Source of the DNA: Methylophilales bacterium LSUCC0135
Lineage (GTDB): Bacteria > Pseudomonadota > Gammaproteobacteria > Burkholderiales > Methylophilaceae
Assembly (NCBI GenBank): GCA_001704575.1
Contig: MCAW01000001.1
Span: 245,876-309,875, forward strand
Direction of reading: 5' to 3'
DNA length: 64,000 bases
Part shown: positions 1 to 64,000 of the stretch, in pieces
How the letters are laid out: every line of letters begins with the position of its first letter
Numbering within the stretch: the stretch's first letter is position 1
The notes under the pieces: generated by a model
What the model saw: the letters and a program-made list of their open reading frames with translations, nothing else
What the model was told of the DNA's origin: nothing
The model's database searches: none
Translations under genes and position numbers: made by a program

Positions 1-521
1 CGGAAGCGCTGGAGGTTTCGCCGAATTCGCTGATGGCCGCTCGTGTGGTCAATCACAAGCCGTCAGCGCCGAGAGCCTTTGAAGAAGTGCAAGCAGGTGT
101 CGAAGAATTCCTGCGATTGGAAGCCGCTGCAAAAATCGCGATTGAAAAGGGACAAGCCGCACTTGTCGACCTGCGTCAGGGCAAGGCAGTCGACTCTCTC
201 GACTGGATTCCGCCTGTGGTGGTTGACCGCAAGAACGCACAAGGTTTGACTGAATTGACCATGAACAATGCTTTTAAGGTCAATGTCGACAAATTGCCTG
301 CCTACACGGGCGTGGCAGATGCCAACAAGGGATTTCTGCTGATCAAGGTCAGTGCTGTGGGTGCCAGCAGGCTGGACGAAGAAGCTGAACGCCAGGCCGG
401 AAAAATCGAACTGCAGGCGGCATTGGCTGCGGAATATGTAGACGCTTACCTGAAAGCGCTGCGTGACAGGAATAAAGTCACGATCAATCAGACCTTGCTG
501 CAATCAGACGCCGCTAACTGA
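1..521 (+). CDS. ppiD: PpiD C-terminal part (periplasmic folding factor), 5' truncated by window edge
   Basis: Only the last ~173 codons are visible; the frame is open from the first bases, so the gene starts outside the window. The visible part has the alternating helical and beta segments of the C-terminal region of PpiD, an inner-membrane-anchored SurA-like chaperone with a parvulin domain that helps outer-membrane proteins fold in the periplasm. The parvulin core and the N-terminal membrane anchor would lie upstream, so the call rests on the C-terminal region and on its place beside fabI. It ends in TGA at 519-521 and is followed by a strong terminator. A SurA paralogue cannot be fully excluded. 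Confidence 0.7.
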   Translation, partial: EALEVSPNSLMAARVVNHKPSAPRAFEEVQAGVEEFLRLEAAAKIAIEKGQAALVDLRQGKAVDSLDWIPPVVVDRKNAQGLTELTMNNAFKVNVDKLPAYTGVADANKGFLLIKVSAVGASRLDEEAERQAGKIELQAALAAEYVDAYLKALRDRNKVTINQTLLQSDAAN

Positions 522-534
522 TTCAGGGGTCAGT

Positions 535-573
535 AAACACAAAAGGCAGCCATTGGCTGCCTTTTGTGTTTTT
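535..573. terminator. Bidirectional intrinsic terminator between ppiD and fabI
   Basis: A near-perfect hairpin: arms AAACACAAAAGGCAGCC and GGCTGCCTTTTGTGTTT around an ATT loop. T-runs fit both directions. It separates the convergent genes ppiD (plus) and fabI (minus). Confidence 0.9.
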
Positions 574-614
574 GATGACCCTTGTGAATGGCTGTAGATG
601 TGAATGGCTTTAGA

Positions 615-1400
615 TCAATCCACTACAGCGGCAACGGTGGTATTCATGCCGCCATCGACATAGGTGATTTCGGCGGTGATGCCGGAAGCCAGATCACTGG
701 AGAGAAATGCAGCGGTATTGCCGACTTCTTCTATGGTGACGTTACGGCGCAGCGGCGCATGTTTCTCATTGAAGCCGAGAATTTTGTCGAACCCCGAAAT
801 GCCGGAAGCTGCCAGTGTCTTAATCGGGCCGGCAGAAACCGCGTTGACGCGAATGCCCTTGGGTCCGAGGCTTTGCGCCATGTAGCGGACGTTGGCTTCC
901 AGACTGGCTTTTGCCAGCCCCATGACGTTGTAGTTTGGCAGGCTGCGCTCTGCACCGAGATAACTGATGGTCAACATGCTGGCGTTGCGGCCTTCCATCA
1001 TGGGCAGGGCGGCTTTTGCCAGTGCGGAGAAGCTGTAGGAACTGACATCGTGTGCGATTCTGAAATATTCGCGGGTAACGCTTTCCAGATAGTCACCGTC
1101 GAGTGCCACCTTGGGTACGAAGGCAACCGAGTGAATGAGGATGTCGAAACCGTCCCAGTGCTTGGCCAGCGCAGGGAAAAGCGCGTCGATTTGCGCGTCG
1201 TCGGAAACGTCGCAGGGCAGCACGATGCTGGAGCCGAATTCGGCGGCAAGTTTGGTGACGCGGTCCTCAAATTTTTCGGTTTGATAGGTGAAAGCAAGCT
1301 CTGCGCCTTCACGCTTCATTGCTTCGGCGATGCCGTAGGCAATGGAGCGGTTGCTGAGCAGGCCAACAATGAGTGCACGTTTCCCGGCTAGAAATCCCAT
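615..1400 (-). CDS. fabI: Enoyl-[ACP] reductase [NADH] FabI
   Basis: FabI carries out the last reduction of each fatty-acid elongation round, enoyl-ACP to acyl-ACP with NADH, in the cytosol. The 261-aa product has the FabI-type SDR layout: an N-terminal nucleotide-binding segment (residues 1-22), then the Tyr-x6-Lys active site as Y157-N-V-M-G-L-A-K164, with a second conserved Tyr at 147. The ATG at 1400 is chosen because GAGAAGGA lies just upstream and the protein then begins MGFLAGKR, the usual FabI start; a longer frame to 1457 adds 19 unlikely residues. It lies 69 nt after the permease genes on the same strand and may share their transcript. The other fatty-acid genes are more than 50 kb away. 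Confidence 0.96.
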
Positions 1401-1469
1401 GAGACGATCCTTCTCTTGATTTGCTGATGATTGTTCTGAGTATCCGGCAGTGCCCAAGGGCAGTGCGCG

Positions 1470-2288
1470 TTATTTTGTGCTGCGGGGGTCGAGAGCGTCT
1501 CTCAGACCTTCGCCGAGGAGATTATACCCCAACACCGTGATCAGAATGGCGAGGCCGGGGAACAGTGACAGCCACCAGGCAAATTCGATGTATTCCTTGC
1601 CATCCGTAAGAATGTTGCCCCAGGAGGCCTGTGGCGCCTGCACGCCGAGCCCGAGGAAGCTGAGTCCGGATTCCACCAGAACGGCGCTGGCAACGCCGAG
1701 TACGGAGCTGACGATGATGGGTGTGAGGCTGTTAGGTAACAGATGCTTGAAGATCAGACGGCCGTCACGCGCGCCCAGGGTTTCCGATGCCATGACGAAC
1801 TCACGTCCGCGCAGGCTGAGAAATTCTGCACGTACCAGCCTGGTCACGCCCATCCATGATGTCAGACCGATGACGATCATGATGTTCCAGATCGAGGGTG
1901 TCAGAAAGGCAATCACCGCCAGAATCAGGAAAAAAGTCGGGATGGACAGCATCACATCAACCAGACGCATGATGATGACGTCGACCCAACCACGGTAGTA
2001 GCCTGAAATAGCGCCGAGCACAATGCCGATGGCTGTTGCGATGCCGACGGCGACAATCCCGACCATCAGCGAAATGCGGGCGCCGAACAGCATGCGCGAG
2101 AAAACATCGCGACCCAGACCGTCAGTACCCATCCAATGGTTGGAGGAGGGCGGTAGCAGTATGGCCTGCACGTCGATCGCATTCGGGTCATATGGCGCAA
2201 TCAGCGGCGCAAAAATGGCCAGTAGCATGATGCCGGCGATGATGACGAAACCGGCGAAAGCGAGCGGATTGGAGAGGGCGCGTTTCAT
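1470..2288 (-). CDS. Peptide ABC transporter permease, DppC/OppC/YejE type
   Basis: An inner-membrane permease subunit of a peptide/nickel-family ABC importer, 272 aa. It has an N-terminal membrane segment (about residues 8-31), the OppC-type N-terminal stretch and a MetI-type domain with about five further helices. The EAA loop that contacts the ATPase is visible around EFVMASETLGARDG, followed by HLLPNSLTP. Its start overlaps the stop of the upstream permease by 4 nt (ATGA), so translation is probably coupled. The substrate is not evident from sequence. The nearest named relatives are YejE and DppC; I leave the symbol blank because the system lacks a neighbouring ATPase gene. Confidence 0.9.
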   Translation of the reverse strand: MKRALSNPLAFAGFVIIAGIMLLAIFAPLIAPYDPNAIDVQAILLPPSSNHWMGTDGLGRDVFSRMLFGARISLMVGIVAVGIATAIGIVLGAISGYYRGWVDVIIMRLVDVMLSIPTFFLILAVIAFLTPSIWNIMIVIGLTSWMGVTRLVRAEFLSLRGREFVMASETLGARDGRLIFKHLLPNSLTPIIVSSVLGVASAVLVESGLSFLGLGVQAPQASWGNILTDGKEYIEFAWWLSLFPGLAILITVLGYNLLGEGLRDALDPRSTK

Positions 2289-3304
2289 CGCATCACTCCT
2301 CTGCGTACGCGCGGGTCTGCCCAGGCATAAGCGAGATCGGCCAGCAGGTTGCCGAGCAGGGTGAGTGCCGAGCCGATGGTCAGTATGCCCATGATGACGG
2401 GAAAGTCACGCATCAGCACGGCATCGTAGAACAACTTGCCCATGCCGGGGATGGCGAAAATTGACTCGGCGATGACCGAGCCGCCGATCAATCCGGGAAT
2501 CGACAAGCCGAAAATGGTAATCAGCGGAAGCAAGGCGTTGCGCAGTGCGTGACCATAAACCACTGAGTGTTCGCTGAGTCCTTTGGCGCGAGCTGTGGTG
2601 ATGTAGTCCTGGTGCAGTACGTCGAGCATGCCGTTACGCACGAACAGCGAGATGCCGGCGAGTCCGCTGAGGGCGGAAATAAACACCGGCAGGATAAGAT
2701 GTTTCAGCGTATCGAGAATTTGCGCGACAGGCCCCATATGTTCATGGCCAAGGCTGTGCAGGCCGGAGATCGGTAACCAGTCGTTGGCGACGCCGGTCCA
2801 GTACATCAGCATCAATGCCAGCCAGAATCCGGGGATTGCGAAACCGATGAATACGAATAGTGTAATGGCGCGATCAGGCAGCTGGTTGCGGGTGAGTGCG
2901 GAAATGACGCCTAGCGGCAAGGCAATGGCAATAATCATCACCAGACTCAGCACATTGATCAGCAGCGTGATTGGCAGCGCTTCCTGGATCAGTCCCTTGC
3001 TGACGTTGCCCTGATCGTCGGTTTTTTGCCAGAACACCGGGCGTTGATGACTGGCAAAAGAGGTGCCGAAATCCAGTGTGCCCATGCGTTTCAGCCATAG
3101 TCCGTATTGCACGATGACCGGTTTGTCGAGATTGTACAGCTCGCGCAGTTTCTGCCTGGATTCTTCGCTCGCCTTGGGGTTGAAACTGGCCTCAGATGCA
3201 GTGATGTCGCCCGGTGCCAGGTGCATGATGAAGAACGAGATCAGGCTGATGCCTATCATCAGCGGGATCATCCAGAACAATCGCTTGAGCAGATATTTGA
3301 TCAT
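2285..3304 (-). CDS. Peptide ABC transporter permease, DppB/OppB/YejB type
   Basis: The second permease of the importer, 339 aa. It starts with the conserved segment of OppB-family proteins (MIKYLLKRLFWMIPLMIG), has a long periplasmic stretch (about residues 30-120) and then a MetI-type membrane domain. The EAA loop is at DYITTARAKGLSEHSVVYGHALRNALLP. It starts 3 nt after the stop of the binding-protein gene and overlaps the next permease by 4 nt, so the three genes form one transcription unit. The longer periplasmic loop is more like YejB than DppB, but I would not name it from that alone. Confidence 0.9.
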   Translation of the reverse strand: MIKYLLKRLFWMIPLMIGISLISFFIMHLAPGDITASEASFNPKASEESRQKLRELYNLDKPVIVQYGLWLKRMGTLDFGTSFASHQRPVFWQKTDDQGNVSKGLIQEALPITLLINVLSLVMIIAIALPLGVISALTRNQLPDRAITLFVFIGFAIPGFWLALMLMYWTGVANDWLPISGLHSLGHEHMGPVAQILDTLKHLILPVFISALSGLAGISLFVRNGMLDVLHQDYITTARAKGLSEHSVVYGHALRNALLPLITIFGLSIPGLIGGSVIAESIFAIPGMGKLFYDAVLMRDFPVIMGILTIGSALTLLGNLLADLAYAWADPRVRRGVMR

Positions 3305-3307
3305 GAT

Positions 3308-4975
3308 TTACCTTGCGCTGATTTCATTGCGGCGCAATGGTTCCGGAATGAACCACTCGTGCGAGTTGTGGCCGATACCGGCTGGCGGCGCCGGGTCATC
3401 GATGCCCTTGATGCGTTTGTGGATGGCTGGCAAGCCATAGCCGGCATAAAGATAGACGATCGGACTGTCTTCCAGCAGGATGCGGGAAAACTCGTGGTAG
3501 ATTTTGGCCCGTTTGTCGCTATTCAGTTCCAGCCGGCCTTGTTCAAGCAGTTTATCAACCTGGGGATTGTTATAGCCGATAAAGTTGAACTGACCGGGCG
3601 CCTGTTGCGAGGAATGCCAGATGCCGTACTGATCCGGATCCAGAGACAGGCTCCAGCCCAGCAGCACCGAGTCGAACTCGCCGGTCTTGATAAAGCGTCC
3701 GATAAAGCTCGCCCACTCCAGAACGCGGATTTTCACGTCTATGCCAATTTCCTTCAGGCGTCTCTGGACCAGCACTGCCGTCATTTCGCGCTGTTTGTTC
3801 TGATTGGTGAGAATCTCGAAAGCGAGCGGTTTGCCATTGCGGTCAAGAATGCCGTCACCGTCATGGTCGGCAAAGCCGGCTTCCTTCAGCAAGGCCAACG
3901 CTTTCTGCGGATCGTAAGGGTAGGGCGAGAGTTCCGGGTTGGTCCAGCGCGTACCGGGTTTGTAAGGTGAGGAGACAGGTTCGCCAAGGCCAAGCAGTAC
4001 GCCATCGATCAGCTCCTGCTTGTTGACGGCATAGTTGATGGCCTGTCTTACGCGGATATCATCGAATGGCTTGTGCCTGAGATTGAAGCCGAGGTAAGTA
4101 TAGTTGTTGCCCAGTTCCTTGTAGAGACCGATTCTTTCGGCGAGGTCCGGTCTTGATGGAAAAATGCGGGCAAACTGGATCGGATTCAGGTTCATCGAAT
4201 CGATGTTGTCCGCCATCAATTCTAGAAACTGGGATGCTGCATCAGGGATGAAACGTGAAACCAGCCGCTCGATCCTGGCTTCGCCCTGCGTCGACAGCGG
4301 GTTTTTCACCAGCGAGATACGCTCACCGTTGCGCCATTGTTCCAGTTGGTAATAGCTGCTGCCGACAGGATTGCGGGCGAATGGCGTGGTATTGATATCC
4401 TGACCTTCGAGCAAGTGTTTGGGAAGAATCTGCAAGCCTGCCCAGGTGTCCAGTGCAGGCGCGTAAGGTTCCTGATAAGTGACCCGGAATGTCAGCGCGT
4501 CAGGAGTCTCTGCACGGATCACCAGCTTGTAATCGGCACCGTAAGGCGTGCGGGTGTTTTCATCCGTAACCAGCTTCCAGGTAAATAGCACATCGGCACT
4601 GGTCAGCGGTTCGCCGTCTGCCCACTTCATCTTCGGCTTCAAATAAAAGGTTATGGTCCGGTGATCCGGTGATATCTGCCAGGACTTGGCAAGTTCACCT
4701 TCCAGTTCCAGGTTGCGGTCGTATTTGAGCAGGCTGTTGAAAATACTGGATGCAATGGCTGAGGCCGCCGATTCTCCAGCGATCATCGGAATCAACCCGC
4801 TCGGTTCGCCTATCATGGCGTTGATCGTGCTGCCGCCGTTTACCGGTTCATATGCAATTTTGTAATCGACTGCCGAGGGTGATGGCGCTTTGCCGCAGGA
4901 AGTCAGCAAAAAGGCCGCTACAAGGCAGGCTGTAAGGCAGGCTGTAAGGCAGGGGTGCAGGTTCCGTCGAAGCAT
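3308..4975 (-). CDS. Peptide ABC transporter substrate-binding lipoprotein (SBP_bac_5 family)
   Basis: This is the extracytoplasmic solute receptor of the importer, 555 aa from the ATG at 4975. A hydrophobic signal segment ends in a lipobox (LLTSC, then GKAPSPS), so the mature protein should be lipid-anchored. The family 5 fold follows, with the typical start (AYEPVNGGSTINAMIGEPSG) and a DPDQYGIWHSSQ segment near the C-terminus. An in-frame ATG at 5017 would add 14 residues; neither start has a clear Shine-Dalgarno. The signal peptide contains an in-frame 12-bp tandem repeat (4922-4955). It heads the operon with the two permeases; no ATPase gene lies on either side. Confidence 0.9.
   Translation of the reverse strand: MLRRNLHPCLTACLTACLVAAFLLTSCGKAPSPSAVDYKIAYEPVNGGSTINAMIGEPSGLIPMIAGESAASAIASSIFNSLLKYDRNLELEGELAKSWQISPDHRTITFYLKPKMKWADGEPLTSADVLFTWKLVTDENTRTPYGADYKLVIRAETPDALTFRVTYQEPYAPALDTWAGLQILPKHLLEGQDINTTPFARNPVGSSYYQLEQWRNGERISLVKNPLSTQGEARIERLVSRFIPDAASQFLELMADNIDSMNLNPIQFARIFPSRPDLAERIGLYKELGNNYTYLGFNLRHKPFDDIRVRQAINYAVNKQELIDGVLLGLGEPVSSPYKPGTRWTNPELSPYPYDPQKALALLKEAGFADHDGDGILDRNGKPLAFEILTNQNKQREMTAVLVQRRLKEIGIDVKIRVLEWASFIGRFIKTGEFDSVLLGWSLSLDPDQYGIWHSSQQAPGQFNFIGYNNPQVDKLLEQGRLELNSDKRAKIYHEFSRILLEDSPIVYLYAGYGLPAIHKRIKGIDDPAPPAGIGHNSHEWFIPEPLRRNEISAR
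4922..4955. repeat. 12-bp tandem repeat inside the signal peptide of the peptide-binding lipoprotein
   Basis: The unit AAGGCAGGCTGT occurs twice in full (4922-4933, 4934-4945) and once in part (4946-4955). Read on the minus strand it encodes a repeated Cys-Leu-Thr-Ala motif in the hydrophobic core of the signal peptide. As 12 is a multiple of three, copy changes would alter signal length without shifting frame. Confidence 0.85.
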
Positions 4976-5111
4976 CTTGAAAGCAGAATTCAATAAACCG
5001 GACGGCAATAAAGCCATGACCAGGCTTTAACGGTGATTGCGGGTAGCGCATCAATGGGCTGCAAATATCGGCTGTGATCGTTGTTGTTATTCAAAATAGC
5101 CCCGCTTTGGT

Positions 5112-6554
5112 TCAAACCGGTATGGTTTCTATATCTTTACCCGCTTGTTTTTGTATGGCTTTCTTGCCGCTGCGCTTGATCAGCAATACCTGACCGATTT
5201 TTAGCGCACTATTCCTGAGCTTGTTGACTGCCATGATTTCCTTGATCGTCACGCCATAACGTAATGCAATCGCATAAAGTGTTTCACTGGCAGCCACCGT
5301 GTGTCTGATAACTTGTTTTGTATTGAGTTCCTTGTCCTGGTGGGCAACTGCAATAATTTCAAACTTGTTCTTATCGGCAATAGGCGCAGCATTTCCGGAA
5401 GGGGCAGGAACCAGCACAGTGCGACTGTCTTTCAATGACTTGACTGCTGGCAAGCTGTTGACCTGACGTAGTTCAGCGGTAGTGATGCCGAATTTGCGTG
5501 CAATCGCATCGAGCTTTTCCCCGCGTTTGGCCTGGTAGGTTTTCCAGCTTACAAGTGGTTGGTCATATTCAGCCAGGTTTGTCTGAAAAACTTCAGCAGC
5601 TTCTACCGGCAACAGAATTTCATGGACGCTATCACCCTTGGCAGTGAGTACCGGGCGGTTATATTCGGGGTTGAGGGCTGCGAATTCGTCGAAAGGGATA
5701 CCCGCCAGTTCGGCGGCCAGTTCGGCATCGATCTGTTCTGGTGCGGTGACCTTGGCAAAGTAGGGCTGGTTGGGAATGCTTTCAAGATCGATGCCGTAAC
5801 GCTCCGGATAAGTGACGATATTTTTTATTGCCTGCAGCTTGGGCACGTAGTTACGCGTTTCGTCAGGCAACGGCAGGCTCTGGTAATCGACTGGAAGGCC
5901 CTGTTTACGGTTTTTTTCCATGGCGCGGCTGACAGTGCCTTCACCGGCGTTGTACGCGGCCAGAGCCAGATCCCAGCTGCCGAACATGCCATGCAGCTTT
6001 TCAAGATAGTCCAATGCAGCATCGGTGGCAGCGGTGACATTCTTGCGATGATCCGTCCACCAGTCTTGCTGCAAGCCGAAATGCTTGCCTGTTGCCGGCA
6101 TGAACTGCCAGATTCCGGCTGCGCGACTGCTAGATACCGCCTGGGGATTGAAAGCACTTTCTATCATCGGCAACAGCGCGATTTCACTCGGCATGTTGCG
6201 TCTCTCGACTTCTTCCACAATGTAATGCAGATAACGTTCGCTTCGGGCTACCATGCGTTGCACGTAATCGGGACGCGATGCATACCAGTTCTCGTGTTTG
6301 GCGGTCAGCGGCGATTGCACATCCTCGATTTCGTAGCCGGCCCGGATGCGCTGCCAAAGGTCTTCTTCCTCGCTGTAGGTGAGTACGATACCTGCAGCGT
6401 TGCGGCTGATGTCTTCTGCCGAGGCTGGGATACTGCTTTCTGTGCCATTGCTTGCATCTGCGATATCGGTCCGGTGTATGCTCTCCGCAGAAATAGGAGC
6501 GGAAAAGAAAATGCAAAGTACTATCGCTGATTCAAGCAGCAGCTTTATCGGCAT
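5112..6554 (-). CDS. mltD: Membrane-bound lytic murein transglycosylase D with two LysM domains
   Basis: MltD cleaves the glycan strands of peptidoglycan, leaving 1,6-anhydro-muramic ends, in the periplasm. The 480-aa product starts with a signal peptide ending near ISA-ES (residue 23). A lysozyme-like SLT domain spans about residues 95-240, with the catalytic Glu in LLPMIESAFNP (E132) and the family motif AAGIWQFMPATGKHFG. Two LysM peptidoglycan-binding modules follow, around residues 337-380 and 420-463. The ATG at 6554 is preferred over 6614 because it gives a clean signal peptide and has GAGAA upstream. The sequence before it holds two perfect palindromes. It lies downstream of gloB on the same strand, as in many proteobacteria. 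Confidence 0.93.
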   Translation of the reverse strand: MPIKLLLESAIVLCIFFSAPISAESIHRTDIADASNGTESSIPASAEDISRNAAGIVLTYSEEEDLWQRIRAGYEIEDVQSPLTAKHENWYASRPDYVQRMVARSERYLHYIVEEVERRNMPSEIALLPMIESAFNPQAVSSSRAAGIWQFMPATGKHFGLQQDWWTDHRKNVTAATDAALDYLEKLHGMFGSWDLALAAYNAGEGTVSRAMEKNRKQGLPVDYQSLPLPDETRNYVPKLQAIKNIVTYPERYGIDLESIPNQPYFAKVTAPEQIDAELAAELAGIPFDEFAALNPEYNRPVLTAKGDSVHEILLPVEAAEVFQTNLAEYDQPLVSWKTYQAKRGEKLDAIARKFGITTAELRQVNSLPAVKSLKDSRTVLVPAPSGNAAPIADKNKFEIIAVAHQDKELNTKQVIRHTVAASETLYAIALRYGVTIKEIMAVNKLRNSALKIGQVLLIKRSGKKAIQKQAGKDIETIPV

Positions 6555-6599
6555 GAGGGTTCTCGGTAAATTGAGGTGATGAAAGATGTTAGCGAATTC

Positions 6600-6638
6600 G
6601 TTGCATCCATGCAACTGAATGTTTTTGTTTTAAAACAA
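6600..6638. promoter_or_regulatory. Two perfect palindromes between gloB and mltD
   Basis: GTTGCATCCATGCAAC (6600-6615; 7-bp arms, 2-nt centre) and TTGTTTTAAAACAA (6625-6638; fully symmetric) lie upstream of mltD and directly after the gloB stop. Their symmetry suggests protein-binding sites rather than a terminator, since no minus-strand T-run follows. The binding protein is unknown. Confidence 0.45.
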
Positions 6639-7409
6639 TCAATATGATATTGATATATAATTATTTCTCATATTTCTTATCCTTGCAAAAACCTGCTCAG
6701 GCCCGGCGTTCTGCGGGGCTTGCGACGCTTTTATGATGGCCTCTGCATGGCAGCGCAAAAAAGGGTTGGTCTCCAGTTCCTGGGCGATGGTGCTGGGCAG
6801 GCTGGGGTGGTGGTCCGACCTCAGTTTTGTCACTTGTTCCTGGAGGATTTTCAGGGCGATGTTGTGCGGATCAAGTTCGCGCGCAAAGCCAATGTTGTGT
6901 GCCGTATATTCGTGGGTACAGTACACCAGTGTTTCTGGTGGCAGGCTGGCGAGGCGCTGCAGCGACCGATAGAGCTGGCTTGCAGTACCTTCGAACAATC
7001 GTCCGCAACCGCAGGAGAACAGTGTATCGCCGCAGAACAATGCCGGCGCGCAATAGTAAGCCACATGATCGAGCGTGTGCCCGGGCACTTCCATGACACT
7101 GAACTCCAGATCAAGTTGTGTGAGCGTCACCCGGTCGCCTTCCGCGACTGGAATATGGACGAAATCGTAGCTGCCACTTGCCGGCGCATAAACAGTCGCG
7201 TCATGGTGCGACTGCAATTCCTTCACACCTCCAATATGGTCGCTGTGGTGGTGTGTGATCATGATCGCGCAGAGCGTGAGGTGATGGCGCGAGAGGTATT
7301 CTGTCACCGGCGCAGCATCGCCGGGGTCGACCACAACCGCATGCTCGCCATTGGATATCAGCCAAATATAATTATCCAGAAAAGCTGGTATTGGTAGAAT
7401 CTCGATCAT
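6639..7409 (-). CDS. gloB: Hydroxyacylglutathione hydrolase (glyoxalase II)
   Basis: GloB hydrolyses S-D-lactoylglutathione to D-lactate and glutathione, the second step of methylglyoxal detoxification, in the cytosol. The 256-aa protein has the metallo-beta-lactamase zinc motif TH-H-H-S-D-H at residues 52-58, further ligands in GHTLDH and CGDTLF, and the glyoxalase II C-terminal domain with the glutathione-site pattern EYTAHN and NPFLRC. The ATG at 7409 gives the standard start MIEILPIPAFLDNYIW; a longer frame reaches 7502 but would run into the divergent methyltransferase gene. The two genes are divergent with only about 47 bp between starts, so their promoters must overlap. Confidence 0.95.
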   Translation of the reverse strand: MIEILPIPAFLDNYIWLISNGEHAVVVDPGDAAPVTEYLSRHHLTLCAIMITHHHSDHIGGVKELQSHHDATVYAPASGSYDFVHIPVAEGDRVTLTQLDLEFSVMEVPGHTLDHVAYYCAPALFCGDTLFSCGCGRLFEGTASQLYRSLQRLASLPPETLVYCTHEYTAHNIGFARELDPHNIALKILQEQVTKLRSDHHPSLPSTIAQELETNPFLRCHAEAIIKASQAPQNAGPEQVFARIRNMRNNYISISY

Positions 7410-7456
7410 GTCCCAATATAACAGTCTTTGCCCCGGCATGAATACGGAGCCGCCCA

Positions 7457-8248
7457 TTGTTCCATAACCAACAGAGCTGGCTGGCGACTTCGCTCGGCAC
7501 ATATCTGCGCGGGCAGCAACAGCAGCTTTACGATACTGCGGTCAGCGATATTTTCGGATTCAATGCCGTGCAGCTGGGTATGCCGGACGAAGATTTGCTG
7601 CGCAATTGCCGCATGCCGTTCATGATCAAATCCGACGTCAACGCGGGTGCGGTTCATTGCCTGCCCACGCAATTACCGTTCCAGACCAGCAGCATCGATC
7701 TGCTGCTGTTGCCGCATGTGCTCGAATTCAGTGAGGATCCGCATCAGACGCTGAGAGATGCCGGGCGTGTGCTGGTGCCTGAAGGCCATATCGTCATCAG
7801 CGGATTCAACCCCTTGAGTGCCTGGGGGCTCAAGCGACTGACGGCAAGATCGAAGGGCTACCCCTGGCAAGGCGATTTTTTCTCGTCGCTTCGTATCCGC
7901 GATTGGCTCGCACTGCTGGATTTTGAAATTGTCACGCTGAAAATGGGATGTTATGCACTGCCTTTTCAGAATCCGTCGTGGCTCAATCGCTGTATTTGTC
8001 TCGACGGCATCGGTAACCGCTGTTGGCCGATGATGGGCGGAATTTATTTTATCGTCGCGAAGAAAAGAGTGCTGGGCATGCGCGTGATCCGGCCTGACTG
8101 GAAGAAGAACAGGTTCAAGAGTCTGGTGTCGGTGCGCACGCAAAGACAGCCGACGCAACAAAACAAGAACAGGGAACAGGATGTCAGAAGAAAGCAAGCA
8201 AAGTCAGAAGAGTCAAGTGATAGAAATACATACCGACGGCGCCTGTAA
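7457..8248 (+). CDS. Class I SAM-dependent methyltransferase (UbiE-like), function unknown
   Basis: A 263-aa protein with the core of a class I methyltransferase: a strand-loop segment [39 protein letters not shown] matches the post-motif region of UbiE/type-11 enzymes. The usual glycine-rich SAM motif I is poorly preserved, which is common in this betaproteobacterial group. The first possible start is a TTG at 7457; an in-frame stop lies at 7439-7441. The lysine/arginine-rich tail overlaps the rnhA start by 68 nt in another frame. The place between gloB and rnhA is conserved in betaproteobacteria, but no substrate is known to me. Confidence 0.8.
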
Positions 8249-8657
8249 AGGCAACCCCGGTCCGGGCGGCTGGGGCGCGTGGCTCAGTTATGGCGATCGC
8301 GAGCTCGAGCTCTCCGGCGGCGAGCCCTTGACCACCAATAACCGCATGGAGATGATGGCGGTCATCAAGGCGCTGGAGGCTTTGAAACGCAGCTGCAAGT
8401 TGAGGATTTTTACCGATTCGGTCTACGTGCAGAAAGGCATGACCGAATGGATCGTCAACTGGAAGGCGCGCGGCTGGAAGACCAGTGACAAGAAGCCGGT
8501 AAAGAACGATGATTTGTGGAAGCAGCTCGATGCCCTCGTGCAGCAGCATCAGATCGAGTGGGTTTGGGTCAAGGGCCACGCCGGGCACGCCGGTAACGAG
8601 CGCGCCGATGGCCTTGCCAATCAGGGGGCCGCGCCTTTCCTCAATGGCGGCCGCTGA
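8181..8657 (+). CDS. rnhA: Ribonuclease HI
   Basis: RNase HI removes RNA from RNA-DNA hybrids, including Okazaki primers and R-loops. The 158-aa product has all the catalytic acids: the Asp of [16 protein letters not shown], the Glu of [10 protein letters not shown], the Asp of FTDSVYV and the Asp of GNERADGLA. The basic handle loop is present ([14 protein letters not shown]). The ATG at 8181 has GGAACAGG just upstream. The gene begins inside the upstream methyltransferase gene (68-nt overlap) and is followed 13 nt later by the exonuclease gene, giving the familiar rnhA-dnaQ pair in the same orientation. Confidence 0.96.
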
Positions 8658-8670
8658 ATCAGGGAGTGTT

Positions 8671-9375
8671 ATGAGACAAATTTTTCTCGATACCGAAACC
8701 ACCGGGCTGTCGCCGGCGCAGGGTCATCGCATCATTGAAATTGCGGCTGTTGAGGCGATCAACCGCCGCCTAACCAAGAACCACTTCCATGTCTACCTCA
8801 ACCCCGATCGGGAAATCGACCAGGGTGCGCAAGAAGTGCATGGTATTACGCTGGAATTTCTGCAGGACAAGCCGAGGTTCGCCGATGTGGCCGACGATTT
8901 TCTTCAGTTCATTGCCGATGCGGAGCTGATCATTCATAACGCGCCCTTCGATGTCGGCTTTTTGAACGCAGAGCTGGGCAAGATTGAGAAGCCGGTGGTG
9001 GAAGCTGTTTGCAGCTGTGTCATCGATACACTGAAAATGGCCAAGGACTCGCGGCCCGGTCAGCGTAATAACCTGGATGCGCTCTGCCGTCATTTCGGCG
9101 TGGATAACTCCCGCCGCACCCTGCACGGTGCCTTGCTTGATGCGGAGTTGCTGGCTGACGTCTACATGGCGATGACGCGCGGTCAGGACAGCCTGATGAT
9201 GGATATGCTGGAAGAGGTGAAGGAGCAGGCGGAGATCGATACATCGGCCATGGATAAGCCCTTACCGGTCATCGCGGCCGCACAGGAGGAACTGGCAGCA
9301 CATGAGGAATATCTGGCAGCACTGCAGAAATCAGGCCATTGCCTCTGGCTGCAGGAGGAACCGGAGCAAAGCTGA
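8671..9375 (+). CDS. dnaQ: DNA polymerase III epsilon subunit, 3'-5' proofreading exonuclease
   Basis: The epsilon subunit proofreads in the replicative polymerase core. The 234-aa protein carries the three DEDDh exonuclease motifs: Exo I in FLDTETTGLSP, Exo II in HNAPFDVGFLN and Exo III with its His in TLHGALLDAELLADVY. The acidic, alanine-rich C-terminus fits the segment that binds the alpha subunit. Start: ATG at 8671 after GGGAG; the frame extends upstream to 8509 but that part only overlaps rnhA. It forms a unit with rnhA and faces queD, which reads toward it. Confidence 0.94.
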   Translation: MRQIFLDTETTGLSPAQGHRIIEIAAVEAINRRLTKNHFHVYLNPDREIDQGAQEVHGITLEFLQDKPRFADVADDFLQFIADAELIIHNAPFDVGFLNAELGKIEKPVVEAVCSCVIDTLKMAKDSRPGQRNNLDALCRHFGVDNSRRTLHGALLDAELLADVYMAMTRGQDSLMMDMLEEVKEQAEIDTSAMDKPLPVIAAAQEELAAHEEYLAALQKSGHCLWLQEEPEQS

Positions 9376-9437
9376 ACTGACTGAACTGCCAAGCCATGGG
9401 CGGGCGTTGGCTTCATCCGGTACGTCAGCGCAGTGGG

Positions 9438-9878
9438 TCAGGCCAGTGCGTCAGCCCAGCTGTTGGGCGTCTCGTAGAGGCGTACACGTTCCAGCCGCAG
9501 ATGGTTGCCGTAAGTATCCTGATACTCTGCCTGTAGAATCCTGAAGGCTTCCGCTGCCATGTTCTCGGCAGTCGGCACGCTGCTCATGACAACGGTTTTG
9601 TGGTCAGGCAGGCCGGCAAGAAAATCGCGTACCGGTTTGTCGCCCTGATAGACCAGAAATGCATGATCCCAGACATCCACCACGGCTCGCCGGGCAATTG
9701 CCTTGACGTCGGAAAAATCCATCACCATGCCGTTTTCGGAAGCGTTTTCCTGTTGGATGATATCGCCGGAGAGTGTGATTTCGATGGCATAACGATGGCC
9801 GTGCAGGTTTCTGCACTGGCTTTTGTGGCAGGGAATCCGGTGGCCGGCATCGAATTCAAGTCGGGTAGTGATTTGCAT
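9438..9878 (-). CDS. queD: 6-carboxy-tetrahydropterin synthase / 6-pyruvoyl-tetrahydropterin synthase family
   Basis: QueD converts dihydroneopterin triphosphate to 6-carboxy-5,6,7,8-tetrahydropterin in queuosine/deazaguanine synthesis. The 146-aa protein has the zinc histidines (H13; H26 and H28 in LHGH) and the catalytic Cys just before them (C22, SQCRNLHGH), the arrangement seen in QueD. A later EN(M) segment and the WDH motif fit the family. No queC, queE or queF lies nearby. A role in another pterin pathway is possible, since PTPS homologues are hard to separate by sequence. No preQ1-type riboswitch is visible upstream. Confidence 0.88.
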   Translation of the reverse strand: MQITTRLEFDAGHRIPCHKSQCRNLHGHRYAIEITLSGDIIQQENASENGMVMDFSDVKAIARRAVVDVWDHAFLVYQGDKPVRDFLAGLPDHKTVVMSSVPTAENMAAEAFRILQAEYQDTYGNHLRLERVRLYETPNSWADALA

Positions 9879-9930
9879 GGCGCGATTATATCAGCAGCCT
9901 GCGCAAGCGGCGAAAAACAGGCGGATGCCG

Positions 9931-10860
9931 TCAGGGCTGAATGCCTGCCAGCGTTTTGATGTGGGCGACCGCGCTTTTACCCAGCGCGGGGAGGTGGTAG
10001 CCGCCTTCCAGCGATGAAACGATGCGCGCCTCCGCATGGCGGGCGGCAATCTTCATGATGTATTCGGTGACCCAGATGTAATCTTCCTCAAGCAGTCCCA
10101 GCTGCGCCAGAGGGTCATCCGCATGGGCGTCAAAGCCTGCGGAAATAAAAATCATCTGCGGCTTGAAGCGCTCCAGCGCGGGGCCGAACTCTTTTTCAAC
10201 CGATTGCCTGAAGCCTTTGCCATCCGTCCCGGCAGCAAGCGGCACATTGATCATTCTTTCCGTGCGGCTGTCAGCGCCTGTGCCGGGGTAGAACGGATGC
10301 TGAAATGTCGAGCACAACATGACGCGCGGGTCGTCCTTGAAAATGTCCTCGGTACCATCGCCATGATGTACGTCGAAGTCGATGATCGCGACGCGTTCAA
10401 GTTTGTATTGCTGTAATGCATGCGCCGCGCCGACAGCAACATGGTTGAAGATGCAAAAACCGGCTGCGCGGTTTTTATGCGCGTGGTGGCCCGGCGGGCG
10501 GACGCAGCAGAAGGCGTTTCTGACCTTGCCGCTGATGACGAGGTCGGTTGCCAGAATATTGGCGCCGCTGGCGTGCAGGACGGCAGACAGGGACATCGGC
10601 CCCATGGCGGTATCCGGATCCAGCCTGACCAGGCCGGCTTTCGGCGATAGCCTGCGGATTTCCTTGATATAGGCTGTGTCATGTACTCGGGCAAGCTGCG
10701 CGTCGCTTGCCTGTGGTGCTTCAAAATGGCTGAAATGCCGTTCGATTCCGGCCGCCTTGATCTGGTTCTTGATGGCACTGATGCGCGCCGGCGACTCCGG
10801 ATGGGAGCCGTCCATGATGTGCAGGAGTGTGTCGGGATGTGAGATCAGTGCGGTGTTCAT
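9931..10860 (-). CDS. Histone deacetylase family protein (acetylpolyamine/acetoin-utilisation type)
   Basis: A zinc-dependent amidohydrolase of the arginase/deacetylase fold, 309 aa. Seen in sequence: the His-His pair of RPPGHHAHKN (H125, H126), zinc ligands in DFDVHHGDGT (Asp and His at 163 and 165) and in GFDAHADDPLA, and the C-terminal SLEGGYHLPALG loop. Bacterial members remove acetyl groups from polyamines or proteins; which one applies here cannot be told. The ATG at 10860 gives the family's usual start (MNTALISHPD) and overlaps the rsgA stop by 4 nt, so the two genes are translationally coupled. A longer frame to 10986 lies wholly inside rsgA. Confidence 0.92.
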   Translation of the reverse strand: MNTALISHPDTLLHIMDGSHPESPARISAIKNQIKAAGIERHFSHFEAPQASDAQLARVHDTAYIKEIRRLSPKAGLVRLDPDTAMGPMSLSAVLHASGANILATDLVISGKVRNAFCCVRPPGHHAHKNRAAGFCIFNHVAVGAAHALQQYKLERVAIIDFDVHHGDGTEDIFKDDPRVMLCSTFQHPFYPGTGADSRTERMINVPLAAGTDGKGFRQSVEKEFGPALERFKPQMIFISAGFDAHADDPLAQLGLLEEDYIWVTEYIMKIAARHAEARIVSSLEGGYHLPALGKSAVAHIKTLAGIQP

Positions 10861-11729
10861 GCGGTAATTTCTGCCAGTAGTTCCTGATAGTAGCGCAGCC
10901 TCTGCGGTTGGATATGGCCCGCTTCCATTGCCTGAATGACAGCGCAATCCGGCTCTTTCAGATGGCGGCAATTGTTGAAGCGGCATTTGCCCAGATAAGG
11001 TCTGAATTCGATAAAAGCCTTTTCCAATTGATCCATGTCCAGATGATGCAGGCCGAATTCCTGCAATCCGGGTGAATCTATGAGATCACTGTCGGCATCG
11101 AGATGATAGAGGTGTGCGGCGGTGGTCGTATGCTTGCCGCTATCCAGTACCGTTGACACTTCCTGCGTGCGCACCTTGAGTTCAGGCAACAGCGCATTGA
11201 CGATCGTCGACTTGCCCATGCCCGATTGCCCGACCAGTATGCTGGTGTGGCCTTGCAGCCACTGACTGAGCGGGGAGATATCCTGTTTGGCGGAAAGCGG
11301 TTGAACCCGACAGCCAAGCGCCTGGTAACGTTCAAGCGAGCGTTTTGCCTCCTCGTTTTCTGCCAGATCGCACTTGTTGAGGACGATCAGCGCCTGAATG
11401 CCTGCGGCCTCTGCGGCAATCAGGCAGCGGTTGAGCAGGGCTTCATAAAAACTGGGTTGCGTGGCGAGTACAATCACGACCTGGCTGACATTTGCGGCCA
11501 GCAGTTTGGTTTTATAGGCGTTGCTGCGATACAGCAGGCTGCTTCGCGGTTTGAAGCTTTCAACAACGCCTTCATGCGTGTCGGTCAGCTTGACTTCGAC
11601 GATGTCACCACAGGCCAGATCGTTTTTCTTGCCGCGCGTCACGCAACTGATCTGGCGGCCATCCTCCAGCTCGACGCCATAGCGTTTGCCGTAAGCTGCG
11701 GTAACAGTACCTTGCTGCGTGTGGCTCAA
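10857..11729 (-). CDS. rsgA: Small ribosomal subunit biogenesis GTPase RsgA
   Basis: RsgA is a circularly permuted GTPase that checks late 30S assembly. The 290-aa protein has an N-terminal OB fold (residues 5-60), then G4 (NKCD, 118-121) before G1 (GQSGMGKS, 167-174) and G3 (DSPG), and a C-terminal zinc cluster (CRFNNCRHLKEPDC). The start is TTG at 11729, directly after the TAA of the cytochrome gene; no ATG gives the full OB fold. It sits in a minus-strand run: M48 protease, cytochrome c, rsgA, deacetylase. The orn-rsgA neighbourhood is common in proteobacteria. Confidence 0.95.
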   Translation of the reverse strand: MSHTQQGTVTAAYGKRYGVELEDGRQISCVTRGKKNDLACGDIVEVKLTDTHEGVVESFKPRSSLLYRSNAYKTKLLAANVSQVVIVLATQPSFYEALLNRCLIAAEAAGIQALIVLNKCDLAENEEAKRSLERYQALGCRVQPLSAKQDISPLSQWLQGHTSILVGQSGMGKSTIVNALLPELKVRTQEVSTVLDSGKHTTTAAHLYHLDADSDLIDSPGLQEFGLHHLDMDQLEKAFIEFRPYLGKCRFNNCRHLKEPDCAVIQAMEAGHIQPQRLRYYQELLAEITA

Positions 11730-12056
11730 TTACTGGTCAAACTTGTAGTAGGTCTTGTTGAGATAATTCGCCACATGCAGCTCTTCGTCCTCGAACCATT
11801 TCAGATCAAGCATGGTATTGCAGTTGCGAATCTGAGCCAGCAGGCCCTTCGAGCTTTTGACCATGCGGTTTTCGCGGGTGTAAATCGCGGAACCGTCACC
11901 GCCGAAACGCTCTGCATGGCAGGCAATACATTGCTTTTCAACCATGCTTTTGCCGATGGGCGCATCGCCCTTTGCGAACGGTTCTGCACTTGCCGGGAGG
12001 GAAAAGGCAATCAAACCGGCAGCAATGACAAGTGCTCTGGTGGCATGTGTGCACAT
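11730..12056 (-). CDS. Small periplasmic monohaem cytochrome c
   Basis: A 108-aa exported protein with a signal peptide ending at about residue 24 (PASA-EPF) and one haem-attachment motif, CIACH (C43, C46, H47). A possible Met axial ligand is in ENRMVKSS. The size fits a single-haem class I cytochrome; the C-terminal YLNKTYYKF pattern occurs in small cytochromes of this order. Electron-transfer partners are not shown by the context, since its neighbours are rsgA and an M48 protease. The ATG at 12056 is preferred to 12119, which would place extra residues before the signal peptide. Confidence 0.85.
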   Translation of the reverse strand: MCTHATRALVIAAGLIAFSLPASAEPFAKGDAPIGKSMVEKQCIACHAERFGGDGSAIYTRENRMVKSSKGLLAQIRNCNTMLDLKWFEDEELHVANYLNKTYYKFDQ

Positions 12057-12060
12057 AGGT

Positions 12061-13311
12061 TTACCCCGTAAATTTTGCCAGCCTCGATATCCGGATACTG
12101 GCCGGCGGATGCGAATCATAGAATGCCGAGTGCAAAGGATCCGGTGTCAATGTGGAGGCATTATCACGGTAAAGCTTGACCAATGCGTCGACCAGATACT
12201 TCGCTTCGGCGTGGTTGGCGGCATATTCGTCCGCCTCGAATTCGTTCTTGCGCGAATAGCTTGCCATAAGCGGGCGCAACAGGAACAGAAAAACAGGACT
12301 CACAATCAGGAATAGCAGCAGCGCCATGTAGTCACTGGGCTGTGTCACGCCCAACCCAGCATAGAACCATTCCTGATGTTTCAGCCAGCCGAGCAGGGCG
12401 AGGCCGGCGAAGCTGACGATAAACATCAGTGCGATGCGCTTGATGACATGATGGTGCTTGAAATGACCCAGTTCGTGGGCAAGCACTGCCTCTATCTCGT
12501 TCGCATCGAGACGATCGAGCAGGGTATCGAAAAACACCACGCGCTTGCTGGAACCAAAGCCCGTGAAGTACGCATTGCCATGACTGCTGCGCGCCGAGCC
12601 ATCCATGACGAACAGGCCTTGCGATTTAAAACCGCATTTGGTCAGCAGAGTTTCGATACGTTGCTTCAGTGATGCATCGGCCAATGGCGTGAACTTGTTG
12701 AACAACGGGGCGATGAAGGTCGGGTAGATGGCGAGCATCAGAAGATTGAACACGCTCCATACCACCCACAAATAAAGCCACCAGTAATCGCCGGCACCTT
12801 GCATCAGCCAAAGTGCCGCGAAAAGAATGGGGGCGCCCAGAACGAGTCCGACCAGGCTGTGTTTGAGCAGATCGCTGAAAAACATGGCGGGTGTCATCTT
12901 GTTGAAGCCGAATTTCTGATCCACCACGAAGGATTTGTAATAATCAAACGGCAGTTCAACCACCGAGCTGACCAGAAAAGCGCTGAGTATGACCAGTGCG
13001 CCGCGGATGATGTCATGCTCGGGCATGACGCCGCGCCAGGCTTCGTCTATCCACAACAGGCCGCCGCCTATGGTCAGCACTGCCAACAAGACCGCCTGTG
13101 CCGTACTTTCTGCAATCATCAGACGGGTCTTGGCCGAGGAATAGTCAGCGGCCTTCTGGTGAGCATCCAGGCTGATACTGTCGGCAAATGCGGAAGGTAC
13201 CTGAGTGCGATTGGCCTGAATGTGGCCAACATGACGGCGGCCCAGCCAGATGCGGGTAATCGTGGTAATTATCAGTAATGCAACAAAAGCGATAGTGAGT
13301 GTAGAGGCCAT
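12061..13311 (-). CDS. M48 family membrane zinc metalloprotease (Ste24/CAAX protease type)
   Basis: A 416-aa integral membrane peptidase. It has a membrane segment at the very N-terminus, several more hydrophobic helices between about 65 and 205, the zinc site HELGH at residues 279-283 and the third ligand in KNEFEADEYA. This is the architecture of Ste24-like M48 peptidases; bacterial members act in membrane-protein quality control. The ATG at 13311 gives a proper N-terminal helix; the frame runs open to 13638, but that extension overlaps orn on the other strand. Only 4 nt separate its stop from the cytochrome start, so the two are probably co-transcribed. Confidence 0.9.
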   Translation of the reverse strand: MASTLTIAFVALLIITTITRIWLGRRHVGHIQANRTQVPSAFADSISLDAHQKAADYSSAKTRLMIAESTAQAVLLAVLTIGGGLLWIDEAWRGVMPEHDIIRGALVILSAFLVSSVVELPFDYYKSFVVDQKFGFNKMTPAMFFSDLLKHSLVGLVLGAPILFAALWLMQGAGDYWWLYLWVVWSVFNLLMLAIYPTFIAPLFNKFTPLADASLKQRIETLLTKCGFKSQGLFVMDGSARSSHGNAYFTGFGSSKRVVFFDTLLDRLDANEIEAVLAHELGHFKHHHVIKRIALMFIVSFAGLALLGWLKHQEWFYAGLGVTQPSDYMALLLFLIVSPVFLFLLRPLMASYSRKNEFEADEYAANHAEAKYLVDALVKLYRDNASTLTPDPLHSAFYDSHPPASIRISRLAKFTG

Positions 13312-13411
13312 GGATAAAGGGATTTCAGTTAAACTAATGCCATTATAGAAGCTTGGCCGGGTGGAAGGTTCACCAATCAAGGCTGATCGAACAATTTTAA
13401 TGGAAATCATG

Positions 13412-13960
13412 ATGGCACTGAACAACGACAACCTGATCTGGCTGGATATGGAAATGAGCGGGTTATCGCCTGAAAACGACCGTATTCTTGAACTGGCTGC
13501 AGTCGTCACCGATGCTGAACTGAATGTGCTGGCTGAATCGCCGGTGCTGGTCGTGCACCAATCCGATGCGGTGCTGGATGGCATGGATGCATGGAACAAG
13601 GGAACCCATGGCCGTTCGGGATTGATCGACAAGGTCAAGGCATCGACGCTGGATGAAGCGAATGCAAGTGTGCAGATGATTGCTTTTCTGAAGGATTACG
13701 TGCCGGCAGGAAAATCGCCCATGTGCGGCAACTCCATCTGTCAGGACAGGCGTTTCATGGCGCGTTACATGCCCGATCTTGAAGCATATTTCCACTACAG
13801 GAATCTCGATGTGAGCGTGTTCAAGGAATTGGCCAGGCGTTGGAAACCAGCGATTTATGCCGGCTTTAAAAAAGCCAGCAAGCATGAGGCGCTGGCAGAT
13901 ATTTATGAATCAATTGAAGAGCTTAAGTACTACCGCGAACATTTCATCAAGCTTGACTAG
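13412..13960 (+). CDS. orn: Oligoribonuclease
   Basis: Orn degrades 2-5 nt RNAs to mononucleotides and is often essential in proteobacteria. The 182-aa product shows the DEDDh exonuclease layout: WLDMEMSGL near the start, then [11 protein letters not shown] and [14 protein letters not shown] near the end. E. coli Orn is of almost the same length. Three in-frame ATGs (13400, 13409, 13412) are possible; 13412 gives the typical [14 protein letters not shown] start. None has a strong ribosome-binding site. The gene is divergent from the M48 protease gene. Confidence 0.95.
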
Positions 13961-13984
13961 CTGTCTTTTTCACGGATAGTGGAC

Positions 13985-14046
13985 AAAAAAATGGGTGCGG
14001 CTAGCGCACCCCCAGGGAGGAGAAGTAAAGCTTTGGAGAAAGCTCG
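13985..14046 (-). ncRNA. Candidate ~62-nt small RNA with anti-Shine-Dalgarno segments
   Basis: Read on the minus strand this gives a first hairpin AGCTTT-CTCC-AAAGCT (14044-14029), a single-stranded linker TTCTCCTCCCT (14024-14014), then an intrinsic terminator: GGGTGCG / CGCACCC with a short loop (14011-13993) followed by seven T residues to 13985. Both the first loop and the linker are complementary to Shine-Dalgarno sequences. A sigma-54-type promoter sits at the right distance upstream. There is no open reading frame of note. The family is an inference: I recall a betaproteobacterial 'toxic small RNA' group with anti-SD character but cannot check membership. Confidence 0.65.
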
Positions 14047-14056
14047 CTGATACTTA

Positions 14057-14073
14057 AGCATTAAGCGTGCCAA
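14057..14073 (-). promoter_or_regulatory. Sigma-54 (-24/-12) promoter for the candidate small RNA
   Basis: On the minus strand: TTGGCACGCTTAATGCT. This matches the RpoN consensus (TTGGCACG-N4-TTGCW) at all but one of the defined positions, with the invariant GG and GC separated by 10 nt. The predicted start at about 14046 places the whole small RNA and its terminator directly downstream. Confidence 0.65.
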
Positions 14074-14120
14074 AACTTTATCCGTGATTTACCTTACGCA
14101 TGCTGTGTGACAGGAAAAAG

Positions 14121-14150
14121 AAAAAGCCTGAAGATTCTTCAGGCTTTTTT
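14121..14150. terminator. Intrinsic terminator downstream of glgA
   Basis: Hairpin AAAAGCCTGAAG-ATT-CTTCAGGCTTTT, with T-runs suitable for both directions. It ends glgA transcripts (minus) and insulates the small RNA promoter at 14057-14073 from read-through. Confidence 0.9.
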
Positions 14151-14188
14151 CATGCTTGGCGCTTGCCGTTTGCTTTACTGAACTCAAA

Positions 14189-15652
14189 TCATCGATGGGG
14201 CCGGTTAAGCAGTGATTCATATAACTGCATGTAGGCTTTTGCGCTATGACTCCAGCCCAAGTCCTGCCGCATGCCGTTACGCTGAATTTGCGGCCATAAC
14301 GTCGAGTTGCGGTAATAGCCGATGGCGCGTTCAATGCAGAGCAGCAGTTGAACAGCGTCGACATAAGGCATGACGAAGCCGGTGGCTTCATTGATTTCAA
14401 GATTTTCATGATTGGTATCACGCACCGAATCGGCCAGCCCGCCAGTGTGCGTGACAACCGGCGGCGTGCCGTAGCGCAGGCCATACATCTGGTTCAGCCC
14501 GCAAGGCTCGAAGCGTGAAGGCATGATGAAAATATCTGCACCCGCCATGATCTGGTGCGAAAGCGGCTCGTTGTAGCCGATGGTGACGCTCACCTGTTGC
14601 GGGTAGCGATGTGCCAAACTCTGGAATCCGTGCTCAAGATGGGCTTCGCCGCCGCCGAGCACTGCAATCTGGCAACCGTCCTTGAGCACGCTCTCGGCTA
14701 CCGACAGAAACATGTCCAGACCCTTCTGATGCGTCAGGCGGCTGACCACCCCCAGCAGTGGCGCATGTTCGTTTACTGCAAGTCCAAGCTGAAGCTGCAG
14801 GGCGGACTTTACACGTTGCTTGCCGGAAAGGTTGTCGACGTCGTAATGGGCTACCAGATGTGGATCGGTGGCCGGGTTCCATTCATTGGTTTCAATACCG
14901 TTCAGGATGCCCTGGATTTCATGGCCCCGAGCCGCCAGCAGGCCTTCCATGCCAAAGCCGAATTCGCTGGTCTGTATTTCCCTGGCATAGGTCGGACTGA
15001 CGGTCGTGATGGCATCGGCATAATAAATGCCGGCTTTCAGAAAAGAGAGTTGGTGATGGTATTCAACGCCATGCATCTGATAGCTTTCGGCCGGTAGCCA
15101 CAGGCGCTCGACCCAATTGGCCGGAAAGCAGCCCTGAAAGGCGAGGTTGTGCAGGCTGATGACCGATCTGGCATGGCTCTCCGGCATGTAATGCATGTAG
15201 GCTGGTGCCAATCCACTTTGCCAGTCATTGCAATGCACGATGTCCGGGCGCCAGTCAGCGACAGGGCTGTCGTTGCAGCTCAATAGCGCCGCAACGCGTG
15301 AAAGGATGCCGAATCTCAATGCGTTGTCTTCCCACTCGCGGCCGCCGGCGTCGGCATAGGGACCGCCCGCCCGTTGATACAGACTGGGGCAGTCAATGAC
15401 CATGACCGGAACATGCGTGTCAGGCATGATGCCCATCAGCAGGTTGGCCGAGCCAATCAGCGGCAGATGCTGGATATGGGCGAGGTGTTCGATGTGCTTG
15501 AGTTTTTCCAGGACCGCCGCATAGCCGGGGATCAGGATGCGTATGTCCGCTCCCAGTGTCCTGAGTGCTGCCGGAAGTGAGCCGCTGACATCTGCGAGAC
15601 CGCCGGTTTTGATAAGTGGGTATGCTTCGGAAGTTACGAATATGATGCGCAC
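14189..15652 (-). CDS. glgA: Glycogen (starch) synthase, GT5 family
   Basis: GlgA extends alpha-1,4-glucan from ADP-glucose. The 487-aa protein begins with the GT5 signature around KTGGLADV (15-22), has HNLAFQG and the acceptor-side segment in the N-terminal Rossmann half, and the donor-site motif SRFEPCGLNQMYGLRYGTPPVV with HTGGLADSV in the C-terminal half. The GTG at 15652 is chosen because it gives VRIIFVTSEAYPL, the normal start; the frame continues to 15724 without a better codon. No glgB, glgC or glgP lies in the window, so the gene stands alone here. It is divergent from crcB. Confidence 0.93.
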   Translation of the reverse strand: MRIIFVTSEAYPLIKTGGLADVSGSLPAALRTLGADIRILIPGYAAVLEKLKHIEHLAHIQHLPLIGSANLLMGIMPDTHVPVMVIDCPSLYQRAGGPYADAGGREWEDNALRFGILSRVAALLSCNDSPVADWRPDIVHCNDWQSGLAPAYMHYMPESHARSVISLHNLAFQGCFPANWVERLWLPAESYQMHGVEYHHQLSFLKAGIYYADAITTVSPTYAREIQTSEFGFGMEGLLAARGHEIQGILNGIETNEWNPATDPHLVAHYDVDNLSGKQRVKSALQLQLGLAVNEHAPLLGVVSRLTHQKGLDMFLSVAESVLKDGCQIAVLGGGEAHLEHGFQSLAHRYPQQVSVTIGYNEPLSHQIMAGADIFIMPSRFEPCGLNQMYGLRYGTPPVVTHTGGLADSVRDTNHENLEINEATGFVMPYVDAVQLLLCIERAIGYYRNSTLWPQIQRNGMRQDLGWSHSAKAYMQLYESLLNRPHR

Positions 15653-15804
15653 TGATAAAATACCTGGGTTGAAAATTATTCTTATTGTTTTAAAGCTGTG
15701 ATGATTCGGGCGGATGAGCGGCAAGCTTTGTTTGCCTTGCGCATCATCATACTGAGGTGTTATCGGCGAATCAAGCCAGGTCAGATTTATTCAGGAGAGA
15801 TCAG

Positions 15805-16188
15805 ATGGGGATGGGAAGCTTTCTGGCTGTAGGAGTGGGCGCAGCACTAGGAGCCTGGTCGAGATGGGGGCTGGGGCTTCTGTTGAATTCGCTTCATCCG
15901 GCCATTCCTCTGGGAACGCTGGCAGTCAACCTGATCGGCGGATACTTGATCGGTATTGCCATGGCGGTGTTTTCTTCGGGGTACGGCATTTCGCCGGAGA
16001 TGCGATTGCTGATCACTACCGGCTTCCTGGGCGGTTTGACGACCTTCTCAACCTTTTCTGCCGAGTCGGTCGATTTGCTGGCGCGTGCCGAGTACGGGTG
16101 GGCCTCTGCGCATATCATCGGCCATCTGTTCGGATCACTGCTGATGACTGCACTGGGTTTTTTAACCGTGCAGCTGTTGCGCCAATAG
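15805..16188 (+). CDS. crcB: Fluoride efflux channel CrcB/Fluc
   Basis: A small dual-topology fluoride channel of the inner membrane, 127 aa with four hydrophobic helices. Conserved elements are visible: GAxxRW near residue 16-21, the pore Asn in [13 protein letters not shown] (N42) and the [15 protein letters not shown] segment (73-87). The ATG at 15805 follows CAGGAGAGATCAG, a good ribosome-binding site; the frame is open 48 nt further upstream without one. I looked for a fluoride riboswitch upstream and saw none. Confidence 0.93.
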
Positions 16189-16258
16189 CCGTTTTTTGAC
16201 CCCGGCTTAACACAATTCAAGGGTCTTGATTTAACTAGCCTTTCCTGCGGGAATCGCT

Positions 16259-16264
16259 TATAAT
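16259..16264 (+). promoter_or_regulatory. Probable -10 box for the rpsF-priB-rpsR-rplI operon
   Basis: A consensus TATAAT, 70 nt before rpsF. No good -35 element is at 16-18 nt spacing. The transcript would have a ~60-nt leader, where S6/S18 feedback could act in principle; I see no clear motif for it. Confidence 0.5.
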
Positions 16265-16333
16265 CGCGGACTTTTCAACCTTGGCTCATCATTTACGCAT
16301 CAATGAGAGCCTGCTAATCCAAAAGGAGAATGT

Positions 16334-16720
16334 ATGCGACATTATGAAGTGGTCTTTATCGTCCACCCTGACCAGAGTGAGCAAGTGCCTGCGATGATCG
16401 AACGTTATCGTACACTGGTGACTTCCAACGGTGGCACCATGCATCGCCTCGAAGACTGGGGTCGTCGCCAACTGGCTTACCCGATCCAGAAAATCCACAA
16501 GGCACATTACGTGTTGATGAACATCGAATGTAATCAGGCTGTGCTGGATGAGCTTGAACTGGCATTCAAGTTCAACGACGCTGTTCTTCGTCACCTGACG
16601 ATCGCGACCAAGGCTGCAGTGACCGAGCCTTCTCCGATGATGAAGGAAGAGAAGTCGAAATCAGTGCTGAGCAAGGATGCAGCGAAAGAAGCTGCGCCGG
16701 CAGAGGAAGCTTCAGCCTAA
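16334..16720 (+). CDS. rpsF: Small ribosomal subunit protein bS6
   Basis: bS6 binds bS18 on the 30S platform. The 128-aa product begins [17 protein letters not shown] and contains the typical [20 protein letters not shown] strand pair. After about residue 95 it has an acidic/lysine-alanine tail (to EEASA), as in many proteobacterial S6 proteins that are glutamylated or extended. The start has AAAGGAGAATGT upstream. It leads the four-gene operon with priB, rpsR and rplI; its TAA is directly followed by the priB TTG. Confidence 0.97.
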
Positions 16721-17011
16721 TTGAACAAGCTGGTACTGAGTGGTGAAGTCGTTCAGCTTGAGCCGCTTCGCTTCACACCAGCAGGATTGCCGTTGTTGAG
16801 TTTTGTTGTGCGCCATGTTTCAGAACAGATCGAAGCTGAAATGGCGCGCCGGGTCGAATGTGAAATGACTGTGGTTGCGATCGGCGCAATAGCCGATAAA
16901 GCCAAAGCGGTTCGGACCGGGAATCAGGTCAAGCTGGCCGGATTCATTGCAAAACGAAGCTTGAAAAGCACACAACTGGTATTACATTTAAATGCAATAG
17001 AGATTATTTGA
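16721..17011 (+). CDS. priB: Primosomal replication protein N (PriB)
   Basis: PriB is a single-strand DNA-binding protein of the OB fold used in PriA-dependent replication restart. The 96-aa product has the compact SSB-like layout (NKLVLSGEVVQLEPLRFTPAGLP at the start, basic residues in QVKLAGFIAKRSLKSTQLVLHL near the end). The start is TTG at 16721, immediately after the rpsF stop, which suggests translational coupling. Its place between rpsF and rpsR is the classic position for priB in beta- and gammaproteobacteria and supports the name. Confidence 0.9.
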   Translation: MNKLVLSGEVVQLEPLRFTPAGLPLLSFVVRHVSEQIEAEMARRVECEMTVVAIGAIADKAKAVRTGNQVKLAGFIAKRSLKSTQLVLHLNAIEII

Positions 17012-17023
17012 AGGATTACTGAC

Positions 17024-17251
17024 ATGGCACGTGATATGTTCAAACGCCGCCGCTACTGCCGCTTCTCGGCAGAGGGCATCAAGGAAGTCGATTACAAGGA
17101 TGTGGATCTGTTGAAGGATTTCATCACTGAAAACGGCAAAATCATCCCCGCACGCATTACCGGTACCAAGGCACGCTACCAGCGCCAGCTGACCACTGCG
17201 GTCAAGCGCGCACGCTTCCTCGCCTTGCTTCCATACACCGACAAACACTAA
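17024..17251 (+). CDS. rpsR: Small ribosomal subunit protein bS18
   Basis: bS18 partners bS6 on the 30S platform. The 75-aa protein has the usual segments: a basic N-terminus ([19 protein letters not shown]), [27 protein letters not shown] and the C-terminal [15 protein letters not shown]. It lies 12 nt after priB and 12 nt before rplI, within the S6 operon. Confidence 0.97.
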
Positions 17252-17263
17252 GAGGAGACGATA

Positions 17264-17716
17264 ATGCAAGTCATTTTATTGGAAAAAGTCGTCAACCTCG
17301 GTAACCTGGGCGACATCGTTAAAGTCAAGGACGGCTATGGCCGTAACTTCCTGATCCCGCAAGGCAAGGCCAAGCGCGCAACCGAAGCCAACAAGGCTGA
17401 GTTCGAAGCACGCCGTGTCGAACTGGAAAAGCAGCAAGCTGCTCTGCTGGATGCAGCAAAAGCCCGTGGCGAAAAGCTGGCCGGCTACATGCTGCAGGTT
17501 TCACAGAAGGCTGGCGTCGATGGCCGTCTGTTCGGTTCTGTCACCAACAGCGACATCGCCGAAGCGCTGACCGCACAAGGCTTTGAAGTTGCGAAGTCGG
17601 AAGTGCGCATGCCGGAAGGCCCGCTCAAGGTTATCGGTGACCACACCGTGACCATTGCGCTGCACCATGACGTGGTGGTTGAAATCACTGTGTCGGTTCT
17701 GGGTGAATCCGCTTAA
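17264..17716 (+). CDS. rplI: Large ribosomal subunit protein bL9
   Basis: bL9 spans the L1 side of the 50S subunit with two globular domains joined by a long helix. The 150-aa product starts [13 protein letters not shown] and carries [21 protein letters not shown], then a long charged helix (residues 40-75) and the C-terminal domain with [16 protein letters not shown] good site AGAGGAGACGATA precedes the ATG. It is the last gene of the operon; a strong terminator follows. Confidence 0.98.
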
Positions 17717-17758
17717 ACGCCAGCTCTGAACTAACCCGTGCGCCTCATGGCAATACGG

Positions 17759-17787
17759 TAAAAAGGCTGCTTCGGCAGCCTTTTTTA
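17759..17787 (+). terminator. Intrinsic terminator after rplI
   Basis: Hairpin AAAAAGGCTGC-TTCG-GCAGCCTTTTTT with a UUCG-type tetraloop and T-run. It separates the ribosomal operon from dnaB. Confidence 0.92.
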
Positions 17788-17813
17788 TTTGGCCGCATCG
17801 ACGCTGCTCCGGG

Positions 17814-17824
17814 TGCTATATAAT
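17814..17824 (+). promoter_or_regulatory. Extended -10 promoter directly before dnaB
   Basis: TGCTATATAAT contains a consensus TATAAT at 17819-17824 and a TG element upstream. The expected start (about 17831) is within a few bases of the dnaB ATG at 17833, implying a very short or absent leader. The -35 region is weak. Confidence 0.5.
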
Positions 17825-17832
17825 CCGTGCTT

Positions 17833-19203
17833 ATGGCTGATGATGCACTTGAATCAATAAAACTTCCCCCGCACTCCGTAGAGGCCGAGCAATCGGTTCT
17901 GGGCGGTTTGCTGCTTGAAAACGACGCGCTCGACAAAATTGCCGACCTGCTTGCCGCGAGCGACTTCTACCGGCACGATCACCGGCTGATCTACGAGCAT
18001 ATTGCCCGCCTGATCGAGCATAACCGGCCGGCTGATATCGTCACCGTGGCGGAATCTTTGGATAACGCTGCTGAATTGTCAGCCGTCGGCGGGCTGGCCT
18101 ATCTCGGCGCGCTTGCGCAAAATACGCCCACTGCGGCCAATATCCGGCGCTACGCTGAAATCGTGCGCGAACGCGCGATCATGCGCAAGCTGGTGGAGGT
18201 CGGCTCCGGCATCGCAGAGAGCGCTTACAGTCCGCAGGGGCGCGATGCGCAACAATTGCTGGATGAAGCCGAGGCAAGGATTTTTCAGATTGCCGAAGGT
18301 GGCAAGCGCAGCACCGAGGGCTTCCTGGATATCAAGGTGCTGTTGCCGCAGGTGGCTGACCGTATCGACCAGCTTTTTCAGCGCGACAACCAGAGTGACG
18401 TCACCGGTATTCCGACCGGTTTCAGCGACCTGGATTCGATGACCTCCGGTTTTCAACCCGGCGATCTCATTATCGTGGCAGGTCGCCCTTCAATGGGAAA
18501 AACTGCGTTTTCACTCAATATTGCCGAGAACGTCGCACTCGATACCGGCTTGCCGGTTGCAGTGTTCTCCATGGAAATGGCGGCTACGCAGCTTGCAATG
18601 CGCATGATCGGTTCGGTCGGGCGTCTCGATCAGCACCGCATGCGCACTGGTCGCCTGGAAGATGAAGACTGGGTACGCCTCACAACGGCACTCGGACGCT
18701 TGAACGAAGCGCCGGTTTTTATCGATGAAGGTGCCGGATTGAACTCGTTCGACGTGCGCGCGCGCGCCAGACGATTGCACCGGCAGACCGGCAAGCTGGG
18801 ACTGATTGTCGTCGACTACCTGCAGTTGATGGCTGGTGCAGCAGGGCGTCAGAGCGAGAACCGGGCGACCGAAATCTCCGAAATATCGCGCTCGCTGAAA
18901 TCGCTGGCAAAGGAATTGAATGTTCCGGTAGTGGCGCTCTCGCAGCTCAATCGCAGTGTCGAGCAGCGCCCGGACAAACGCCCGGTGATGTCCGACCTGC
19001 GTGAGTCCGGCGCCATCGAGCAGGATGCCGACTTGATTCTTTTCATCTATCGCGATGAAGTCTATAACCCGGATACTCCAGACAAGGGTACGGCAGAAAT
19101 CATTATTGCCAAGCAGCGTAATGGCCCGATCGGGCGCGTCAGGCTGACTTTCCTCGGCGAACATACACGTTTCGAGAACTTCATCTCGTCTGGTGCCTAT
19201 TAG
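17833..19203 (+). CDS. dnaB: Replicative DNA helicase DnaB
   Basis: DnaB unwinds DNA at the fork as a hexamer. The 456-aa product has the N-terminal helical domain (residues 8-150), then the RecA-like ATPase with Walker A GRPSMGKT (217-224), Walker B around [10 protein letters not shown] and the arginine-finger region [30 protein letters not shown]. An in-frame GTG at 17827 could add two residues; neither start has a Shine-Dalgarno, and a -10 box ends only 8 nt before the ATG. The alr ATG follows 4 nt after its stop. Confidence 0.97.
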
Positions 19204-19207
19204 CTCC

Positions 19208-20281
19208 ATGCGCCCGATTCTCGCCACGATAGACACCGGCGCTTTTCGTCACAACCTCAGCATTGTCAGATCACAAGCGCCGCAATCCAGAGTCATGGCT
19301 GTGGTCAAGGCCAACGGCTATGGTCACGGCTTGCTGAATGCTGCACGTGGCTTGTCCGGCGCCGAGGGGTTTGCCGTGCTCGGCGTGGAAGAAGGCCTGC
19401 AGTTGCGCAAATCCGGGTTCCGTCAGACCATACTGATGCTGGAAGGGGTGTTTGCGGCAGATGAACTGCCGCAGGCTTCGCGTTCAGATATCAGCATCGT
19501 CGTGCATCACAGCACGCAGATCGACATGCTGGAGCGCGTTGCACTCTCGAAACCTTTGGATGTGTTCGTCAAAATGAATAACGGCATGAATCGTCTCGGT
19601 TTCAAACCCGAACTTTACGCGCAGGCGGTCAGACGGCTGGCCGCTTGTGCCAACGTATCACGCATCACCTTGATGACGCATTTTGCTACAGCGGATGAAG
19701 CACCCGGCGTCAATGCGCCATTGGCGCAATTCAGGCGGGCCACGGAAGGCTTGCATTACCCGGTGTCGCTGGCCAACTCGGCAGCAATTTTCCGTCACCC
19801 GGAGACGCATGCAGACTGGATCCGGGCCGGCATCATGCTGTACGGTGCCAGCGCAGTCGCCGGAACGCCGGCCAGCGCCTACAAATTGCGTCCGGCAATG
19901 ACGCTCACCAGCGCGATTATTGCCGTGCAGGACATCAAACCGGGCGAGAGCGTCGGTTACGGCAATCGCTTCACGGCCGCGAAAAATACCCGTGTGGGTA
20001 TCGTCGCCTGCGGTTATGCCGACGGTTATCCGCGCCACGCACCCAATGGCACACCCGTGCTTGTCTGCGGCAAGCCCAGCGCGACTATCGGTCGCGTTTC
20101 GATGGATATGCTGTTTGTCGACCTGACGGATATCCCCGAGGCGGGTATTGGCAGCCCGGTGGAGCTGTGGGGCAGGCATTTGCCGGTCGATACGGTGGCC
20201 GAAAAGGCCGGTACTATCGGATATGAGCTGCTATGCGCAGTTGCGCCGCGTGTGCCGGTAAGGGTGCTTGAAAATGGCTAA
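19208..20281 (+). CDS. alr: Alanine racemase, PLP-dependent
   Basis: Alr makes D-alanine for peptidoglycan. The 357-aa protein has the PLP-binding Lys in [11 protein letters not shown] (K34), the phosphate/PLP segment [10 protein letters not shown], the second catalytic Tyr in SVGYGNRF and the C-terminal beta domain with [12 protein letters not shown]. The start is ATG at 19208, 4 nt after the dnaB stop; an upstream GTG at 19193 would overlap dnaB. radA begins inside its last codons, giving a dnaB-alr-radA operon seen in many betaproteobacteria. Confidence 0.97.
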
Positions 20282-21632
20282 GGCAAAAACGGTTTATATC
20301 TGCACCGAGTGCGGTGGACAGTCACCCAAATGGCAAGGCCAATGCCCCGGTTGCAACGCCTGGAATACATTGGTCGAAGGGTTGGCCGAAGCGCCGACCA
20401 GCAACCGCTACGCTGCACTGGCGGAAACGACCGGATTGCAAAAGCTGGCGGATGTGGAAGCAGCAGAAATTCCGCGTCAACCTTCAGGCATCAGCGAATT
20501 TGACCGCGTGCTTGGCGGAGGACTGGTGCCCGGCGGCGTGGTGCTGATCGGCGGCGACCCCGGCATCGGTAAATCCACCTTGCTGCTACAGGCCTTGTGT
20601 CATGTGGGCAGGCAAAGAAAAGCGCTTTATGTGAGCGGCGAGGAGTCTGCCCAGCAGATTGCCATGCGGGCGAAGCGCTTGGGGCTGGATGCCGGTTCGA
20701 TCGATCTGCTGGCTGAGATCCAGCTGGAAAAAATACTTGCCACGCTGCAAAACCACAAGCCTGAAGTTGCTGTCATCGATTCGATTCAAACGGTGTATTC
20801 GGAAGCATTGCAGTCGGCGCCGGGTTCTGTTGCCCAGGTGCGCGAGTGTTCGGCGCAGCTCACTCGTGCTGCCAAACAACTCGGCATCACTGTGATTCTT
20901 GTCGGTCACGTGACCAAAGAGGGCTCTCTGGCCGGTCCGCGCGTGCTGGAACATATCGTTGACACGGTACTGTATTTTGAGGGCGATGCGAATTCCAGCT
21001 TTCGGTTGATTCGAGCATTCAAGAACCGTTTCGGCGCTGTCAATGAACTGGGCGTGTTTGCCATGACCGAGAAAGGCCTCCGCGAAGTCAGCAATCCGTC
21101 TGCGCTGTTTCTCTCGCATCATTCCGAGCAGGTGGCTGGTTCGTGCATCACCGTCACGCAGGAGGGCACGCGGCCCTTGCTGGTAGAGATTCAGGCGCTG
21201 GTGGATGAGGCGCACGCGCCCAATCCGAAAAGACTCTGTGTCGGGCTGGAGCAAAACCGCCTGGCCATGTTGCTGGCCGTATTGCATCGTCATGCTGGCG
21301 TTGCCTGTTTTGATCAGGATGTATTCGTGAATGCCGTTGGCGGTGTCAGGATCAGCGAACCTGCAGTGGATCTTGCAGTACTGTGCTCAATTGTTTCTTC
21401 TCTGAAAAACAAACCATTAAGCGATAAAGTTATTGTTTTTGGTGAGGTTGGTCTGGCAGGAGAGGTGCGTCCCGTACAGCGCGGTCAGGAACGTTTGAAG
21501 GAGGCTGCAAAACTCGGTTTCACCAAAGCGATTGTTCCCAGAGCCAATGCGCCGAAACAGCCGATCAAGGATATCGAAGTCTATGGGGTTGAACGTCTGG
21601 AACAGGCGCTTAATCACCTTCGCAATATTTGA
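20274..21632 (+). CDS. radA: DNA repair protein RadA (Sms)
   Basis: RadA is a RecA-like, DnaB-like branch-migration helicase used in recombination. The 452-aa protein has an N-terminal zinc finger (C10-x2-C13, C24-x2-C27), Walker [11 protein letters not shown] (93-102), the RadA-specific KNRFG motif followed by AVNELGVF, and a C-terminal Lon-protease-like domain. The ATG at 20274 overlaps the alr stop by 8 nt; a TTG six bases earlier is less likely. It is convergent with the YciK-type SDR, with only 22 bp between the stops and no visible terminator. Confidence 0.97.
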
Positions 21633-21654
21633 TCGGCCATCTGTAACGCAGGCA

Positions 21655-22407
21655 TCAGGACTCGGGCCGCAATATCTCTCCGTACACATTCCGGCTTTCC
21701 GGGCTCATAAGGTACACATACAACGCCATCAGGCGGTCGGCTTGCGGTAAATCGGCATGCACTTCACCAGGATGGCTTTTTTTGCGTTGCGGCGATTGAA
21801 TGGGTCCGGGAATGACAGTGTTGAGGCGGATTTGCGGAAATTGTTCGAGCTCCAGTGACCAGGTCTGCATCAAGTGTTCAAGCGCCTTCTTGCTGATGCC
21901 GTGCGCCCCCCAGTAGGCGGCAGGCTGGTGCCCCGCCGTGCTGGAAACGAATACCACAGAGGCAGACGGTGCCATTTTAAGGAGCGGCAGGCAGGCTTTG
22001 GTCAATGCGAAAGGCGCAATGACGTTGACCTTGAACATCTGCTCGAATTCCTTTGCCGTGTGGATTTCCAGAGGACCGAGCCGGTCGAAGGCAGCTGCAT
22101 TGTGCAAAATGCCATCCAGTCTTCCAAGCTGTTGATAGATGCCTTCAGCGAGTGCCTTGAACTCCTCCTCGTCAGCCTTTTGCAGATCAATAGGGAAGAT
22201 CAACGGCTCCGGCAGGCCTGAAGCCACAATTTCGTCATAGACGGCTTCCAGTTTTTTCTGTTTGCGGCCAGCCAGAATCACGGTGGCGCCATGCCCTGCA
22301 AATTCGATGGCAGCCTGGCGGCCCAGCCCCTGTCCGGCGCCGGTGATGAAAATTACGTGCTGGTCCAGCATGTTGGACGATGTAGGGTAGTTTTGAGTGG
22401 GTGTCAT
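21655..22407 (-). CDS. YciK-type short-chain dehydrogenase with His in place of catalytic Tyr
   Basis: An SDR-fold protein, 250 aa, resembling E. coli YciK: cofactor motif TGAGQGLG (22-29), the NAAA motif (103-106) and VSSTAG (active-site Ser region, 154-159). The expected Tyr-x3-Lys site reads AYWGAHGISKK, so residue 169 is His (codon CAC, complement of 21901-21903) while the Lys (173) is kept. YciK of E. coli has Tyr here. The start overlaps the hpnE stop by 4 nt, so it belongs to the squalene operon. It may have lost classical dehydrogenase activity; a sequencing error at one base is the alternative. Confidence 0.85.
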   Translation of the reverse strand: MTPTQNYPTSSNMLDQHVIFITGAGQGLGRQAAIEFAGHGATVILAGRKQKKLEAVYDEIVASGLPEPLIFPIDLQKADEEEFKALAEGIYQQLGRLDGILHNAAAFDRLGPLEIHTAKEFEQMFKVNVIAPFALTKACLPLLKMAPSASVVFVSSTAGHQPAAYWGAHGISKKALEHLMQTWSLELEQFPQIRLNTVIPGPIQSPQRKKSHPGEVHADLPQADRLMALYVYLMSPESRNVYGEILRPES

Positions 22408-23726
22408 GAGGTTTTTCCTTGCTGGAGGCTTTGAATCAGGTGCCTGGCTGCATGGGCACCGCTTCTGGCAGCGCCTTCAATGGTGGCTGGATAGTCGCCG
22501 TCGACATAATCGCCGGCAAGATAAAGGCCGTCTATTCCGCTCAGCATCTGCGGACGATGCAGGCCGGGCGTGCAGGCGAAAGTTGCGCGCTTTTCGGTGA
22601 TGACTTTGTGCCAGAGCGGGCTGGCGAGCTTTTTGGCCAATGACGGAAATGCAAGCCCCAGTTCTGTGACGATGGCGTTTGCCAGCTGTTCATGCGACAG
22701 ATTCTGATAACGACCTTCTGCGCTGATGACCACCGCCAGCAGGCCATGCTGTTGATCGAGCTGGCCACGGTCGAACACCCATTGCCCCATCCCTTGTGTC
22801 AAGCCGGTCATGGGCTGATCAAGCCTGAGCCCCGCTTCATATTGCAGGTAGACCGTGCAGATAGGCTGGTAGCTCATGGTGGCAGAGATTGCGGCAGCCT
22901 TGAATTCAGGCAGTGCTCCGGTGATCTGCGCAAGGCGGAAAGGTGGAACGGCCAGAATGATGTGACTGCAGGCAATCATCCGGCCTTTGCTGTCCTCAAG
23001 TTCAAATGCTTCACCAGATCGTGTGATACGCTCGATGCCAACGCCGGTTTCGACCCGGCCTTGTCTTTTTGTGATGAATTCAACCAGAGGCAAGGCCAGC
23101 AGACGGAACAGGTCCTGTTTGGGTAGAAGCAGGTCGCTGTCGGTTTTTGTCTGCGAAAAGCTGTCGCGCAGCACGTTCAGAAAGATCTGCGCGCTGGCCA
23201 TGGCAACCGGAGTATTCAATGCGGCGAGGCAGATCGGCTCCCATAACAGGCGGACCAATTTTTCCGGCTGACCTTGAACTTCAAGGAGCTCGGCCAGTGT
23301 CTGATCACGGGTGAGCCGGAAGCTTGCCAGCCGCATCCGGCTCATGAAACGGATTGCGCGCCAGCGTTCGTGCCAGGAAAGGCCGCTGGCCAGCGCGAGC
23401 CCGCAAAGCACATGCAGCGGTGCCGGCAGTCTGTGGCAGGTGCGCAGCTGGAAACCGGGCTGCATGGTCAACTGCAAAGGCAAGCGCAACAAGACATCGG
23501 ATTGGGTGATGCCGGCGAGCTCCAGCAGACTCAGGGTTTCGCTGTAGGCGCCAAGCAGAATATGCTGGCCGTTATCCAGCGTTTGGCCGTTCCAGTAAAC
23601 GCTGCGGGCACGTCCACCCGGTTGTGGGGCGACTTCGAACAATGTAACCGGAATGTTTGCTTCGGCCAGTCTGGCTGCGGCTGCCAATCCCGCACAACCG
23701 CCACCGATGACAGCTACGTGCAGCAC
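22404..23726 (-). CDS. hpnE: Hydroxysqualene dehydroxylase HpnE (squalene-associated FAD-dependent desaturase)
   Basis: HpnE reduces hydroxysqualene to squalene, the last step of the HpnCDE route. The 440-aa protein starts with an FAD-binding Rossmann motif (VAVIGGGCAGLAAAARL), then the amine-oxidase/desaturase pattern PGGRARS and a C-terminal FAD contact (GLYLAGDYVDGDYPATIEGAARSG). It lies 4 nt after hpnD and overlaps the SDR gene by 4 nt. The hpnC-hpnD-hpnE order on one transcript is the standard arrangement and makes the assignment firm. Confidence 0.93.
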   Translation of the reverse strand: MLHVAVIGGGCAGLAAAARLAEANIPVTLFEVAPQPGGRARSVYWNGQTLDNGQHILLGAYSETLSLLELAGITQSDVLLRLPLQLTMQPGFQLRTCHRLPAPLHVLCGLALASGLSWHERWRAIRFMSRMRLASFRLTRDQTLAELLEVQGQPEKLVRLLWEPICLAALNTPVAMASAQIFLNVLRDSFSQTKTDSDLLLPKQDLFRLLALPLVEFITKRQGRVETGVGIERITRSGEAFELEDSKGRMIACSHIILAVPPFRLAQITGALPEFKAAAISATMSYQPICTVYLQYEAGLRLDQPMTGLTQGMGQWVFDRGQLDQQHGLLAVVISAEGRYQNLSHEQLANAIVTELGLAFPSLAKKLASPLWHKVITEKRATFACTPGLHRPQMLSGIDGLYLAGDYVDGDYPATIEGAARSGAHAARHLIQSLQQGKTS

Positions 23727-23730
23727 AGGC

Positions 23731-24567
23731 TTATATCCTGATCCAGGTGGTCCATGCCAGCCAAAGCTTGCGCAATGGCGTCAGCGAGGTTTTGCTGTTC
23801 AGCACCTTCTGTGGTTGGTCCGCCAGAATCTCCCGCAAAAGTGTGCGGTAAATCGCTGCCATGATAAGGCCGGTGCGCTGAGCCTTACGGTCTTCCTGTG
23901 GCAGCGCATTGAGAGCGCGATCGTAGAAACTCTCGGCACGCTCGATCTGAAATTCGAGCAGCTTTCTGACCTGCTCGGTTTCGTTGCCATGCAGAATGTC
24001 GTGTTCAGAGACGCCGAACATCTGCAGTTCTTCGAGCGGCAGGTAGATCCGGTTGCGGCGCGCGTCCTCGCCGACGTCCCGTATGATGTTGGTCAGCTGG
24101 AATGCCATACCAAGGTCGTGCGCATATTTCAGCGTATTGCGGTTGCTGTAGCCGAAAATCGCCGCAGACAGCAGGCCGACCACGCTGGCGACGCGATAAC
24201 AATAGAGTTGCAGCTGTTTGAAATCGTGGTAGCGGTTCTGTTCCAGATCCATCTGCATACCGTCGATGATTTCCTGAAAATGTTCCTTGCTGAGGCCGAA
24301 AGCTTCGACAGCAGGTGCCAATGCCTTGCTGACCGGGTGCTGCGGCTGACCGGTATAAAGATTGCCGATCTCGGAGCGCCACCAGTCTAGCTTGATTTGC
24401 GCCGTGTGTAGCTCGGAGCATTCATCGGCAATGTCGTCCACTTCGCGGCAGAAGGCATATAGCGCGGTAATCGCCTCACGTTTTGGCTGCGGCAGGAACA
24501 TGAAGCTGTAATAAAAGCTGGAGCCGCTGGCTGCGGCTTTCTGCTGGCAATATTCCTGCGGGCTCAT
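23731..24567 (-). CDS. hpnD: Presqualene diphosphate synthase HpnD
   Basis: HpnD condenses two farnesyl diphosphates to presqualene diphosphate. The 278-aa all-helical protein has both aspartate-rich motifs of the squalene/phytoene synthase family: FCREVDDIADE in the first third and NIIRDVGEDARRNRIYLP later. The ATG at 24567 overlaps the hpnC stop by 4 nt; a longer frame to 24603 has no support. HpnD rather than HpnC is assigned because of the DVGED motif and its place just before hpnE. Confidence 0.93.
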   Translation of the reverse strand: MSPQEYCQQKAAASGSSFYYSFMFLPQPKREAITALYAFCREVDDIADECSELHTAQIKLDWWRSEIGNLYTGQPQHPVSKALAPAVEAFGLSKEHFQEIIDGMQMDLEQNRYHDFKQLQLYCYRVASVVGLLSAAIFGYSNRNTLKYAHDLGMAFQLTNIIRDVGEDARRNRIYLPLEELQMFGVSEHDILHGNETEQVRKLLEFQIERAESFYDRALNALPQEDRKAQRTGLIMAAIYRTLLREILADQPQKVLNSKTSLTPLRKLWLAWTTWIRI

Positions 24568-25421
24568 CGCTTGCTCGCTGCCCTGTAGAGCATATAAGCC
24601 CAATCCCAGGACCTCAGTACCGGGCGCTGGTTAAACATGTCGCCGCGAGATTTGTGCAGCTTGTGCAGGATACGTTCGCCGCCCGCGATGATGGTACGCA
24701 TTTCAAGGCCGATACGGCCCGGCAGCACCAGGCCCAGCGGCGCACCGGATTGCAGCAGCCTGCGCGCGCGCTCGATCTCGAACTCCATGAACAACGCCCA
24801 AGTACCGGCAGCATTGCCTGCAGCGATCTGGCTTTCGGTAATGTTGTATTTTTGCATTTCGTCCTGCGGGAAATAGATACGGTCTTTCTTGTAATCGATG
24901 GCTACGTCCTGCAGGAAGTTGATGATCTGCAGGGCGGAGCAGATCGCATCCGACATGCCGATATTGCGTGGCGTGGCCATACCGTAGAGATGAAGCAGCA
25001 GACGGCCGATCGGATTGGCCGAGCGGCGGCAGTAATCCATGACTTCACCAAAATCCGCATAACGGCTTTTGCTGACATCCTGGCTGAATGCATCGAGCAA
25101 GTCGTAGAAGGGCTGCAAGGGCAGGCCATGGGTTGCTATCGTATCTTGCAAACTGATGAAAAAGGCTGTTTCCGGCTGCAAGCTCTTTGCAATACGGTCG
25201 AGTTCGAGGCGGAAACCATCCAGTAGTGCAAGTCTTTGATCCGGCTTTAGATTGCCCTCGTCGGCAAAGTCGTCAGCCTGCCTGGCAAAGGCATAGATCA
25301 TGCCAATCGGTTTGCGCAGGCGCATCGGCATCAAAACCGATGCAACCGGGAAATTTTCATAATGCCGGTGTGCGAGTGCGAGGCTTTGCTCTGCGACTGA
25401 CTGTGAATTCTGCATGCCCAT
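24564..25421 (-). CDS. hpnC: Hydroxysqualene synthase HpnC
   Basis: HpnC turns presqualene diphosphate into hydroxysqualene. The 285-aa protein is a squalene/phytoene synthase homologue with motifs AFARQADDFADE and NFLQDVAIDYKKDRIYFP; the second motif departs from the canonical DxxxD in the way expected of HpnC. It is the first gene of the hpnC-D-E-SDR operon and is divergent from mtnP. A squalene-hopene cyclase is not found in this window, so the end product (hopanoids or free squalene) cannot be told. Confidence 0.93.
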   Translation of the reverse strand: MGMQNSQSVAEQSLALAHRHYENFPVASVLMPMRLRKPIGMIYAFARQADDFADEGNLKPDQRLALLDGFRLELDRIAKSLQPETAFFISLQDTIATHGLPLQPFYDLLDAFSQDVSKSRYADFGEVMDYCRRSANPIGRLLLHLYGMATPRNIGMSDAICSALQIINFLQDVAIDYKKDRIYFPQDEMQKYNITESQIAAGNAAGTWALFMEFEIERARRLLQSGAPLGLVLPGRIGLEMRTIIAGGERILHKLHKSRGDMFNQRPVLRSWDWAYMLYRAASKR

Positions 25422-25529
25422 ATCGGCGCTCAGTATGCCACAAATAAGGCGCTTCGGCCTGATCGCATCAGAGGCGTCATGCGTTTGTTTGCGCTACAAT
25501 TCATGCATCAATCAGAACAAGGATGGCAC

Positions 25530-26276
25530 ATGCTCGGCATCATCGGTGGCACAGGCTTGACCCAACTGGCCGATCTTACAGTGACCAAACGCCAGATCGT
25601 CCGGACACCTTACGGCGAACCATCGGCACCTCTCGTCTTCGGCGAAGTGGGTGGCCGCGAAATCATATTTCTTGCACGTCATGGCGGCGGACATACCATT
25701 CCCCCGCACGCGGTCAATTACAGAGCCAATCTCTGGGCACTGCATGCCGAAGGCGTGACGCACATCTTTGCAGTCGCCACCGTGGGCGGCATCCACCCCG
25801 ATCTTGGCCCCGGCCGGATTGCTTTGCCGGACCAGATCATTGATTACACTAATGGCCGCAAAACCACTTTTCATGATGGGCGGGAGCTCCCGGTCCGGCA
25901 TATCGATTTCACCGAACCCTACAGCGGCGAGATGCGTAACTTGATCAGAAAAGCTGCGACACAAGCAGAGGAAGCACTGTTTGACGGCGGTGTTTACGCA
26001 ACAGCACAAGGTCCCCGTCTGGAGACCGCCGCCGAAATCAACCGGATGGAACGTGATGGCGCTGCGATGGTCGGCATGACCGGCATGCCCGAAGCTGCGC
26101 TGGCCAGAGAGCTGGATATCGAATATGCGGCCATTTGCCCGGTTGCCAATCATGCAGCAGGTCGGGGCAGCAGCCTGCACGGCATCAATTATGACGACAT
26201 CGGTACTGTACTGACCGGCACCATGGTGCGTGTCAGACGAATCCTCGAAAAAGCGGTGATGCTGCATGGCCATTAG
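25530..26276 (+). CDS. mtnP: S-methyl-5'-thioinosine / thioadenosine phosphorylase
   Basis: A purine-nucleoside phosphorylase of the MTAP/MTIP family that recycles the methylthio-nucleoside left by polyamine synthesis. The 248-aa protein has the phosphate-binding start GIIGGTGL, the segment [35 protein letters not shown] (here [12 protein letters not shown]) and [17 protein letters not shown]. These resemble the Pseudomonas methylthioinosine phosphorylase more than human MTAP, so the inosine form may be the substrate. The ATG at 25530 follows AAGGA; a frame extension to 25479 lacks one. The stop overlaps the start of def by 11 nt. Confidence 0.9.
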
Positions 26277-26799
26277 AACGGTATTGCGCATGGGGGATCC
26301 GCTGCTGCTGCAACAGGCAGCGCCAGTTCAAGCCTTTGATACCCCAGAACTGCATGTGCTGATCAAGGACATGGAAGATACCATGGCGCATATGAATGGC
26401 GCGGGTATTGCAGCGCCACAGATCGGTGTTGGATTGCGCGTCGTGATTTTCGGCGTAGGCGCCAATTCGCGCTATCCTGACGCCGGGCATGTGCCTTATA
26501 CCGTACTGATTAACCCGGTGCTGCATCCTGTCGGCAGTGAAGTTGAAGATGGCTGGGAGGGGTGTCTTTCGGTACCTGGCATGCGCGGTATTGTGCCCAG
26601 ATACCAGCGTTTGCACTACACAGGCTTCGACCAGTACGGCAACGCCATTGACCGCCTGGTCAGCGGTTTTCATGCCCGTGTCGTGCAGCACGAATGCGAC
26701 CATCTCGATGGCGTACTTTACCCCATGCGTATCCGAGATCTCGCCAATTTCGGCTTTACTGACGTACTCTTTCCCGGCCAGGAAATACAAGACGACTGA
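26266..26799 (+). CDS. def: Peptide deformylase
   Basis: Def removes the formyl group from new proteins. The 177-aa product has the three family motifs: [10 protein letters not shown] (45-54), EGCLSVPG (98-105, metal ligand C100) and QHECDHLDG (metal ligands H142 and H146, catalytic E143). It overlaps mtnP by 11 nt, so they are co-transcribed. It is not next to fmt, and may be a second def copy; the motif set is fully intact either way. Downstream lies the tRNA-Ser repeat region. Confidence 0.95.
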
Positions 26800-26808
26800 A
26801 ATTCGTTC

Positions 26809-26817
26809 TGGTAGAAT
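26809..26817 (+). promoter_or_regulatory. Extended -10 element between def and the repeat region
   Basis: TGGTAGAAT gives a TG-extended -10 (TAGAAT). No convincing -35 is seen. It would transcribe the 195-bp repeats and the tRNA-Ser as one precursor. Each repeat copy also has a TATAGC about 16 nt before its tRNA segment, at 26894, 27089 and 27284, which may be the real tRNA promoter. Confidence 0.4.
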
Positions 26818-26860
26818 GCGCGCAGTTTTTCCGCAACCAATCCGGTTCAAAGTAATGCAA

Positions 26861-27055
26861 GCATGGCGAACGTTAGCCGAAACCAAAACTGGCTATAGCA
26901 ATGTAGTCAATGGATGGAAGCGTGGCCGAGTGGTTGTGACCGTCAAGGTCATCGCCGCTGAAGTAAGCAAATAAATCTGCGACATCAGCGCGAAAGGCAA
27001 CAGTCTTGACAACAGCGCTGCGTCAGCAGTGTTGTTGCGGTGTAGGGTAATGTGC
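26861..27055 (+). repeat. 195-bp tandem repeat, copy A
   Basis: The first full copy of a 195-bp unit. It contains 55 bp of sequence identical in kind to the tRNA-Ser upstream region, 21 bp equal to the tRNA 5' end, a 57-bp palindrome-rich segment, a 16-bp tRNA match and a strong hairpin (stem 27010-27021 / 27026-27037, loop GTCA, two G-T pairs). It differs from copy B at five positions by my count. Confidence 0.95.
26916..27009 (+). pseudogene. Split 5' half of tRNA-Ser, copy A
   Basis: 26916-26936 is identical to nucleotides 1-21 of the tRNA-Ser gene, and 26994-27009 (AAGGCAACAGTCTTGA) is identical to nucleotides 22-37, through the anticodon. The two are colinear but separated by a 57-bp insertion in the D-loop (26937-26993). 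The 3' half of the tRNA is absent. It cannot fold as a tRNA. Confidence 0.85.
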
Positions 27056-27250
27056 GCATGGCGAACGTTAGCCGAAACCGAAACTGGCTATAGCAATGTA
27101 GTCAATAGATGGAAGCGTGGCCGAGTGGTTGTGACCGTCAAGGTCATCGCCGCTGATGTAAGCAGATAAATCTGCGGCATCAGCGCGAAAGGCAACAGTC
27201 TTGACAACAGCGCTGCGTCAGCAGTGTTGTTGCGGTGTAGGGTAATGTGC
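27056..27250 (+). repeat. 195-bp tandem repeat, copy B
   Basis: The second full copy, exactly 195 bp after copy A and about 97% identical. Three of the five differences lie in or beside the nested palindrome, where copy B is fully paired (CGCTGATG / CATCAGCG with inner GCAGAT / ATCTGC) and copy A is not. Confidence 0.95.
27111..27204 (+). pseudogene. Split 5' half of tRNA-Ser, copy B
   Basis: The same arrangement as copy A: tRNA nucleotides 1-21 at 27111-27131 and 22-37 at 27189-27204, with a 57-bp insertion between and no 3' half. The intact tRNA follows 195 bp after the start of this copy. Confidence 0.85.
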
Positions 27251-27326
27251 GCATGGCGAACGTTAGCCGAAACCAAAACTGGCTATAGCAATGTAGTCAA
27301 TAGATGGAAGCGTGGCCGAGTGGTTG
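27251..27326 (+). repeat. 195-bp repeat, partial third copy running into the intact tRNA
   Basis: The first 76 bp of the unit recur here, including the upstream 55 bp and tRNA nucleotides 1-21. The sequence then continues as the functional tRNA-Ser instead of the 57-bp insertion, which marks the exact junction at 27326/27327. Confidence 0.95.
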
Positions 27327-27395
27327 AAGGCAACAGTCTTGAAAACTGTCAAGGGTTTACGCCCTTCGTGAGTTCGAATCTCACCGCTTCCGCCA
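27306..27395 (+). tRNA. tRNA-Ser (anticodon UGA)
   Basis: A complete 90-nt type II tRNA with encoded CCA end. Acceptor arms GGAAGCG and CGCTTCC; anticodon stem ACAGT/ACTGT around loop CTTGAAA with anticodon TGA at 27340-27342; a long variable arm (AAGGGTTTACGCCCTT) as required for serine; T-loop GTTCGAATC. It reads UCA and other UCN codons. No intrinsic terminator is evident after it. Confidence 0.97.
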
Positions 27396-27473
27396 CACCT
27401 TCGTTTTCTGCCTATCCCTCACTTATCAATTCGCAGCATTTCCCCTTCACCAGCACATACCCGACTAAAAAAG

Positions 27474-27482
27474 TGGGATAAT
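27474..27482 (+). promoter_or_regulatory. Extended -10 promoter for the SDR gene
   Basis: TGGGATAAT (TG extension and GATAAT) lies 35 nt before the SDR start, in a gene-free stretch after tRNA-Ser. The -35 is unclear. Confidence 0.45.
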
Positions 27483-27517
27483 CTGTCTCGTTATTGCATG
27501 GCAACAAGGAGATGATG

Positions 27518-28288
27518 ATGGTACCCAAACAATCACTGGATTTAACAGGCAAGGTGGCGCTGGTCACGGGTGGTGCTGTTGGTATTGGCAAGGCTTCTGT
27601 ATTGGCACTTGGCAGGGCCGGCGCATTCATTGGCGTGCACTATTACAGCAGCAAGTCGGCGGCTGAAGCTTTGCTGGCGGAACTGAAAGCGGAGAATATC
27701 AATGCCATGCTGCTCCATGGTGACTTGACGGAGGAAACTGACGCCAATCGCGTGGTTGATTCATTGGTGGCAGAGGCTGGGCGACTGGACATTCTTGTGA
27801 ACAATAGCGGCGGGCTGGTCAAGCGCGCCAAGATTGAAGATTGTCCGCTGGATGTATGGAGAAAATCTCTGGATATCAATTCGACCAGCGCTTTTCTGGT
27901 GACTCGGCGCGCGATACCGCATTTGCGTGCGACCGGTAGCGGACGTATCGTCAACTTGCTCTCGTTGTCGGTGCAAACCGGCGGTGCCAATGGTGCGGGT
28001 GCATATGCGGCCGGCAAGGGCGCGCTGATGGTTTTCACCCATACGCTGGCAAAAGAGCTGGCGCCGCATGTACGTACCAATTCGATCATGCCCGGTACCG
28101 TGGAGACCCAGCATCACGAGATTCATTCGACCGAAGAAATGCTGGAAGCCTATCGCAAACAGACGCCGCTTGGCCGCAATACCATGGCAGAAGAGGTGGC
28201 AAGTTCGGTATTGTTTCTTGCCAGTGATATGTCCTCGCACATCAACGGCGCTCTGATTGATATCAGCGGTGGCAGATTCCTCAGATAG
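27518..28288 (+). CDS. Short-chain dehydrogenase/reductase (3-oxoacyl-ACP reductase-like)
   Basis: A classical SDR, 256 aa, probably an NAD(P)H oxidoreductase of unknown substrate. Seen: cofactor motif TGGAVGIG (17-24), NNSGG (95-99), Ser in NLLSLS (149-151) and the intact Tyr-x3-Lys in AYAAGKGAL (Y163, K167). The C-terminal INGALIDISGGRFLR matches FabG-like family members. Three ATGs in a row (27512, 27515, 27518) follow AAGGAG; the last has the best spacing. The gene stands alone between tRNA-Ser and the HU gene, so context gives no clue to its pathway. Confidence 0.88.
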   Translation: MVPKQSLDLTGKVALVTGGAVGIGKASVLALGRAGAFIGVHYYSSKSAAEALLAELKAENINAMLLHGDLTEETDANRVVDSLVAEAGRLDILVNNSGGLVKRAKIEDCPLDVWRKSLDINSTSAFLVTRRAIPHLRATGSGRIVNLLSLSVQTGGANGAGAYAAGKGALMVFTHTLAKELAPHVRTNSIMPGTVETQHHEIHSTEEMLEAYRKQTPLGRNTMAEEVASSVLFLASDMSSHINGALIDISGGRFLR

Positions 28289-28389
28289 TTAAACCAAAAT
28301 TTTTCGTGGAATCCGCATAAATAATGGTGAAAAGCCCGAATGGCTGGGTTAAGATAGCCACTCCGAACAATAACTCAAGGGAAGTTTCG

Positions 28390-28662
28390 ATGAATAAAGC
28401 AGAATTGATTGAACAAGTCGCCAAAGAAGCAGGTATCAGCAAGGCAGCTGCCGGTAAGGCGATCGATGCATTCACTGACAGCGTTACTGCGGCTCTCAAG
28501 GGCGGCGATACGGTAACACTGATTGGTTTCGGTACATTTACCGTGTCGGCTCGTGCAGCACGTACTGGCCGCAACCCGCAAACCGGCAAGGAACTGAAGA
28601 TCGCAGCCCGCAAGGCTCCTGGTTTCCGCGCCGGCAAGGCACTGAAGGACGCGCTCAACTAA
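28390..28662 (+). CDS. hup: HU-type DNA-binding protein
   Basis: A 90-aa histone-like protein that bends and compacts DNA. It has the HU/IHF layout: helices in [25 protein letters not shown], the strand GFGTFTV, the DNA-contacting arm [14 protein letters not shown] with the Pro that intercalates into DNA, and the C-terminal [13 protein letters not shown]. The ATG at 28390 has GGGAAG upstream; the frame opens at 28324 but that part has no support. HU rather than IHF is chosen from the arm sequence. A strong terminator follows. Confidence 0.94.
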
Positions 28663-28686
28663 GCTTGCAGAAGCGAATTGAACGCC

Positions 28687-28716
28687 AAAACGCCAGCTCT
28701 TGAGCTGGCGTTTTTT
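28687..28716. terminator. Intrinsic terminator between hup and glnD
   Basis: AAAACGCCAGCTC-TTG-AGCTGGCGTTTTTT: a 10-bp GC-rich stem with T-run for the plus strand and a shorter one for the minus strand. It serves hup and, in reverse, glnD. Confidence 0.93.
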
Positions 28717-28774
28717 GTCTCCCACTTTATCGATTGGTTTTACGCATAAGGATTGCCGCATCGGGACCTTTGAT

Positions 28775-31357
28775 TCAGGCGACTTTCAGCAAATCCTGTT
28801 CCAGTTTTTTCAGTACTTTTTCATCAAGCCTGGCATCAGACGGCCCGGAGATCATGAACGTGTCTTCTGCGCGGTTCCCCAGTGTGTTGATCTTGGCATT
28901 GTGCAAATGCACCTGATGCTTCAGAAAGACACTGGCAAAGCGCGACAACAGGCCGGGGCGGTCGCTCGCAATGATTTCAAGACGGTGATTGTTGCTGTTT
29001 TCTTCGTTGAATATGGAGACGCTGGCAGCAATCGGCATGTGCTTGACTTGCCTGCTGATTCTGCCTTGGACAGGAGAGGCGGGAAGAGTGTTTTCCCTGA
29101 GGATGCGCGTGAGTTCGTACTCGATAAAGTTTAATAAATTACGATAACTAATTGATCTATCATTCTGATCCAGAAAGATAAAACTATTAAGCGCATAACC
29201 GTGTGCTGTCGTATAAACCCTGGCCTCTACAATCGTATAACCTGTTCGCTCGAAGAAGCTGCAAATGTGCGCGAAGAGATCGTCACGATCCGGCGTGTAG
29301 ATCATGATCTGAATGCCGTCGCCGGCAGGACCGAGTCTTGCGCGCACGATCACGTCTCTGGTGGCAGCATGGGGCATGATCAGCCTGGTGTGCCATGCGA
29401 TCTCCTGGGCTTCGTAGCGTAGAAAATATTGCTGGCCAAGGTTTTGCCACAAAGTCTGATAGCTTTCCTGCTTGATACCGTAATAACCCAATTTTTCCAT
29501 GGCCTGCTGCTGCCGCAGCTTGATTTCCATTTCCGTATCGGCAGCATCGCCGCGCAGAACCCGTTGAGTGGCAAAAAACAGATTCTCCAGCAGCTTGGCT
29601 TTCCAGGCATTCCATACCTTGGGACTGGTGCCGCGAATGTCGGCAACCGTCAGCAGATAAAGCGCGGTCAAATGTCGCTCATCCTTCATTCGTGCGGCAA
29701 ATTGTCTGATGACGGCAGGATCGGATAAGTCCGCTTTCTGCGCGACACTGGACAAGATGAGATGAGATTCGACCAGCCAGGCGACAAGCTCGCTGTCCTG
29801 CCTTGGCAGGCCGTGCTGCAGGCAGAATTTTCTTGCATCGACCGCACCAAGCGTCGAGTGGTCGCCGCCGCGGCCCTTTGCAATGTCGTGAAACAATGCG
29901 CCGAGATAGAGCAGGTGTGGGGTATCGAATTCGGCAAACAGCCGGCTGCAGAGCGGAAACTCATGATTGAACCTCGGCAGGGCAAAGCGCCGCAGGTTGC
30001 GCAACACGTTGAGGATATGCTCATCGACGGTATATACGTGAAACAGGTCGTGCTGCATCTGGCCGACGATACGGCCAAAAGCGGGAATGTATCTGCCCAG
30101 TATGCCGTACCGGTTCATCAACCTGAGCGTGCGGGTAACACCTATCGGCTGCTGCAGGATGCCGAGGAATAGCGCCTTGTTTCTGGCCGATTGACGAAAC
30201 TCCCTGTTGACCAGGCTTTTTACGCGGTAAAGGGCTCTCAGCAGATTCGGGCTCATACCCTTGAGTTCCTGGTGTTGCTCGAGCAGCAGGAAGCTTTCCA
30301 TGATGGTCGAAGGGTAACGCTGCAGGATGCTGGCTGACTTGATGTCGAGCAAGCCATGCCTGGCCTCGAAGCGTGCATTGACAGGGGTTGCGGGTGACTC
30401 TGCGATATGCAGGTGTGTCTCAAGCAGTTGCAGCAAAATATCGTTCATCTGGCCGATAAATTTTGCGCTTTGATAAAATCCCTGCATCAATTGTTCGCTG
30501 GCGCGGCGCTTCGGTGTGTTGGCTAGGCCCAAGCTTCTCGCCAGTTCGTTCTGAAAGTCGAACACCAGTCTGTCCTCACGGCGTTTGGCCAGATAGTGCA
30601 GGCGCACGCGCAACATCTGCAGGTGACGTTCATGGCGGCGAATTTGACGCGCTTCCTTTTCGGTAATCAGGCCGTGCTTGACCAGTCCCTTCCAGTCATG
30701 GCCCAGCCCCTGGCTGCGGCTGATCCAGAGAATATTCTGTAGATCGCGCAAACCGCCCGGGCTTTCCTTGATATTGGGTTCGAGGTTGTAGGCGGTATCG
30801 TTGAAGCGGGCATGGCGCTGGCGCTGTTCCTGCATTTTGGCCATGTAGAATTCGGCAGGCTTGACCAGTTTTTCGATCTGATTGCCGAATTGGCGGTAGA
30901 GGAGTTTGTCGCCCACCAGATATCGCGCTTCCAGCAGATTGGTTTGCACTGTGACGTCACGCGTGGCTTCCTCCACGCACTCCTGCAGATTTCTGACACT
31001 ATGTCCGACAGCGAGCCCGATATCCCAGAACAGGCTGATCAGCAGCTCGATCGATTGCTGGGTTTTGCCGTCCGTCTTAGCCGGCAACAGGATAAGCAAA
31101 TCGACATCGGAATAAGGGAACAATTCGCTCCGGCCGTAACCGCCGACCGCAATCAGGCAAACTCCAGGATCAATTTCGGCGCTTTGCCAGACATCCTGCA
31201 GCAGCCGGTCTACCAGCTTGCTATGTTGCTTGAGCAGGCGGGCCGTGTTGGCGTCTTTGAAGAAGCGCTCTTTGAGTATTGCCTGATCGGCCTGCAGACG
31301 CTGGCGCCAGACTCTGGCAAAACCTTCCGGTGACTGCGTTTGCAGACTGATACTCAT
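28775..31357 (-). CDS. glnD: PII uridylyltransferase / uridylyl-removing enzyme
   Basis: GlnD senses glutamine and adds or removes UMP on PII proteins to set nitrogen control. The 860-aa protein has the nucleotidyltransferase motif GGYGRSELFPYSDVDLL (72-88, catalytic D84 and D86), a linker rich in helices, an HD domain (GALFHDIAKGRGGDHS) for the removing activity, and two C-terminal ACT domains (DDLFAHICSFFERTGY and DRPGLLSRFASVFL). All four parts are intact and full length. It starts 1 nt after the map stop; map-glnD is a frequent pair next to divergent rpsB. Confidence 0.97.
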   Translation of the reverse strand: MSISLQTQSPEGFARVWRQRLQADQAILKERFFKDANTARLLKQHSKLVDRLLQDVWQSAEIDPGVCLIAVGGYGRSELFPYSDVDLLILLPAKTDGKTQQSIELLISLFWDIGLAVGHSVRNLQECVEEATRDVTVQTNLLEARYLVGDKLLYRQFGNQIEKLVKPAEFYMAKMQEQRQRHARFNDTAYNLEPNIKESPGGLRDLQNILWISRSQGLGHDWKGLVKHGLITEKEARQIRRHERHLQMLRVRLHYLAKRREDRLVFDFQNELARSLGLANTPKRRASEQLMQGFYQSAKFIGQMNDILLQLLETHLHIAESPATPVNARFEARHGLLDIKSASILQRYPSTIMESFLLLEQHQELKGMSPNLLRALYRVKSLVNREFRQSARNKALFLGILQQPIGVTRTLRLMNRYGILGRYIPAFGRIVGQMQHDLFHVYTVDEHILNVLRNLRRFALPRFNHEFPLCSRLFAEFDTPHLLYLGALFHDIAKGRGGDHSTLGAVDARKFCLQHGLPRQDSELVAWLVESHLILSSVAQKADLSDPAVIRQFAARMKDERHLTALYLLTVADIRGTSPKVWNAWKAKLLENLFFATQRVLRGDAADTEMEIKLRQQQAMEKLGYYGIKQESYQTLWQNLGQQYFLRYEAQEIAWHTRLIMPHAATRDVIVRARLGPAGDGIQIMIYTPDRDDLFAHICSFFERTGYTIVEARVYTTAHGYALNSFIFLDQNDRSISYRNLLNFIEYELTRILRENTLPASPVQGRISRQVKHMPIAASVSIFNEENSNNHRLEIIASDRPGLLSRFASVFLKHQVHLHNAKINTLGNRAEDTFMISGPSDARLDEKVLKKLEQDLLKVA

Positions 31358-31358
31358 G

Positions 31359-32156
31359 CTAGATGATGCCTGGAGCTGCTGGGGTTCCTGCAGATACGGT
31401 CAGAACCTCATAGCCGCTCTCAGTGACAAGTACGGTATGTTCCCATTGCGCGGAAAGGCTATGATCCTTGGTAACGATGGTCCAGCCGTCGTTGAGTTGC
31501 TTGATGTCGCGTTTGCCGGCGTTGATCATGGGTTCAATCGTGAATATCATACCTGCCTGCAATTTCAGGCCGGCGCCGGGACGGCCGTAATGTAACACCT
31601 GCGGGTCTTCATGGAATTTTTTGCCGATACCGTGACCGCAGAATTCGCGTACTACGCTGTAGCCGTTTTTCTCGGCGTAGCTTTGTATGGTATGGCCGAT
31701 ATCGCCCAAAGTGGCACCAGGTTTGACCTTGGCGATGCCCAGCCACATGCATTCGTAAGTGATTTCGCACAAACGCCTGGCTTGAATCGAAGGCTCGCCC
31801 ACACAAAACATGCGGCTGGTATCGCCGTGGTAACCATCCTTGATGACGGTAATGTCGATATTGACGATATCGCCGCTCTTCAAGACCTTGGGGCCGGGAA
31901 CGCCGTGGCATATCTGGTGATTCACCGAGGTGCAGATCGACTTGGGATAAGGCGCATGTCCGGGCGGTGCATAATTGAGCGGTGCGGGAACGGTTTTCTG
32001 AACATCGACCATGTAATCGTGGCACAGTTTATCCAGCGCTTCTGTAGTAATGCCGGGCTTGACGTGAGGCGTGATGAAGTCCAGTACCTCCGCAGCCAGG
32101 CGACCTGCGATGCGCATTTTTTCAATGTCTTGTTCGTTTTTAATGGTAATTGCCAT
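31359..32156 (-). CDS. map: Methionine aminopeptidase, type I
   Basis: Map removes the initiator methionine. The 265-aa product has the pita-bread metal ligands: Asp in NIDITVIKDGYHGDTSR (two), His in GHGIGKKFHE, Glu in FTIEPM and Glu in QWEHTVLV. The N-terminus (MAITIKNEQDIEKMRIAGRLAAEVL) is the normal type Ia start. It is divergent from rpsB, as in many proteobacteria; together with glnD it forms a minus-strand unit. Confidence 0.97.
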   Translation of the reverse strand: MAITIKNEQDIEKMRIAGRLAAEVLDFITPHVKPGITTEALDKLCHDYMVDVQKTVPAPLNYAPPGHAPYPKSICTSVNHQICHGVPGPKVLKSGDIVNIDITVIKDGYHGDTSRMFCVGEPSIQARRLCEITYECMWLGIAKVKPGATLGDIGHTIQSYAEKNGYSVVREFCGHGIGKKFHEDPQVLHYGRPGAGLKLQAGMIFTIEPMINAGKRDIKQLNDGWTIVTKDHSLSAQWEHTVLVTESGYEVLTVSAGTPAAPGII

Positions 32157-32189
32157 AATGCTTTACAGCGCTTTCGCGCCTAATAATCC

Positions 32190-32219
32190 TTGAATCCAAA
32201 CAGACGCTTATGGTAGCAT
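32190..32219 (+). promoter_or_regulatory. Sigma-70 promoter of rpsB-tsf
   Basis: TTGAAT (32190-32195), 18-nt spacer, TAGCAT (32214-32219) with a TG extension just before the -10. The predicted start is near 32226. Confidence 0.65.
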
Positions 32220-32225
32220 ACTGCA

Positions 32226-32361
32226 CCCATTTATCAGGAATCGTCCTGACAGGTGGAAATCTGCACACGCTCCCCGTACAGGGTGCCAGGCTGGTCTGCA
32301 TTGATGCAGTGCGCCGGGTGTTGTTGGGACGTGGAAGCAATAACCCTTACTGGAGACTAAT
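32226..32361 (+). promoter_or_regulatory. Structured rpsB leader, probable S2 autoregulation site
   Basis: The ~136-nt untranslated leader contains hairpins TCAGGA-ATCG-TCCTGA (32234-32249) and CTGCAT-TG-ATGCAG (32296-32309). rpsB leaders in proteobacteria are known sites of feedback by S2; that this one acts so is inference from position and structure. Confidence 0.45.
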
Positions 32362-33111
32362 ATGTCCGTCACTATGCGTCAAATGCTGGAAGCCGGGGTT
32401 CACTTCGGCCATCAAACCCGTTACTGGAATCCGAAAATGGCACCTTACATTTTCGGCGACCGTAACAAGATTCATATCGTCAATCTGGAAAAATCCCTGC
32501 CGATGTTCGAGGACGCCCTGAAATATGTGCGTCAGCTGGCAGCAAACAAAGGCCGTATCCTGTTCGTCGGTACCAAGCGCCAGGCCCGTGAAATCGTTAA
32601 AGAAGAAGCGCAGCGCGCCGGTTGCGCCTATGTCAACCATCGCTGGCTCGGCGGCATGCTGACCAACTTCAAGACAGTCAAGCAATCCATCAAGCGCCTG
32701 AACGAATACAATGCCATGCTGGAAGACGGCCGTATCGACCAGTTCGGCAAGAAAGAAGCCCTGGGCTACAAGCGTGAAGTCGAGAAGCTTGAGCGCTCTA
32801 TCGGCGGTATCAAGGAAATGGGCGGACTGCCGGATGCCATTTTCATTATTGATGTCGGCCATGAGAGCGGCGCTGTGACTGAAGCAGCCAAGCTGGGCAT
32901 TCCTGTTATCGGTGTTGTCGATACCAACAATTCTCCGGACGGCATCGCTTACGTTATTCCCGGTAACGATGACTCCAGTCGCGCAATTCGCCTCTACGCC
33001 CGCGGTATCGCTGACGCGGTGCTTGAAGGCCGCAGCAATGCGATCGCCGATATCGTCAAATCCGCAACAGAAGAAGAATTCGTTGAAGTGGAAGAAGCTG
33101 CAGCGGAATAA
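32362..33111 (+). CDS. rpsB: Small ribosomal subunit protein uS2
   Basis: uS2 joins the 30S subunit late and is needed for bS1 binding. The 249-aa product has [28 protein letters not shown] at the start, the coiled-coil region (about 100-155) and the C-terminal [28 protein letters not shown]. The ATG follows CTGGAGAC. It leads the rpsB-tsf-pyrH-frr block; a terminator-like hairpin directly follows its stop, so S2 and EF-Ts levels can be uncoupled. Confidence 0.98.
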
Positions 33112-33116
33112 CCCTT

Positions 33117-33147
33117 AAAAAAGGGGCTCTTGAGCCCCTTTTTTTAT
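33117..33147 (+). terminator. Intrinsic terminator/attenuator between rpsB and tsf
   Basis: AAAAAAGGGGCTC-TTG-AGCCCCTTTTTTT. It is a full terminator in form; since tsf has no obvious strong promoter in the 43 bp that follow, partial read-through is likely. Confidence 0.88.
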
Positions 33148-33190
33148 AGTTCGAATTTACTGAATCAATAGCATATCTAGGAGTTTAAGC

Positions 33191-34069
33191 ATGGCTGAAA
33201 TTACCGCCAGCATGGTCAAGGAATTACGTGAGCGCACAGATGCGCCGATGATGGATTGCAAAAAAGTACTGACAGAAGCCAATGGCGACATGGCCAAGGC
33301 TGAAGAGCTGTTGCGTGCACGGCTTGGCAGCAAGCTGAGCAAGGCTGCAGGCCGTGTTGCAGCTGAAGGCTCGGTCGGCATTTATGTCGGTGCCGATGGC
33401 AAGCAGGGTGCGATTGTCGAAGTCAATTGCGAAACCGACTTCGTTGCCAAGAATGATGATTTCCTCGCCTTGACCCGCAATCTGGCTGAGGTTGTCGCGA
33501 ACAACAACCCAGCAGACGTTGCAGCTCTTTCGGCAATGAAGATCGGCAACGAAGTGATTGAAGATGCGCGCGCCCAGCTGATCGGCAAGATCGGTGAGAA
33601 CGTCACCATTCGTCGCTTTGCCGGCATTGCCGCAAAAGGCAAGCTGGTCAGCTATATCCACGGCGGCAAGATTGGCGTAGTGGTTGACCTGGTCGGTGGC
33701 GACGATACTCTGGCAAAAGATATTGCGATGCACATTGCGGCCTCCAAGCCGGTCGCATTGTCCAGAGATGATGTGCCTGCCGAGCTGATTGAAAAAGAAC
33801 GCGCAATCGCCACGCAGAAGGCGGCAGAATCCGGCAAGCCCGAGTTTGCAGCTAAGATGATCGAGGGTTCGGTACAGAAGTACCTGAAGGATGTTGCGCT
33901 GCTCGACCAGATTTTCGTCAAGGACCCAACCGGCAAGCAGACTGTTGAGCAGTTGCTCAAGGCCAACAATGCCAGCGTTGCTTCTTTCACCATGTACGTG
34001 GTGGGTGAGGGCATTGAGAAGAAAGTCACTGACTTCGCTGCCGAAGTCGCTGCTGCAGCAAAGATATAA
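33191..34069 (+). CDS. tsf: Elongation factor Ts
   Basis: EF-Ts is the nucleotide exchange factor for EF-Tu. The 292-aa protein carries the UBA-like N-terminal domain ([31 protein letters not shown]) and the signature [16 protein letters not shown], followed by the two core subdomains. TAGGAGTTTAAGC precedes the ATG. It is between the rpsB terminator and a second hairpin region before pyrH. Confidence 0.98.
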
Positions 34070-34076
34070 GACATAA

Positions 34077-34155
34077 TGCACAGCGCGTGCTGTGCAAAAA
34101 TGTCATAATGCAAAACGTTAGCGGTGCATCGAATGATGTCGCCGTTAACGTTTTT
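34077..34155 (+). terminator. Two hairpins between tsf and pyrH, the second a terminator
   Basis: First: TGCACAGC-GCGT-GCTGTGCA (34077-34096). Second: a 13-bp stem AAAACGTTAGCGG / CCGTTAACGTTTT (34112-34124 / 34142-34154, one G-T pair) with an inner CATC/GATG stem, followed by T-rich sequence. The second has terminator form; pyrH is still close downstream, so attenuation is likely. Confidence 0.65.
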
Positions 34156-34215
34156 GTTTGATGGTTTCAGGAAAACCTGATCAATAACAATATGAGTTTT
34201 TTCTACGGAAGCGAT

Positions 34216-34968
34216 ATGTCCGACGCACCTCAAAGTTCATCGCAAACGACCTCCGGCAATCCGGCCTACAAACGCATCTTGCTGAAGTTGTCAGGCGAAG
34301 CCCTGATGGGTGACGACAGTTATGGCATCAACCGCAATACCATTTCCCGTATCGTCAGCGAGATCAACGAAGTCGTCGGACTGGGCGTGCAAGTAGCGGT
34401 CGTAATCGGTGGCGGCAACATCTTCCGCGGCGTTGCGCCGGCGGCTGAGGGTATGGACCGGGCCACTGCCGATTATATGGGCATGCTGGCTACCGTGATG
34501 AATGCGCTTGCACTGCAGGATGCGATGAAACACATTGGACTGAAAGCACGGGTGCAGTCCGCACTCAATATCGAACAGGTAGCAGAACCTTATATCCGCG
34601 GCAAGGCGATTCGTTATCTGGAAGAGGGCCGTGTGGTGATTTTCGGTGCCGGTACAGGCAACCCGTTCTTTACTACCGACACCGCCGCCGCACTGCGTGG
34701 CATGGAAATGAATGTCGACATCGTACTCAAGGCGACCAAAGTGGACGGTGTTTACACGGACGATCCAAAAACGCACCCTGATGCCATGCGTTATAAAACC
34801 ATCAGTTTCGATGAAGCGATCATCAAGAATCTCAAGGTCATGGATGCAACTGCACTGACCCTGTGCCGCGACCAGAACCTGCCTATCTCCGTATTCAGCA
34901 TATTCAAGCAGGGCGCTCTCAAGCGCGTTGTGATGGGTGAAGACGAAGGTACCAAAGTATTGCCTTGA
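34216..34968 (+). CDS. pyrH: Uridylate kinase (UMP kinase)
   Basis: PyrH phosphorylates UMP to UDP and is the hexameric amino-acid-kinase-fold enzyme typical of bacteria. The 250-aa product shows [39 protein letters not shown] and [10 protein letters not shown]. The ATG at 34216 is preferred because GGAAG lies just before it; an ATG 24 nt upstream is in frame but has no site. An N-terminal Ser/Gln-rich extension of ~15 residues precedes the kinase fold. frr follows after 36 nt. Confidence 0.96.
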
Positions 34969-35004
34969 AGGCAGACACACGACAGCAAAAGTAAGGAGAA
35001 AATC

Positions 35005-35562
35005 GTGCTGGAAGAATTACGAAAGAATGCAGACCAGAAGATGCAAAAGTCCCTGGAGGCATTGAAAACAGACCTTGCCAAGATTCGCACCGGCCGTGCG
35101 CATACCGGCCTGCTTGATCATGTCATGGTGGAATATTACGGTTCCATGGTGGCCGTCAATCAGGTCGCCAATGTCAATCTTGGCGATGCGCGCACCCTGA
35201 ATGTGCAGCCATACGAGAAAAACATGGTGGCCAAGGTTGAAAAAGCCATCCGCGATTCCGACCTGGGCCTCAACCCGGCCACTAACGGTGACATTATCCG
35301 CGTGCCGATGCCGATGTTGACGGAAGAACGTCGCAAGGAAATGACAAAAATCGTCCGCACTGAAGGCGAAAATGCAAAAGTGGCTTTGCGCAACATCCGC
35401 CGCGACGGTAACGATGCGCTGAAAAAGCTGACCAAGGACAAGGAAATCAGCGAGGATGACGAGCGTCGCATGCAGGACGAAATTCAAAAGCTGACCGATA
35501 AGTACGTTGCAGAAGTCGACAAACTCCTGCAAGTCAAAGAAGCCGAACTGATGGCTGTTTGA
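35005..35562 (+). CDS. frr: Ribosome recycling factor
   Basis: RRF splits post-termination ribosomes together with EF-G. The 185-aa protein has the three-helix bundle sequence pattern: [30 protein letters not shown] at the start, the beta domain around residues 30-105 ([11 protein letters not shown]) and the closing helices [18 protein letters not shown]. The start is GTG at 35005 after AAGGAGAAAATC. It is followed 47 nt later by uppS. Confidence 0.97.
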
Positions 35563-35609
35563 TCGGGCCGGTCAGAACCGCACGTGCGCTACTCAATATT
35601 GGAGCATTG

Positions 35610-36389
35610 ATGGCTTTTTTTGGCAGCTCCACCAAATCGATACCGGACTCGCATCATATCCCGCGTCATATTGCCGTCATCATGGATGGCAATGGCCGTT
35701 GGGCAAAAAAACGATTTCTGCCCAGACTTGCAGGCCACAAGCGCGGGGTCGAGACCGTGCGCGAGCTGGTCAAGTCATCTGCCGCGCTCGGCGTAGAGTT
35801 TTTGACACTGTTTGCGTTCAGTAGCGAGAACTGGCGCCGTCCGCCGGAGGAAGTCAGTTTCCTGATGGGGCTGTTTCTGGAGGCGCTCAATCAGGAAGTC
35901 AGCAAACTCCATCAGAATAATATCCGCATGGTTGTCATCGGCGATCGCAGCCAGTTTGATGAGACTTTGCGCGCCCACATCGAGGCCTCCGAAAATCTGA
36001 CCAGGGACAACACCGGGCTGACTTTGACGATCGCCGCCAATTACGGCGGGCGCTGGGATTTGATGCAGGCAGTCAACAGACTGGTGCTGGACTCGCCGGA
36101 GAAAGCCGGAAATTATGCCGAGGAGGATCTTTCTCAGCACCTTTCGATGCATTACGCGCCCGAGCCGGATCTTTTCATCCGAACCGGTGGCGAGAAGCGC
36201 ATCAGTAATTTCCTGCTTTGGCAGCTGGCATATACCGAGCTTTACTTTACCGACACCCTGTGGCCGGATTTCGACAAATCCGCATTTGATCAGGCAATCA
36301 GGTCCTTTCAGACCCGCGAGCGTCGTTTTGGCCGTACCAGTGAGCAATTGCAACCGAATTTAAAAGCCGAGTCTGCCAAACATGCTTAA
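35610..36389 (+). CDS. uppS: Undecaprenyl diphosphate synthase (cis-prenyltransferase)
   Basis: UppS builds the C55 lipid carrier for cell-wall and O-antigen units. The 259-aa protein has the IAVIMDGNGRWA motif (22-33; catalytic D26), GHKRGVETVREL, FAFSSENWRRP and the C-terminal DLFIRTGGEKRISNFLLWQLAYTELYF. The ATG at 35610 has TTGGAGC before it; the frame opens earlier at a TTG (35559) inside the frr end. It overlaps cdsA by 8 nt, beginning the uppS-cdsA-dxr-rseP chain of coupled genes. Confidence 0.97.
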   Translation: MAFFGSSTKSIPDSHHIPRHIAVIMDGNGRWAKKRFLPRLAGHKRGVETVRELVKSSAALGVEFLTLFAFSSENWRRPPEEVSFLMGLFLEALNQEVSKLHQNNIRMVVIGDRSQFDETLRAHIEASENLTRDNTGLTLTIAANYGGRWDLMQAVNRLVLDSPEKAGNYAEEDLSQHLSMHYAPEPDLFIRTGGEKRISNFLLWQLAYTELYFTDTLWPDFDKSAFDQAIRSFQTRERRFGRTSEQLQPNLKAESAKHA

Positions 36390-37212
36390 GACAAGAGTAT
36401 TAACCTCTTTGGTATTGGTAATGGTTTTTCTATCTGCAGTTTTTTTGCTGCCGGATATTTATTGGGCCTTCCTGATGCTCGCAGTGATTTCACTGGCCTT
36501 TCTTGAATGGGGTGCAATGGCCGGCCTCAACACTGCCGCACGCTATGTTTACACTGCACTTCCTTTGCTTTCGGGCACTCTGGTGATTCTGGCGGATGAC
36601 ATCGGCATGCCGGCATTACAGCCACAGGTGGTGTTCTATGCAATCCTGATGGCAACGGTCTTCTGGCTGGTTGTTTCACCCATATGGCTGAGTATCCGTG
36701 CGCGGGTACGGCAGCCGGTAATTCTTGCACTGGTCGGCATGGTGATTCTCTTTCCTACCTGGATTGCGTTGGTCAGCATGCGCGGTATCAGCCCATGGTT
36801 ATTGCTCCTGGCCATGGCAGCCGTATGGATTGCTGACATTGCCGCTTACTTTGCAGGCAAACGGTTCGGCAAACACAAGCTGGCACCGCAGATCAGCCCG
36901 GGGAAAACCTGGGAGGGCGTATTTGGCGCCTGGCTTGCAGTCAGCATTTATGGCCTGATACTCTGTTCAAGCCTGTCACTGAGTTATTGGCTGATTGTCG
37001 GACTGCTTGGCGTTACCGTGCTGAGCATCATCGGTGATTTGTTTGAATCCATGATCAAAAGACAGGCAGGCGTGAAAGACAGTGGCCACCTGCTTCCCGG
37101 TCACGGTGGTGTGCTGGACAGAATCGACGGCCTGACTTCCAGCATGCCGATCGTGATGTTCTTCATATACTTTCCAACCTATTTCATGGTGATCGAGTCT
37201 TTCCATGCATGA
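36382..37212 (+). CDS. cdsA: Phosphatidate cytidylyltransferase
   Basis: CdsA makes CDP-diacylglycerol, the precursor of all phospholipids, in the inner membrane. The 276-aa protein has about eight hydrophobic segments and the C-terminal signature [34 protein letters not shown]. Both the start and the end overlap neighbours by 8 nt (uppS and dxr), so translation is coupled on both sides. Confidence 0.96.
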
Positions 37213-38389
37213 AGTGAAACGGGTCACCATACTCGGTGCGACCGGCACCATAGGCAAACAGACACTGGATGTCATCGCGCGTCATCCTGACAAATTCAGC
37301 GTATTCGCCCTGACAGCCAATGCCAGCGCCGACGTACTTTTCGAGCAATGCCGACAATATCTTCCCCGTTATGCCGTCCTGCTTGATGAATCTGCAGCGG
37401 AAAGTCTGAGGCAGCAACTGCTTGCCGCTGGCAGCCAAACCCAAGTTCTGTGGGGAATTTCAGCGCTGGAATTCGTCAGTGCACACCCCGAAGTCGATGT
37501 GGTGATGGCCGCCATAGTGGGCGCCGCCGGTCTCAAGCCGGCGATGGCGGCAGCGCATGCCGGCAAGCGTATCCTGCTCGCCAATAAAGAAACTCTGGTC
37601 ATGTCCGGCGGTCTTTTCATGAACGCAGTAGAGCAGGGTGGCGCCAGTTTGTTGCCGATAGATAGCGAGCACAATGCAATATTCCAGGTCATGCCGGAAG
37701 CGCGTACCAGGCATCTGGGCGAATCCGGCATCCGCCGCATCCTGCTGACGGCTTCAGGCGGACCTTTCCGCAATACCAGTGCCATGGATCTTGAAAAAGT
37801 CACGCCCAGGCAGGCACTCAATCATCCTAACTGGGTGATGGGGCCGAAAATCACGATAGACTCCGCGACCCTGATGAACAAGGGCCTTGAGGTGATTGAG
37901 GCGCACTGGTTGTTCAATGCGGGGCCGGAACAGATCGAGGTTGTGGTGCATCCGCAGAGTGTGATTCATTCCATGGTGGAGTATGTCGATGGTTCAGTGC
38001 TGGCCCAGTTGGGTAATCCGGACATGAGGACGCCGATCGCATTCGCACTGGGGTATCCGGAGCGTCTGGAGAGCGGTGTGCCCAGTCTCGATTTCTTCAC
38101 CATTGGCAAATTTGATTTTGAAGCGCCGGACATGGTCAAGTTCCCCTGTTTGCGCCTTGCATTCGATTCATTGCGCACCGGCGGTACCGCACCGGCAATT
38201 CTCAATGCTGCCAATGAGGTCGCAGTTGCAGCATTCTTGAACGAGCGCATAGGTTTCACCGATATTCCGCGCATGATCGAGTCTGCACTTGAACAATCCG
38301 ACATTCAGCCAGCCAGCTCGCTGGATAGCGTGATTGAAGCCGACCGTCAGGCGAGATTGCTTGCGAATGCCTGGATGGATAAACACTGA
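37205..38389 (+). CDS. dxr: 1-deoxy-D-xylulose-5-phosphate reductoisomerase
   Basis: Dxr commits DXP to the MEP isoprenoid pathway (product 2-C-methyl-D-erythritol 4-phosphate). The 394-aa protein has the NADPH motif [14 protein letters not shown], the metal/substrate segment [12 protein letters not shown] and [33 protein letters not shown], and a C-terminal helical domain. It overlaps cdsA by 8 nt and shares one base with rseP (TGATG). Its product line feeds FPP for uppS upstream and for the hpnCDE squalene genes elsewhere in the window. Confidence 0.97.
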
Positions 38390-39747
38390 TGCTGACGATA
38401 GTTGCATTTCTGGTGACCTTAAGCGTGTTGATCGCCATACACGAATACGGCCATTTTCAGGTGGCCCGATGGTGTGGCGTCAAGGTGTTGCGTTTCTCGA
38501 TTGGGTTCGGCAAGCCTTTGTTTCAGAAATCATTCGGCAAGGACAACACCGAGTTCGTGATCGCAGCCTTGCCTTTCGGCGGCTATGTCAAGATGCTGGA
38601 TGAGCGCGAAGGTGAAATCGATGCAAGCGAAGACCGTGCGCGTGCGTTCAACCGTCAATCGGTCTGGAGACGTATTGCCATCGTTTCGGCCGGGCCGGCG
38701 GCCAATCTGCTGCTGGCAATTTTTCTATATTGGATATTGTTCATGCACGGCGTCATGGGTATCAAGCCAATACTTGGCGAGATACAGCCAAACACGCCTG
38801 CAGCCCAAGCCAATCTTAAAGAGGGTGATTTCATACAGGCAATTGCCGGTGAATCAACAAGGACTTGGCAGGATGTCAGATGGCTGTTGCTGCAGGAATC
38901 GCTCAATGCCGAATCTGTGGAACTTGAAGTCATGGATCAGTCAGGCAGACTGCATTCATCGGCGCTCAGTCTGCAGAGCATAGGTCGTGATGATTACGAA
39001 AGCGATTTTCTGGACAAGCTTGGATTGAAACCCTACCAGCCGGAAGCGCCTGCCATCATAGGCGATCTGGTAGGCGGAGGGGCTGCTGAACTTTCCGGAC
39101 TAAAGCCCGGAGACAAAGTCCTTTCAGCGGACGGCGAAACTGTTAACAATTGGGAACAGTTCGTAACTAGCATCCGCAAGAATCCGCAGAACAGAATTCA
39201 TCTCATGATTCAGCGTGGTGAAGAATTGCTGGCACTGGCCATCACACCTGAGGGCGTCAATGAAGGGGGTATTCAGGTTGGGAAAATCGGTGCCATTAAC
39301 CGTGTCGATGACGCCATGCTGGAAACTTTCATGACCACCATCAGCTATGGTCCGCTGGAAGCCTTGGTGAAGGCTAGCGGCAAGACTTGGGAAACCTCGG
39401 TATTCAGCCTGAAAATGCTGGGCAGCATGATTACCGGTGATGTTTCCTGGAAAGGTGTCAGTGGCCCAGTCACGATAGCCAGCTATGCAGGACAAAGCGC
39501 ACATATCGGCTGGAAAGCTTTTCTTGGATTTCTTGCCCTCATCAGCATCAGCCTCGGCGTCCTGAATCTGCTGCCTGTGCCTGTGTTGGATGGCGGTCAT
39601 TTGATGTATTATATGGTGGAAATTTTCAAGGGCAGCCCTGTTTCCGAAGCAGCGATGGAATTGGGCCAGCGTATAGGTCTGTTCTTGTTGGGGCTGCTGA
39701 TGATTGTGGCATTCTATAACGATATAAACCGGATTCTCACAGGCTGA
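38389..39747 (+). CDS. rseP: Site-2 intramembrane protease RseP
   Basis: RseP cuts anti-sigma factors and leftover signal peptides in the membrane. The 452-aa protein has the zinc motif HEYGH (18-22) in the first membrane helix, two PDZ-like domains in the periplasmic part (about residues 120-300), and the LDG motif in PVPVLDGGHLMYY near the C-terminus with final membrane segments. The order dxr-rseP-bamA is conserved in proteobacteria. Confidence 0.96.
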   Translation: MLTIVAFLVTLSVLIAIHEYGHFQVARWCGVKVLRFSIGFGKPLFQKSFGKDNTEFVIAALPFGGYVKMLDEREGEIDASEDRARAFNRQSVWRRIAIVSAGPAANLLLAIFLYWILFMHGVMGIKPILGEIQPNTPAAQANLKEGDFIQAIAGESTRTWQDVRWLLLQESLNAESVELEVMDQSGRLHSSALSLQSIGRDDYESDFLDKLGLKPYQPEAPAIIGDLVGGGAAELSGLKPGDKVLSADGETVNNWEQFVTSIRKNPQNRIHLMIQRGEELLALAITPEGVNEGGIQVGKIGAINRVDDAMLETFMTTISYGPLEALVKASGKTWETSVFSLKMLGSMITGDVSWKGVSGPVTIASYAGQSAHIGWKAFLGFLALISISLGVLNLLPVPVLDGGHLMYYMVEIFKGSPVSEAAMELGQRIGLFLLGLLMIVAFYNDINRILTG

Positions 39748-39752
39748 ACTTA

Positions 39753-42077
39753 ATGAAATTTGGCATCAAGCTCAACCACATACTGCCGTTCGTCATCAGT
39801 GCTTATGTTTCAAATGCCTGGGCCATAGAACCTTTCGTCGTCCAGGATATCCGCGTTGAAGGTATCCAGCGTACGGAGCCCGGCACGATATTCAATTACC
39901 TGCCGGTCAGAGTCGGTGAAACAATGGACGATGAAAAAGCCACCCAGGCCATCAAGTCGCTCTATGCCACCGGATTCTTCAAGGACGTGCGCATCGAGGT
40001 TGACAATAATGTGCTGGTGGTTTTGGTGCAGGAGCGTGCCGCCATTGCTGCCATCAGTTTCAATGGCAACAAATCATTCCCAAGCGACAAAATGCTGGAA
40101 GGCTTGAGCCAGATCGGCTTGTCGAATGGTCTGATTTTTGACCGTTCAATGCTGGATCGCGCCGAGCAGGAAATCAAACGCCAATATCTGGCCCAAGGCA
40201 AATACGCGGCTACCGTCAAAACCATCGTCAGTCCGCTGGAGCGTAATCGCGTCGCGATCCGCTTTGATATAGAAGAAGGTGCAGTCTCCAAGATACGCAG
40301 CATCAATATCGTCGGCAACAAGGATTTTACTGACGAGGTGCTGCTTGAACAGTTCAAGCTGACAACACCGAACTGGCTGAGCTGGTGGAACAAGGATGAC
40401 CAGTATTCGAAGCAAAAGCTGACGGCCGACCTCGAAGCCTTGCGTTCTTTTTACATGAATCAGGGCTATCTTGAATTCAATGTCGACTCCACCCAGGTCT
40501 CCATCACCCCGGACAAGCGCGATATTTACATCACGGTGAATATTACCGAGGGCATGAAATATACCGTCAGCGAAATCAAGATGGCGGGGGAAATGTTGCT
40601 GGCGGAAGATGAGGCGATGAGCTTGGTCAGTATCCAGGCTGGCGAGTTCTTCAACCGTGAAAAGGTAACGCAGTCAAGCAAGGCGATCAGTGACCGTCTC
40701 GGCAATGATGGCTATGCCTTTGCCAACGTCAACGCTGTTCCTGCGCTGGACAAGGAAAATCACACCGTAGCATTTACCTTTTTTGTCGACCCCGGCCGCA
40801 GGGTCTATGTCCGCCGCATCAATCTGACCGGCAACACACGCACCCGCGATGAAGTGCTGCGGCGCGAAATGCGTCAACTTGAATCGTCATGGTACGCAGC
40901 TGACAAGATCGATCGCTCGAAGCAGCGCTTGCAGCGCCTGCAATTCTTTGATGATGTCAACGTTGAAACACCAGCCGTCCCAGGTACAACCGATCAGGTT
41001 GATCTCAACATCAACGTGACGGAAAGATCCACCGGCAGTGTCCAGTTCGGTGCCGGTTTGTCCAGCTCCGAAGGCGTGGTTTTCGGCATTACTGTCAACC
41101 AGAACAACTTCCTCGGTACCGGAAACCGCGTCAGTGCGCAAATTAATACCGGCGAAGTCAACAAGACCTATTCGCTGTCGTTTACTGACCCATACTTTAC
41201 CCCTGATGGCATCAGCCGCGGCTTCGATGTCTATCGCCGTGATGTCAATACACGCTCGCTCTCGACCGCGGCCTACGAGAGTTCATCCTATGGTGCCGGC
41301 ATACGTTTCGGCATGCCGCTGAGTGAGGGGGCTTTTGTCAGTGCCGGCTTGACCTTTGACAACACGGCTATTGATTTAAGTGAAAACAGCTCGTTGCGAT
41401 ATCGGAATTACTGTGGCGGACTTTCTTGTAGCAACAACAACCTGATGCTGAATCTGAGCTGGGCAAATGATACCCGAGACAATGTACTTTATCCGAAGAA
41501 GGGTAGCTACCAGCGGGCAAGCTCCGAGATCGGCTTGCCAGGACTGGATCTTGAATATTACAAGCTGGAATACAAGCATTCCTGGTTCAAGCCGTTAAGC
41601 AAAAATATTACGCTGATGCTGAACGGTGAAATTGGCTATGCTGACAGTTACGGCGACAAGGATTATCCGTTCTTCAAAAATTTCTATGCGGGTGGCGTGA
41701 ATTCCGTGCGCGGCTATCAAACCAGCTCGATTGGACCGCGCTATGACGAGAACGGACGAGACTTCTCGGAAGGCGGTACAAAAAGATTTGTCGGTAGTGC
41801 AGAACTCTTTTTCCCGGTACCGGGCATGAAGGATTCAAGCCAGTTCAGACTGAGTGCATTTCTCGATGCGGGCACGGTGTGGGGGGAGGGAAGCACCGCG
41901 CTTTCAGATAAAGGATGCAATAACACGGCATCCGACTGCTTGCGATTTTCAACAGGACTCGGTGTGAGCTGGTATTCGCCGTTTGGACCGATCAAACTGG
42001 TATTCGCGAAAGCCCTCAATGAACAGGATGGCGATAAAACAGAGGCGCTACAATTCCAGTTGGGCACACAGTTCTAA
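39753..42077 (+). CDS. bamA: Outer membrane protein assembly factor BamA
   Basis: BamA inserts beta-barrel proteins in the outer membrane. The 774-aa precursor has a signal peptide ending near NAWA-IEPF (residue 24), five POTRA repeats over about residues 24-420, and a C-terminal 16-strand barrel with the loop-6 motif VRGYQ and a final aromatic residue (GTQF). It begins 5 nt after rseP. The run rseP-bamA-skp-lpxD-fabZ-lpxA-lpxB places outer-membrane protein and lipid A synthesis in one unit. Confidence 0.97.
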   Translation: MKFGIKLNHILPFVISAYVSNAWAIEPFVVQDIRVEGIQRTEPGTIFNYLPVRVGETMDDEKATQAIKSLYATGFFKDVRIEVDNNVLVVLVQERAAIAAISFNGNKSFPSDKMLEGLSQIGLSNGLIFDRSMLDRAEQEIKRQYLAQGKYAATVKTIVSPLERNRVAIRFDIEEGAVSKIRSINIVGNKDFTDEVLLEQFKLTTPNWLSWWNKDDQYSKQKLTADLEALRSFYMNQGYLEFNVDSTQVSITPDKRDIYITVNITEGMKYTVSEIKMAGEMLLAEDEAMSLVSIQAGEFFNREKVTQSSKAISDRLGNDGYAFANVNAVPALDKENHTVAFTFFVDPGRRVYVRRINLTGNTRTRDEVLRREMRQLESSWYAADKIDRSKQRLQRLQFFDDVNVETPAVPGTTDQVDLNINVTERSTGSVQFGAGLSSSEGVVFGITVNQNNFLGTGNRVSAQINTGEVNKTYSLSFTDPYFTPDGISRGFDVYRRDVNTRSLSTAAYESSSYGAGIRFGMPLSEGAFVSAGLTFDNTAIDLSENSSLRYRNYCGGLSCSNNNLMLNLSWANDTRDNVLYPKKGSYQRASSEIGLPGLDLEYYKLEYKHSWFKPLSKNITLMLNGEIGYADSYGDKDYPFFKNFYAGGVNSVRGYQTSSIGPRYDENGRDFSEGGTKRFVGSAELFFPVPGMKDSSQFRLSAFLDAGTVWGEGSTALSDKGCNNTASDCLRFSTGLGVSWYSPFGPIKLVFAKALNEQDGDKTEALQFQLGTQF

Positions 42078-42129
42078 CTGCTCTGCTCAAAACTTTAGCA
42101 TTAAATTGACTTAAATCAGGAGAACCCAA

Positions 42130-42633
42130 TTGAACAAGTTTCTTAAATCCATGTTGGTCGCAGGTGTTTTTGCCTTTGCTGCACAGGCACAAGCAGCAGA
42201 GCTGAAGATTGGCTATGTCCAGGTAGACAAGATTTTGCAGGAGGCTCCGCAGACTGCAGAAACCGGTAAAAAACTTGAAAAAGAGTTCAGCCCACGTACT
42301 GCCGAGCTTGAGCGTCTGCAAAAACAGATCCGCGATATCGAGGCACAGCTTGACAAGGACAGCCTGACCATCTCGGAAACCGACCGCAAGAACAAGGAAC
42401 GCGATGTGTCCAATCTCAAGATCGACTTCCAGCGCAAGCAACGCGAACTGCGCGAAGATATCAACATGCGCAAGAATGAAGAACTTGGCACGCTGCAAGA
42501 TCGTATCAACAAGGCAGTGACCACAGTTGCCGAGACTGAGGGTTACGATCTGGTGGTTTACGGCGGTGTTGCTTTCGCCAGCAAGAAAATCGACATTACC
42601 GACAAGGTGCTGAAAGCGCTTGGCAAGAAATAA
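42130..42633 (+). CDS. skp: Periplasmic chaperone Skp/OmpH
   Basis: Skp holds unfolded outer-membrane proteins on their way to BamA. The 167-aa precursor has a signal peptide (cleavage near [11 protein letters not shown]), then the long charged coiled-coil arms (about residues 45-115) with many Lys/Glu/Arg and few hydrophobic residues. The best start is TTG at 42130, since AGGAG lies directly before it; an internal ATG would cut the signal's basic end. It lies between bamA and lpxD as usual. Confidence 0.94.
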
Positions 42634-42653
42634 GCACAGCTGAATCCTATTCT

Positions 42654-43709
42654 GTGACTCAAACTGGTTATTCGCTCGAAGATATTGTTGCTGAACTGGG
42701 TGGGGAGCTGGTGGGCGATGCCGACGTCAGGGTCTATCGCATGTCTTCACTTGCCCAGGCAGAGGCCGGGCATATTACTTTTGTCAGCAACCCGAAATAT
42801 CTTTCACAGCTTGCCGCCACTCGCGCCAGCGCAGTGATCGTCGCGCCAGCAAGCAGGGATGCCACTGCAATCCCGAGGATTGTTACCGAAAATCCATACG
42901 CATACTTTGCCAGACTGTCCGGCCTGATGAACCCGGTTCCTGATGCGGTTGCCGGAATCCATGCAACTGCCGTGATTGACGATACAGCCAAGCTTGCGCC
43001 TGGTTGTTCGGTCGGTCCGCATGTTGTGATCGGCAAAAACGCAAAACTGGCAGAAAATGTCGTTATCGAAGCAGGTTCGGTCATTGGTGAAAACGTCAGC
43101 ATCGGTACCGGCAGCAGAATCGCGGCAAACGTCGTTATTTACCATGACTGCATGATCGGCAACCATTGTGTGATATCTTCGGGAACAGTCATCGGTGCTG
43201 ATGGTTTCGGCTATGCCGAAGAGAATCGTCAGTGGGTGAAGATTCCTCAAATCGGCCGGGTCGTCATCGAAGACCATGTCGAAATAGGCGCGAACACGAC
43301 CATAGATCGCGGGGCACTCGATGATACTGTGATCGGGCAAGGAGCGAAGCTCGACAACCTGATCCAGATCGGACACAACTGCAGGATAGGGGCGCATACC
43401 GTGATAGCCGGCTGTGTCGGTATCGCAGGCAGCGCACGGATAGGAAAGCATTGTAAAATCGGTGGTGCAGCGATGATTCTGGGCCATCTGGAAATCGCCG
43501 ATGATGTCACGGTTTCACCGGGATCGATGATCACTCGGTCATTGAGTAAAGCCGATACCTATACGGCTTTGATGCCGTTCCAGCCGCATGATGAATGGCT
43601 CAGGACTGCTGCCAATGTCAGACGACTGGGCGAGATGGCTGATCGCATCAAACATCTCGAACGTTCGTTCGCAGAGATGCAGGATACACAGAAAAACAGT
43701 AAGAATTGA
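42654..43709 (+). CDS. lpxD: UDP-3-O-acyl-glucosamine N-acyltransferase
   Basis: LpxD adds the N-linked acyl chain in lipid A synthesis (third step). The 351-aa protein has an N-terminal uridine-binding domain (1-100), then a left-handed beta helix of hexapeptide repeats (about 105-310) with the catalytic His in [13 protein letters not shown], and a C-terminal helix. The start is GTG at 42654 with a weak ribosome site. Neighbours skp and fabZ fit the standard order. Confidence 0.96.
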
Positions 43710-43718
43710 GGAAACAAG

Positions 43719-44183
43719 ATGTCAGAGCCATTAGAAACCAGCATGGATATCCATGAAATATTGAATCACCTTCCTCACCGCTATCCTTTTGTGTTGGTGG
43801 ATCGTGTGGTCTCCTACGAAATTGGCAAGGAAATCACTGCCATCAAGAATGTGACCATCAACGAACCGTTTTTCCCGGGACATTTCCCCTATCATCCGGT
43901 CATGCCCGGTGTACTGATCATCGAGGCCATGGCGCAAGCTGCTGCCATTGTTTCCTTCAAGACCATGGACAGCAAGCCCAGCGACGACTCTGTCTACTAT
44001 TTTGCCGGCATTGACAAGGCACGTTTCAAGAAACCGGTTTCACCTGGAGATCAATTGGTGCTGAACGTGAAAATAGACCGGATTTTGCGCGGTATCTGGA
44101 AGTACTCCGGCCAGGCCACGGTAGACGGCAATGTGGTGGCTGAAGCGGAATTCATGTGCATACTGAAGGCGATCGAGAAATAA
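43719..44183 (+). CDS. fabZ: 3-hydroxyacyl-[ACP] dehydratase FabZ
   Basis: FabZ dehydrates hydroxyacyl-ACP in fatty-acid elongation and competes with LpxA for hydroxyacyl-ACP. The 154-aa hot-dog-fold protein has [11 protein letters not shown], the catalytic His and Glu in [23 protein letters not shown], and [25 protein letters not shown] precedes the ATG. Its place between lpxD and lpxA ties fatty-acid supply to lipid A synthesis. Confidence 0.97.
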
Positions 44184-44211
44184 GTCATTACAACCCTCTG
44201 CAGAAGCCAGT

Positions 44212-44994
44212 ATGTCGCAACCACGTATTCACCCAACCGCCATTATTGATCCCCTAGCCGAACTGGACAGCAGCGTCGAGGTCGGCGCCTACACGACCAT
44301 AGGGCCGCATGTACGGATAGCCGCTGGTACAACAATTGGCAATCATGTTGTTATCAATGGCCCCACCTCGATAGGGAAAAACAATCACATCTTCCACTTT
44401 TCCTCTCTTGGCGAGGCTCCGCAGGACAAGAAATACCGGGATGAACCGACAATACTGGAAATCGGCGACGGCAACACCATTCGCGAATTCTGTACGTTCA
44501 ATCGCGGCACCATACAGGACAAGGGTGTCACCCGTATAGGCAACGACAACTGGGTGATGGCTTATGTCCACATCGCCCATGATTGCGACGTCGGCAACCA
44601 TACCATCCTTGCCAACAACTCTTCCCTGGCAGGCCATGTGGAGATGAGTGATTACGCCATATTGGGCGGCTTCACGTTGGTCCACCAGTTCTGCAAAATC
44701 GGTGCGCATGTCATCACTGCCGTCGGATCGGTGGTATTCAAGGATATCCCGCCATACGTCACGGCAGCCGGATATGATGCGAAGCCGCACGGCATCAATG
44801 CCGAGGGCCTGAAGCGGCGCGGGTTCAGCCCGGATACCATTACGCAGATCAAACGTGCCTACAAGACGCTCTACCGTAACGGGCTCAGCCTGGAAGAAGC
44901 CAAGACAGAACTGGCCAAACAGATTGGAATCTGCCCTGAAATTCAGCCCTTGGTGGATTTTTTGAGCGTCTCCACCCGCGGTATCGTTCGCTAG
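44212..44994 (+). CDS. lpxA: UDP-N-acetylglucosamine O-acyltransferase
   Basis: LpxA carries out the first step of lipid A synthesis. The 260-aa protein is a hexapeptide-repeat beta helix (residues 4-190) with the catalytic His in [14 protein letters not shown], the segment GEAPQDKKY that contacts the donor and a helical C-terminal domain ([24 protein letters not shown]). It is 28 nt after fabZ and 12 nt before lpxB. Confidence 0.97.
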
Positions 44995-45006
44995 AAAGTT
45001 CTACCA

Positions 45007-46140
45007 ATGCCAACCATAGCGATTGTAGCTGGAGAAGCTTCAGGCGACCTGTTGGGTAGCCATCTGATACGGGCATTGAAAAAACGCAGGCCGGATATTG
45101 AGTTCGTCGGGATTGCCGGCCCGAAAATGCAGGCGGAAGGGGCAAAATCGCTGTTCCCGATGGAGCAGCTGTCAGTACGCGGCTATGTCGAAGTGCTGCG
45201 CCATTTACCCGGTTTGCTCAGCTTGCGTAAACAACTCAGACGTTATTTTCTGCAAACCCGTCCGGATTTGTTCATCGGCATCGATGCACCGGATTTCAAC
45301 TTTGCGCTCGAACGTAGCCTCAAGAAAAAAGGCATTCCCACCATTCATTACGTCAGCCCGTCGATCTGGGCATGGCGCAAGGGACGCATCAAGAAAATCA
45401 AATCGGCTGTTTCGCACATGCTGGCACTTTTCCCGTTCGAGCCGGCAATTTATCAGGATGCGGGCATTCAGGTTAGCTATGTCGGTCATCCGCTGGCGGA
45501 TATTCTGCCCATCACGCCTGACATGCAGGCTGCCCGTGAAAGCCTAAAGCTGAGCCAAGATGCGCGTGTGATTGCGATGTTGCCGGGTAGCCGTCAAAGC
45601 GAAGTCAAGCAACTGGCCGACCTGTATGTCAAAACAGCCAGATTGATCGCAGAGCAACAGGCGGACACGGTATTCCTGGTACCGCTGGTGACGCGCGAAA
45701 CGCGGGCGATTTTTCAGGAAGCGATTTATGAAAACAATGCAGAAGACTTGCCCCTGCAGATATTGTTCGGTCATGCGCACATGGCAATGGAGGCCGCAGA
45801 TGCCGTAATCGTGGCTTCCGGCACGGCCACACTGGAAGCGGCGCTGATCAAGCGACCGATGGTGATCACTTATCGCATGCCTGCCTTGAGCTGGTTTTTG
45901 CTCAAACGCATGAATTATTTGCCTTATGTCGGATTGCCCAACATTCTGGCCGGACGTTTCGTCGTGCCCGAGCTTCTGCAGCATGACGCAACACCGGAAA
46001 AGCTCGCCGACGCTACCTTGCGCATGATCAATGACGAAGCCTTGATGAAGGACATTCGTGAAGAATTCACGCGCATGCACCAACTTTTGCGTCAGAACAC
46101 AGAAGAGAAGGCTGCTGATGCGATTCTGGCCATTCTGTAA
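45007..46140 (+). CDS. lpxB: Lipid A disaccharide synthase
   Basis: LpxB joins lipid X and UDP-diacylglucosamine to the lipid A disaccharide. The 377-aa GT19 protein starts AIVAGEASGDLLGSHLI, carries the FIGIDAPDFNFALE segment, HYVSPSIWAWRKGRIKKI and the C-terminal donor site ASGTATLEAALIKRPMVITY. It is followed after 12 nt by rnhB, the usual order in proteobacteria. Confidence 0.97.
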   Translation: MPTIAIVAGEASGDLLGSHLIRALKKRRPDIEFVGIAGPKMQAEGAKSLFPMEQLSVRGYVEVLRHLPGLLSLRKQLRRYFLQTRPDLFIGIDAPDFNFALERSLKKKGIPTIHYVSPSIWAWRKGRIKKIKSAVSHMLALFPFEPAIYQDAGIQVSYVGHPLADILPITPDMQAARESLKLSQDARVIAMLPGSRQSEVKQLADLYVKTARLIAEQQADTVFLVPLVTRETRAIFQEAIYENNAEDLPLQILFGHAHMAMEAADAVIVASGTATLEAALIKRPMVITYRMPALSWFLLKRMNYLPYVGLPNILAGRFVVPELLQHDATPEKLADATLRMINDEALMKDIREEFTRMHQLLRQNTEEKAADAILAIL

Positions 46141-46152
46141 AGGCGTCGCGAA

Positions 46153-46740
46153 TTGTTGATCTGCGGTGTTGACGAAGCAGGCAGGGGGCCGTTGGCCGGG
46201 GCGGTATTTGCGGCAGCAGTGATATTGGACCCTGATCGCCCCATCGCGGGTTTGGCAGACTCCAAGAAACTCAGTGAAAAAAGACTCGATGCATTAGCGA
46301 TCCAGATCAAGGCGCATGCGCTGGCCTGGGCTGTTTGCAGCAGCAGTGTTGAAGAGATTGATCAGATCAACATTCTTCAGGCCAGTTTGCTCGCAATGCG
46401 GCGTGCCATTGACAAGATGCGGCAACAATTTGGTATTGCACCAGATCTGGTTCAAATAGATGGCAACAAAACACCAGACATTGATTTGCCGTGCGAGGCC
46501 ATTATCCAAGGCGATAGCAAAGTAGAGGCCATTTCCGCTGCTTCAATTCTCGCTAAAACAGCAAGAGATGCCGAACTATATGACCTTGATGCAAAATATC
46601 CCCAGTATGGATTTGCCAGACACAAAGGCTATCCGACCCCTTATCATCTGGAGATGCTAAGCCTGTATGGCGTGTCATGCATACACCGGCGCAGCTATGC
46701 CCCGGTCAGAAAAATTCTCGAATCTGGCGGCGCTATCTGA
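46153..46740 (+). CDS. rnhB: Ribonuclease HII
   Basis: RNase HII removes single ribonucleotides from DNA and RNA primers. The 195-aa protein has the first catalytic pair in [14 protein letters not shown], the Asp of the DGN(K)TP segment and the Asp of KTARDAEL, plus the C-terminal [12 protein letters not shown]. It starts at TTG (46153, or the next TTG at 46156), 12 nt after lpxB. Its end overlaps the end of the convergent DUF3365 gene by 8 bp. Confidence 0.95.
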
Positions 46741-47338
46741 TTGCACGGCGGATTGAAACGGCACCGCGTATTTCACCGGTGCTGTAGCCGGTGGCGCGGT
46801 CTGCCGGATATTCTTTTGCCAGCAGCGCCCGCACGTTATCGGCAATATTGTCCGGTTTACCATGACATTGCAGACAAACTTGCTGGGTTGGAATCGCCTT
46901 CATGTAATGCAGCCAGGCACCCTCGGCGTCCTTGTAGGCTTTGGTAATTTCCAGGCTTTTTGTATCGGCGTCGTTGCGCTGCTTTTCATCAAACTCAACC
47001 AGCATGGCGGTTTCTTCCGGGCCAGGCGTTCCCTGCAACTGATTGCGCGGCTTCAATGAAACCCGTTTTACTGTCTTGCCATCAACCGAGTACTTAAGCG
47101 CCAGTGCAGGGGCGATTTCCTTGCACACCTTGATTGCGCTCTCGGTACCGTTTGAATCCAGTTGTTGCTTCAAGGTACCGGCGAGTTGCTGCATGAACTC
47201 CTGTGCAGTCTTGCGGCTTTCTTCCGTAAATTTGGTGTGCAGGTCATCAGATGCCTGTACAACGGATATCGGTGTAATAGCAATGAGGCTGGAAATGCCG
47301 GCGACAGCCAGCATGATTTTAATTGTGGTATTTCTCAT
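46733..47338 (-). CDS. DUF3365 (Tll0287-like) periplasmic haem-binding protein
   Basis: A 201-aa exported protein with a signal peptide (cleavage near VQA-SDDL, residue 29) and a Tll0287-like domain. One c-type haem motif is visible, CLQCHG (C155, C158, H159), preceded by the conserved [13 protein letters not shown]. Such domains act as redox or gas sensors when fused to kinases, but here the domain stands alone, so a soluble haem protein is more likely. The ATG at 47338 follows AAGGAG. The 3' end overlaps rnhB by 8 bp on the other strand. Function not known. Confidence 0.83.
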
Positions 47339-47383
47339 GGCGTTCTCCTTCAATGGATACGCCAAATTTACCGCAGTTTGTAT

Positions 47384-48094
47384 TCAGGAGGCCAGTAGTA
47401 AAAATACGGTAGGCTGTTTGTGCAGGTCCGGCATGGCTGAAGCTCTCCATTCGCCGACAGACCTGGTCTGAATCCGCTCGCCATCAAGCGTGAGATTGGT
47501 CGCAACACACAGTCTGGTATCCGCACGGCAGTGGGCAATCATGTCCTCGAACAAATGCTGGTTACGATATGGCGTTTCGATGAAAATCTGCGTTTCATCC
47601 AGTTTTGCCGATCGCTGTTCGATTTCTTTCAGCTTCTCGATTCGTGCAGTTTTTTCTGCCGGTAAATAGCCAAGAAAGCTGAAACGCTGCCCATCGAGGC
47701 CCGAGGCAATCAGCGCCAGCAGTATGGAAGATGGTCCTACCAGAGGCTTTACAACGATGCCGCGACGATGTGCCAAGGCAACAAGTCTGGCGCCCGGGTC
47801 GGCAATGCCGGGGCATCCGGCCTCAGACATCACTGCTACGTCACGGCCGACCAGCAAAGGTGCCAGCAATGCAGGAATATCCTGATCTGCGGTATGTTCG
47901 TTCAGTGTCAGCAGCTCAAGTTCCCGCACCGGTTTCAGGGGTTTGATACTGCTGAGAAACTGACGGGCGGACTTTTCGTTTTCGACAACAAAGGTGTCAA
48001 GTCTGCGCGCGAGATCAATAACAGTCTGCGGCAATACCAGCGATGCCTCGCCCGAACCCAGGGTGACCGGTAACAGATAAAGCGTTCCCTTCAT
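47384..48094 (-). CDS. RsmI-like SAM-dependent methyltransferase (tetrapyrrole methylase family)
   Basis: A 236-aa protein of the tetrapyrrole-methylase fold related to RsmI, which methylates 16S rRNA C1402. It shows LYLLPVTLGSG at the start, VAVMSEAGCPGIADPGARLV, GPSSILLALIASGLDGQRFSFLGYLP and FIETPYRN. It lacks the C-terminal domain of true RsmI and its first motif differs (LPVTLGS rather than TPIGNL), so it looks like the small paralogue found near maf in betaproteobacteria; target unknown. The ATG at 48094 shares a base with the stop of the DUF4139 gene. Confidence 0.85.
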   Translation of the reverse strand: MKGTLYLLPVTLGSGEASLVLPQTVIDLARRLDTFVVENEKSARQFLSSIKPLKPVRELELLTLNEHTADQDIPALLAPLLVGRDVAVMSEAGCPGIADPGARLVALAHRRGIVVKPLVGPSSILLALIASGLDGQRFSFLGYLPAEKTARIEKLKEIEQRSAKLDETQIFIETPYRNQHLFEDMIAHCRADTRLCVATNLTLDGERIQTRSVGEWRASAMPDLHKQPTVFLLLAS

Positions 48095-49527
48095 CAATAT
48101 TTGACCTGCACCCGATAGCGCAAAGTCACATTTGCCTCTGCCGGAATTTCAATTTTCCAGACAGCGGTATTGCTGCTGGCTTTTGTGCCAGGATGGCTGC
48201 TGTCCAGCAGTTTCCAGTCGCCAGGAACAGGCTCCTGCAAAGTCACGGTGACACGTTCTTTTTTGGCGTTCTTCAGCACGATTTCATAAGCGCTCTCAAA
48301 GGAATTGCTGCCTTTTGCCGGGGCAGGCAGTTTCTTGAAGTCGGTCTGTTTCTTGTCAGCGGTCACGTCGAATGCGTCACCAAGCTTGAGTCGCACGGTC
48401 TCGTTTTTCGGGGTGTGATCAATGGCGTCTTCACCCACAAACTGGGCATTGCCGCTGCTGTCATTCTTGTAAACACGCATGATACCTTTGGGTAAAGGCA
48501 TACCGAGCCTTGCACTTTCCTTGTTATCGAATTCGACATAGACGCCGACTTTCATTTTATGGCCGAGATCGCCATAGCTCGCCCGATAGTAATAGTCGGA
48601 ACCTTTCAACAGCATTTCCTTGCGTACGGGAATGGCGGTTGCCGAGAGTAGCGCGACTTGTTTGGTCTGACTCTCTGCGATCGTGGTAGGGCGCTCTAGT
48701 GTGTAAAGATGGTATTCAAGCAATGTTTCCTGCTCCATCGGTGCTGATGCATTCTTCGCCATCATTTCCTGGCGCAGAACACCACCAACGGCCGGCTGTG
48801 GCTCACGAATGCGGTTAATGTCTCCGGCAACCAGCTGCAATCTGGCATTGCGATAGCTTGTGCCGCTGGTGTTGGTCAGCGTGACCCAACCGGAGAGGTC
48901 GAGTTTGTCATCGGCTGCGTTGAGCTCGGCGACATAGTCCGCTCTCCAGCCCAGCCCGCCGGTCAGGTAACTGAGTTCGACGTTTTGTTCCTTGCTTGTT
49001 TTGTTGTCAAGCTTGACCACCAGCGTCGGACGGTCGCGCAGGTCGGCCGGTACATTGCCGTAAATGATGCGTCCAGGCATGCCGGTTTCGATGCGATCGC
49101 CGATCTTCAACACGACACCGTCATTCGCTGCCAGCACATCGGCTTGCTCACGTTTTTCGACACCGTTCGCCGGATTGGTTTGAATGACTTCGACCGACTT
49201 GCCGACAAACTTTTCCAGCAGTTTCTGCGGCGTCAGCAAATCGAAATCAAAGTTTTGTTCAAGTACCGAGAATCGGCCATCGAGGCTTTTGAGCAAAGCC
49301 GTTTCAGGCCGGATCTGCGCACTGACATCGCGCAGAGCCAGGCTATTGAGACCGCTTTCGAGTTTGATTTTGCGCTGGTCTTTTACCAGAGCCAGATCAT
49401 TGTTGTAGATCGTCACCGCCAGTTCGCGCTGGTCGGAAAGCGTACTGCGAATTTCCGCAGCTGATAGGCTCGATACCAATATGACTGATGCTGCCAAGCA
49501 ACAGAAAATGGGCGAGGTTTTCAACAT
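48094..49527 (-). CDS. Exported DUF4139 domain protein
   Basis: A 477-aa secreted protein with a signal peptide (cleavage near LSA-AEIRS, about residue 23). It is almost all beta-strand in character and matches DUF4139 proteins: a start LAVTIYNNDLALVKDQRKIKLESGLNSL, LSYLTGGLGWRADYVAEL in the middle and the C-terminal strand pattern WKIEIPAEANVTLRYRVQVKY. No function is established to my knowledge. It lies between maf and the RsmI-like gene on the same strand. Confidence 0.85.
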   Translation of the reverse strand: MLKTSPIFCCLAASVILVSSLSAAEIRSTLSDQRELAVTIYNNDLALVKDQRKIKLESGLNSLALRDVSAQIRPETALLKSLDGRFSVLEQNFDFDLLTPQKLLEKFVGKSVEVIQTNPANGVEKREQADVLAANDGVVLKIGDRIETGMPGRIIYGNVPADLRDRPTLVVKLDNKTSKEQNVELSYLTGGLGWRADYVAELNAADDKLDLSGWVTLTNTSGTSYRNARLQLVAGDINRIREPQPAVGGVLRQEMMAKNASAPMEQETLLEYHLYTLERPTTIAESQTKQVALLSATAIPVRKEMLLKGSDYYYRASYGDLGHKMKVGVYVEFDNKESARLGMPLPKGIMRVYKNDSSGNAQFVGEDAIDHTPKNETVRLKLGDAFDVTADKKQTDFKKLPAPAKGSNSFESAYEIVLKNAKKERVTVTLQEPVPGDWKLLDSSHPGTKASSNTAVWKIEIPAEANVTLRYRVQVKY

Positions 49528-49581
49528 CTGGTTTCTCCTGCAAAGAGGTTATGAAGTGCTTGTTAACTGGGCGCCATGACG

Positions 49582-50166
49582 CTAAATGACGTAGACATTC
49601 TCGCGCTGCAACATGTTGACCAGTTTGATCAAGGGCAGACCGATCAAGGCATTGGGGTCTTCTCCGGTCATCGATTCAATCAATGCAATGCCGAGACCCT
49701 CGGATTTGGCGCTGCCAGCACAGTGATAAGGCTGTTCCTTGCGGAGATAGCGTTCGATCTGGTCATCGCTCAGGTTCCTGAATTTCACCACATATGGTAC
49801 TACTTCAGCCTGGATGTTCCCTGTGGCTGAATTGTAAAGACAGAGCGCACTGTGAAAGATGACTTCACGGCCGCGCATCATGCTGAGCTGTTTAACGGCT
49901 TTGTCGTGATGTAATGGTTTTCCAAGTTGCTGGTTTCCCAGAGTGGCTACCTGGTCACAGCCAATGATCAAGGCATCCGGATGTGCTTCAGCCACCTTGC
50001 GGGCCTTCATTTCTGCCAGCCGCAGCGCGGTTTCCTGCGGCAGTTCGCCGACAAGTGCTGTCTCGTCAACCTCAGGCGAAATGCAGGAAAATGGTAATTG
50101 CAATCGCTCCAGCAGTTCGCGGCGATAAATGGAAGAGGAGGCGAGAATCAGGTTCTGGGCTTGCAT
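49582..50166 (-). CDS. Maf-family nucleotide pyrophosphatase (YceF type)
   Basis: A 194-aa Maf protein, probably hydrolysing m7GTP or related modified nucleotides to the monophosphate. It has [17 protein letters not shown] at the N-terminus, [27 protein letters not shown] with the catalytic Asp, GKPL and the C-terminal [12 protein letters not shown]. The absence of a Thr-rich dTTP-type motif and the EVDE/GCDQV pattern favour the YceF subgroup. In many genomes YceF lies near yceD-rpmF-plsX; here the pyruvate carboxylase genes separate them. Confidence 0.9.
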
Positions 50167-50184
50167 GTGTGGACCATCAATGAA

Positions 50185-50218
50185 ATAAATAAAAAAGCCG
50201 GTAGCAAACGCTACCGGC
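50185..50218 (-). terminator. Intrinsic terminator after the pyruvate carboxylase operon
   Basis: On the minus strand: GCCGGTAGC-GTTT-GCTACCGGC followed by TTTTTTATTT. A 9-bp perfect stem, 29 nt after the stop of the carboxyltransferase gene. Confidence 0.92.
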
Positions 50219-50246
50219 CATAGTTTGCGGCTTTAAACAGACCGAA

Positions 50247-52097
50247 TCAAGCCGGCTGAATCTCCAGCAGGGATTCGTCCGGCGTCACGCTGTCGCCTTT
50301 TTTGACGTGCACAGCAACGACCACGCCGGATTTCGAGGCCTGAATTTCGTTTTCCATCTTCATGGCTTCAATCACCAGCACGGCATCGCCGGCATTCACC
50401 TTGTCGCCCGCAGCAACCTTGACGTCGACAATGGTGCCGGGCATTGCGGTCGTCACGCAACCTTCGTGCGATGGGCGAGGGCGACCGCTTCTGCCTGTCG
50501 GCGCCGCAGTTTTTTTCTTGGCCGTATTTATAGCAGACCCGCCTTCGGAAACCTCGATTTCGCTCAAGGTTTCCACCACCACTTCTTCTGCGATGCCATC
50601 AACGGACACATAGAATGGCCGTTGGTCTTCACCCGAGTGACCGCTACCGGTCAGCTTGATATGGAATGTTTCGCCGTGCAAAGTGATGTTGAATTCATTC
50701 GGAGCGAAACGTGCAGCGTTGGAGGCCATATCCTGCTTGGTGTGCAGAGGCTCCGGCTTCAGCGAACCGGCATTGCGCTCCTGCAGATAGGTCTTTGCCA
50801 TGTCAGGGAACATGGCATAGGTCAGCACGTCTTCTTCGCTCTTGGCAAGGCCGCTGCACTCCAGACGCAAGCGCTCCATTTCGTCATCCAGCAGATCGGC
50901 CGGTCGGCAGGTAATCACCTCTGCATCGCCAACAGCCAGATGCTTGACATCCTGGTTGACGGCGGCGGGCGATTTTCCGTATTGGCCGAGGAAGTAGTTT
51001 TTCACTTCGGTGGTCACGGATTTATAGCGTGAACCTGTCATCACGTTGAGCACAGCCTGTGTGCCGACGATTTGGGAGGTCGGCGTAACCAGGGGTGGGT
51101 AGCCCAAGTCTTCACGCACGCGCGGGATCTCGGCCAGCACTTCATCCATGCGATCAAGTGCGCCTTGCTCCTTGAGCTGATTCGACAGGTTCGAGATCAT
51201 GCCGCCGGGGACCTGATTGACCAGCACACGGGTATCGACCCCGGTGAACTCGCTCTCGAATTGCCAGTATTTCTTGCGTACTTCACGGAAATACGCAGTA
51301 ATTTCCTGCAGCGCCGCGAGATTCAGGCCCGTGTCATATTCGGTGCCTTGCAGGGCAGCAACAAAACTTTCTGTGGAAGTATGGCTGGCGCCTTCACCGA
51401 AAGAAGAGTTGCAGGTGTCGATAATGCTCGCACCGGCATCAATGCCGCGCAGGAGACACATGGCAGACAAGCCCGATGTGGCATGGCTGTGCAGGTGAAT
51501 CGGCAGGCTGACGGCAGCGTGCAACGCCTTGACCAGATCAAAGGTCATCTGTGGTGTCAGCAGGCCGGCCATGTCCTTGATCGCGAGCGTGTCGCAGCCG
51601 GTGGCTTCGAGCTCCTTGGCCAGTGCCACGAAGTGAGGAATGTCATGCACAGGACTGGTGGTGTAGCTGATCGTGCCTTCCGCATGCTTGCCGGCTTTCT
51701 TTACCGCTTCGATGGATACACGCAGGTTGCGCAAATCGTTCATTGCATCAAATATGCGGAACACATCAACGCCGTTGTCGGCAGACTTCTGGACAAAAGC
51801 CTGCACAACGTCATCGGAATAATGGCGGTAGCCAAGCAGATTCTGGCCGCGCAGCAACATCTGGATTCGACTGTTCGGCAAAGCCTTGCGCAGCTTCTTC
51901 AGACGCTCCCAGGGGTCTTCCTTCAGATAACGCACGCAGGCATCGAATGTCGCGCCACCCCATGCTTCAAGCGACCAGAAGCCTATCGAGTCCAGCTTGG
52001 AGCAGATCGGCAACATATCCTCTGTACGCAAGCGCGTCGCGATGATGGATTGATGCCCATCTCTTAAAACCAGTTCTGTAACGTTAATTTTAGCCAT
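50247..52097 (-). CDS. pycB: Pyruvate carboxylase subunit B (carboxyltransferase + biotin carrier)
   Basis: The subunit that moves CO2 from biotin to pyruvate, giving oxaloacetate. The 616-aa protein has the HMG-CoA-lyase-like carboxyltransferase domain (about 1-460; start VTELVLRDGHQS, with LAIKDMAGLL and LHSHATSG), a linker with GRSGRPRP, and a C-terminal biotinyl domain with the attachment Lys in EAMKMEN (K580). The ATG at 52097 gives the usual start. The oxaloacetate decarboxylase alpha subunit is nearly identical in layout, but no beta or gamma subunit is nearby and a biotin carboxylase is, so pyruvate carboxylase is the better reading. Confidence 0.88.
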   Translation of the reverse strand: MAKINVTELVLRDGHQSIIATRLRTEDMLPICSKLDSIGFWSLEAWGGATFDACVRYLKEDPWERLKKLRKALPNSRIQMLLRGQNLLGYRHYSDDVVQAFVQKSADNGVDVFRIFDAMNDLRNLRVSIEAVKKAGKHAEGTISYTTSPVHDIPHFVALAKELEATGCDTLAIKDMAGLLTPQMTFDLVKALHAAVSLPIHLHSHATSGLSAMCLLRGIDAGASIIDTCNSSFGEGASHTSTESFVAALQGTEYDTGLNLAALQEITAYFREVRKKYWQFESEFTGVDTRVLVNQVPGGMISNLSNQLKEQGALDRMDEVLAEIPRVREDLGYPPLVTPTSQIVGTQAVLNVMTGSRYKSVTTEVKNYFLGQYGKSPAAVNQDVKHLAVGDAEVITCRPADLLDDEMERLRLECSGLAKSEEDVLTYAMFPDMAKTYLQERNAGSLKPEPLHTKQDMASNAARFAPNEFNITLHGETFHIKLTGSGHSGEDQRPFYVSVDGIAEEVVVETLSEIEVSEGGSAINTAKKKTAAPTGRSGRPRPSHEGCVTTAMPGTIVDVKVAAGDKVNAGDAVLVIEAMKMENEIQASKSGVVVAVHVKKGDSVTPDESLLEIQPA

Positions 52098-52128
52098 ATT
52101 CTTTAACTTGTCGCGTTTGGTTAATGGA

Positions 52129-53547
52129 TTAAATGCCTTCATGTGCGGCGATCGCGGCCGAGATTGCCGCTGCGATCATTGCAGGCGGTATGTCAGTCGC
52201 ATAATTGACCAGTTCCGGGTGCGATTCGACAAAACTGGTATTGAATTCCGCATTTCTGAAATCCGGGTGCTTGAGGATTTCCTGGTAATAAGGAATCGTG
52301 GTTTTGACACCGTAAACCACCATATCATCCAGCGCACGACGACCGCGTTCGATCACGCTTTCCCAGTTAAGCGCCCAAACCGTCAGCTTGGCGCACATGG
52401 AATCATAGTAGGGCGGGATGACATAACCGCTGTACATCGCGGCATCCATACGCACGCCGGGACCGCCGGGGGCGTAGTAGCGCGTAATTTTACCGAAGCT
52501 CGGCAGAAAGTCGTTTTTCGGATCTTCCGCGTTGATACGGAATTCCATGGCAAAACCACGATACTGGACTTCCTCCTGCCTGTATTGCAACTTCATGCCA
52601 TCGGCAACACGGATCTGCTCCTGCACGATATCGATGCCGGTGATGGTTTCCGTCACGGTATGCTCAACTTGCAGGCGCGTGTTCATTTCCATGAAATAGA
52701 AACTGTTGTCGGAATCCAGCAGAAACTCGACAGTACCGGCATTTTCATAGCCTACAGCCTTGGCAGCCTTGACCGCCAGCTTGCCTATATATTCTCTCTG
52801 CGCTTTGCTCAGCTGGGGCGAGGGTGCAATTTCGATCAGCTTCTGGTTGCGGCGTTGAATCGAGCAATCCCGTTCGAACAGGTGAATCACATTGCCGTGG
52901 CTGTCTGCCAGAATCTGCACTTCAATATGGCGCGGATTGACGACGCATTTTTCCAGAAATACTTCCGGTTTGCCAAATGCCTTGCTCGCTTCAGAGATTA
53001 CGCGATCGTAATTGCTCAACAGCTCTTTCTCATCGTTGCAGCGCCTGATACCGCGACCACCGCCACCATTGGTCGCCTTGAGCATGACCGGGTAACCGAT
53101 TTTCTTCGCCAGCGCGCGTGCTTCCTCAACACTTGCCAGATTGCCGTCACTACCGGGTACACAGGGGATGCCTGCAGCAATCATGGCATTGCGTGCTTGA
53201 ATCTTGTCGCCCATCTGGCGGATGACTTTGCCTTTGGGACCGATAAAGCGGATGCCGCGTCTCGCACAAATCTCGGCCAGTTCCGGATTTTCAGAAAGAA
53301 AGCCGTATCCGGGATGCAATGCATCACAGCCGGAAGCTACCGCCAGATTAACGATGTTATGCGCATTCAAATAGCCAACAACCGGATCGGATCCAATGTT
53401 ATAAGCCTCATCCGCCTTTTTCACATGCAGCGCATGGCGGTCAGCGTCAGTGTAGATGGCGACCGATTTGATCCCCATTTCCGAGCAGGCGCGTACGATA
53501 CGGACGGCGATTTCACCGCGGTTAGCAATAAGAATTTTTTTGATCAC
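52129..53547 (-). CDS. pycA: Pyruvate carboxylase subunit A (biotin carboxylase)
   Basis: The ATP-grasp subunit that carboxylates biotin. The 472-aa protein has the N-terminal ILIANRGEIAVRIVRAC, the ATP-binding glycine loop KATNGGGGRGIR, catalytic ERDCSIQRRNQK and EMNTRLQVEHTVTE, and the C-terminal biotin-carboxylase domain. The start is GTG at 53547 (then Ile-Lys-Lys-Ile); the open frame to 53613 has no better codon. It lies 31 nt before pycB on the same strand. AccC of acetyl-CoA carboxylase is similar, but the pairing with pycB decides the call. Confidence 0.9.
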   Translation of the reverse strand: MIKKILIANRGEIAVRIVRACSEMGIKSVAIYTDADRHALHVKKADEAYNIGSDPVVGYLNAHNIVNLAVASGCDALHPGYGFLSENPELAEICARRGIRFIGPKGKVIRQMGDKIQARNAMIAAGIPCVPGSDGNLASVEEARALAKKIGYPVMLKATNGGGGRGIRRCNDEKELLSNYDRVISEASKAFGKPEVFLEKCVVNPRHIEVQILADSHGNVIHLFERDCSIQRRNQKLIEIAPSPQLSKAQREYIGKLAVKAAKAVGYENAGTVEFLLDSDNSFYFMEMNTRLQVEHTVTETITGIDIVQEQIRVADGMKLQYRQEEVQYRGFAMEFRINAEDPKNDFLPSFGKITRYYAPGGPGVRMDAAMYSGYVIPPYYDSMCAKLTVWALNWESVIERGRRALDDMVVYGVKTTIPYYQEILKHPDFRNAEFNTSFVESHPELVNYATDIPPAMIAAAISAAIAAHEGI

Positions 53548-53606
53548 AAACGAACCCGAATTCAAAAAGAAACCAAACGTCTGTTTGGCCTGATAAATCT
53601 TAATTT

Positions 53607-53635
53607 TTGACACAAAATCAGCGAGATTATATCAT
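53607..53635 (+). promoter_or_regulatory. Sigma-70 promoter of the yceD-rpmF-fab cluster
   Basis: Consensus -35 TTGACA (53607-53612), 17-nt spacer, TATCAT (53630-53635). The expected start is near 53642, just 3 nt before the first ATG of yceD. It faces away from pycA. Confidence 0.7.
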
Positions 53636-53644
53636 GCGCCCCCT

Positions 53645-54160
53645 ATGGCTGCATCAATCAATCAGGGCACGGTGATTAACAACATTGAGTTTGCGCAGAA
53701 AGCGCTTGAAATTCATGATATAATCCCGCTTTTGCAGTTTACGCGTCTTCAGGATTTGCTGGTCAGCCAGCAAGGTAAGCTTGACTGCCGCTTGTCCGGG
53801 GGCAGGGATGCGAACAATTCGGCATACCTGCAACTGCAGGTAAAGGGTGCTTTGCCTTTGCTATGCCAGCGCTGTTTGCAGCCTTTTGATTTTGGTGTTG
53901 ATATTGATCTGCGTTACAAGATCGTACGCGATGAAGCTCAATTGCCGGCACCGGAGGATGAAGGCGATGACGAAGATTTTTTGTTGAGTCAGGCCGATAT
54001 GCCGGTGCTTGAGCTCATCGAAGATGAGCTGCTGCTGGCATTGCCGATGGCGCCAAGACATGCTGACGATGCTTGCGCAATTGCTGGTGGCGAAGCGGCT
54101 GCAAACGCATTAAAAAATCCCAATCCATTTGCCAGGTTGGAAGCGCTGAAAAGCAAATGA
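53645..54160 (+). CDS. yceD: YceD/DUF177 family protein (23S rRNA accumulation factor)
   Basis: A 171-aa YceD protein; in E. coli YceD is needed for normal 23S rRNA levels. Seen: the metal-binding-like pair in LPLLCQRCLQPFDF, an acidic segment (EDEGDDEDF) and the C-terminal NPFARLEALK, all standard for DUF177. The ATG at 53645 would be nearly leaderless from the promoter above; a GTG at 53672 (…INNIEFAQ) follows CAGGG and gives the more typical family start. I list the longer form. It is followed by rpmF, as in most bacteria. Confidence 0.88.
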   Translation: MAASINQGTVINNIEFAQKALEIHDIIPLLQFTRLQDLLVSQQGKLDCRLSGGRDANNSAYLQLQVKGALPLLCQRCLQPFDFGVDIDLRYKIVRDEAQLPAPEDEGDDEDFLLSQADMPVLELIEDELLLALPMAPRHADDACAIAGGEAAANALKNPNPFARLEALKSK

Positions 54161-54204
54161 AAAACTGGCAAAGCTAACAAGCAGTATTTACAGGAGTATT
54201 TATC

Positions 54205-54384
54205 ATGGCCGTACAACAGAACAAAAAGTCACCATCCAAGCGTGGTATGCACCGTTCGCACGATTTTTTGACCAATCCGGCGCTGGCTGTAGAGCCAACC
54301 ACCGGTGAAACCCACTTGCGTCACCACGTCAGCCCTAACGGCTATTACCGCGGCCGCAAGGTCATGCCTGCGAAGGGCGAGTAA
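54205..54384 (+). CDS. rpmF: Large ribosomal subunit protein bL32
   Basis: A 59-aa ribosomal protein with the bL32 pattern: a basic start ([19 protein letters not shown]), then a hydrophobic strand, [17 protein letters not shown] and a short acidic end. CAGGAG precedes the ATG. It lacks the CxxC...CxxC zinc motif, so it is the zinc-free form. It sits in the conserved yceD-rpmF-plsX order and is followed by a hairpin. Confidence 0.96.
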
Positions 54385-54401
54385 TTCAATCGCAATTCAG
54401 T

Positions 54402-54434
54402 CTGACGGGTGAAATTCACCCGTCAGCTGTTTTC
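54402..54434 (+). terminator. Hairpin with T-rich tail between rpmF and plsX
   Basis: CTGACGGGTG-AAATT-CACCCGTCAG followed by CTGTTTTCATCTTTT. It can act as a leaky terminator or attenuator that makes L32 mRNA more abundant than that of the fatty-acid genes. Confidence 0.7.
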
Positions 54435-54466
54435 ATCTTTTCAGATTCCCGATCCCAATAGCGAAC

Positions 54467-55531
54467 ATGGACATTACTGTCGCTATCGATGTCATGGGGG
54501 GCGACCACGGCCCGCATGTCACAATACCTGCTGCGCTTCAGGCGTTGAAGCAGGATGAAGAGCTCAATGTTGTTCTGGTAGGTCTTGCCGAAGCTATTGA
54601 GGCTGAACTGTCAGCCAGGAAAGTCAGCGTGAATCCACGCCTGCGCATCCATCATGCCAGTGAGGTGGTGAGCATGGACGAATCGCCACAAAGTGCATTG
54701 AAGAACAAGAAGGATTCTTCCATGCGGGTTGCGATTAATCTCGTCAAGAGTGGCGAAGCGAACGCCTGTGTAAGTGCGGGAAACACCGGGGCATTGATGG
54801 CCACGGCCCGCTTTGTGCTGAAGACCCTCCCCGGTATTGATCGGCCTGCTATTGCTGCCATTCTGCCCAACCAGAAGGGTAAAACATATATGCTGGATCT
54901 GGGCGCGAATGCGGACTGTACAGCAGAGCACTTGCTGCAATTTGCTGTCATGGGTGCCATGCTGGTGTCCTGCGTCGAGCACAAGGAGCGTCCGACGGTG
55001 GGGCTGCTGAATATCGGCTCTGAAGATATCAAGGGCAATGAAGTAGTCAAGCAGGCGGGTGAGCTGTTGCGGGCGAGCCATCTCAATTTTCATGGCAACG
55101 TCGAAGGCACCGACATATACAAAGGTACAACGGATGTTGTGGTTTGCGATGGTTTCGTCGGCAACGTTGCCCTAAAAACCTCTGAGGGCGTTGCGCAGAT
55201 GATGAGCAAGTTTCTGATCGCAGAATTCAAGCGCAACTGGCTGACCAAGCTGATGGCAGCTTCTGCGTTGCCTGTGCTGAAATCCTTCAAGCGCCGCCTT
55301 GATCCGCGTCGATATAATGGCGCAAGCTTCCTGGGTCTGCGCGGCATCGTTGTCAAGAGTCATGGCGGAGCAGATGACTTTTCCTTCCTGCATGCCATCC
55401 AAACAGCAGCCGAAGAGGCGAGGAGCGGCGTACTGAGAAGAATTACCGAACAGCTGGAAATTGAGCATATCAAGCCACACAACCACGTTTCAGAGCCCAC
55501 TGCTGAAGCTCCACCGAAAGACATTGCATGA
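54467..55531 (+). CDS. plsX: Phosphate acyltransferase PlsX
   Basis: PlsX makes acyl-phosphate from acyl-ACP, the first step of phospholipid synthesis in the PlsX/PlsY route. The 354-aa product starts [22 protein letters not shown] and has [24 protein letters not shown] and [19 protein letters not shown], all family markers. Its stop overlaps fabH by 4 nt (ATGA). It links phospholipid and fatty-acid synthesis in this cluster. Confidence 0.97.
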
Positions 55532-56481
55532 AGTATTCACGTATTGCGGGAACGGGCAGCTTCCTGCCAGAGAAGGTTTTGACCAACGCAGATCTCGAAT
55601 CCATGGTGGATACGACGGATGAATGGATTGTCACCCGCACTGGCATACGTCAGCGTCATATTGCCGCAGACGGCGAATTCACCAGTGATCTTTCGGTTGA
55701 AGCCGCAAGGAAGGCAATGATTGCAGCCGGGGTTGAGCATGGAGAAATCGATCTGATCATCGTGGCTACCACCACGCCGGATCGTATTTTCCCCAGCACG
55801 GCATGTCTGGTCCAGGACAAACTAGGTATCTCGAACTGCCCGGCATTTGATATTCAGGCAGTCTGTAGCGGTTTTGTTTACGCATTGGCGACGGCTGATA
55901 ATTTCATCAAAAGCGGCAGTGCGAAGTGCGCGCTGGTTATTGGCGCTGACACCATGTCTCGCATTACCGACTGGAGCGACCGTAGCAATTGCATCCTTTG
56001 GGGAGATGGTGCCGGTGCCGTGGTGCTAAAATCAAGCCAAGAGCCAGGGATTCTTTCTACCCACCTGCACGCAGACGGCAGCTATGCCAATCTTTTGAGT
56101 GTTGCTTCGGGGGTGTCCAAAAAAGATGGTGACAACACCATCTACATGGAAGGCAATTCGGTATTCAAGGTGGCCGTCAATACACTGGATGCCATCGTCG
56201 ATGAAACGCTAGAAGCCAACGGTCTGGAAAAATCGGACATCGACTGGCTGGTACCGCACCAGGCAAACATCCGCATCCTGCAATCCACCGCTAGAAAACT
56301 CGGGATGAGCATGGATCGCGTGGTTGTGACCGTGGACCGTCATGGCAACACCTCAGCGGCGTCCATCCCTTTGGCGCTGGATGTTGCAGTGCGTGATGGC
56401 CGTATCAAGCGCGGTGAAACCATTCTCATGGAAGCGTTTGGCGGTGGATTCACTTGGGGTTCGGTTCTGATGAAGTACTAG
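55528..56481 (+). CDS. fabH: 3-oxoacyl-[ACP] synthase III (FabH)
   Basis: FabH starts fatty-acid synthesis by condensing acetyl-CoA with malonyl-ACP. The 317-aa thiolase-fold protein has the Cys-His-Asn triad: [10 protein letters not shown] (C113), [10 protein letters not shown] and [12 protein letters not shown]. It overlaps plsX by 4 nt and ends 58 nt before fabD. Confidence 0.97.
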
Positions 56482-56539
56482 AATTGCCTGCGGCAATACG
56501 TTCTAATTCAACTATCCATTTCGCACGCAAGAGGTTCTG

Positions 56540-57475
56540 ATGAAATTCGCTTTTTTCTTTCCAGGTCAGGGCTCGCAATCCGTAGGCATGATGCAGGGAT
56601 TCGGCGATCATGCCATCGTCAGACAGACATTCACAGAAGCTTCGGATATCTTGGGGCAGGATTTCTGGCACATGGCGACTGAACCCAATGAGCTACTCAA
56701 CCTGACCGCCAACACACAACCCTTGATGCTGGCTGCCGGCGTCGCTACCTGGCGCCTGTGGCAGGCTGCCGGTGGCGGTTTGCCCAGCGTGATGGCCGGT
56801 CATAGCCTGGGCGAATATACCGCTCTGGTTGCATCGGGCGTGCTGGCTTACCAAGATGCTCTGCCGCTGGTGAGACACCGCGCTGAAGTCATGCAGAACG
56901 CTGTTGCTGAAGGGGTTGGTGCTATGGCGGCCATTCTTGGTCTTGATGATGAGGCGGTGCGTAGCGTTTGTGCTGAAGCGGCACAAGGAGAAGTACTCGA
57001 AGCGGTCAATCTGAATTCGCCGGGGCAAGTCGTCATTGCCGGGCATAAAAATGCTGTCGAGCGCGGTATGGAGCTGGCGAAGTCCAAAGGTGCAAAACGC
57101 GCCTTGCCGTTACCGGTCAGCGTACCGTCCCATTGCGCGCTCATGAAGCCGGCGGCAGATGCGCTCGCGCGTTACCTTGAAACGGTCAACATGAGTGTGG
57201 GACACACCCCTGTTCTGCACAATGCCGATGTTGCCAGCTACAGCGGGCCGGGAAAAATCAAGGACGCCCTAGTCAGGCAGTTGTATAGCCCGGTGCGTTG
57301 GGTGGAGACTGTACAGCGTGTGTATGCGGATTGCGTCACAAACAGTGCCGAATGTGGTCCTGGCAAAGTGCTTGCGGGTCTGGCAAAACGAATCGAGCCG
57401 GGACTTTCGTGCATGGCGCTGACCAGTCTTGAAGCAGTCGACGAAACCCGGTTGCAATTCGGGCAATTACAATAA
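56540..57475 (+). CDS. fabD: Malonyl-CoA:ACP transacylase
   Basis: FabD loads malonyl groups on ACP. The 311-aa protein shows FFPGQGSQSVGM at the start, the nucleophile in GHSLGEYTAL (S89), the partner His in PVSVPSHCALM and the Arg-containing LVRHRAEVMQ. AAGAGG precedes the ATG. fabG follows after 20 nt. Confidence 0.97.
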   Translation: MKFAFFFPGQGSQSVGMMQGFGDHAIVRQTFTEASDILGQDFWHMATEPNELLNLTANTQPLMLAAGVATWRLWQAAGGGLPSVMAGHSLGEYTALVASGVLAYQDALPLVRHRAEVMQNAVAEGVGAMAAILGLDDEAVRSVCAEAAQGEVLEAVNLNSPGQVVIAGHKNAVERGMELAKSKGAKRALPLPVSVPSHCALMKPAADALARYLETVNMSVGHTPVLHNADVASYSGPGKIKDALVRQLYSPVRWVETVQRVYADCVTNSAECGPGKVLAGLAKRIEPGLSCMALTSLEAVDETRLQFGQLQ

Positions 57476-57495
57476 AAAATTTTCAAGGAGGCAAC

Positions 57496-58236
57496 ATGCT
57501 GAATGGTCAAATTGCGCTGATTACCGGCGCAAGCCGCGGAATAGGCGCGGCAATTGCTCTTGAACTGGGCAGACAGGGTGCAACAGTCATTGGAACGGCC
57601 ACCTCAGCCAGCGGTGCAGAGCAAATATCAAAGGCATTGCAGGATGCGCAGATCAAGGGTGCCGGTATGGCGCTGGACGTCAACACTGCGGAGCAGGTCG
57701 AGCAGCTCATGAAAACGATTTCTGCGCAGTTTGGCGATGTCACCATTCTGGTCAACAATGCTGGAATCATTCGCGACACTTTGCTCATGCGCATGAAGGA
57801 TGAGGATTGGGATGCCGTCATGAGCACCAATCTGAAGTCTGTGTTTCGCATGTCTCAAGCCGTTATTCGTCCCATGATGAAAGCCCGTAGCGGGCGTATC
57901 ATCAACATTTCTTCCGTTGTCGGCCACATGGGCAATGCAGGCCAGACCAACTATGCTGCAGCCAAAGCCGGCATGACCGGCTTCACAAAGTCGCTGGCCG
58001 CAGAACTTGGCAGCCGGGGGATCACGGTAAACTGTGTCGCTCCGGGTTTTATCGATACGGACATGACGCGTGAATTGCCGGAAGAACAGCGCCAGGCATT
58101 GTTGCAACACATTCCGCTTGGCCGGTTGGGTCAATCAGCCGAGATAGCAGCAGCGGTGGCGTTTCTGGCTTCGCCCAATGCAGCCTACATTACAGGCGAA
58201 ACTTTGCACGTAAATGGCGGTATGCTGATGGTTTGA
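57496..58236 (+). CDS. fabG: 3-oxoacyl-[ACP] reductase FabG
   Basis: FabG reduces the beta-keto group in each elongation round with NADPH. The 246-aa SDR has TGASRGIG, NNAGI and the full Ser-Tyr-Lys active site (ISSVVG; YAAAKAG), ending YITGETLHVNGGMLMV. AAGGAGGCAAC precedes the ATG. Unlike the YciK-type SDR at 21.6 kb, all catalytic residues are intact. Confidence 0.97.
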   Translation: MLNGQIALITGASRGIGAAIALELGRQGATVIGTATSASGAEQISKALQDAQIKGAGMALDVNTAEQVEQLMKTISAQFGDVTILVNNAGIIRDTLLMRMKDEDWDAVMSTNLKSVFRMSQAVIRPMMKARSGRIINISSVVGHMGNAGQTNYAAAKAGMTGFTKSLAAELGSRGITVNCVAPGFIDTDMTRELPEEQRQALLQHIPLGRLGQSAEIAAAVAFLASPNAAYITGETLHVNGGMLMV

Positions 58237-58266
58237 GATGCCTCAAAAAGAGTGCATTTAAGGTTT

Positions 58267-58294
58267 TTGAATTCCTCAGGACTTTTGTTAGAAT
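58267..58294 (+). promoter_or_regulatory. Promoter of acpP
   Basis: TTGAAT (58267-58272), 16-nt spacer, TAGAAT (58289-58294) with a TG extension. It would give a ~37-nt leader and allow the high, separate expression usual for acpP. Confidence 0.65.
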
Positions 58295-58337
58295 AGCCTG
58301 AGTTTTATAAGCTTGTATTTTTAAAAGGGGTATTTAG

Positions 58338-58574
58338 ATGTCTGACATCGAACAACGCGTTAAAAAAATCGTTGCTGAGCAACTGGGTGCTAATGAGGCT
58401 GATGTGAAGAACACCTCCTCCTTCGTGGACGATCTGGGCGCTGACTCACTCGACACTGTTGAGCTTGTAATGGCTCTGGAAGAGGAGTTTGACTGCGAAA
58501 TCCCGGATGAAGAAGCCGAAAAGATCACTAACGTACAGCAAGCGATTGACTACGTTTCAGCCAATCTCAAGTAA
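58338..58574 (+). CDS. acpP: Acyl carrier protein
   Basis: ACP carries growing acyl chains on phosphopantetheine. The 78-aa acidic protein has the attachment motif GADSLDTVE (S37) and the typical start [24 protein letters not shown] lies before the ATG. It lies between fabG and fabF with its own promoter and a following hairpin. Confidence 0.98.
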
Positions 58575-58598
58575 TCCCCACAGTTTAATCAATCTGAA

Positions 58599-58624
58599 TA
58601 AAGAGCGCTTTATGGCGCTCTTTA
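58599..58624 (+). terminator. Hairpin between acpP and fabF
   Basis: AAAGAGCGC-TTTATG-GCGCTCTTT, a 9-bp stem ending 11 nt before the fabF ATG. It is a weak terminator form (short T-run) and may attenuate read-through into fabF. Confidence 0.6.
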
Positions 58625-58634
58625 CATATAAAGC

Positions 58635-59867
58635 ATGCAAAAACGAAGAGTGGTAGTCACAGGTCTCGGTATTGTTTCACCGGTAGGTATTGGTGTTGAG
58701 ACAGCCTGGAGCAATCTCGTCGCCGGAAAGTCCGGTATCACCCGAATCAGCAAGTTCGATCCGAGCAATTTCGCCTCCCAGGTAGCCGGGGAGGTGAAGG
58801 ATTTTGATGTATTGCAGTATCTGTCGGCCAAGGATGCTCGCCGCATGGACCTGTTCATCCAGTATGGCCTTGCTGCAGGTATTGAAGCAGTAAAGGATTC
58901 CGGCCTTGTAGTCACTGAGGAAAATGCAGAACGCATCGGCGTTTCCATCGGCTCTGGAATAGGTGGCTTACGTCTCATTGAAGAAACCAATGACACCTAT
59001 GATGACGGTGGCCCACGCAAGATATCGCCGTTTTTCATCCCCGGTACCATCATTAACATGATTTCCGGCAACCTGTCGATCATGTACGGTTTCAAGGGCC
59101 CGAATGTTTCTATCGTCACTGCATGCACTACTGGAACGCATTCGATTGGAGACGCCGCCCGCATGATTGAATACGGCGATGCAGATGTCATGGTGGCAGG
59201 TGGATCTGAAGCTGCGATCACGGAACTGGCAGTAGGTGGGTTTGCTGCAGCCAAGGCGCTGTCGGGCCGCAATGATGACCCGACAACCGCCAGCCGCCCC
59301 TGGGATCGCGATCGTGATGGCTTTGTCATCGGCGAAGGCGCTGGCGTGATGGTGCTCGAAGAATACGAGTCGGCTAAGAAACGTGGCGCAAAAATATACG
59401 CAGAGTTGGCTGGCTACGGCATGAGTGCCGATGCCTACCATATGACAGCGCCCAACATGGACGGGCCGCGCCGTTCCATGCGTAACGCCATGCAGAACGC
59501 CGGCATCGACCCTTCGCAAGTCCAGTTCATCAATGCGCACGGAACATCAACACCGCTTGGCGATACCAACGAGTCGAATGCCATTAAAGCCGCATTTGGC
59601 GATCATGCGAAGCAACTGGTCATCAATTCGACCAAATCCATGACCGGACATCTGCTTGGTGGCGCCGGAGGTCTCGAATCGGTATTTACCGTTCTGTCAA
59701 TCCATCATCAGATTTCACCGCCAACCATCAACATATTCGATCAGGATCCGGAATGTGACCTCGATTACTGCGCCAACACGGCACGTGAACTGAAAATCGA
59801 GTTTGCGTTGAAGAATAATTTCGGTTTTGGCGGCACCAACGGTAGCTTGGTATTCAAAAAAATCTAA
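58635..59867 (+). CDS. fabF: 3-oxoacyl-[ACP] synthase II (FabF)
   Basis: FabF elongates acyl-ACP with malonyl-ACP. The 410-aa protein has the Cys-His-His triad: [10 protein letters not shown] (C164), [12 protein letters not shown] and [15 protein letters not shown]. The [11 protein letters not shown] end is standard. No Shine-Dalgarno is visible; a hairpin lies directly upstream, which may affect initiation. It is followed by a 358-bp gene-free stretch before pabC. Confidence 0.97.
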
Positions 59868-59925
59868 AGCTTTTATAGTTAACCACTTAGCGCAAAATTC
59901 ATGAAACTGAATTAAAAAAATGCGC

Positions 59926-59934
59926 TTATGCACA
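59926..59934 (+). promoter_or_regulatory. DnaA box 1
   Basis: TTATGCACA, an exact match to the TTATNCACA consensus, inside the ATGAAACTG / CAGTTTCAT inverted repeat. Confidence 0.5.
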
Positions 59935-60010
59935 GTATTGCGGTTTATTGCAGTTTCATGCAGGTATCATCGGTTGATTGATTAGAAAAATTTATAACCA
60001 ATTGATTTTA

Positions 60011-60039
60011 TTGACTTTGTAAATTGTTCAAAATCTAAT
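60011..60039 (+). promoter_or_regulatory. Sigma-70 promoter in the fabF-pabC gap
   Basis: TTGACT (60011-60016), exactly 17 nt, TCTAAT (60034-60039). The predicted start is about 60046. It lies 180 nt before pabC, but a strong terminator comes first. Confidence 0.55.
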
Positions 60040-60045
60040 CACTGC

Positions 60046-60134
60046 AAAAAAAAGCTAATAATTAGCGTAGCTTAGCAGTGCTATTCAAAGGTCATCCACA
60101 AAATTATCCACAGCTTTTGTGGATGACTTTTTTT
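60046..60134 (+). ncRNA. Candidate ~89-nt small RNA ending in a terminator with a DnaA box in its loop
   Basis: The unit starts at the predicted site, contains the hairpin GCTAA-TAA-TTAGC (60054-60066), and ends with a 13-bp stem GTCATCCACAAAA / TTTTGTGGATGAC (60091-60103 / 60115-60127) and seven T residues. The terminator's 11-nt loop contains TTATCCACA. No reading frame of note is present. No similar RNA is known to me. Confidence 0.5.
60104..60112 (+). promoter_or_regulatory. DnaA box 2, in the terminator loop
   Basis: TTATCCACA, the exact high-affinity DnaA sequence. The flanking stem arms contain TCATCCACA (60092-60100) and its inverse TGTGGATGA (60118-60126), each one base off the consensus. 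Confidence 0.5.
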
Positions 60135-60225
60135 GAACGGCATCCCCTGAATAACGCAAGCCTTTCTCCGCCAGCCCGCATGCATTAGGATGGCGTCTTG
60201 TTACCTCGATTACTGAGCCTGCTGC

Positions 60226-61053
60226 ATGACAATCACGGCAATACATGAATACCTGATTAACGGAAGCAAATCTGCCTCGCTCTCGCCGTTTGACCGTGGC
60301 TTTGCCTATGGAGACGGGGTATTCAGAACCTTGGCCGTGCAGAATGCCTGCGCACATGACTGGCAGCTTCATTTCGCCAAACTGGTTCATGATTGCAATG
60401 TACTGGGCATTGTTTGTCCGTCGAGCCAGATTTTGCTCAATGATATAGATCGCCTGTTTGCGGGCAATCAGACCAAGGCCGTGGCTAAAATCATCGTGAC
60501 TCGCGGTGAAGGAGATCGCGGCTATTCGATGCCTTCGCTGGCGCAGCCTACGCGAGTGGTCATCAAATCAGCCTTTCCGTCTTATCCGGCCGAGGCGTTC
60601 GAATATGGTGTGCGCCTGTTTATATGTCAGACCAGACTGGGTTTTCAACCAAGACTGGCTGGAATCAAACACCTTAACCGGCTCGAAAATGTGCTGGCGC
60701 GTGCGGAGTGGAACGATCCGGCAATTGCCGATGGGCTCATGCTGGATATGGAAGGAAATGTCATTGAGTGCGTCATGAGCAATATTTTTGCCCGTTACGG
60801 CCAAACATTGGTAACGCCAGAACTCAATCGTTGCGGCGTTGCCGGCATGACACGTCAACGCATACTCGAACTGGCACCTGCCATGGCATATCGCACGGAA
60901 ATTCGCCAAATTGCGCTTGAAGAACTGATGGATGCGGATGAAATCATGATATGCAACAGCTTGTTTGGCGCCTGGCAGGTGAGAGCGATCGCAGGAAAAT
61001 CGTGGAAAGCGCAATCGCTCGCCAGTCAATTCAGAACACTTTTACGGGAATAG
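60226..61053 (+). CDS. pabC: Aminodeoxychorismate lyase
   Basis: PabC splits 4-amino-4-deoxychorismate to p-aminobenzoate and pyruvate for folate. The 275-aa fold-type IV PLP protein has DRGFAYGDGVFRTL, the PLP Lys in GIKHLNRLENVLAR, the ribose-phosphate side EGNVIECVMSNIF and GMTRQRILELA. Its place before mltG-tmk-holB is the standard order. D-amino acid or branched-chain transaminases of the same fold are less likely given this context. Confidence 0.94.
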   Translation: MTITAIHEYLINGSKSASLSPFDRGFAYGDGVFRTLAVQNACAHDWQLHFAKLVHDCNVLGIVCPSSQILLNDIDRLFAGNQTKAVAKIIVTRGEGDRGYSMPSLAQPTRVVIKSAFPSYPAEAFEYGVRLFICQTRLGFQPRLAGIKHLNRLENVLARAEWNDPAIADGLMLDMEGNVIECVMSNIFARYGQTLVTPELNRCGVAGMTRQRILELAPAMAYRTEIRQIALEELMDADEIMICNSLFGAWQVRAIAGKSWKAQSLASQFRTLLRE

Positions 61054-61054
61054 C

Positions 61055-62062
61055 ATGCGTTTAATCAATCGACTTATCATTGTTTGCCTGCTGCTGACAG
61101 CAGTATTCACAGGCTGGATGCTATATTTTGCAAACTCACCGGTGGTACTCAAGGAAGATGTTGTCGAGATCGATCTCAGATCGGGCAGTAGCCTGCGCAG
61201 CATTTCCAGCCAATTGGTTGAACAGGGTGTGCTCTCCAACGCCTGGAGCTTTGAACTGCTGGTCAGGGCGATGGGGATGGCAGGAGAGATCAAAGCGGGC
61301 AATTACCTGATCGAACGCGGCATCACGCCATACGACCTGTTCGAAATCATTACCATCGGCAAGACTACACAGGCTGGCATCACCTTTATCGAAGGCTGGA
61401 CTTTCCAGCAGATGCGCGCCGCAATGATGGCCAACGATGCCATTAAACATACGACGATCGCCTATACCGATCAGCAGATACTGGAAAATATCGGAGCGGC
61501 CGAATCGCATGCCGAAGGCTTGTTTTTCCCTGACACCTATTTTTTCAGCCGTGGCATGTCAGATCAGGAAATCCTCAAACGTGCTTACTACGCCATGCAA
61601 GGCCGGTTGAAAGAAGCCTGGGAAACAAGAGAACCAGGATTACCTTACAACACCCCATATGAAGCGTTGATCATGGCATCCATTATCGAAAAGGAAACCG
61701 GACGTGCCGATGAGCGCAAGATGATCGCAGGCGTTTTCGTCAATCGTTTGCGTATCGGCATGCGTCTGCAAACCGATCCTACTGTGATTTATGGTATGGG
61801 TGAGCGCTTTGACGGCAATATCCGCAAGAAGGATCTGCAGATTGATACCGCCTACAACACTTATACCAGAAGCGGCCTGCCGCCAACGCCGATTGCAATG
61901 CCCGGGCTCGCCTCGATCGACGCTGCCTTGCACCCGGCCAAAACCAAAGCGCTGTATTTTGTTGGCAAAGGCGATGGCAGCCACGCGTTTTCATCGACAT
62001 TGGCCGAACACAATCGCGCAGTAGTCAAATACCAGCTCAGGAGAAATCAGGGTGCGCGGTAA
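61055..62062 (+). CDS. mltG: Endolytic murein transglycosylase MltG
   Basis: MltG cuts nascent glycan strands at the inner membrane. The 335-aa protein has one N-terminal membrane segment (about residues 8-26), a LysM-like region and the YceG catalytic domain with the Glu in [13 protein letters not shown] and the segments [30 protein letters not shown] and [18 protein letters not shown]. It starts 1 nt after the pabC stop and overlaps tmk by 11 nt. Confidence 0.96.
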
Positions 62063-62657
62063 ATTCATTACACTGGAGGGTATGGACGGCGCCGGAAAAA
62101 GCACTCATATCCCAACCATTATTGGTGCGCTGAAATCTGCCGGTCATCGGGTAATCAGCACGCGCGAACCGGGCGGCACCAGTCTTGGCGAACACCTGCG
62201 CGAAATACTTCTGCATGAAGCGATGCATCCGGAAACCGAAGCATTGTTAATGTTTGCCGCACGCCGCCAGCATATTGCCGAAGTGATAGAGCCGGCGCTG
62301 TCGGAGGGTGCTTTCGTGGTTTCCGACCGATTCTCGGATGCCAGCTTTGCCTATCAACATGGTGCGCGCGGCGTGACTGCCAACAAGATTCTTCAACTCG
62401 AGGCCTGGGTGCATCCGCATTTGCAGCCTGACCTCACCATTCTGTTTGATGTGCCAGTCGAGGTGAGCATGGCCCGGCTGGCTGGCGCCCGCAGTCCGGA
62501 CAAGTTCGAGCAGCAAAACGCTGAGTTTTTTAACCGTATCAGGAACGCCTATCTGCAACGCGCCGCAGAATCGCCGGGGCGCTTTCGCGTCATTGACGGC
62601 AATCAACCGATTGCTTCAGTAGAACAATCCCTGCTGGACATCATTGCGAAGTTGTAA
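62052..62657 (+). CDS. tmk: Thymidylate kinase
   Basis: Tmk phosphorylates dTMP to dTDP. The 201-aa P-loop protein has [39 protein letters not shown] and the lid region [13 protein letters not shown]. The start is GTG at 62052, inside the end of mltG; the upstream CAGGAG is within that gene. holB follows after 7 nt. Confidence 0.96.
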
Positions 62658-62664
62658 TCTCATC

Positions 62665-63669
62665 ATGTCTGTCTATCCCTGGCAATCGGAGCTTTTACAA
62701 AAACTCTCGGATGATCGCGCTCGTATGCCGCATGCGATCCTGCTGTATGGAAGCAGCGGCATAGGCAAATATGATTTTGCCCGGCAACTGGCAAAATCGC
62801 TGCTATGCCTTACACCCGTCGCCAGCGGTGAGCCATGCGAAACCTGTGCCAGTTGTGGCTGGTATCTGCAAGACAACCACCCGGATTTTCGCCTGCTGAC
62901 ACCAGAGCAGGATGCAGAGAATGAGCAGAATTCCGCGGCAGCCAAAAAAAATGCTCGAAAAACTCAGATCAGCGTTGCCCAGGTGCGTGAGCTTGGCAGT
63001 TTTCTGGAATTATCAAGCCACCAGAGCAATGGCTTGAGGGTTGTCCTGATCGAGCCTGCCGAATCGCTCAATGCTGCGTCAGCAAACAGCCTGCTGAAAA
63101 TGCTCGAAGAGCCGCCAGCCGGCGTGATTTTCATTCTGGTCAGCCACCAGATCAACCGTTTGCTGCCTACCATCATCAGTCGCTGCCGCAAGATCGATAT
63201 GCCTTTCCCGGACCGTGCAACTGCACTTGCCTGGCTGAATCAGCAAGGAATGAAAAATGCAGAGCAGCTGCTGGATTATTATGGTGGTGCACCGCTGAAT
63301 GTTGTCAGGAACAACGGGCAGGATGCCGGTACGGAAAGTGCAAACCTCTTTTTGCAAGGCAACAACCTGGATCCTTTTCTTGCAGCATCAAAAAGTGTTC
63401 TGCTCGGAATGGAAGTCGCGCTCGATGCACTGCAGAAATGGGTTTACGACCTGTTATCCGCCCGTCTGACAGGTCAGGTGCGTTACTACAACCGGCATGC
63501 AACGGCTTTGCAAGCCCTGAGCAAGGAGGTAGACTTGAGCATGTTGCTGGATTTCCAGCGTCAGCTTGATGAAGCCAGAAAGTCCGCCAACCACCCATTG
63601 AACAATGAGTTGCAGCTTGAAACAATTTTTCTTACTTATACCCAATTGTTTATGAAAAAGACCGGATAA
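62665..63669 (+). CDS. holB: DNA polymerase III delta' subunit
   Basis: The delta' subunit is part of the clamp loader. The 334-aa AAA+ protein has a P-loop-like GSSGIGKY, a zinc module with CETCASC, the VRELGSFLELSSHQSNGLRVVLIEPAESLNAASANSLLKMLEEPP segment and the SRCRK sensor motif. The ATG at 62665 gives MSVYPWQSELL; a frame start at 62644 would overlap tmk. pilZ follows after 4 nt. Confidence 0.95.
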   Translation: MSVYPWQSELLQKLSDDRARMPHAILLYGSSGIGKYDFARQLAKSLLCLTPVASGEPCETCASCGWYLQDNHPDFRLLTPEQDAENEQNSAAAKKNARKTQISVAQVRELGSFLELSSHQSNGLRVVLIEPAESLNAASANSLLKMLEEPPAGVIFILVSHQINRLLPTIISRCRKIDMPFPDRATALAWLNQQGMKNAEQLLDYYGGAPLNVVRNNGQDAGTESANLFLQGNNLDPFLAASKSVLLGMEVALDALQKWVYDLLSARLTGQVRYYNRHATALQALSKEVDLSMLLDFQRQLDEARKSANHPLNNELQLETIFLTYTQLFMKKTG

Positions 63670-63673
63670 AACG

Positions 63674-64000
63674 ATGTCTGCACCGAGCCCGGAAGAGAAA
63701 GCTGCCCCTAGTGCAAAACCCGGTGTTTTGTCTCTGGCGATCAAGGAAAAGGCCGCGCTTTACGCCTCTTACATGCCTTTTATCAAGAATGGCGGTCTTT
63801 TCATCCCCACCAATAAAAGCTTCAAAATAGGCGACGAAGTCTTTATGTTGTTAAGCCTGCTTGACGACCCGATCAAGCTGAAGGTGGTCGGCCATGTCAT
63901 CTGGATTACTCCCATGACCCAAGGCAACAGACCGCAAGGGATCGGGGTTCAGTTCAGTGAAAAGGACGGCGGGCAGGAAGCCAGAAACAAAATCGAAGGC
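63674..64000 (+). CDS. pilZ: PilZ domain protein, 3' end outside window
   Basis: The first 109 codons are visible and the frame is open to the window edge. The fold matches type IV pilus assembly PilZ: a variable start, then LSLAIKEKAALYASYMPFIKNGGLFIPT, the beta barrel with VGHVIWITPM and GIGVQFSEKDG. This group usually lacks the RxxxR c-di-GMP site, and I see none here. The holB-pilZ order is conserved in proteobacteria and supports the name. Only a few residues are probably missing. Confidence 0.9.
   Translation, partial: MSAPSPEEKAAPSAKPGVLSLAIKEKAALYASYMPFIKNGGLFIPTNKSFKIGDEVFMLLSLLDDPIKLKVVGHVIWITPMTQGNRPQGIGVQFSEKDGGQEARNKIEG

Follow-up and report, generated by a model that had tools for sequence, protein, structure and literature searches.

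Within the 64-kb stretch of DNA that was analysed (the window), a small unit lies on the minus strand between two genes. Its upstream neighbour, which has the same direction, is a minus-strand ORF at 14189-15724 that we take from sequence knowledge to be glgA (glycogen synthase), and its convergent downstream neighbour is a plus-strand ORF at 13361-13960, on the same grounds presumably orn (oligoribonuclease). The hairpin at 14119-14150, which has A and T runs, is the apparent terminator of glgA. The minus-strand sequence TTGGCACGCTTAATGCT at 14073-14057 matches a sigma-54 (-24/-12) promoter, with GG and GC 10 nt apart (GG-N10-GC) in the context TGGCAC-N5-TTGCW. The position of the -12 element places the predicted transcript start near 14046, and with the U-run as its end the predicted sRNA (13985-14046, minus strand) is therefore about 62 nt long, an extent that agrees with the fold, the alignments and a covariance model. 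Fold and alignment define hairpin 1 (AGCUUU-CUCC-AAAGCU, 14029-14044, minus strand) with an anti-Shine-Dalgarno (anti-SD)-like CUCC loop (14035-14038). It is followed by an unpaired CU-rich linker, UUCUCCUCCCU (14014-14024), a putative anti-SD seed with the core UCUCCUCC, and by an intrinsic terminator (13985-14011) of the form GGGUGCG-CUAGC-CGCACCC plus U7, the stem of which lies at 14011-13993 and the seven U at 13991-13985. The unit thus has the two hallmarks of anti-SD sRNAs, an unpaired, conserved CU-rich seed and an intrinsic terminator. The sequence-only reading had described a GG-GC-spaced sigma-54 match, a hairpin, a linker and a terminator with seven T, and all of them were found as described. 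As an observation it is confirmed that the locus comprises a sigma-54-type promoter feeding a small predicted anti-SD RNA.

The 64-kb window by itself gives the promoter motif no more than modest weight. The exact pattern TGGCAC-N6-TGCW has a single match in the whole window, and when one mismatch is allowed the number of promoter-like matches is 18, compared to 15.6 expected. We accept the motif as non-chance because it is conserved across relatives, not because of the window statistics. A blastn search of 100 related genomes with a query of 106 nt yielded matches in 28 of them, all inside the Methylophilaceae apart from one 21-nt match to the terminator. GG-N10-G[CT] is present at or near the same place in 27 of the 28 homologues (GT replaces GC in one of the 27). 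The remaining homologue, L014, has lost the promoter, although its genome contains rpoN. The 28 aligned sequences have TGGCA, TGCTTA, hairpin 1, UCUCCUCC and the terminator in conserved form, and the linker core UCUCCUCC is even invariant, whereas conservation is absent from the 35 nt preceding the promoter.

The minimum-energy fold contains both hairpins (-19.6 kcal/mol, z -2.0), and in the alignment the two-hairpin structure exceeds every shuffle and slide in the number of paired cells, with 30 double-change cells for the whole structure versus 7.8 in shuffled alignments. The terminator helix is 97% paired and six of its seven pairs have changes on both sides, which is covariation. The helix of hairpin 1 is 88% paired with a compensatory change in one pair, and this hairpin is conserved mostly at the sequence level.

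Because circularity was to be avoided, the covariance model R1 was built on the RNA alone and the promoter was left out. With R1 the sRNA was found in 126 of 187 genomes of the family, in 93 of the 119 genomes of good quality, and in 22 of the 24 genera of the Methylophilaceae. The named records of a genome-wide pattern scan belong to Methylophilus, Methylotenera, Methylobacillus, Methylovorus and Pseudomethylobacillus, all of the same family. The small genomes (mostly 1.0-1.4 Mb) of the genera g14 and g15 almost always lack the sRNA but have kept rpoN, the score of which is much lower in g15. Eighty further R1 places were fetched, and the 45 with scores of at least 40 bits served as promoter test set. 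TGGCA-N7-TGC is present within 80 nt upstream in 45 of 45, compared to a chance expectation of 0.012 per locus (per 84 nt), and in 0 of the 45 on the opposite strand, in the next 220 nt upstream, or downstream. The joint conservation of hairpins, CU-rich linker and promoter, on which the sequence-only reading had staked its case beforehand, is therefore seen in every one of these newly fetched strong R1 matches. The 45 loci belong to related genomes of one family and are not independent events, but the flanks are unconserved, so that time for promoter decay was available despite this kinship. A comparison of the orn-glgA gap in related genomes, which had also been proposed, showed that glgA adjoins the sRNA at 106 and orn at 102 of the 140 loci, among which paralogues elsewhere are counted; the order glgA > sRNA < orn persists while the flanking sequence diverges. 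The combination of a predicted promoter with a putatively ribosome-masking RNA is not a chance find, and the predicted sRNA represents a new, unannotated family.

The machinery for sigma-54-dependent transcription is available. The gene rpoN (TIGR02395) was found in each of the 60 genomes of the family that were examined, among them the genome of the window (G000), which also contains six strong sigma-54 activator proteins (PF00158), among them a clear NtrC (710 bits versus a cut-off of 559), as well as hfq. Co-occurrence of rpoN and the sRNA was discarded as a test, because rpoN is present in 60 of 60 genomes, even in small ones without the sRNA. Upstream regions of the glgA-orn sRNA, grouped into 20 clusters that share no 18-mer, were scanned for NtrC boxes of the type GCACYAN4RGTGC, and none was found (mean score 7.16 versus 7.34 for shuffled sequences); the sigma-54 promoter of amt, the positive control, scored 9.9. 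Since the upstream scores were no better than those of shuffles and the control was positive, gating by NtrC or nitrogen, which had been envisaged from the sequence, is unsupported at the glgA-orn sRNA. In the same scan, boxes were found at amt and at most copies of a second sRNA described below, and in none of the 20 clusters. The signals from an unbiased motif search upstream of the sRNA overlap the glgA coding sequence or the glgA terminator and are uninformative for this reason.

The earlier reading had mentioned a similar betaproteobacterial family of toxic sRNAs (Rfam RF02278), which includes the double-hairpin RNAs ncS03/05/27/62 of B. cenocepacia (57-92 nt) and Hsnc59/63/86/107 of H. 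seropedicae (PMC5688073, PMC7011215). The likeness is considerable, as RF02278 RNAs also have a terminator, two hairpins and stretches rich in C and U that are complementary to ribosome-binding sites (PMC5688073, PMC7011215), and size, single-stranded CU-rich regions and taxonomic range are alike, so that the unit might be regarded as a divergent member. However, RF02278 has no match at the site, neither at the gathering threshold (50 bits) nor at E<=10, and the architecture differs. As seen in a comparison with 30 members, RF02278 RNAs start with UGUCUCCUCC, followed by a hairpin with a second CUCC run in its CUCC-rich loop, an order that the glgA-orn sRNA does not have. RF02278 RNAs have their seed at the very 5' end as well as in loop 1 (UGUCUCCUCCACCCUCCUCC), the glgA-orn sRNA has it in the linker. 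In addition, the TGGCA-N7-TGC promoter is present at 0 of 30 RF02278 loci. The likeness thus does not amount to membership, which was rejected for the missing Rfam match, the different order of seed and hairpin, and the missing promoter, and we consider it very improbable. A weak match to RF02278 exists elsewhere in the genome (28.8 bits versus the cut-off of 50; L001:1501-1620, G000:C4), which could be taken in favour of membership because it shares CTTCTCCTCCCTG. It is flanked by genes that we take from sequence knowledge to be groL and uvrD. In this RNA CTTCTCCTCCCTG is identical to the linker of the glgA-orn sRNA and is found in a hairpin loop, and no sigma-54 promoter was seen at this locus.

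Another explanation would be that the RNA is released from the 3'UTR of glgA, with the stretch serving also as a two-way terminator for orn and the GG-GC motif being incidental or minor. In most genomes the sRNA lies directly downstream of glgA in the same direction, and several relatives have no obvious terminator between the two, which would fit such an origin. The window, in contrast, has the strong hairpin at about 14119-14150 between glgA and the promoter, so that transcription of the unit appears to be independent of glgA here, and similar hairpins are present at this place in several relatives. Furthermore, the promoter elements keep a fixed internal spacing while the flanks change. Processing from the glgA mRNA is therefore improbable.

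The reading that we prefer, with a probability of roughly 0.7, is that of a free-standing, trans-acting sRNA that is switched by sigma-54 and represses translation by base pairing. Methylophilaceae would thus probably switch on this sRNA to lower the translation of chosen genes. The computation shows the anatomy of the unit, that promoter, seed and terminator are conserved together, and that the genome contains rpoN, hfq and enhancer-binding proteins; we infer transcription of the sRNA, its dependence on sigma-54, a signal, the repressive sense of its action and the existence of targets. According to this model, sigma-54 RNA polymerase, opened by an enhancer-binding protein, would start at about 14046, and transcription would end at the U-run. 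In the resulting RNA of about 62 nt, UCUCCUCC would be exposed by the unpaired linker and CUCC by the loop of hairpin 1. Both could pair with ribosome-binding sites that are rich in purines (GGAGGAGA type) in selected mRNAs and prevent the initiation of translation, probably together with Hfq. Anatomy and comparison with tested RNAs make pairing of UCUCCUCC with ribosome-binding sites the most likely mode of action. Repression at ribosome-binding sites via similar motifs has been shown for S17 of Bordetella (PMC11722255) and NfeR1 of Sinorhizobium (PMC10746234), and it has been predicted for ncS27 of B. cenocepacia (PMC5688073). S17/S17S of Bordetella pertussis resemble the glgA-orn sRNA in having conserved CU-rich sites in single strands, which in their case block ribosome-binding sites, and S17 depends on Hfq; however, S17 has a sigma-A promoter and is processed by RNase E (PMC11722255). 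S17 represses a sigma-54 activator, whereas the glgA-orn sRNA has a sigma-54 promoter itself. NfeR1 (alpha-r14) and the cuckoo RNAs share the anti-SD motif (CCUCCUCCC), the pairing with ribosome-binding sites and a context of nitrogen stress, but NfeR1 is alphaproteobacterial, contains three hairpins, each with the motif, and is activated by LsrB and repressed by NtrC (PMC10746234).

The pattern GGAGGAGA-N-ATG has eight matches in the genome of the window (G000), compared to none for the reversed pattern, and few of the eight are at real gene starts. The best candidate target is amt, encoding an ammonium transporter, with a GGAGGAGA ribosome-binding site that is fully matched only within the genus. 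No target conserved throughout the family was found among the GGAGGAGA-N-ATG candidates; the matches at amt and at a few further starts are isolated ones. In this genus, the amt gene (L337:1440-2723, and L343) also has a sigma-54-like promoter of the GG-N10-GC type and an NtrC-like box in addition to its GGAGGAGA site.

It is well known that CCUCC occurs in the 3' end of 16S rRNA. The seed of the sRNA contains the same CCUCC, and the RNA could therefore be a general brake of translation or a mimic of the 16S 3' end, which would pair widely with Shine-Dalgarno sequences, or occupy partners of the ribosome, and slow growth. A family-wide target was not found, and RF02278 RNAs inhibit growth when overexpressed (PMC5688073), which would both be in accordance with such a function. 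However, conservation of the seed (UCUCCUCC) extends past the 16S core, suggesting a longer match, and S17, the motif of which is similar, acts on defined targets and leaves exponential growth of E. coli unimpaired (PMC11722255). Nothing favours a brake or mimic over pairing with selected ribosome-binding sites, and we regard it as unlikely.

Small RNAs driven by sigma-54 are known from several bacteria, namely Qrr of Vibrio, GlmY of enterobacteria, and CrcZ and NrsZ of Pseudomonas, which are made from a -24/-12 promoter under the control of an enhancer-binding protein, as is proposed here. To our knowledge, none of them is built around a UCUCCUCC anti-SD linker as in the anatomy of the glgA-orn sRNA. 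Anti-SD RNAs are already known in Burkholderiales and rhizobia. The glgA-orn sRNA would combine two known kinds, anti-SD sRNAs and sigma-54-driven sRNAs. The earlier suspicion that the link of RpoN to an anti-SD RNA is new appears to be correct for the literature searched, outside of which most subscription journals lay and which held no report of the glgA-orn sRNA or a similar sigma-54-driven anti-SD RNA. The sRNA would add a family that is missing from Rfam, and its sigma-54 promoter, which throughout the family is about as conserved as the seed, would represent a clear control point in methylotrophs.

A second sigma-54-type anti-SD sRNA gene was observed in the same genome (L373:2100-2245; G000:C7, about 62700-62845), between glnK-amtB and a gshA-like gene. 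It was reached through weak R1 matches, which had been regarded as promoter-less paralogues; this view was overturned, because they represent a second sRNA family with the promoter about 90 nt before the seed. At each of the 11 glnK-amtB loci examined, a sigma-54 promoter is followed after about 90 to 100 nt by a CUCCUCC run with a terminator. NtrC-like boxes, in most cases some 87 nt ahead of the promoter, are present at nine of the 11 loci and surpass nearly all shuffles (mean score 9.3 versus 7.4 for shuffled sequences); a clear box is absent from the other two, the copy in the genome of the window and that in G001. The existence of this second, NtrC-type gene points to RNAs that act at the level of translation as a possible answer to sigma-54 signals.

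Of 399 genomes of the order, Methylophilaceae included, 46 contain the pattern TGGCA-N7-TGC-N(22-52)-TCTCCTCC, with about 50 matches compared to five for the reversed pattern. Many of the matches outside the family look like chance, among them matches in coding sequence; sRNA-like matches with hairpin and terminator are those of f29 (L155-L158) and f23 (L305-L309, L311-L313) as well as L161, L164 and L172. It is conceivable, with the odds slightly against it, that short anti-SD RNAs controlled by sigma-54 are a widespread and repeatedly assembled regulatory layer in Betaproteobacteria, and that the Methylophilaceae carry at least two such genes. If so, the glnK-amtB gene would be of the NtrC type and the gene next to glgA would be under another activator, and each of the different sigma-54 signals would set off an RNA that lowers translation. 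Possible sigma-54 anti-SD units with terminators, which could be due to chance, were also seen in other Proteobacteria at L209, L225, L267, L271 and L245 (Steroidobacteraceae, Aquisalimonas, Sulfuritalea and Desulfosarcina). L155, L156, L157, L158 and L172 have a sigma-54-like promoter and, after it, an RNA in which a CTCCTCCCCC-type motif occurs twice, the second time inside the terminator loop. L305-L309, L311-L313 and L164 have a sigma-54-like promoter, a variable hairpin, a conserved TTTCTCCTCCGAGAGCGGTTTGCCC and a terminator, and these units are apparently another sRNA family in Betaproteobacteria.
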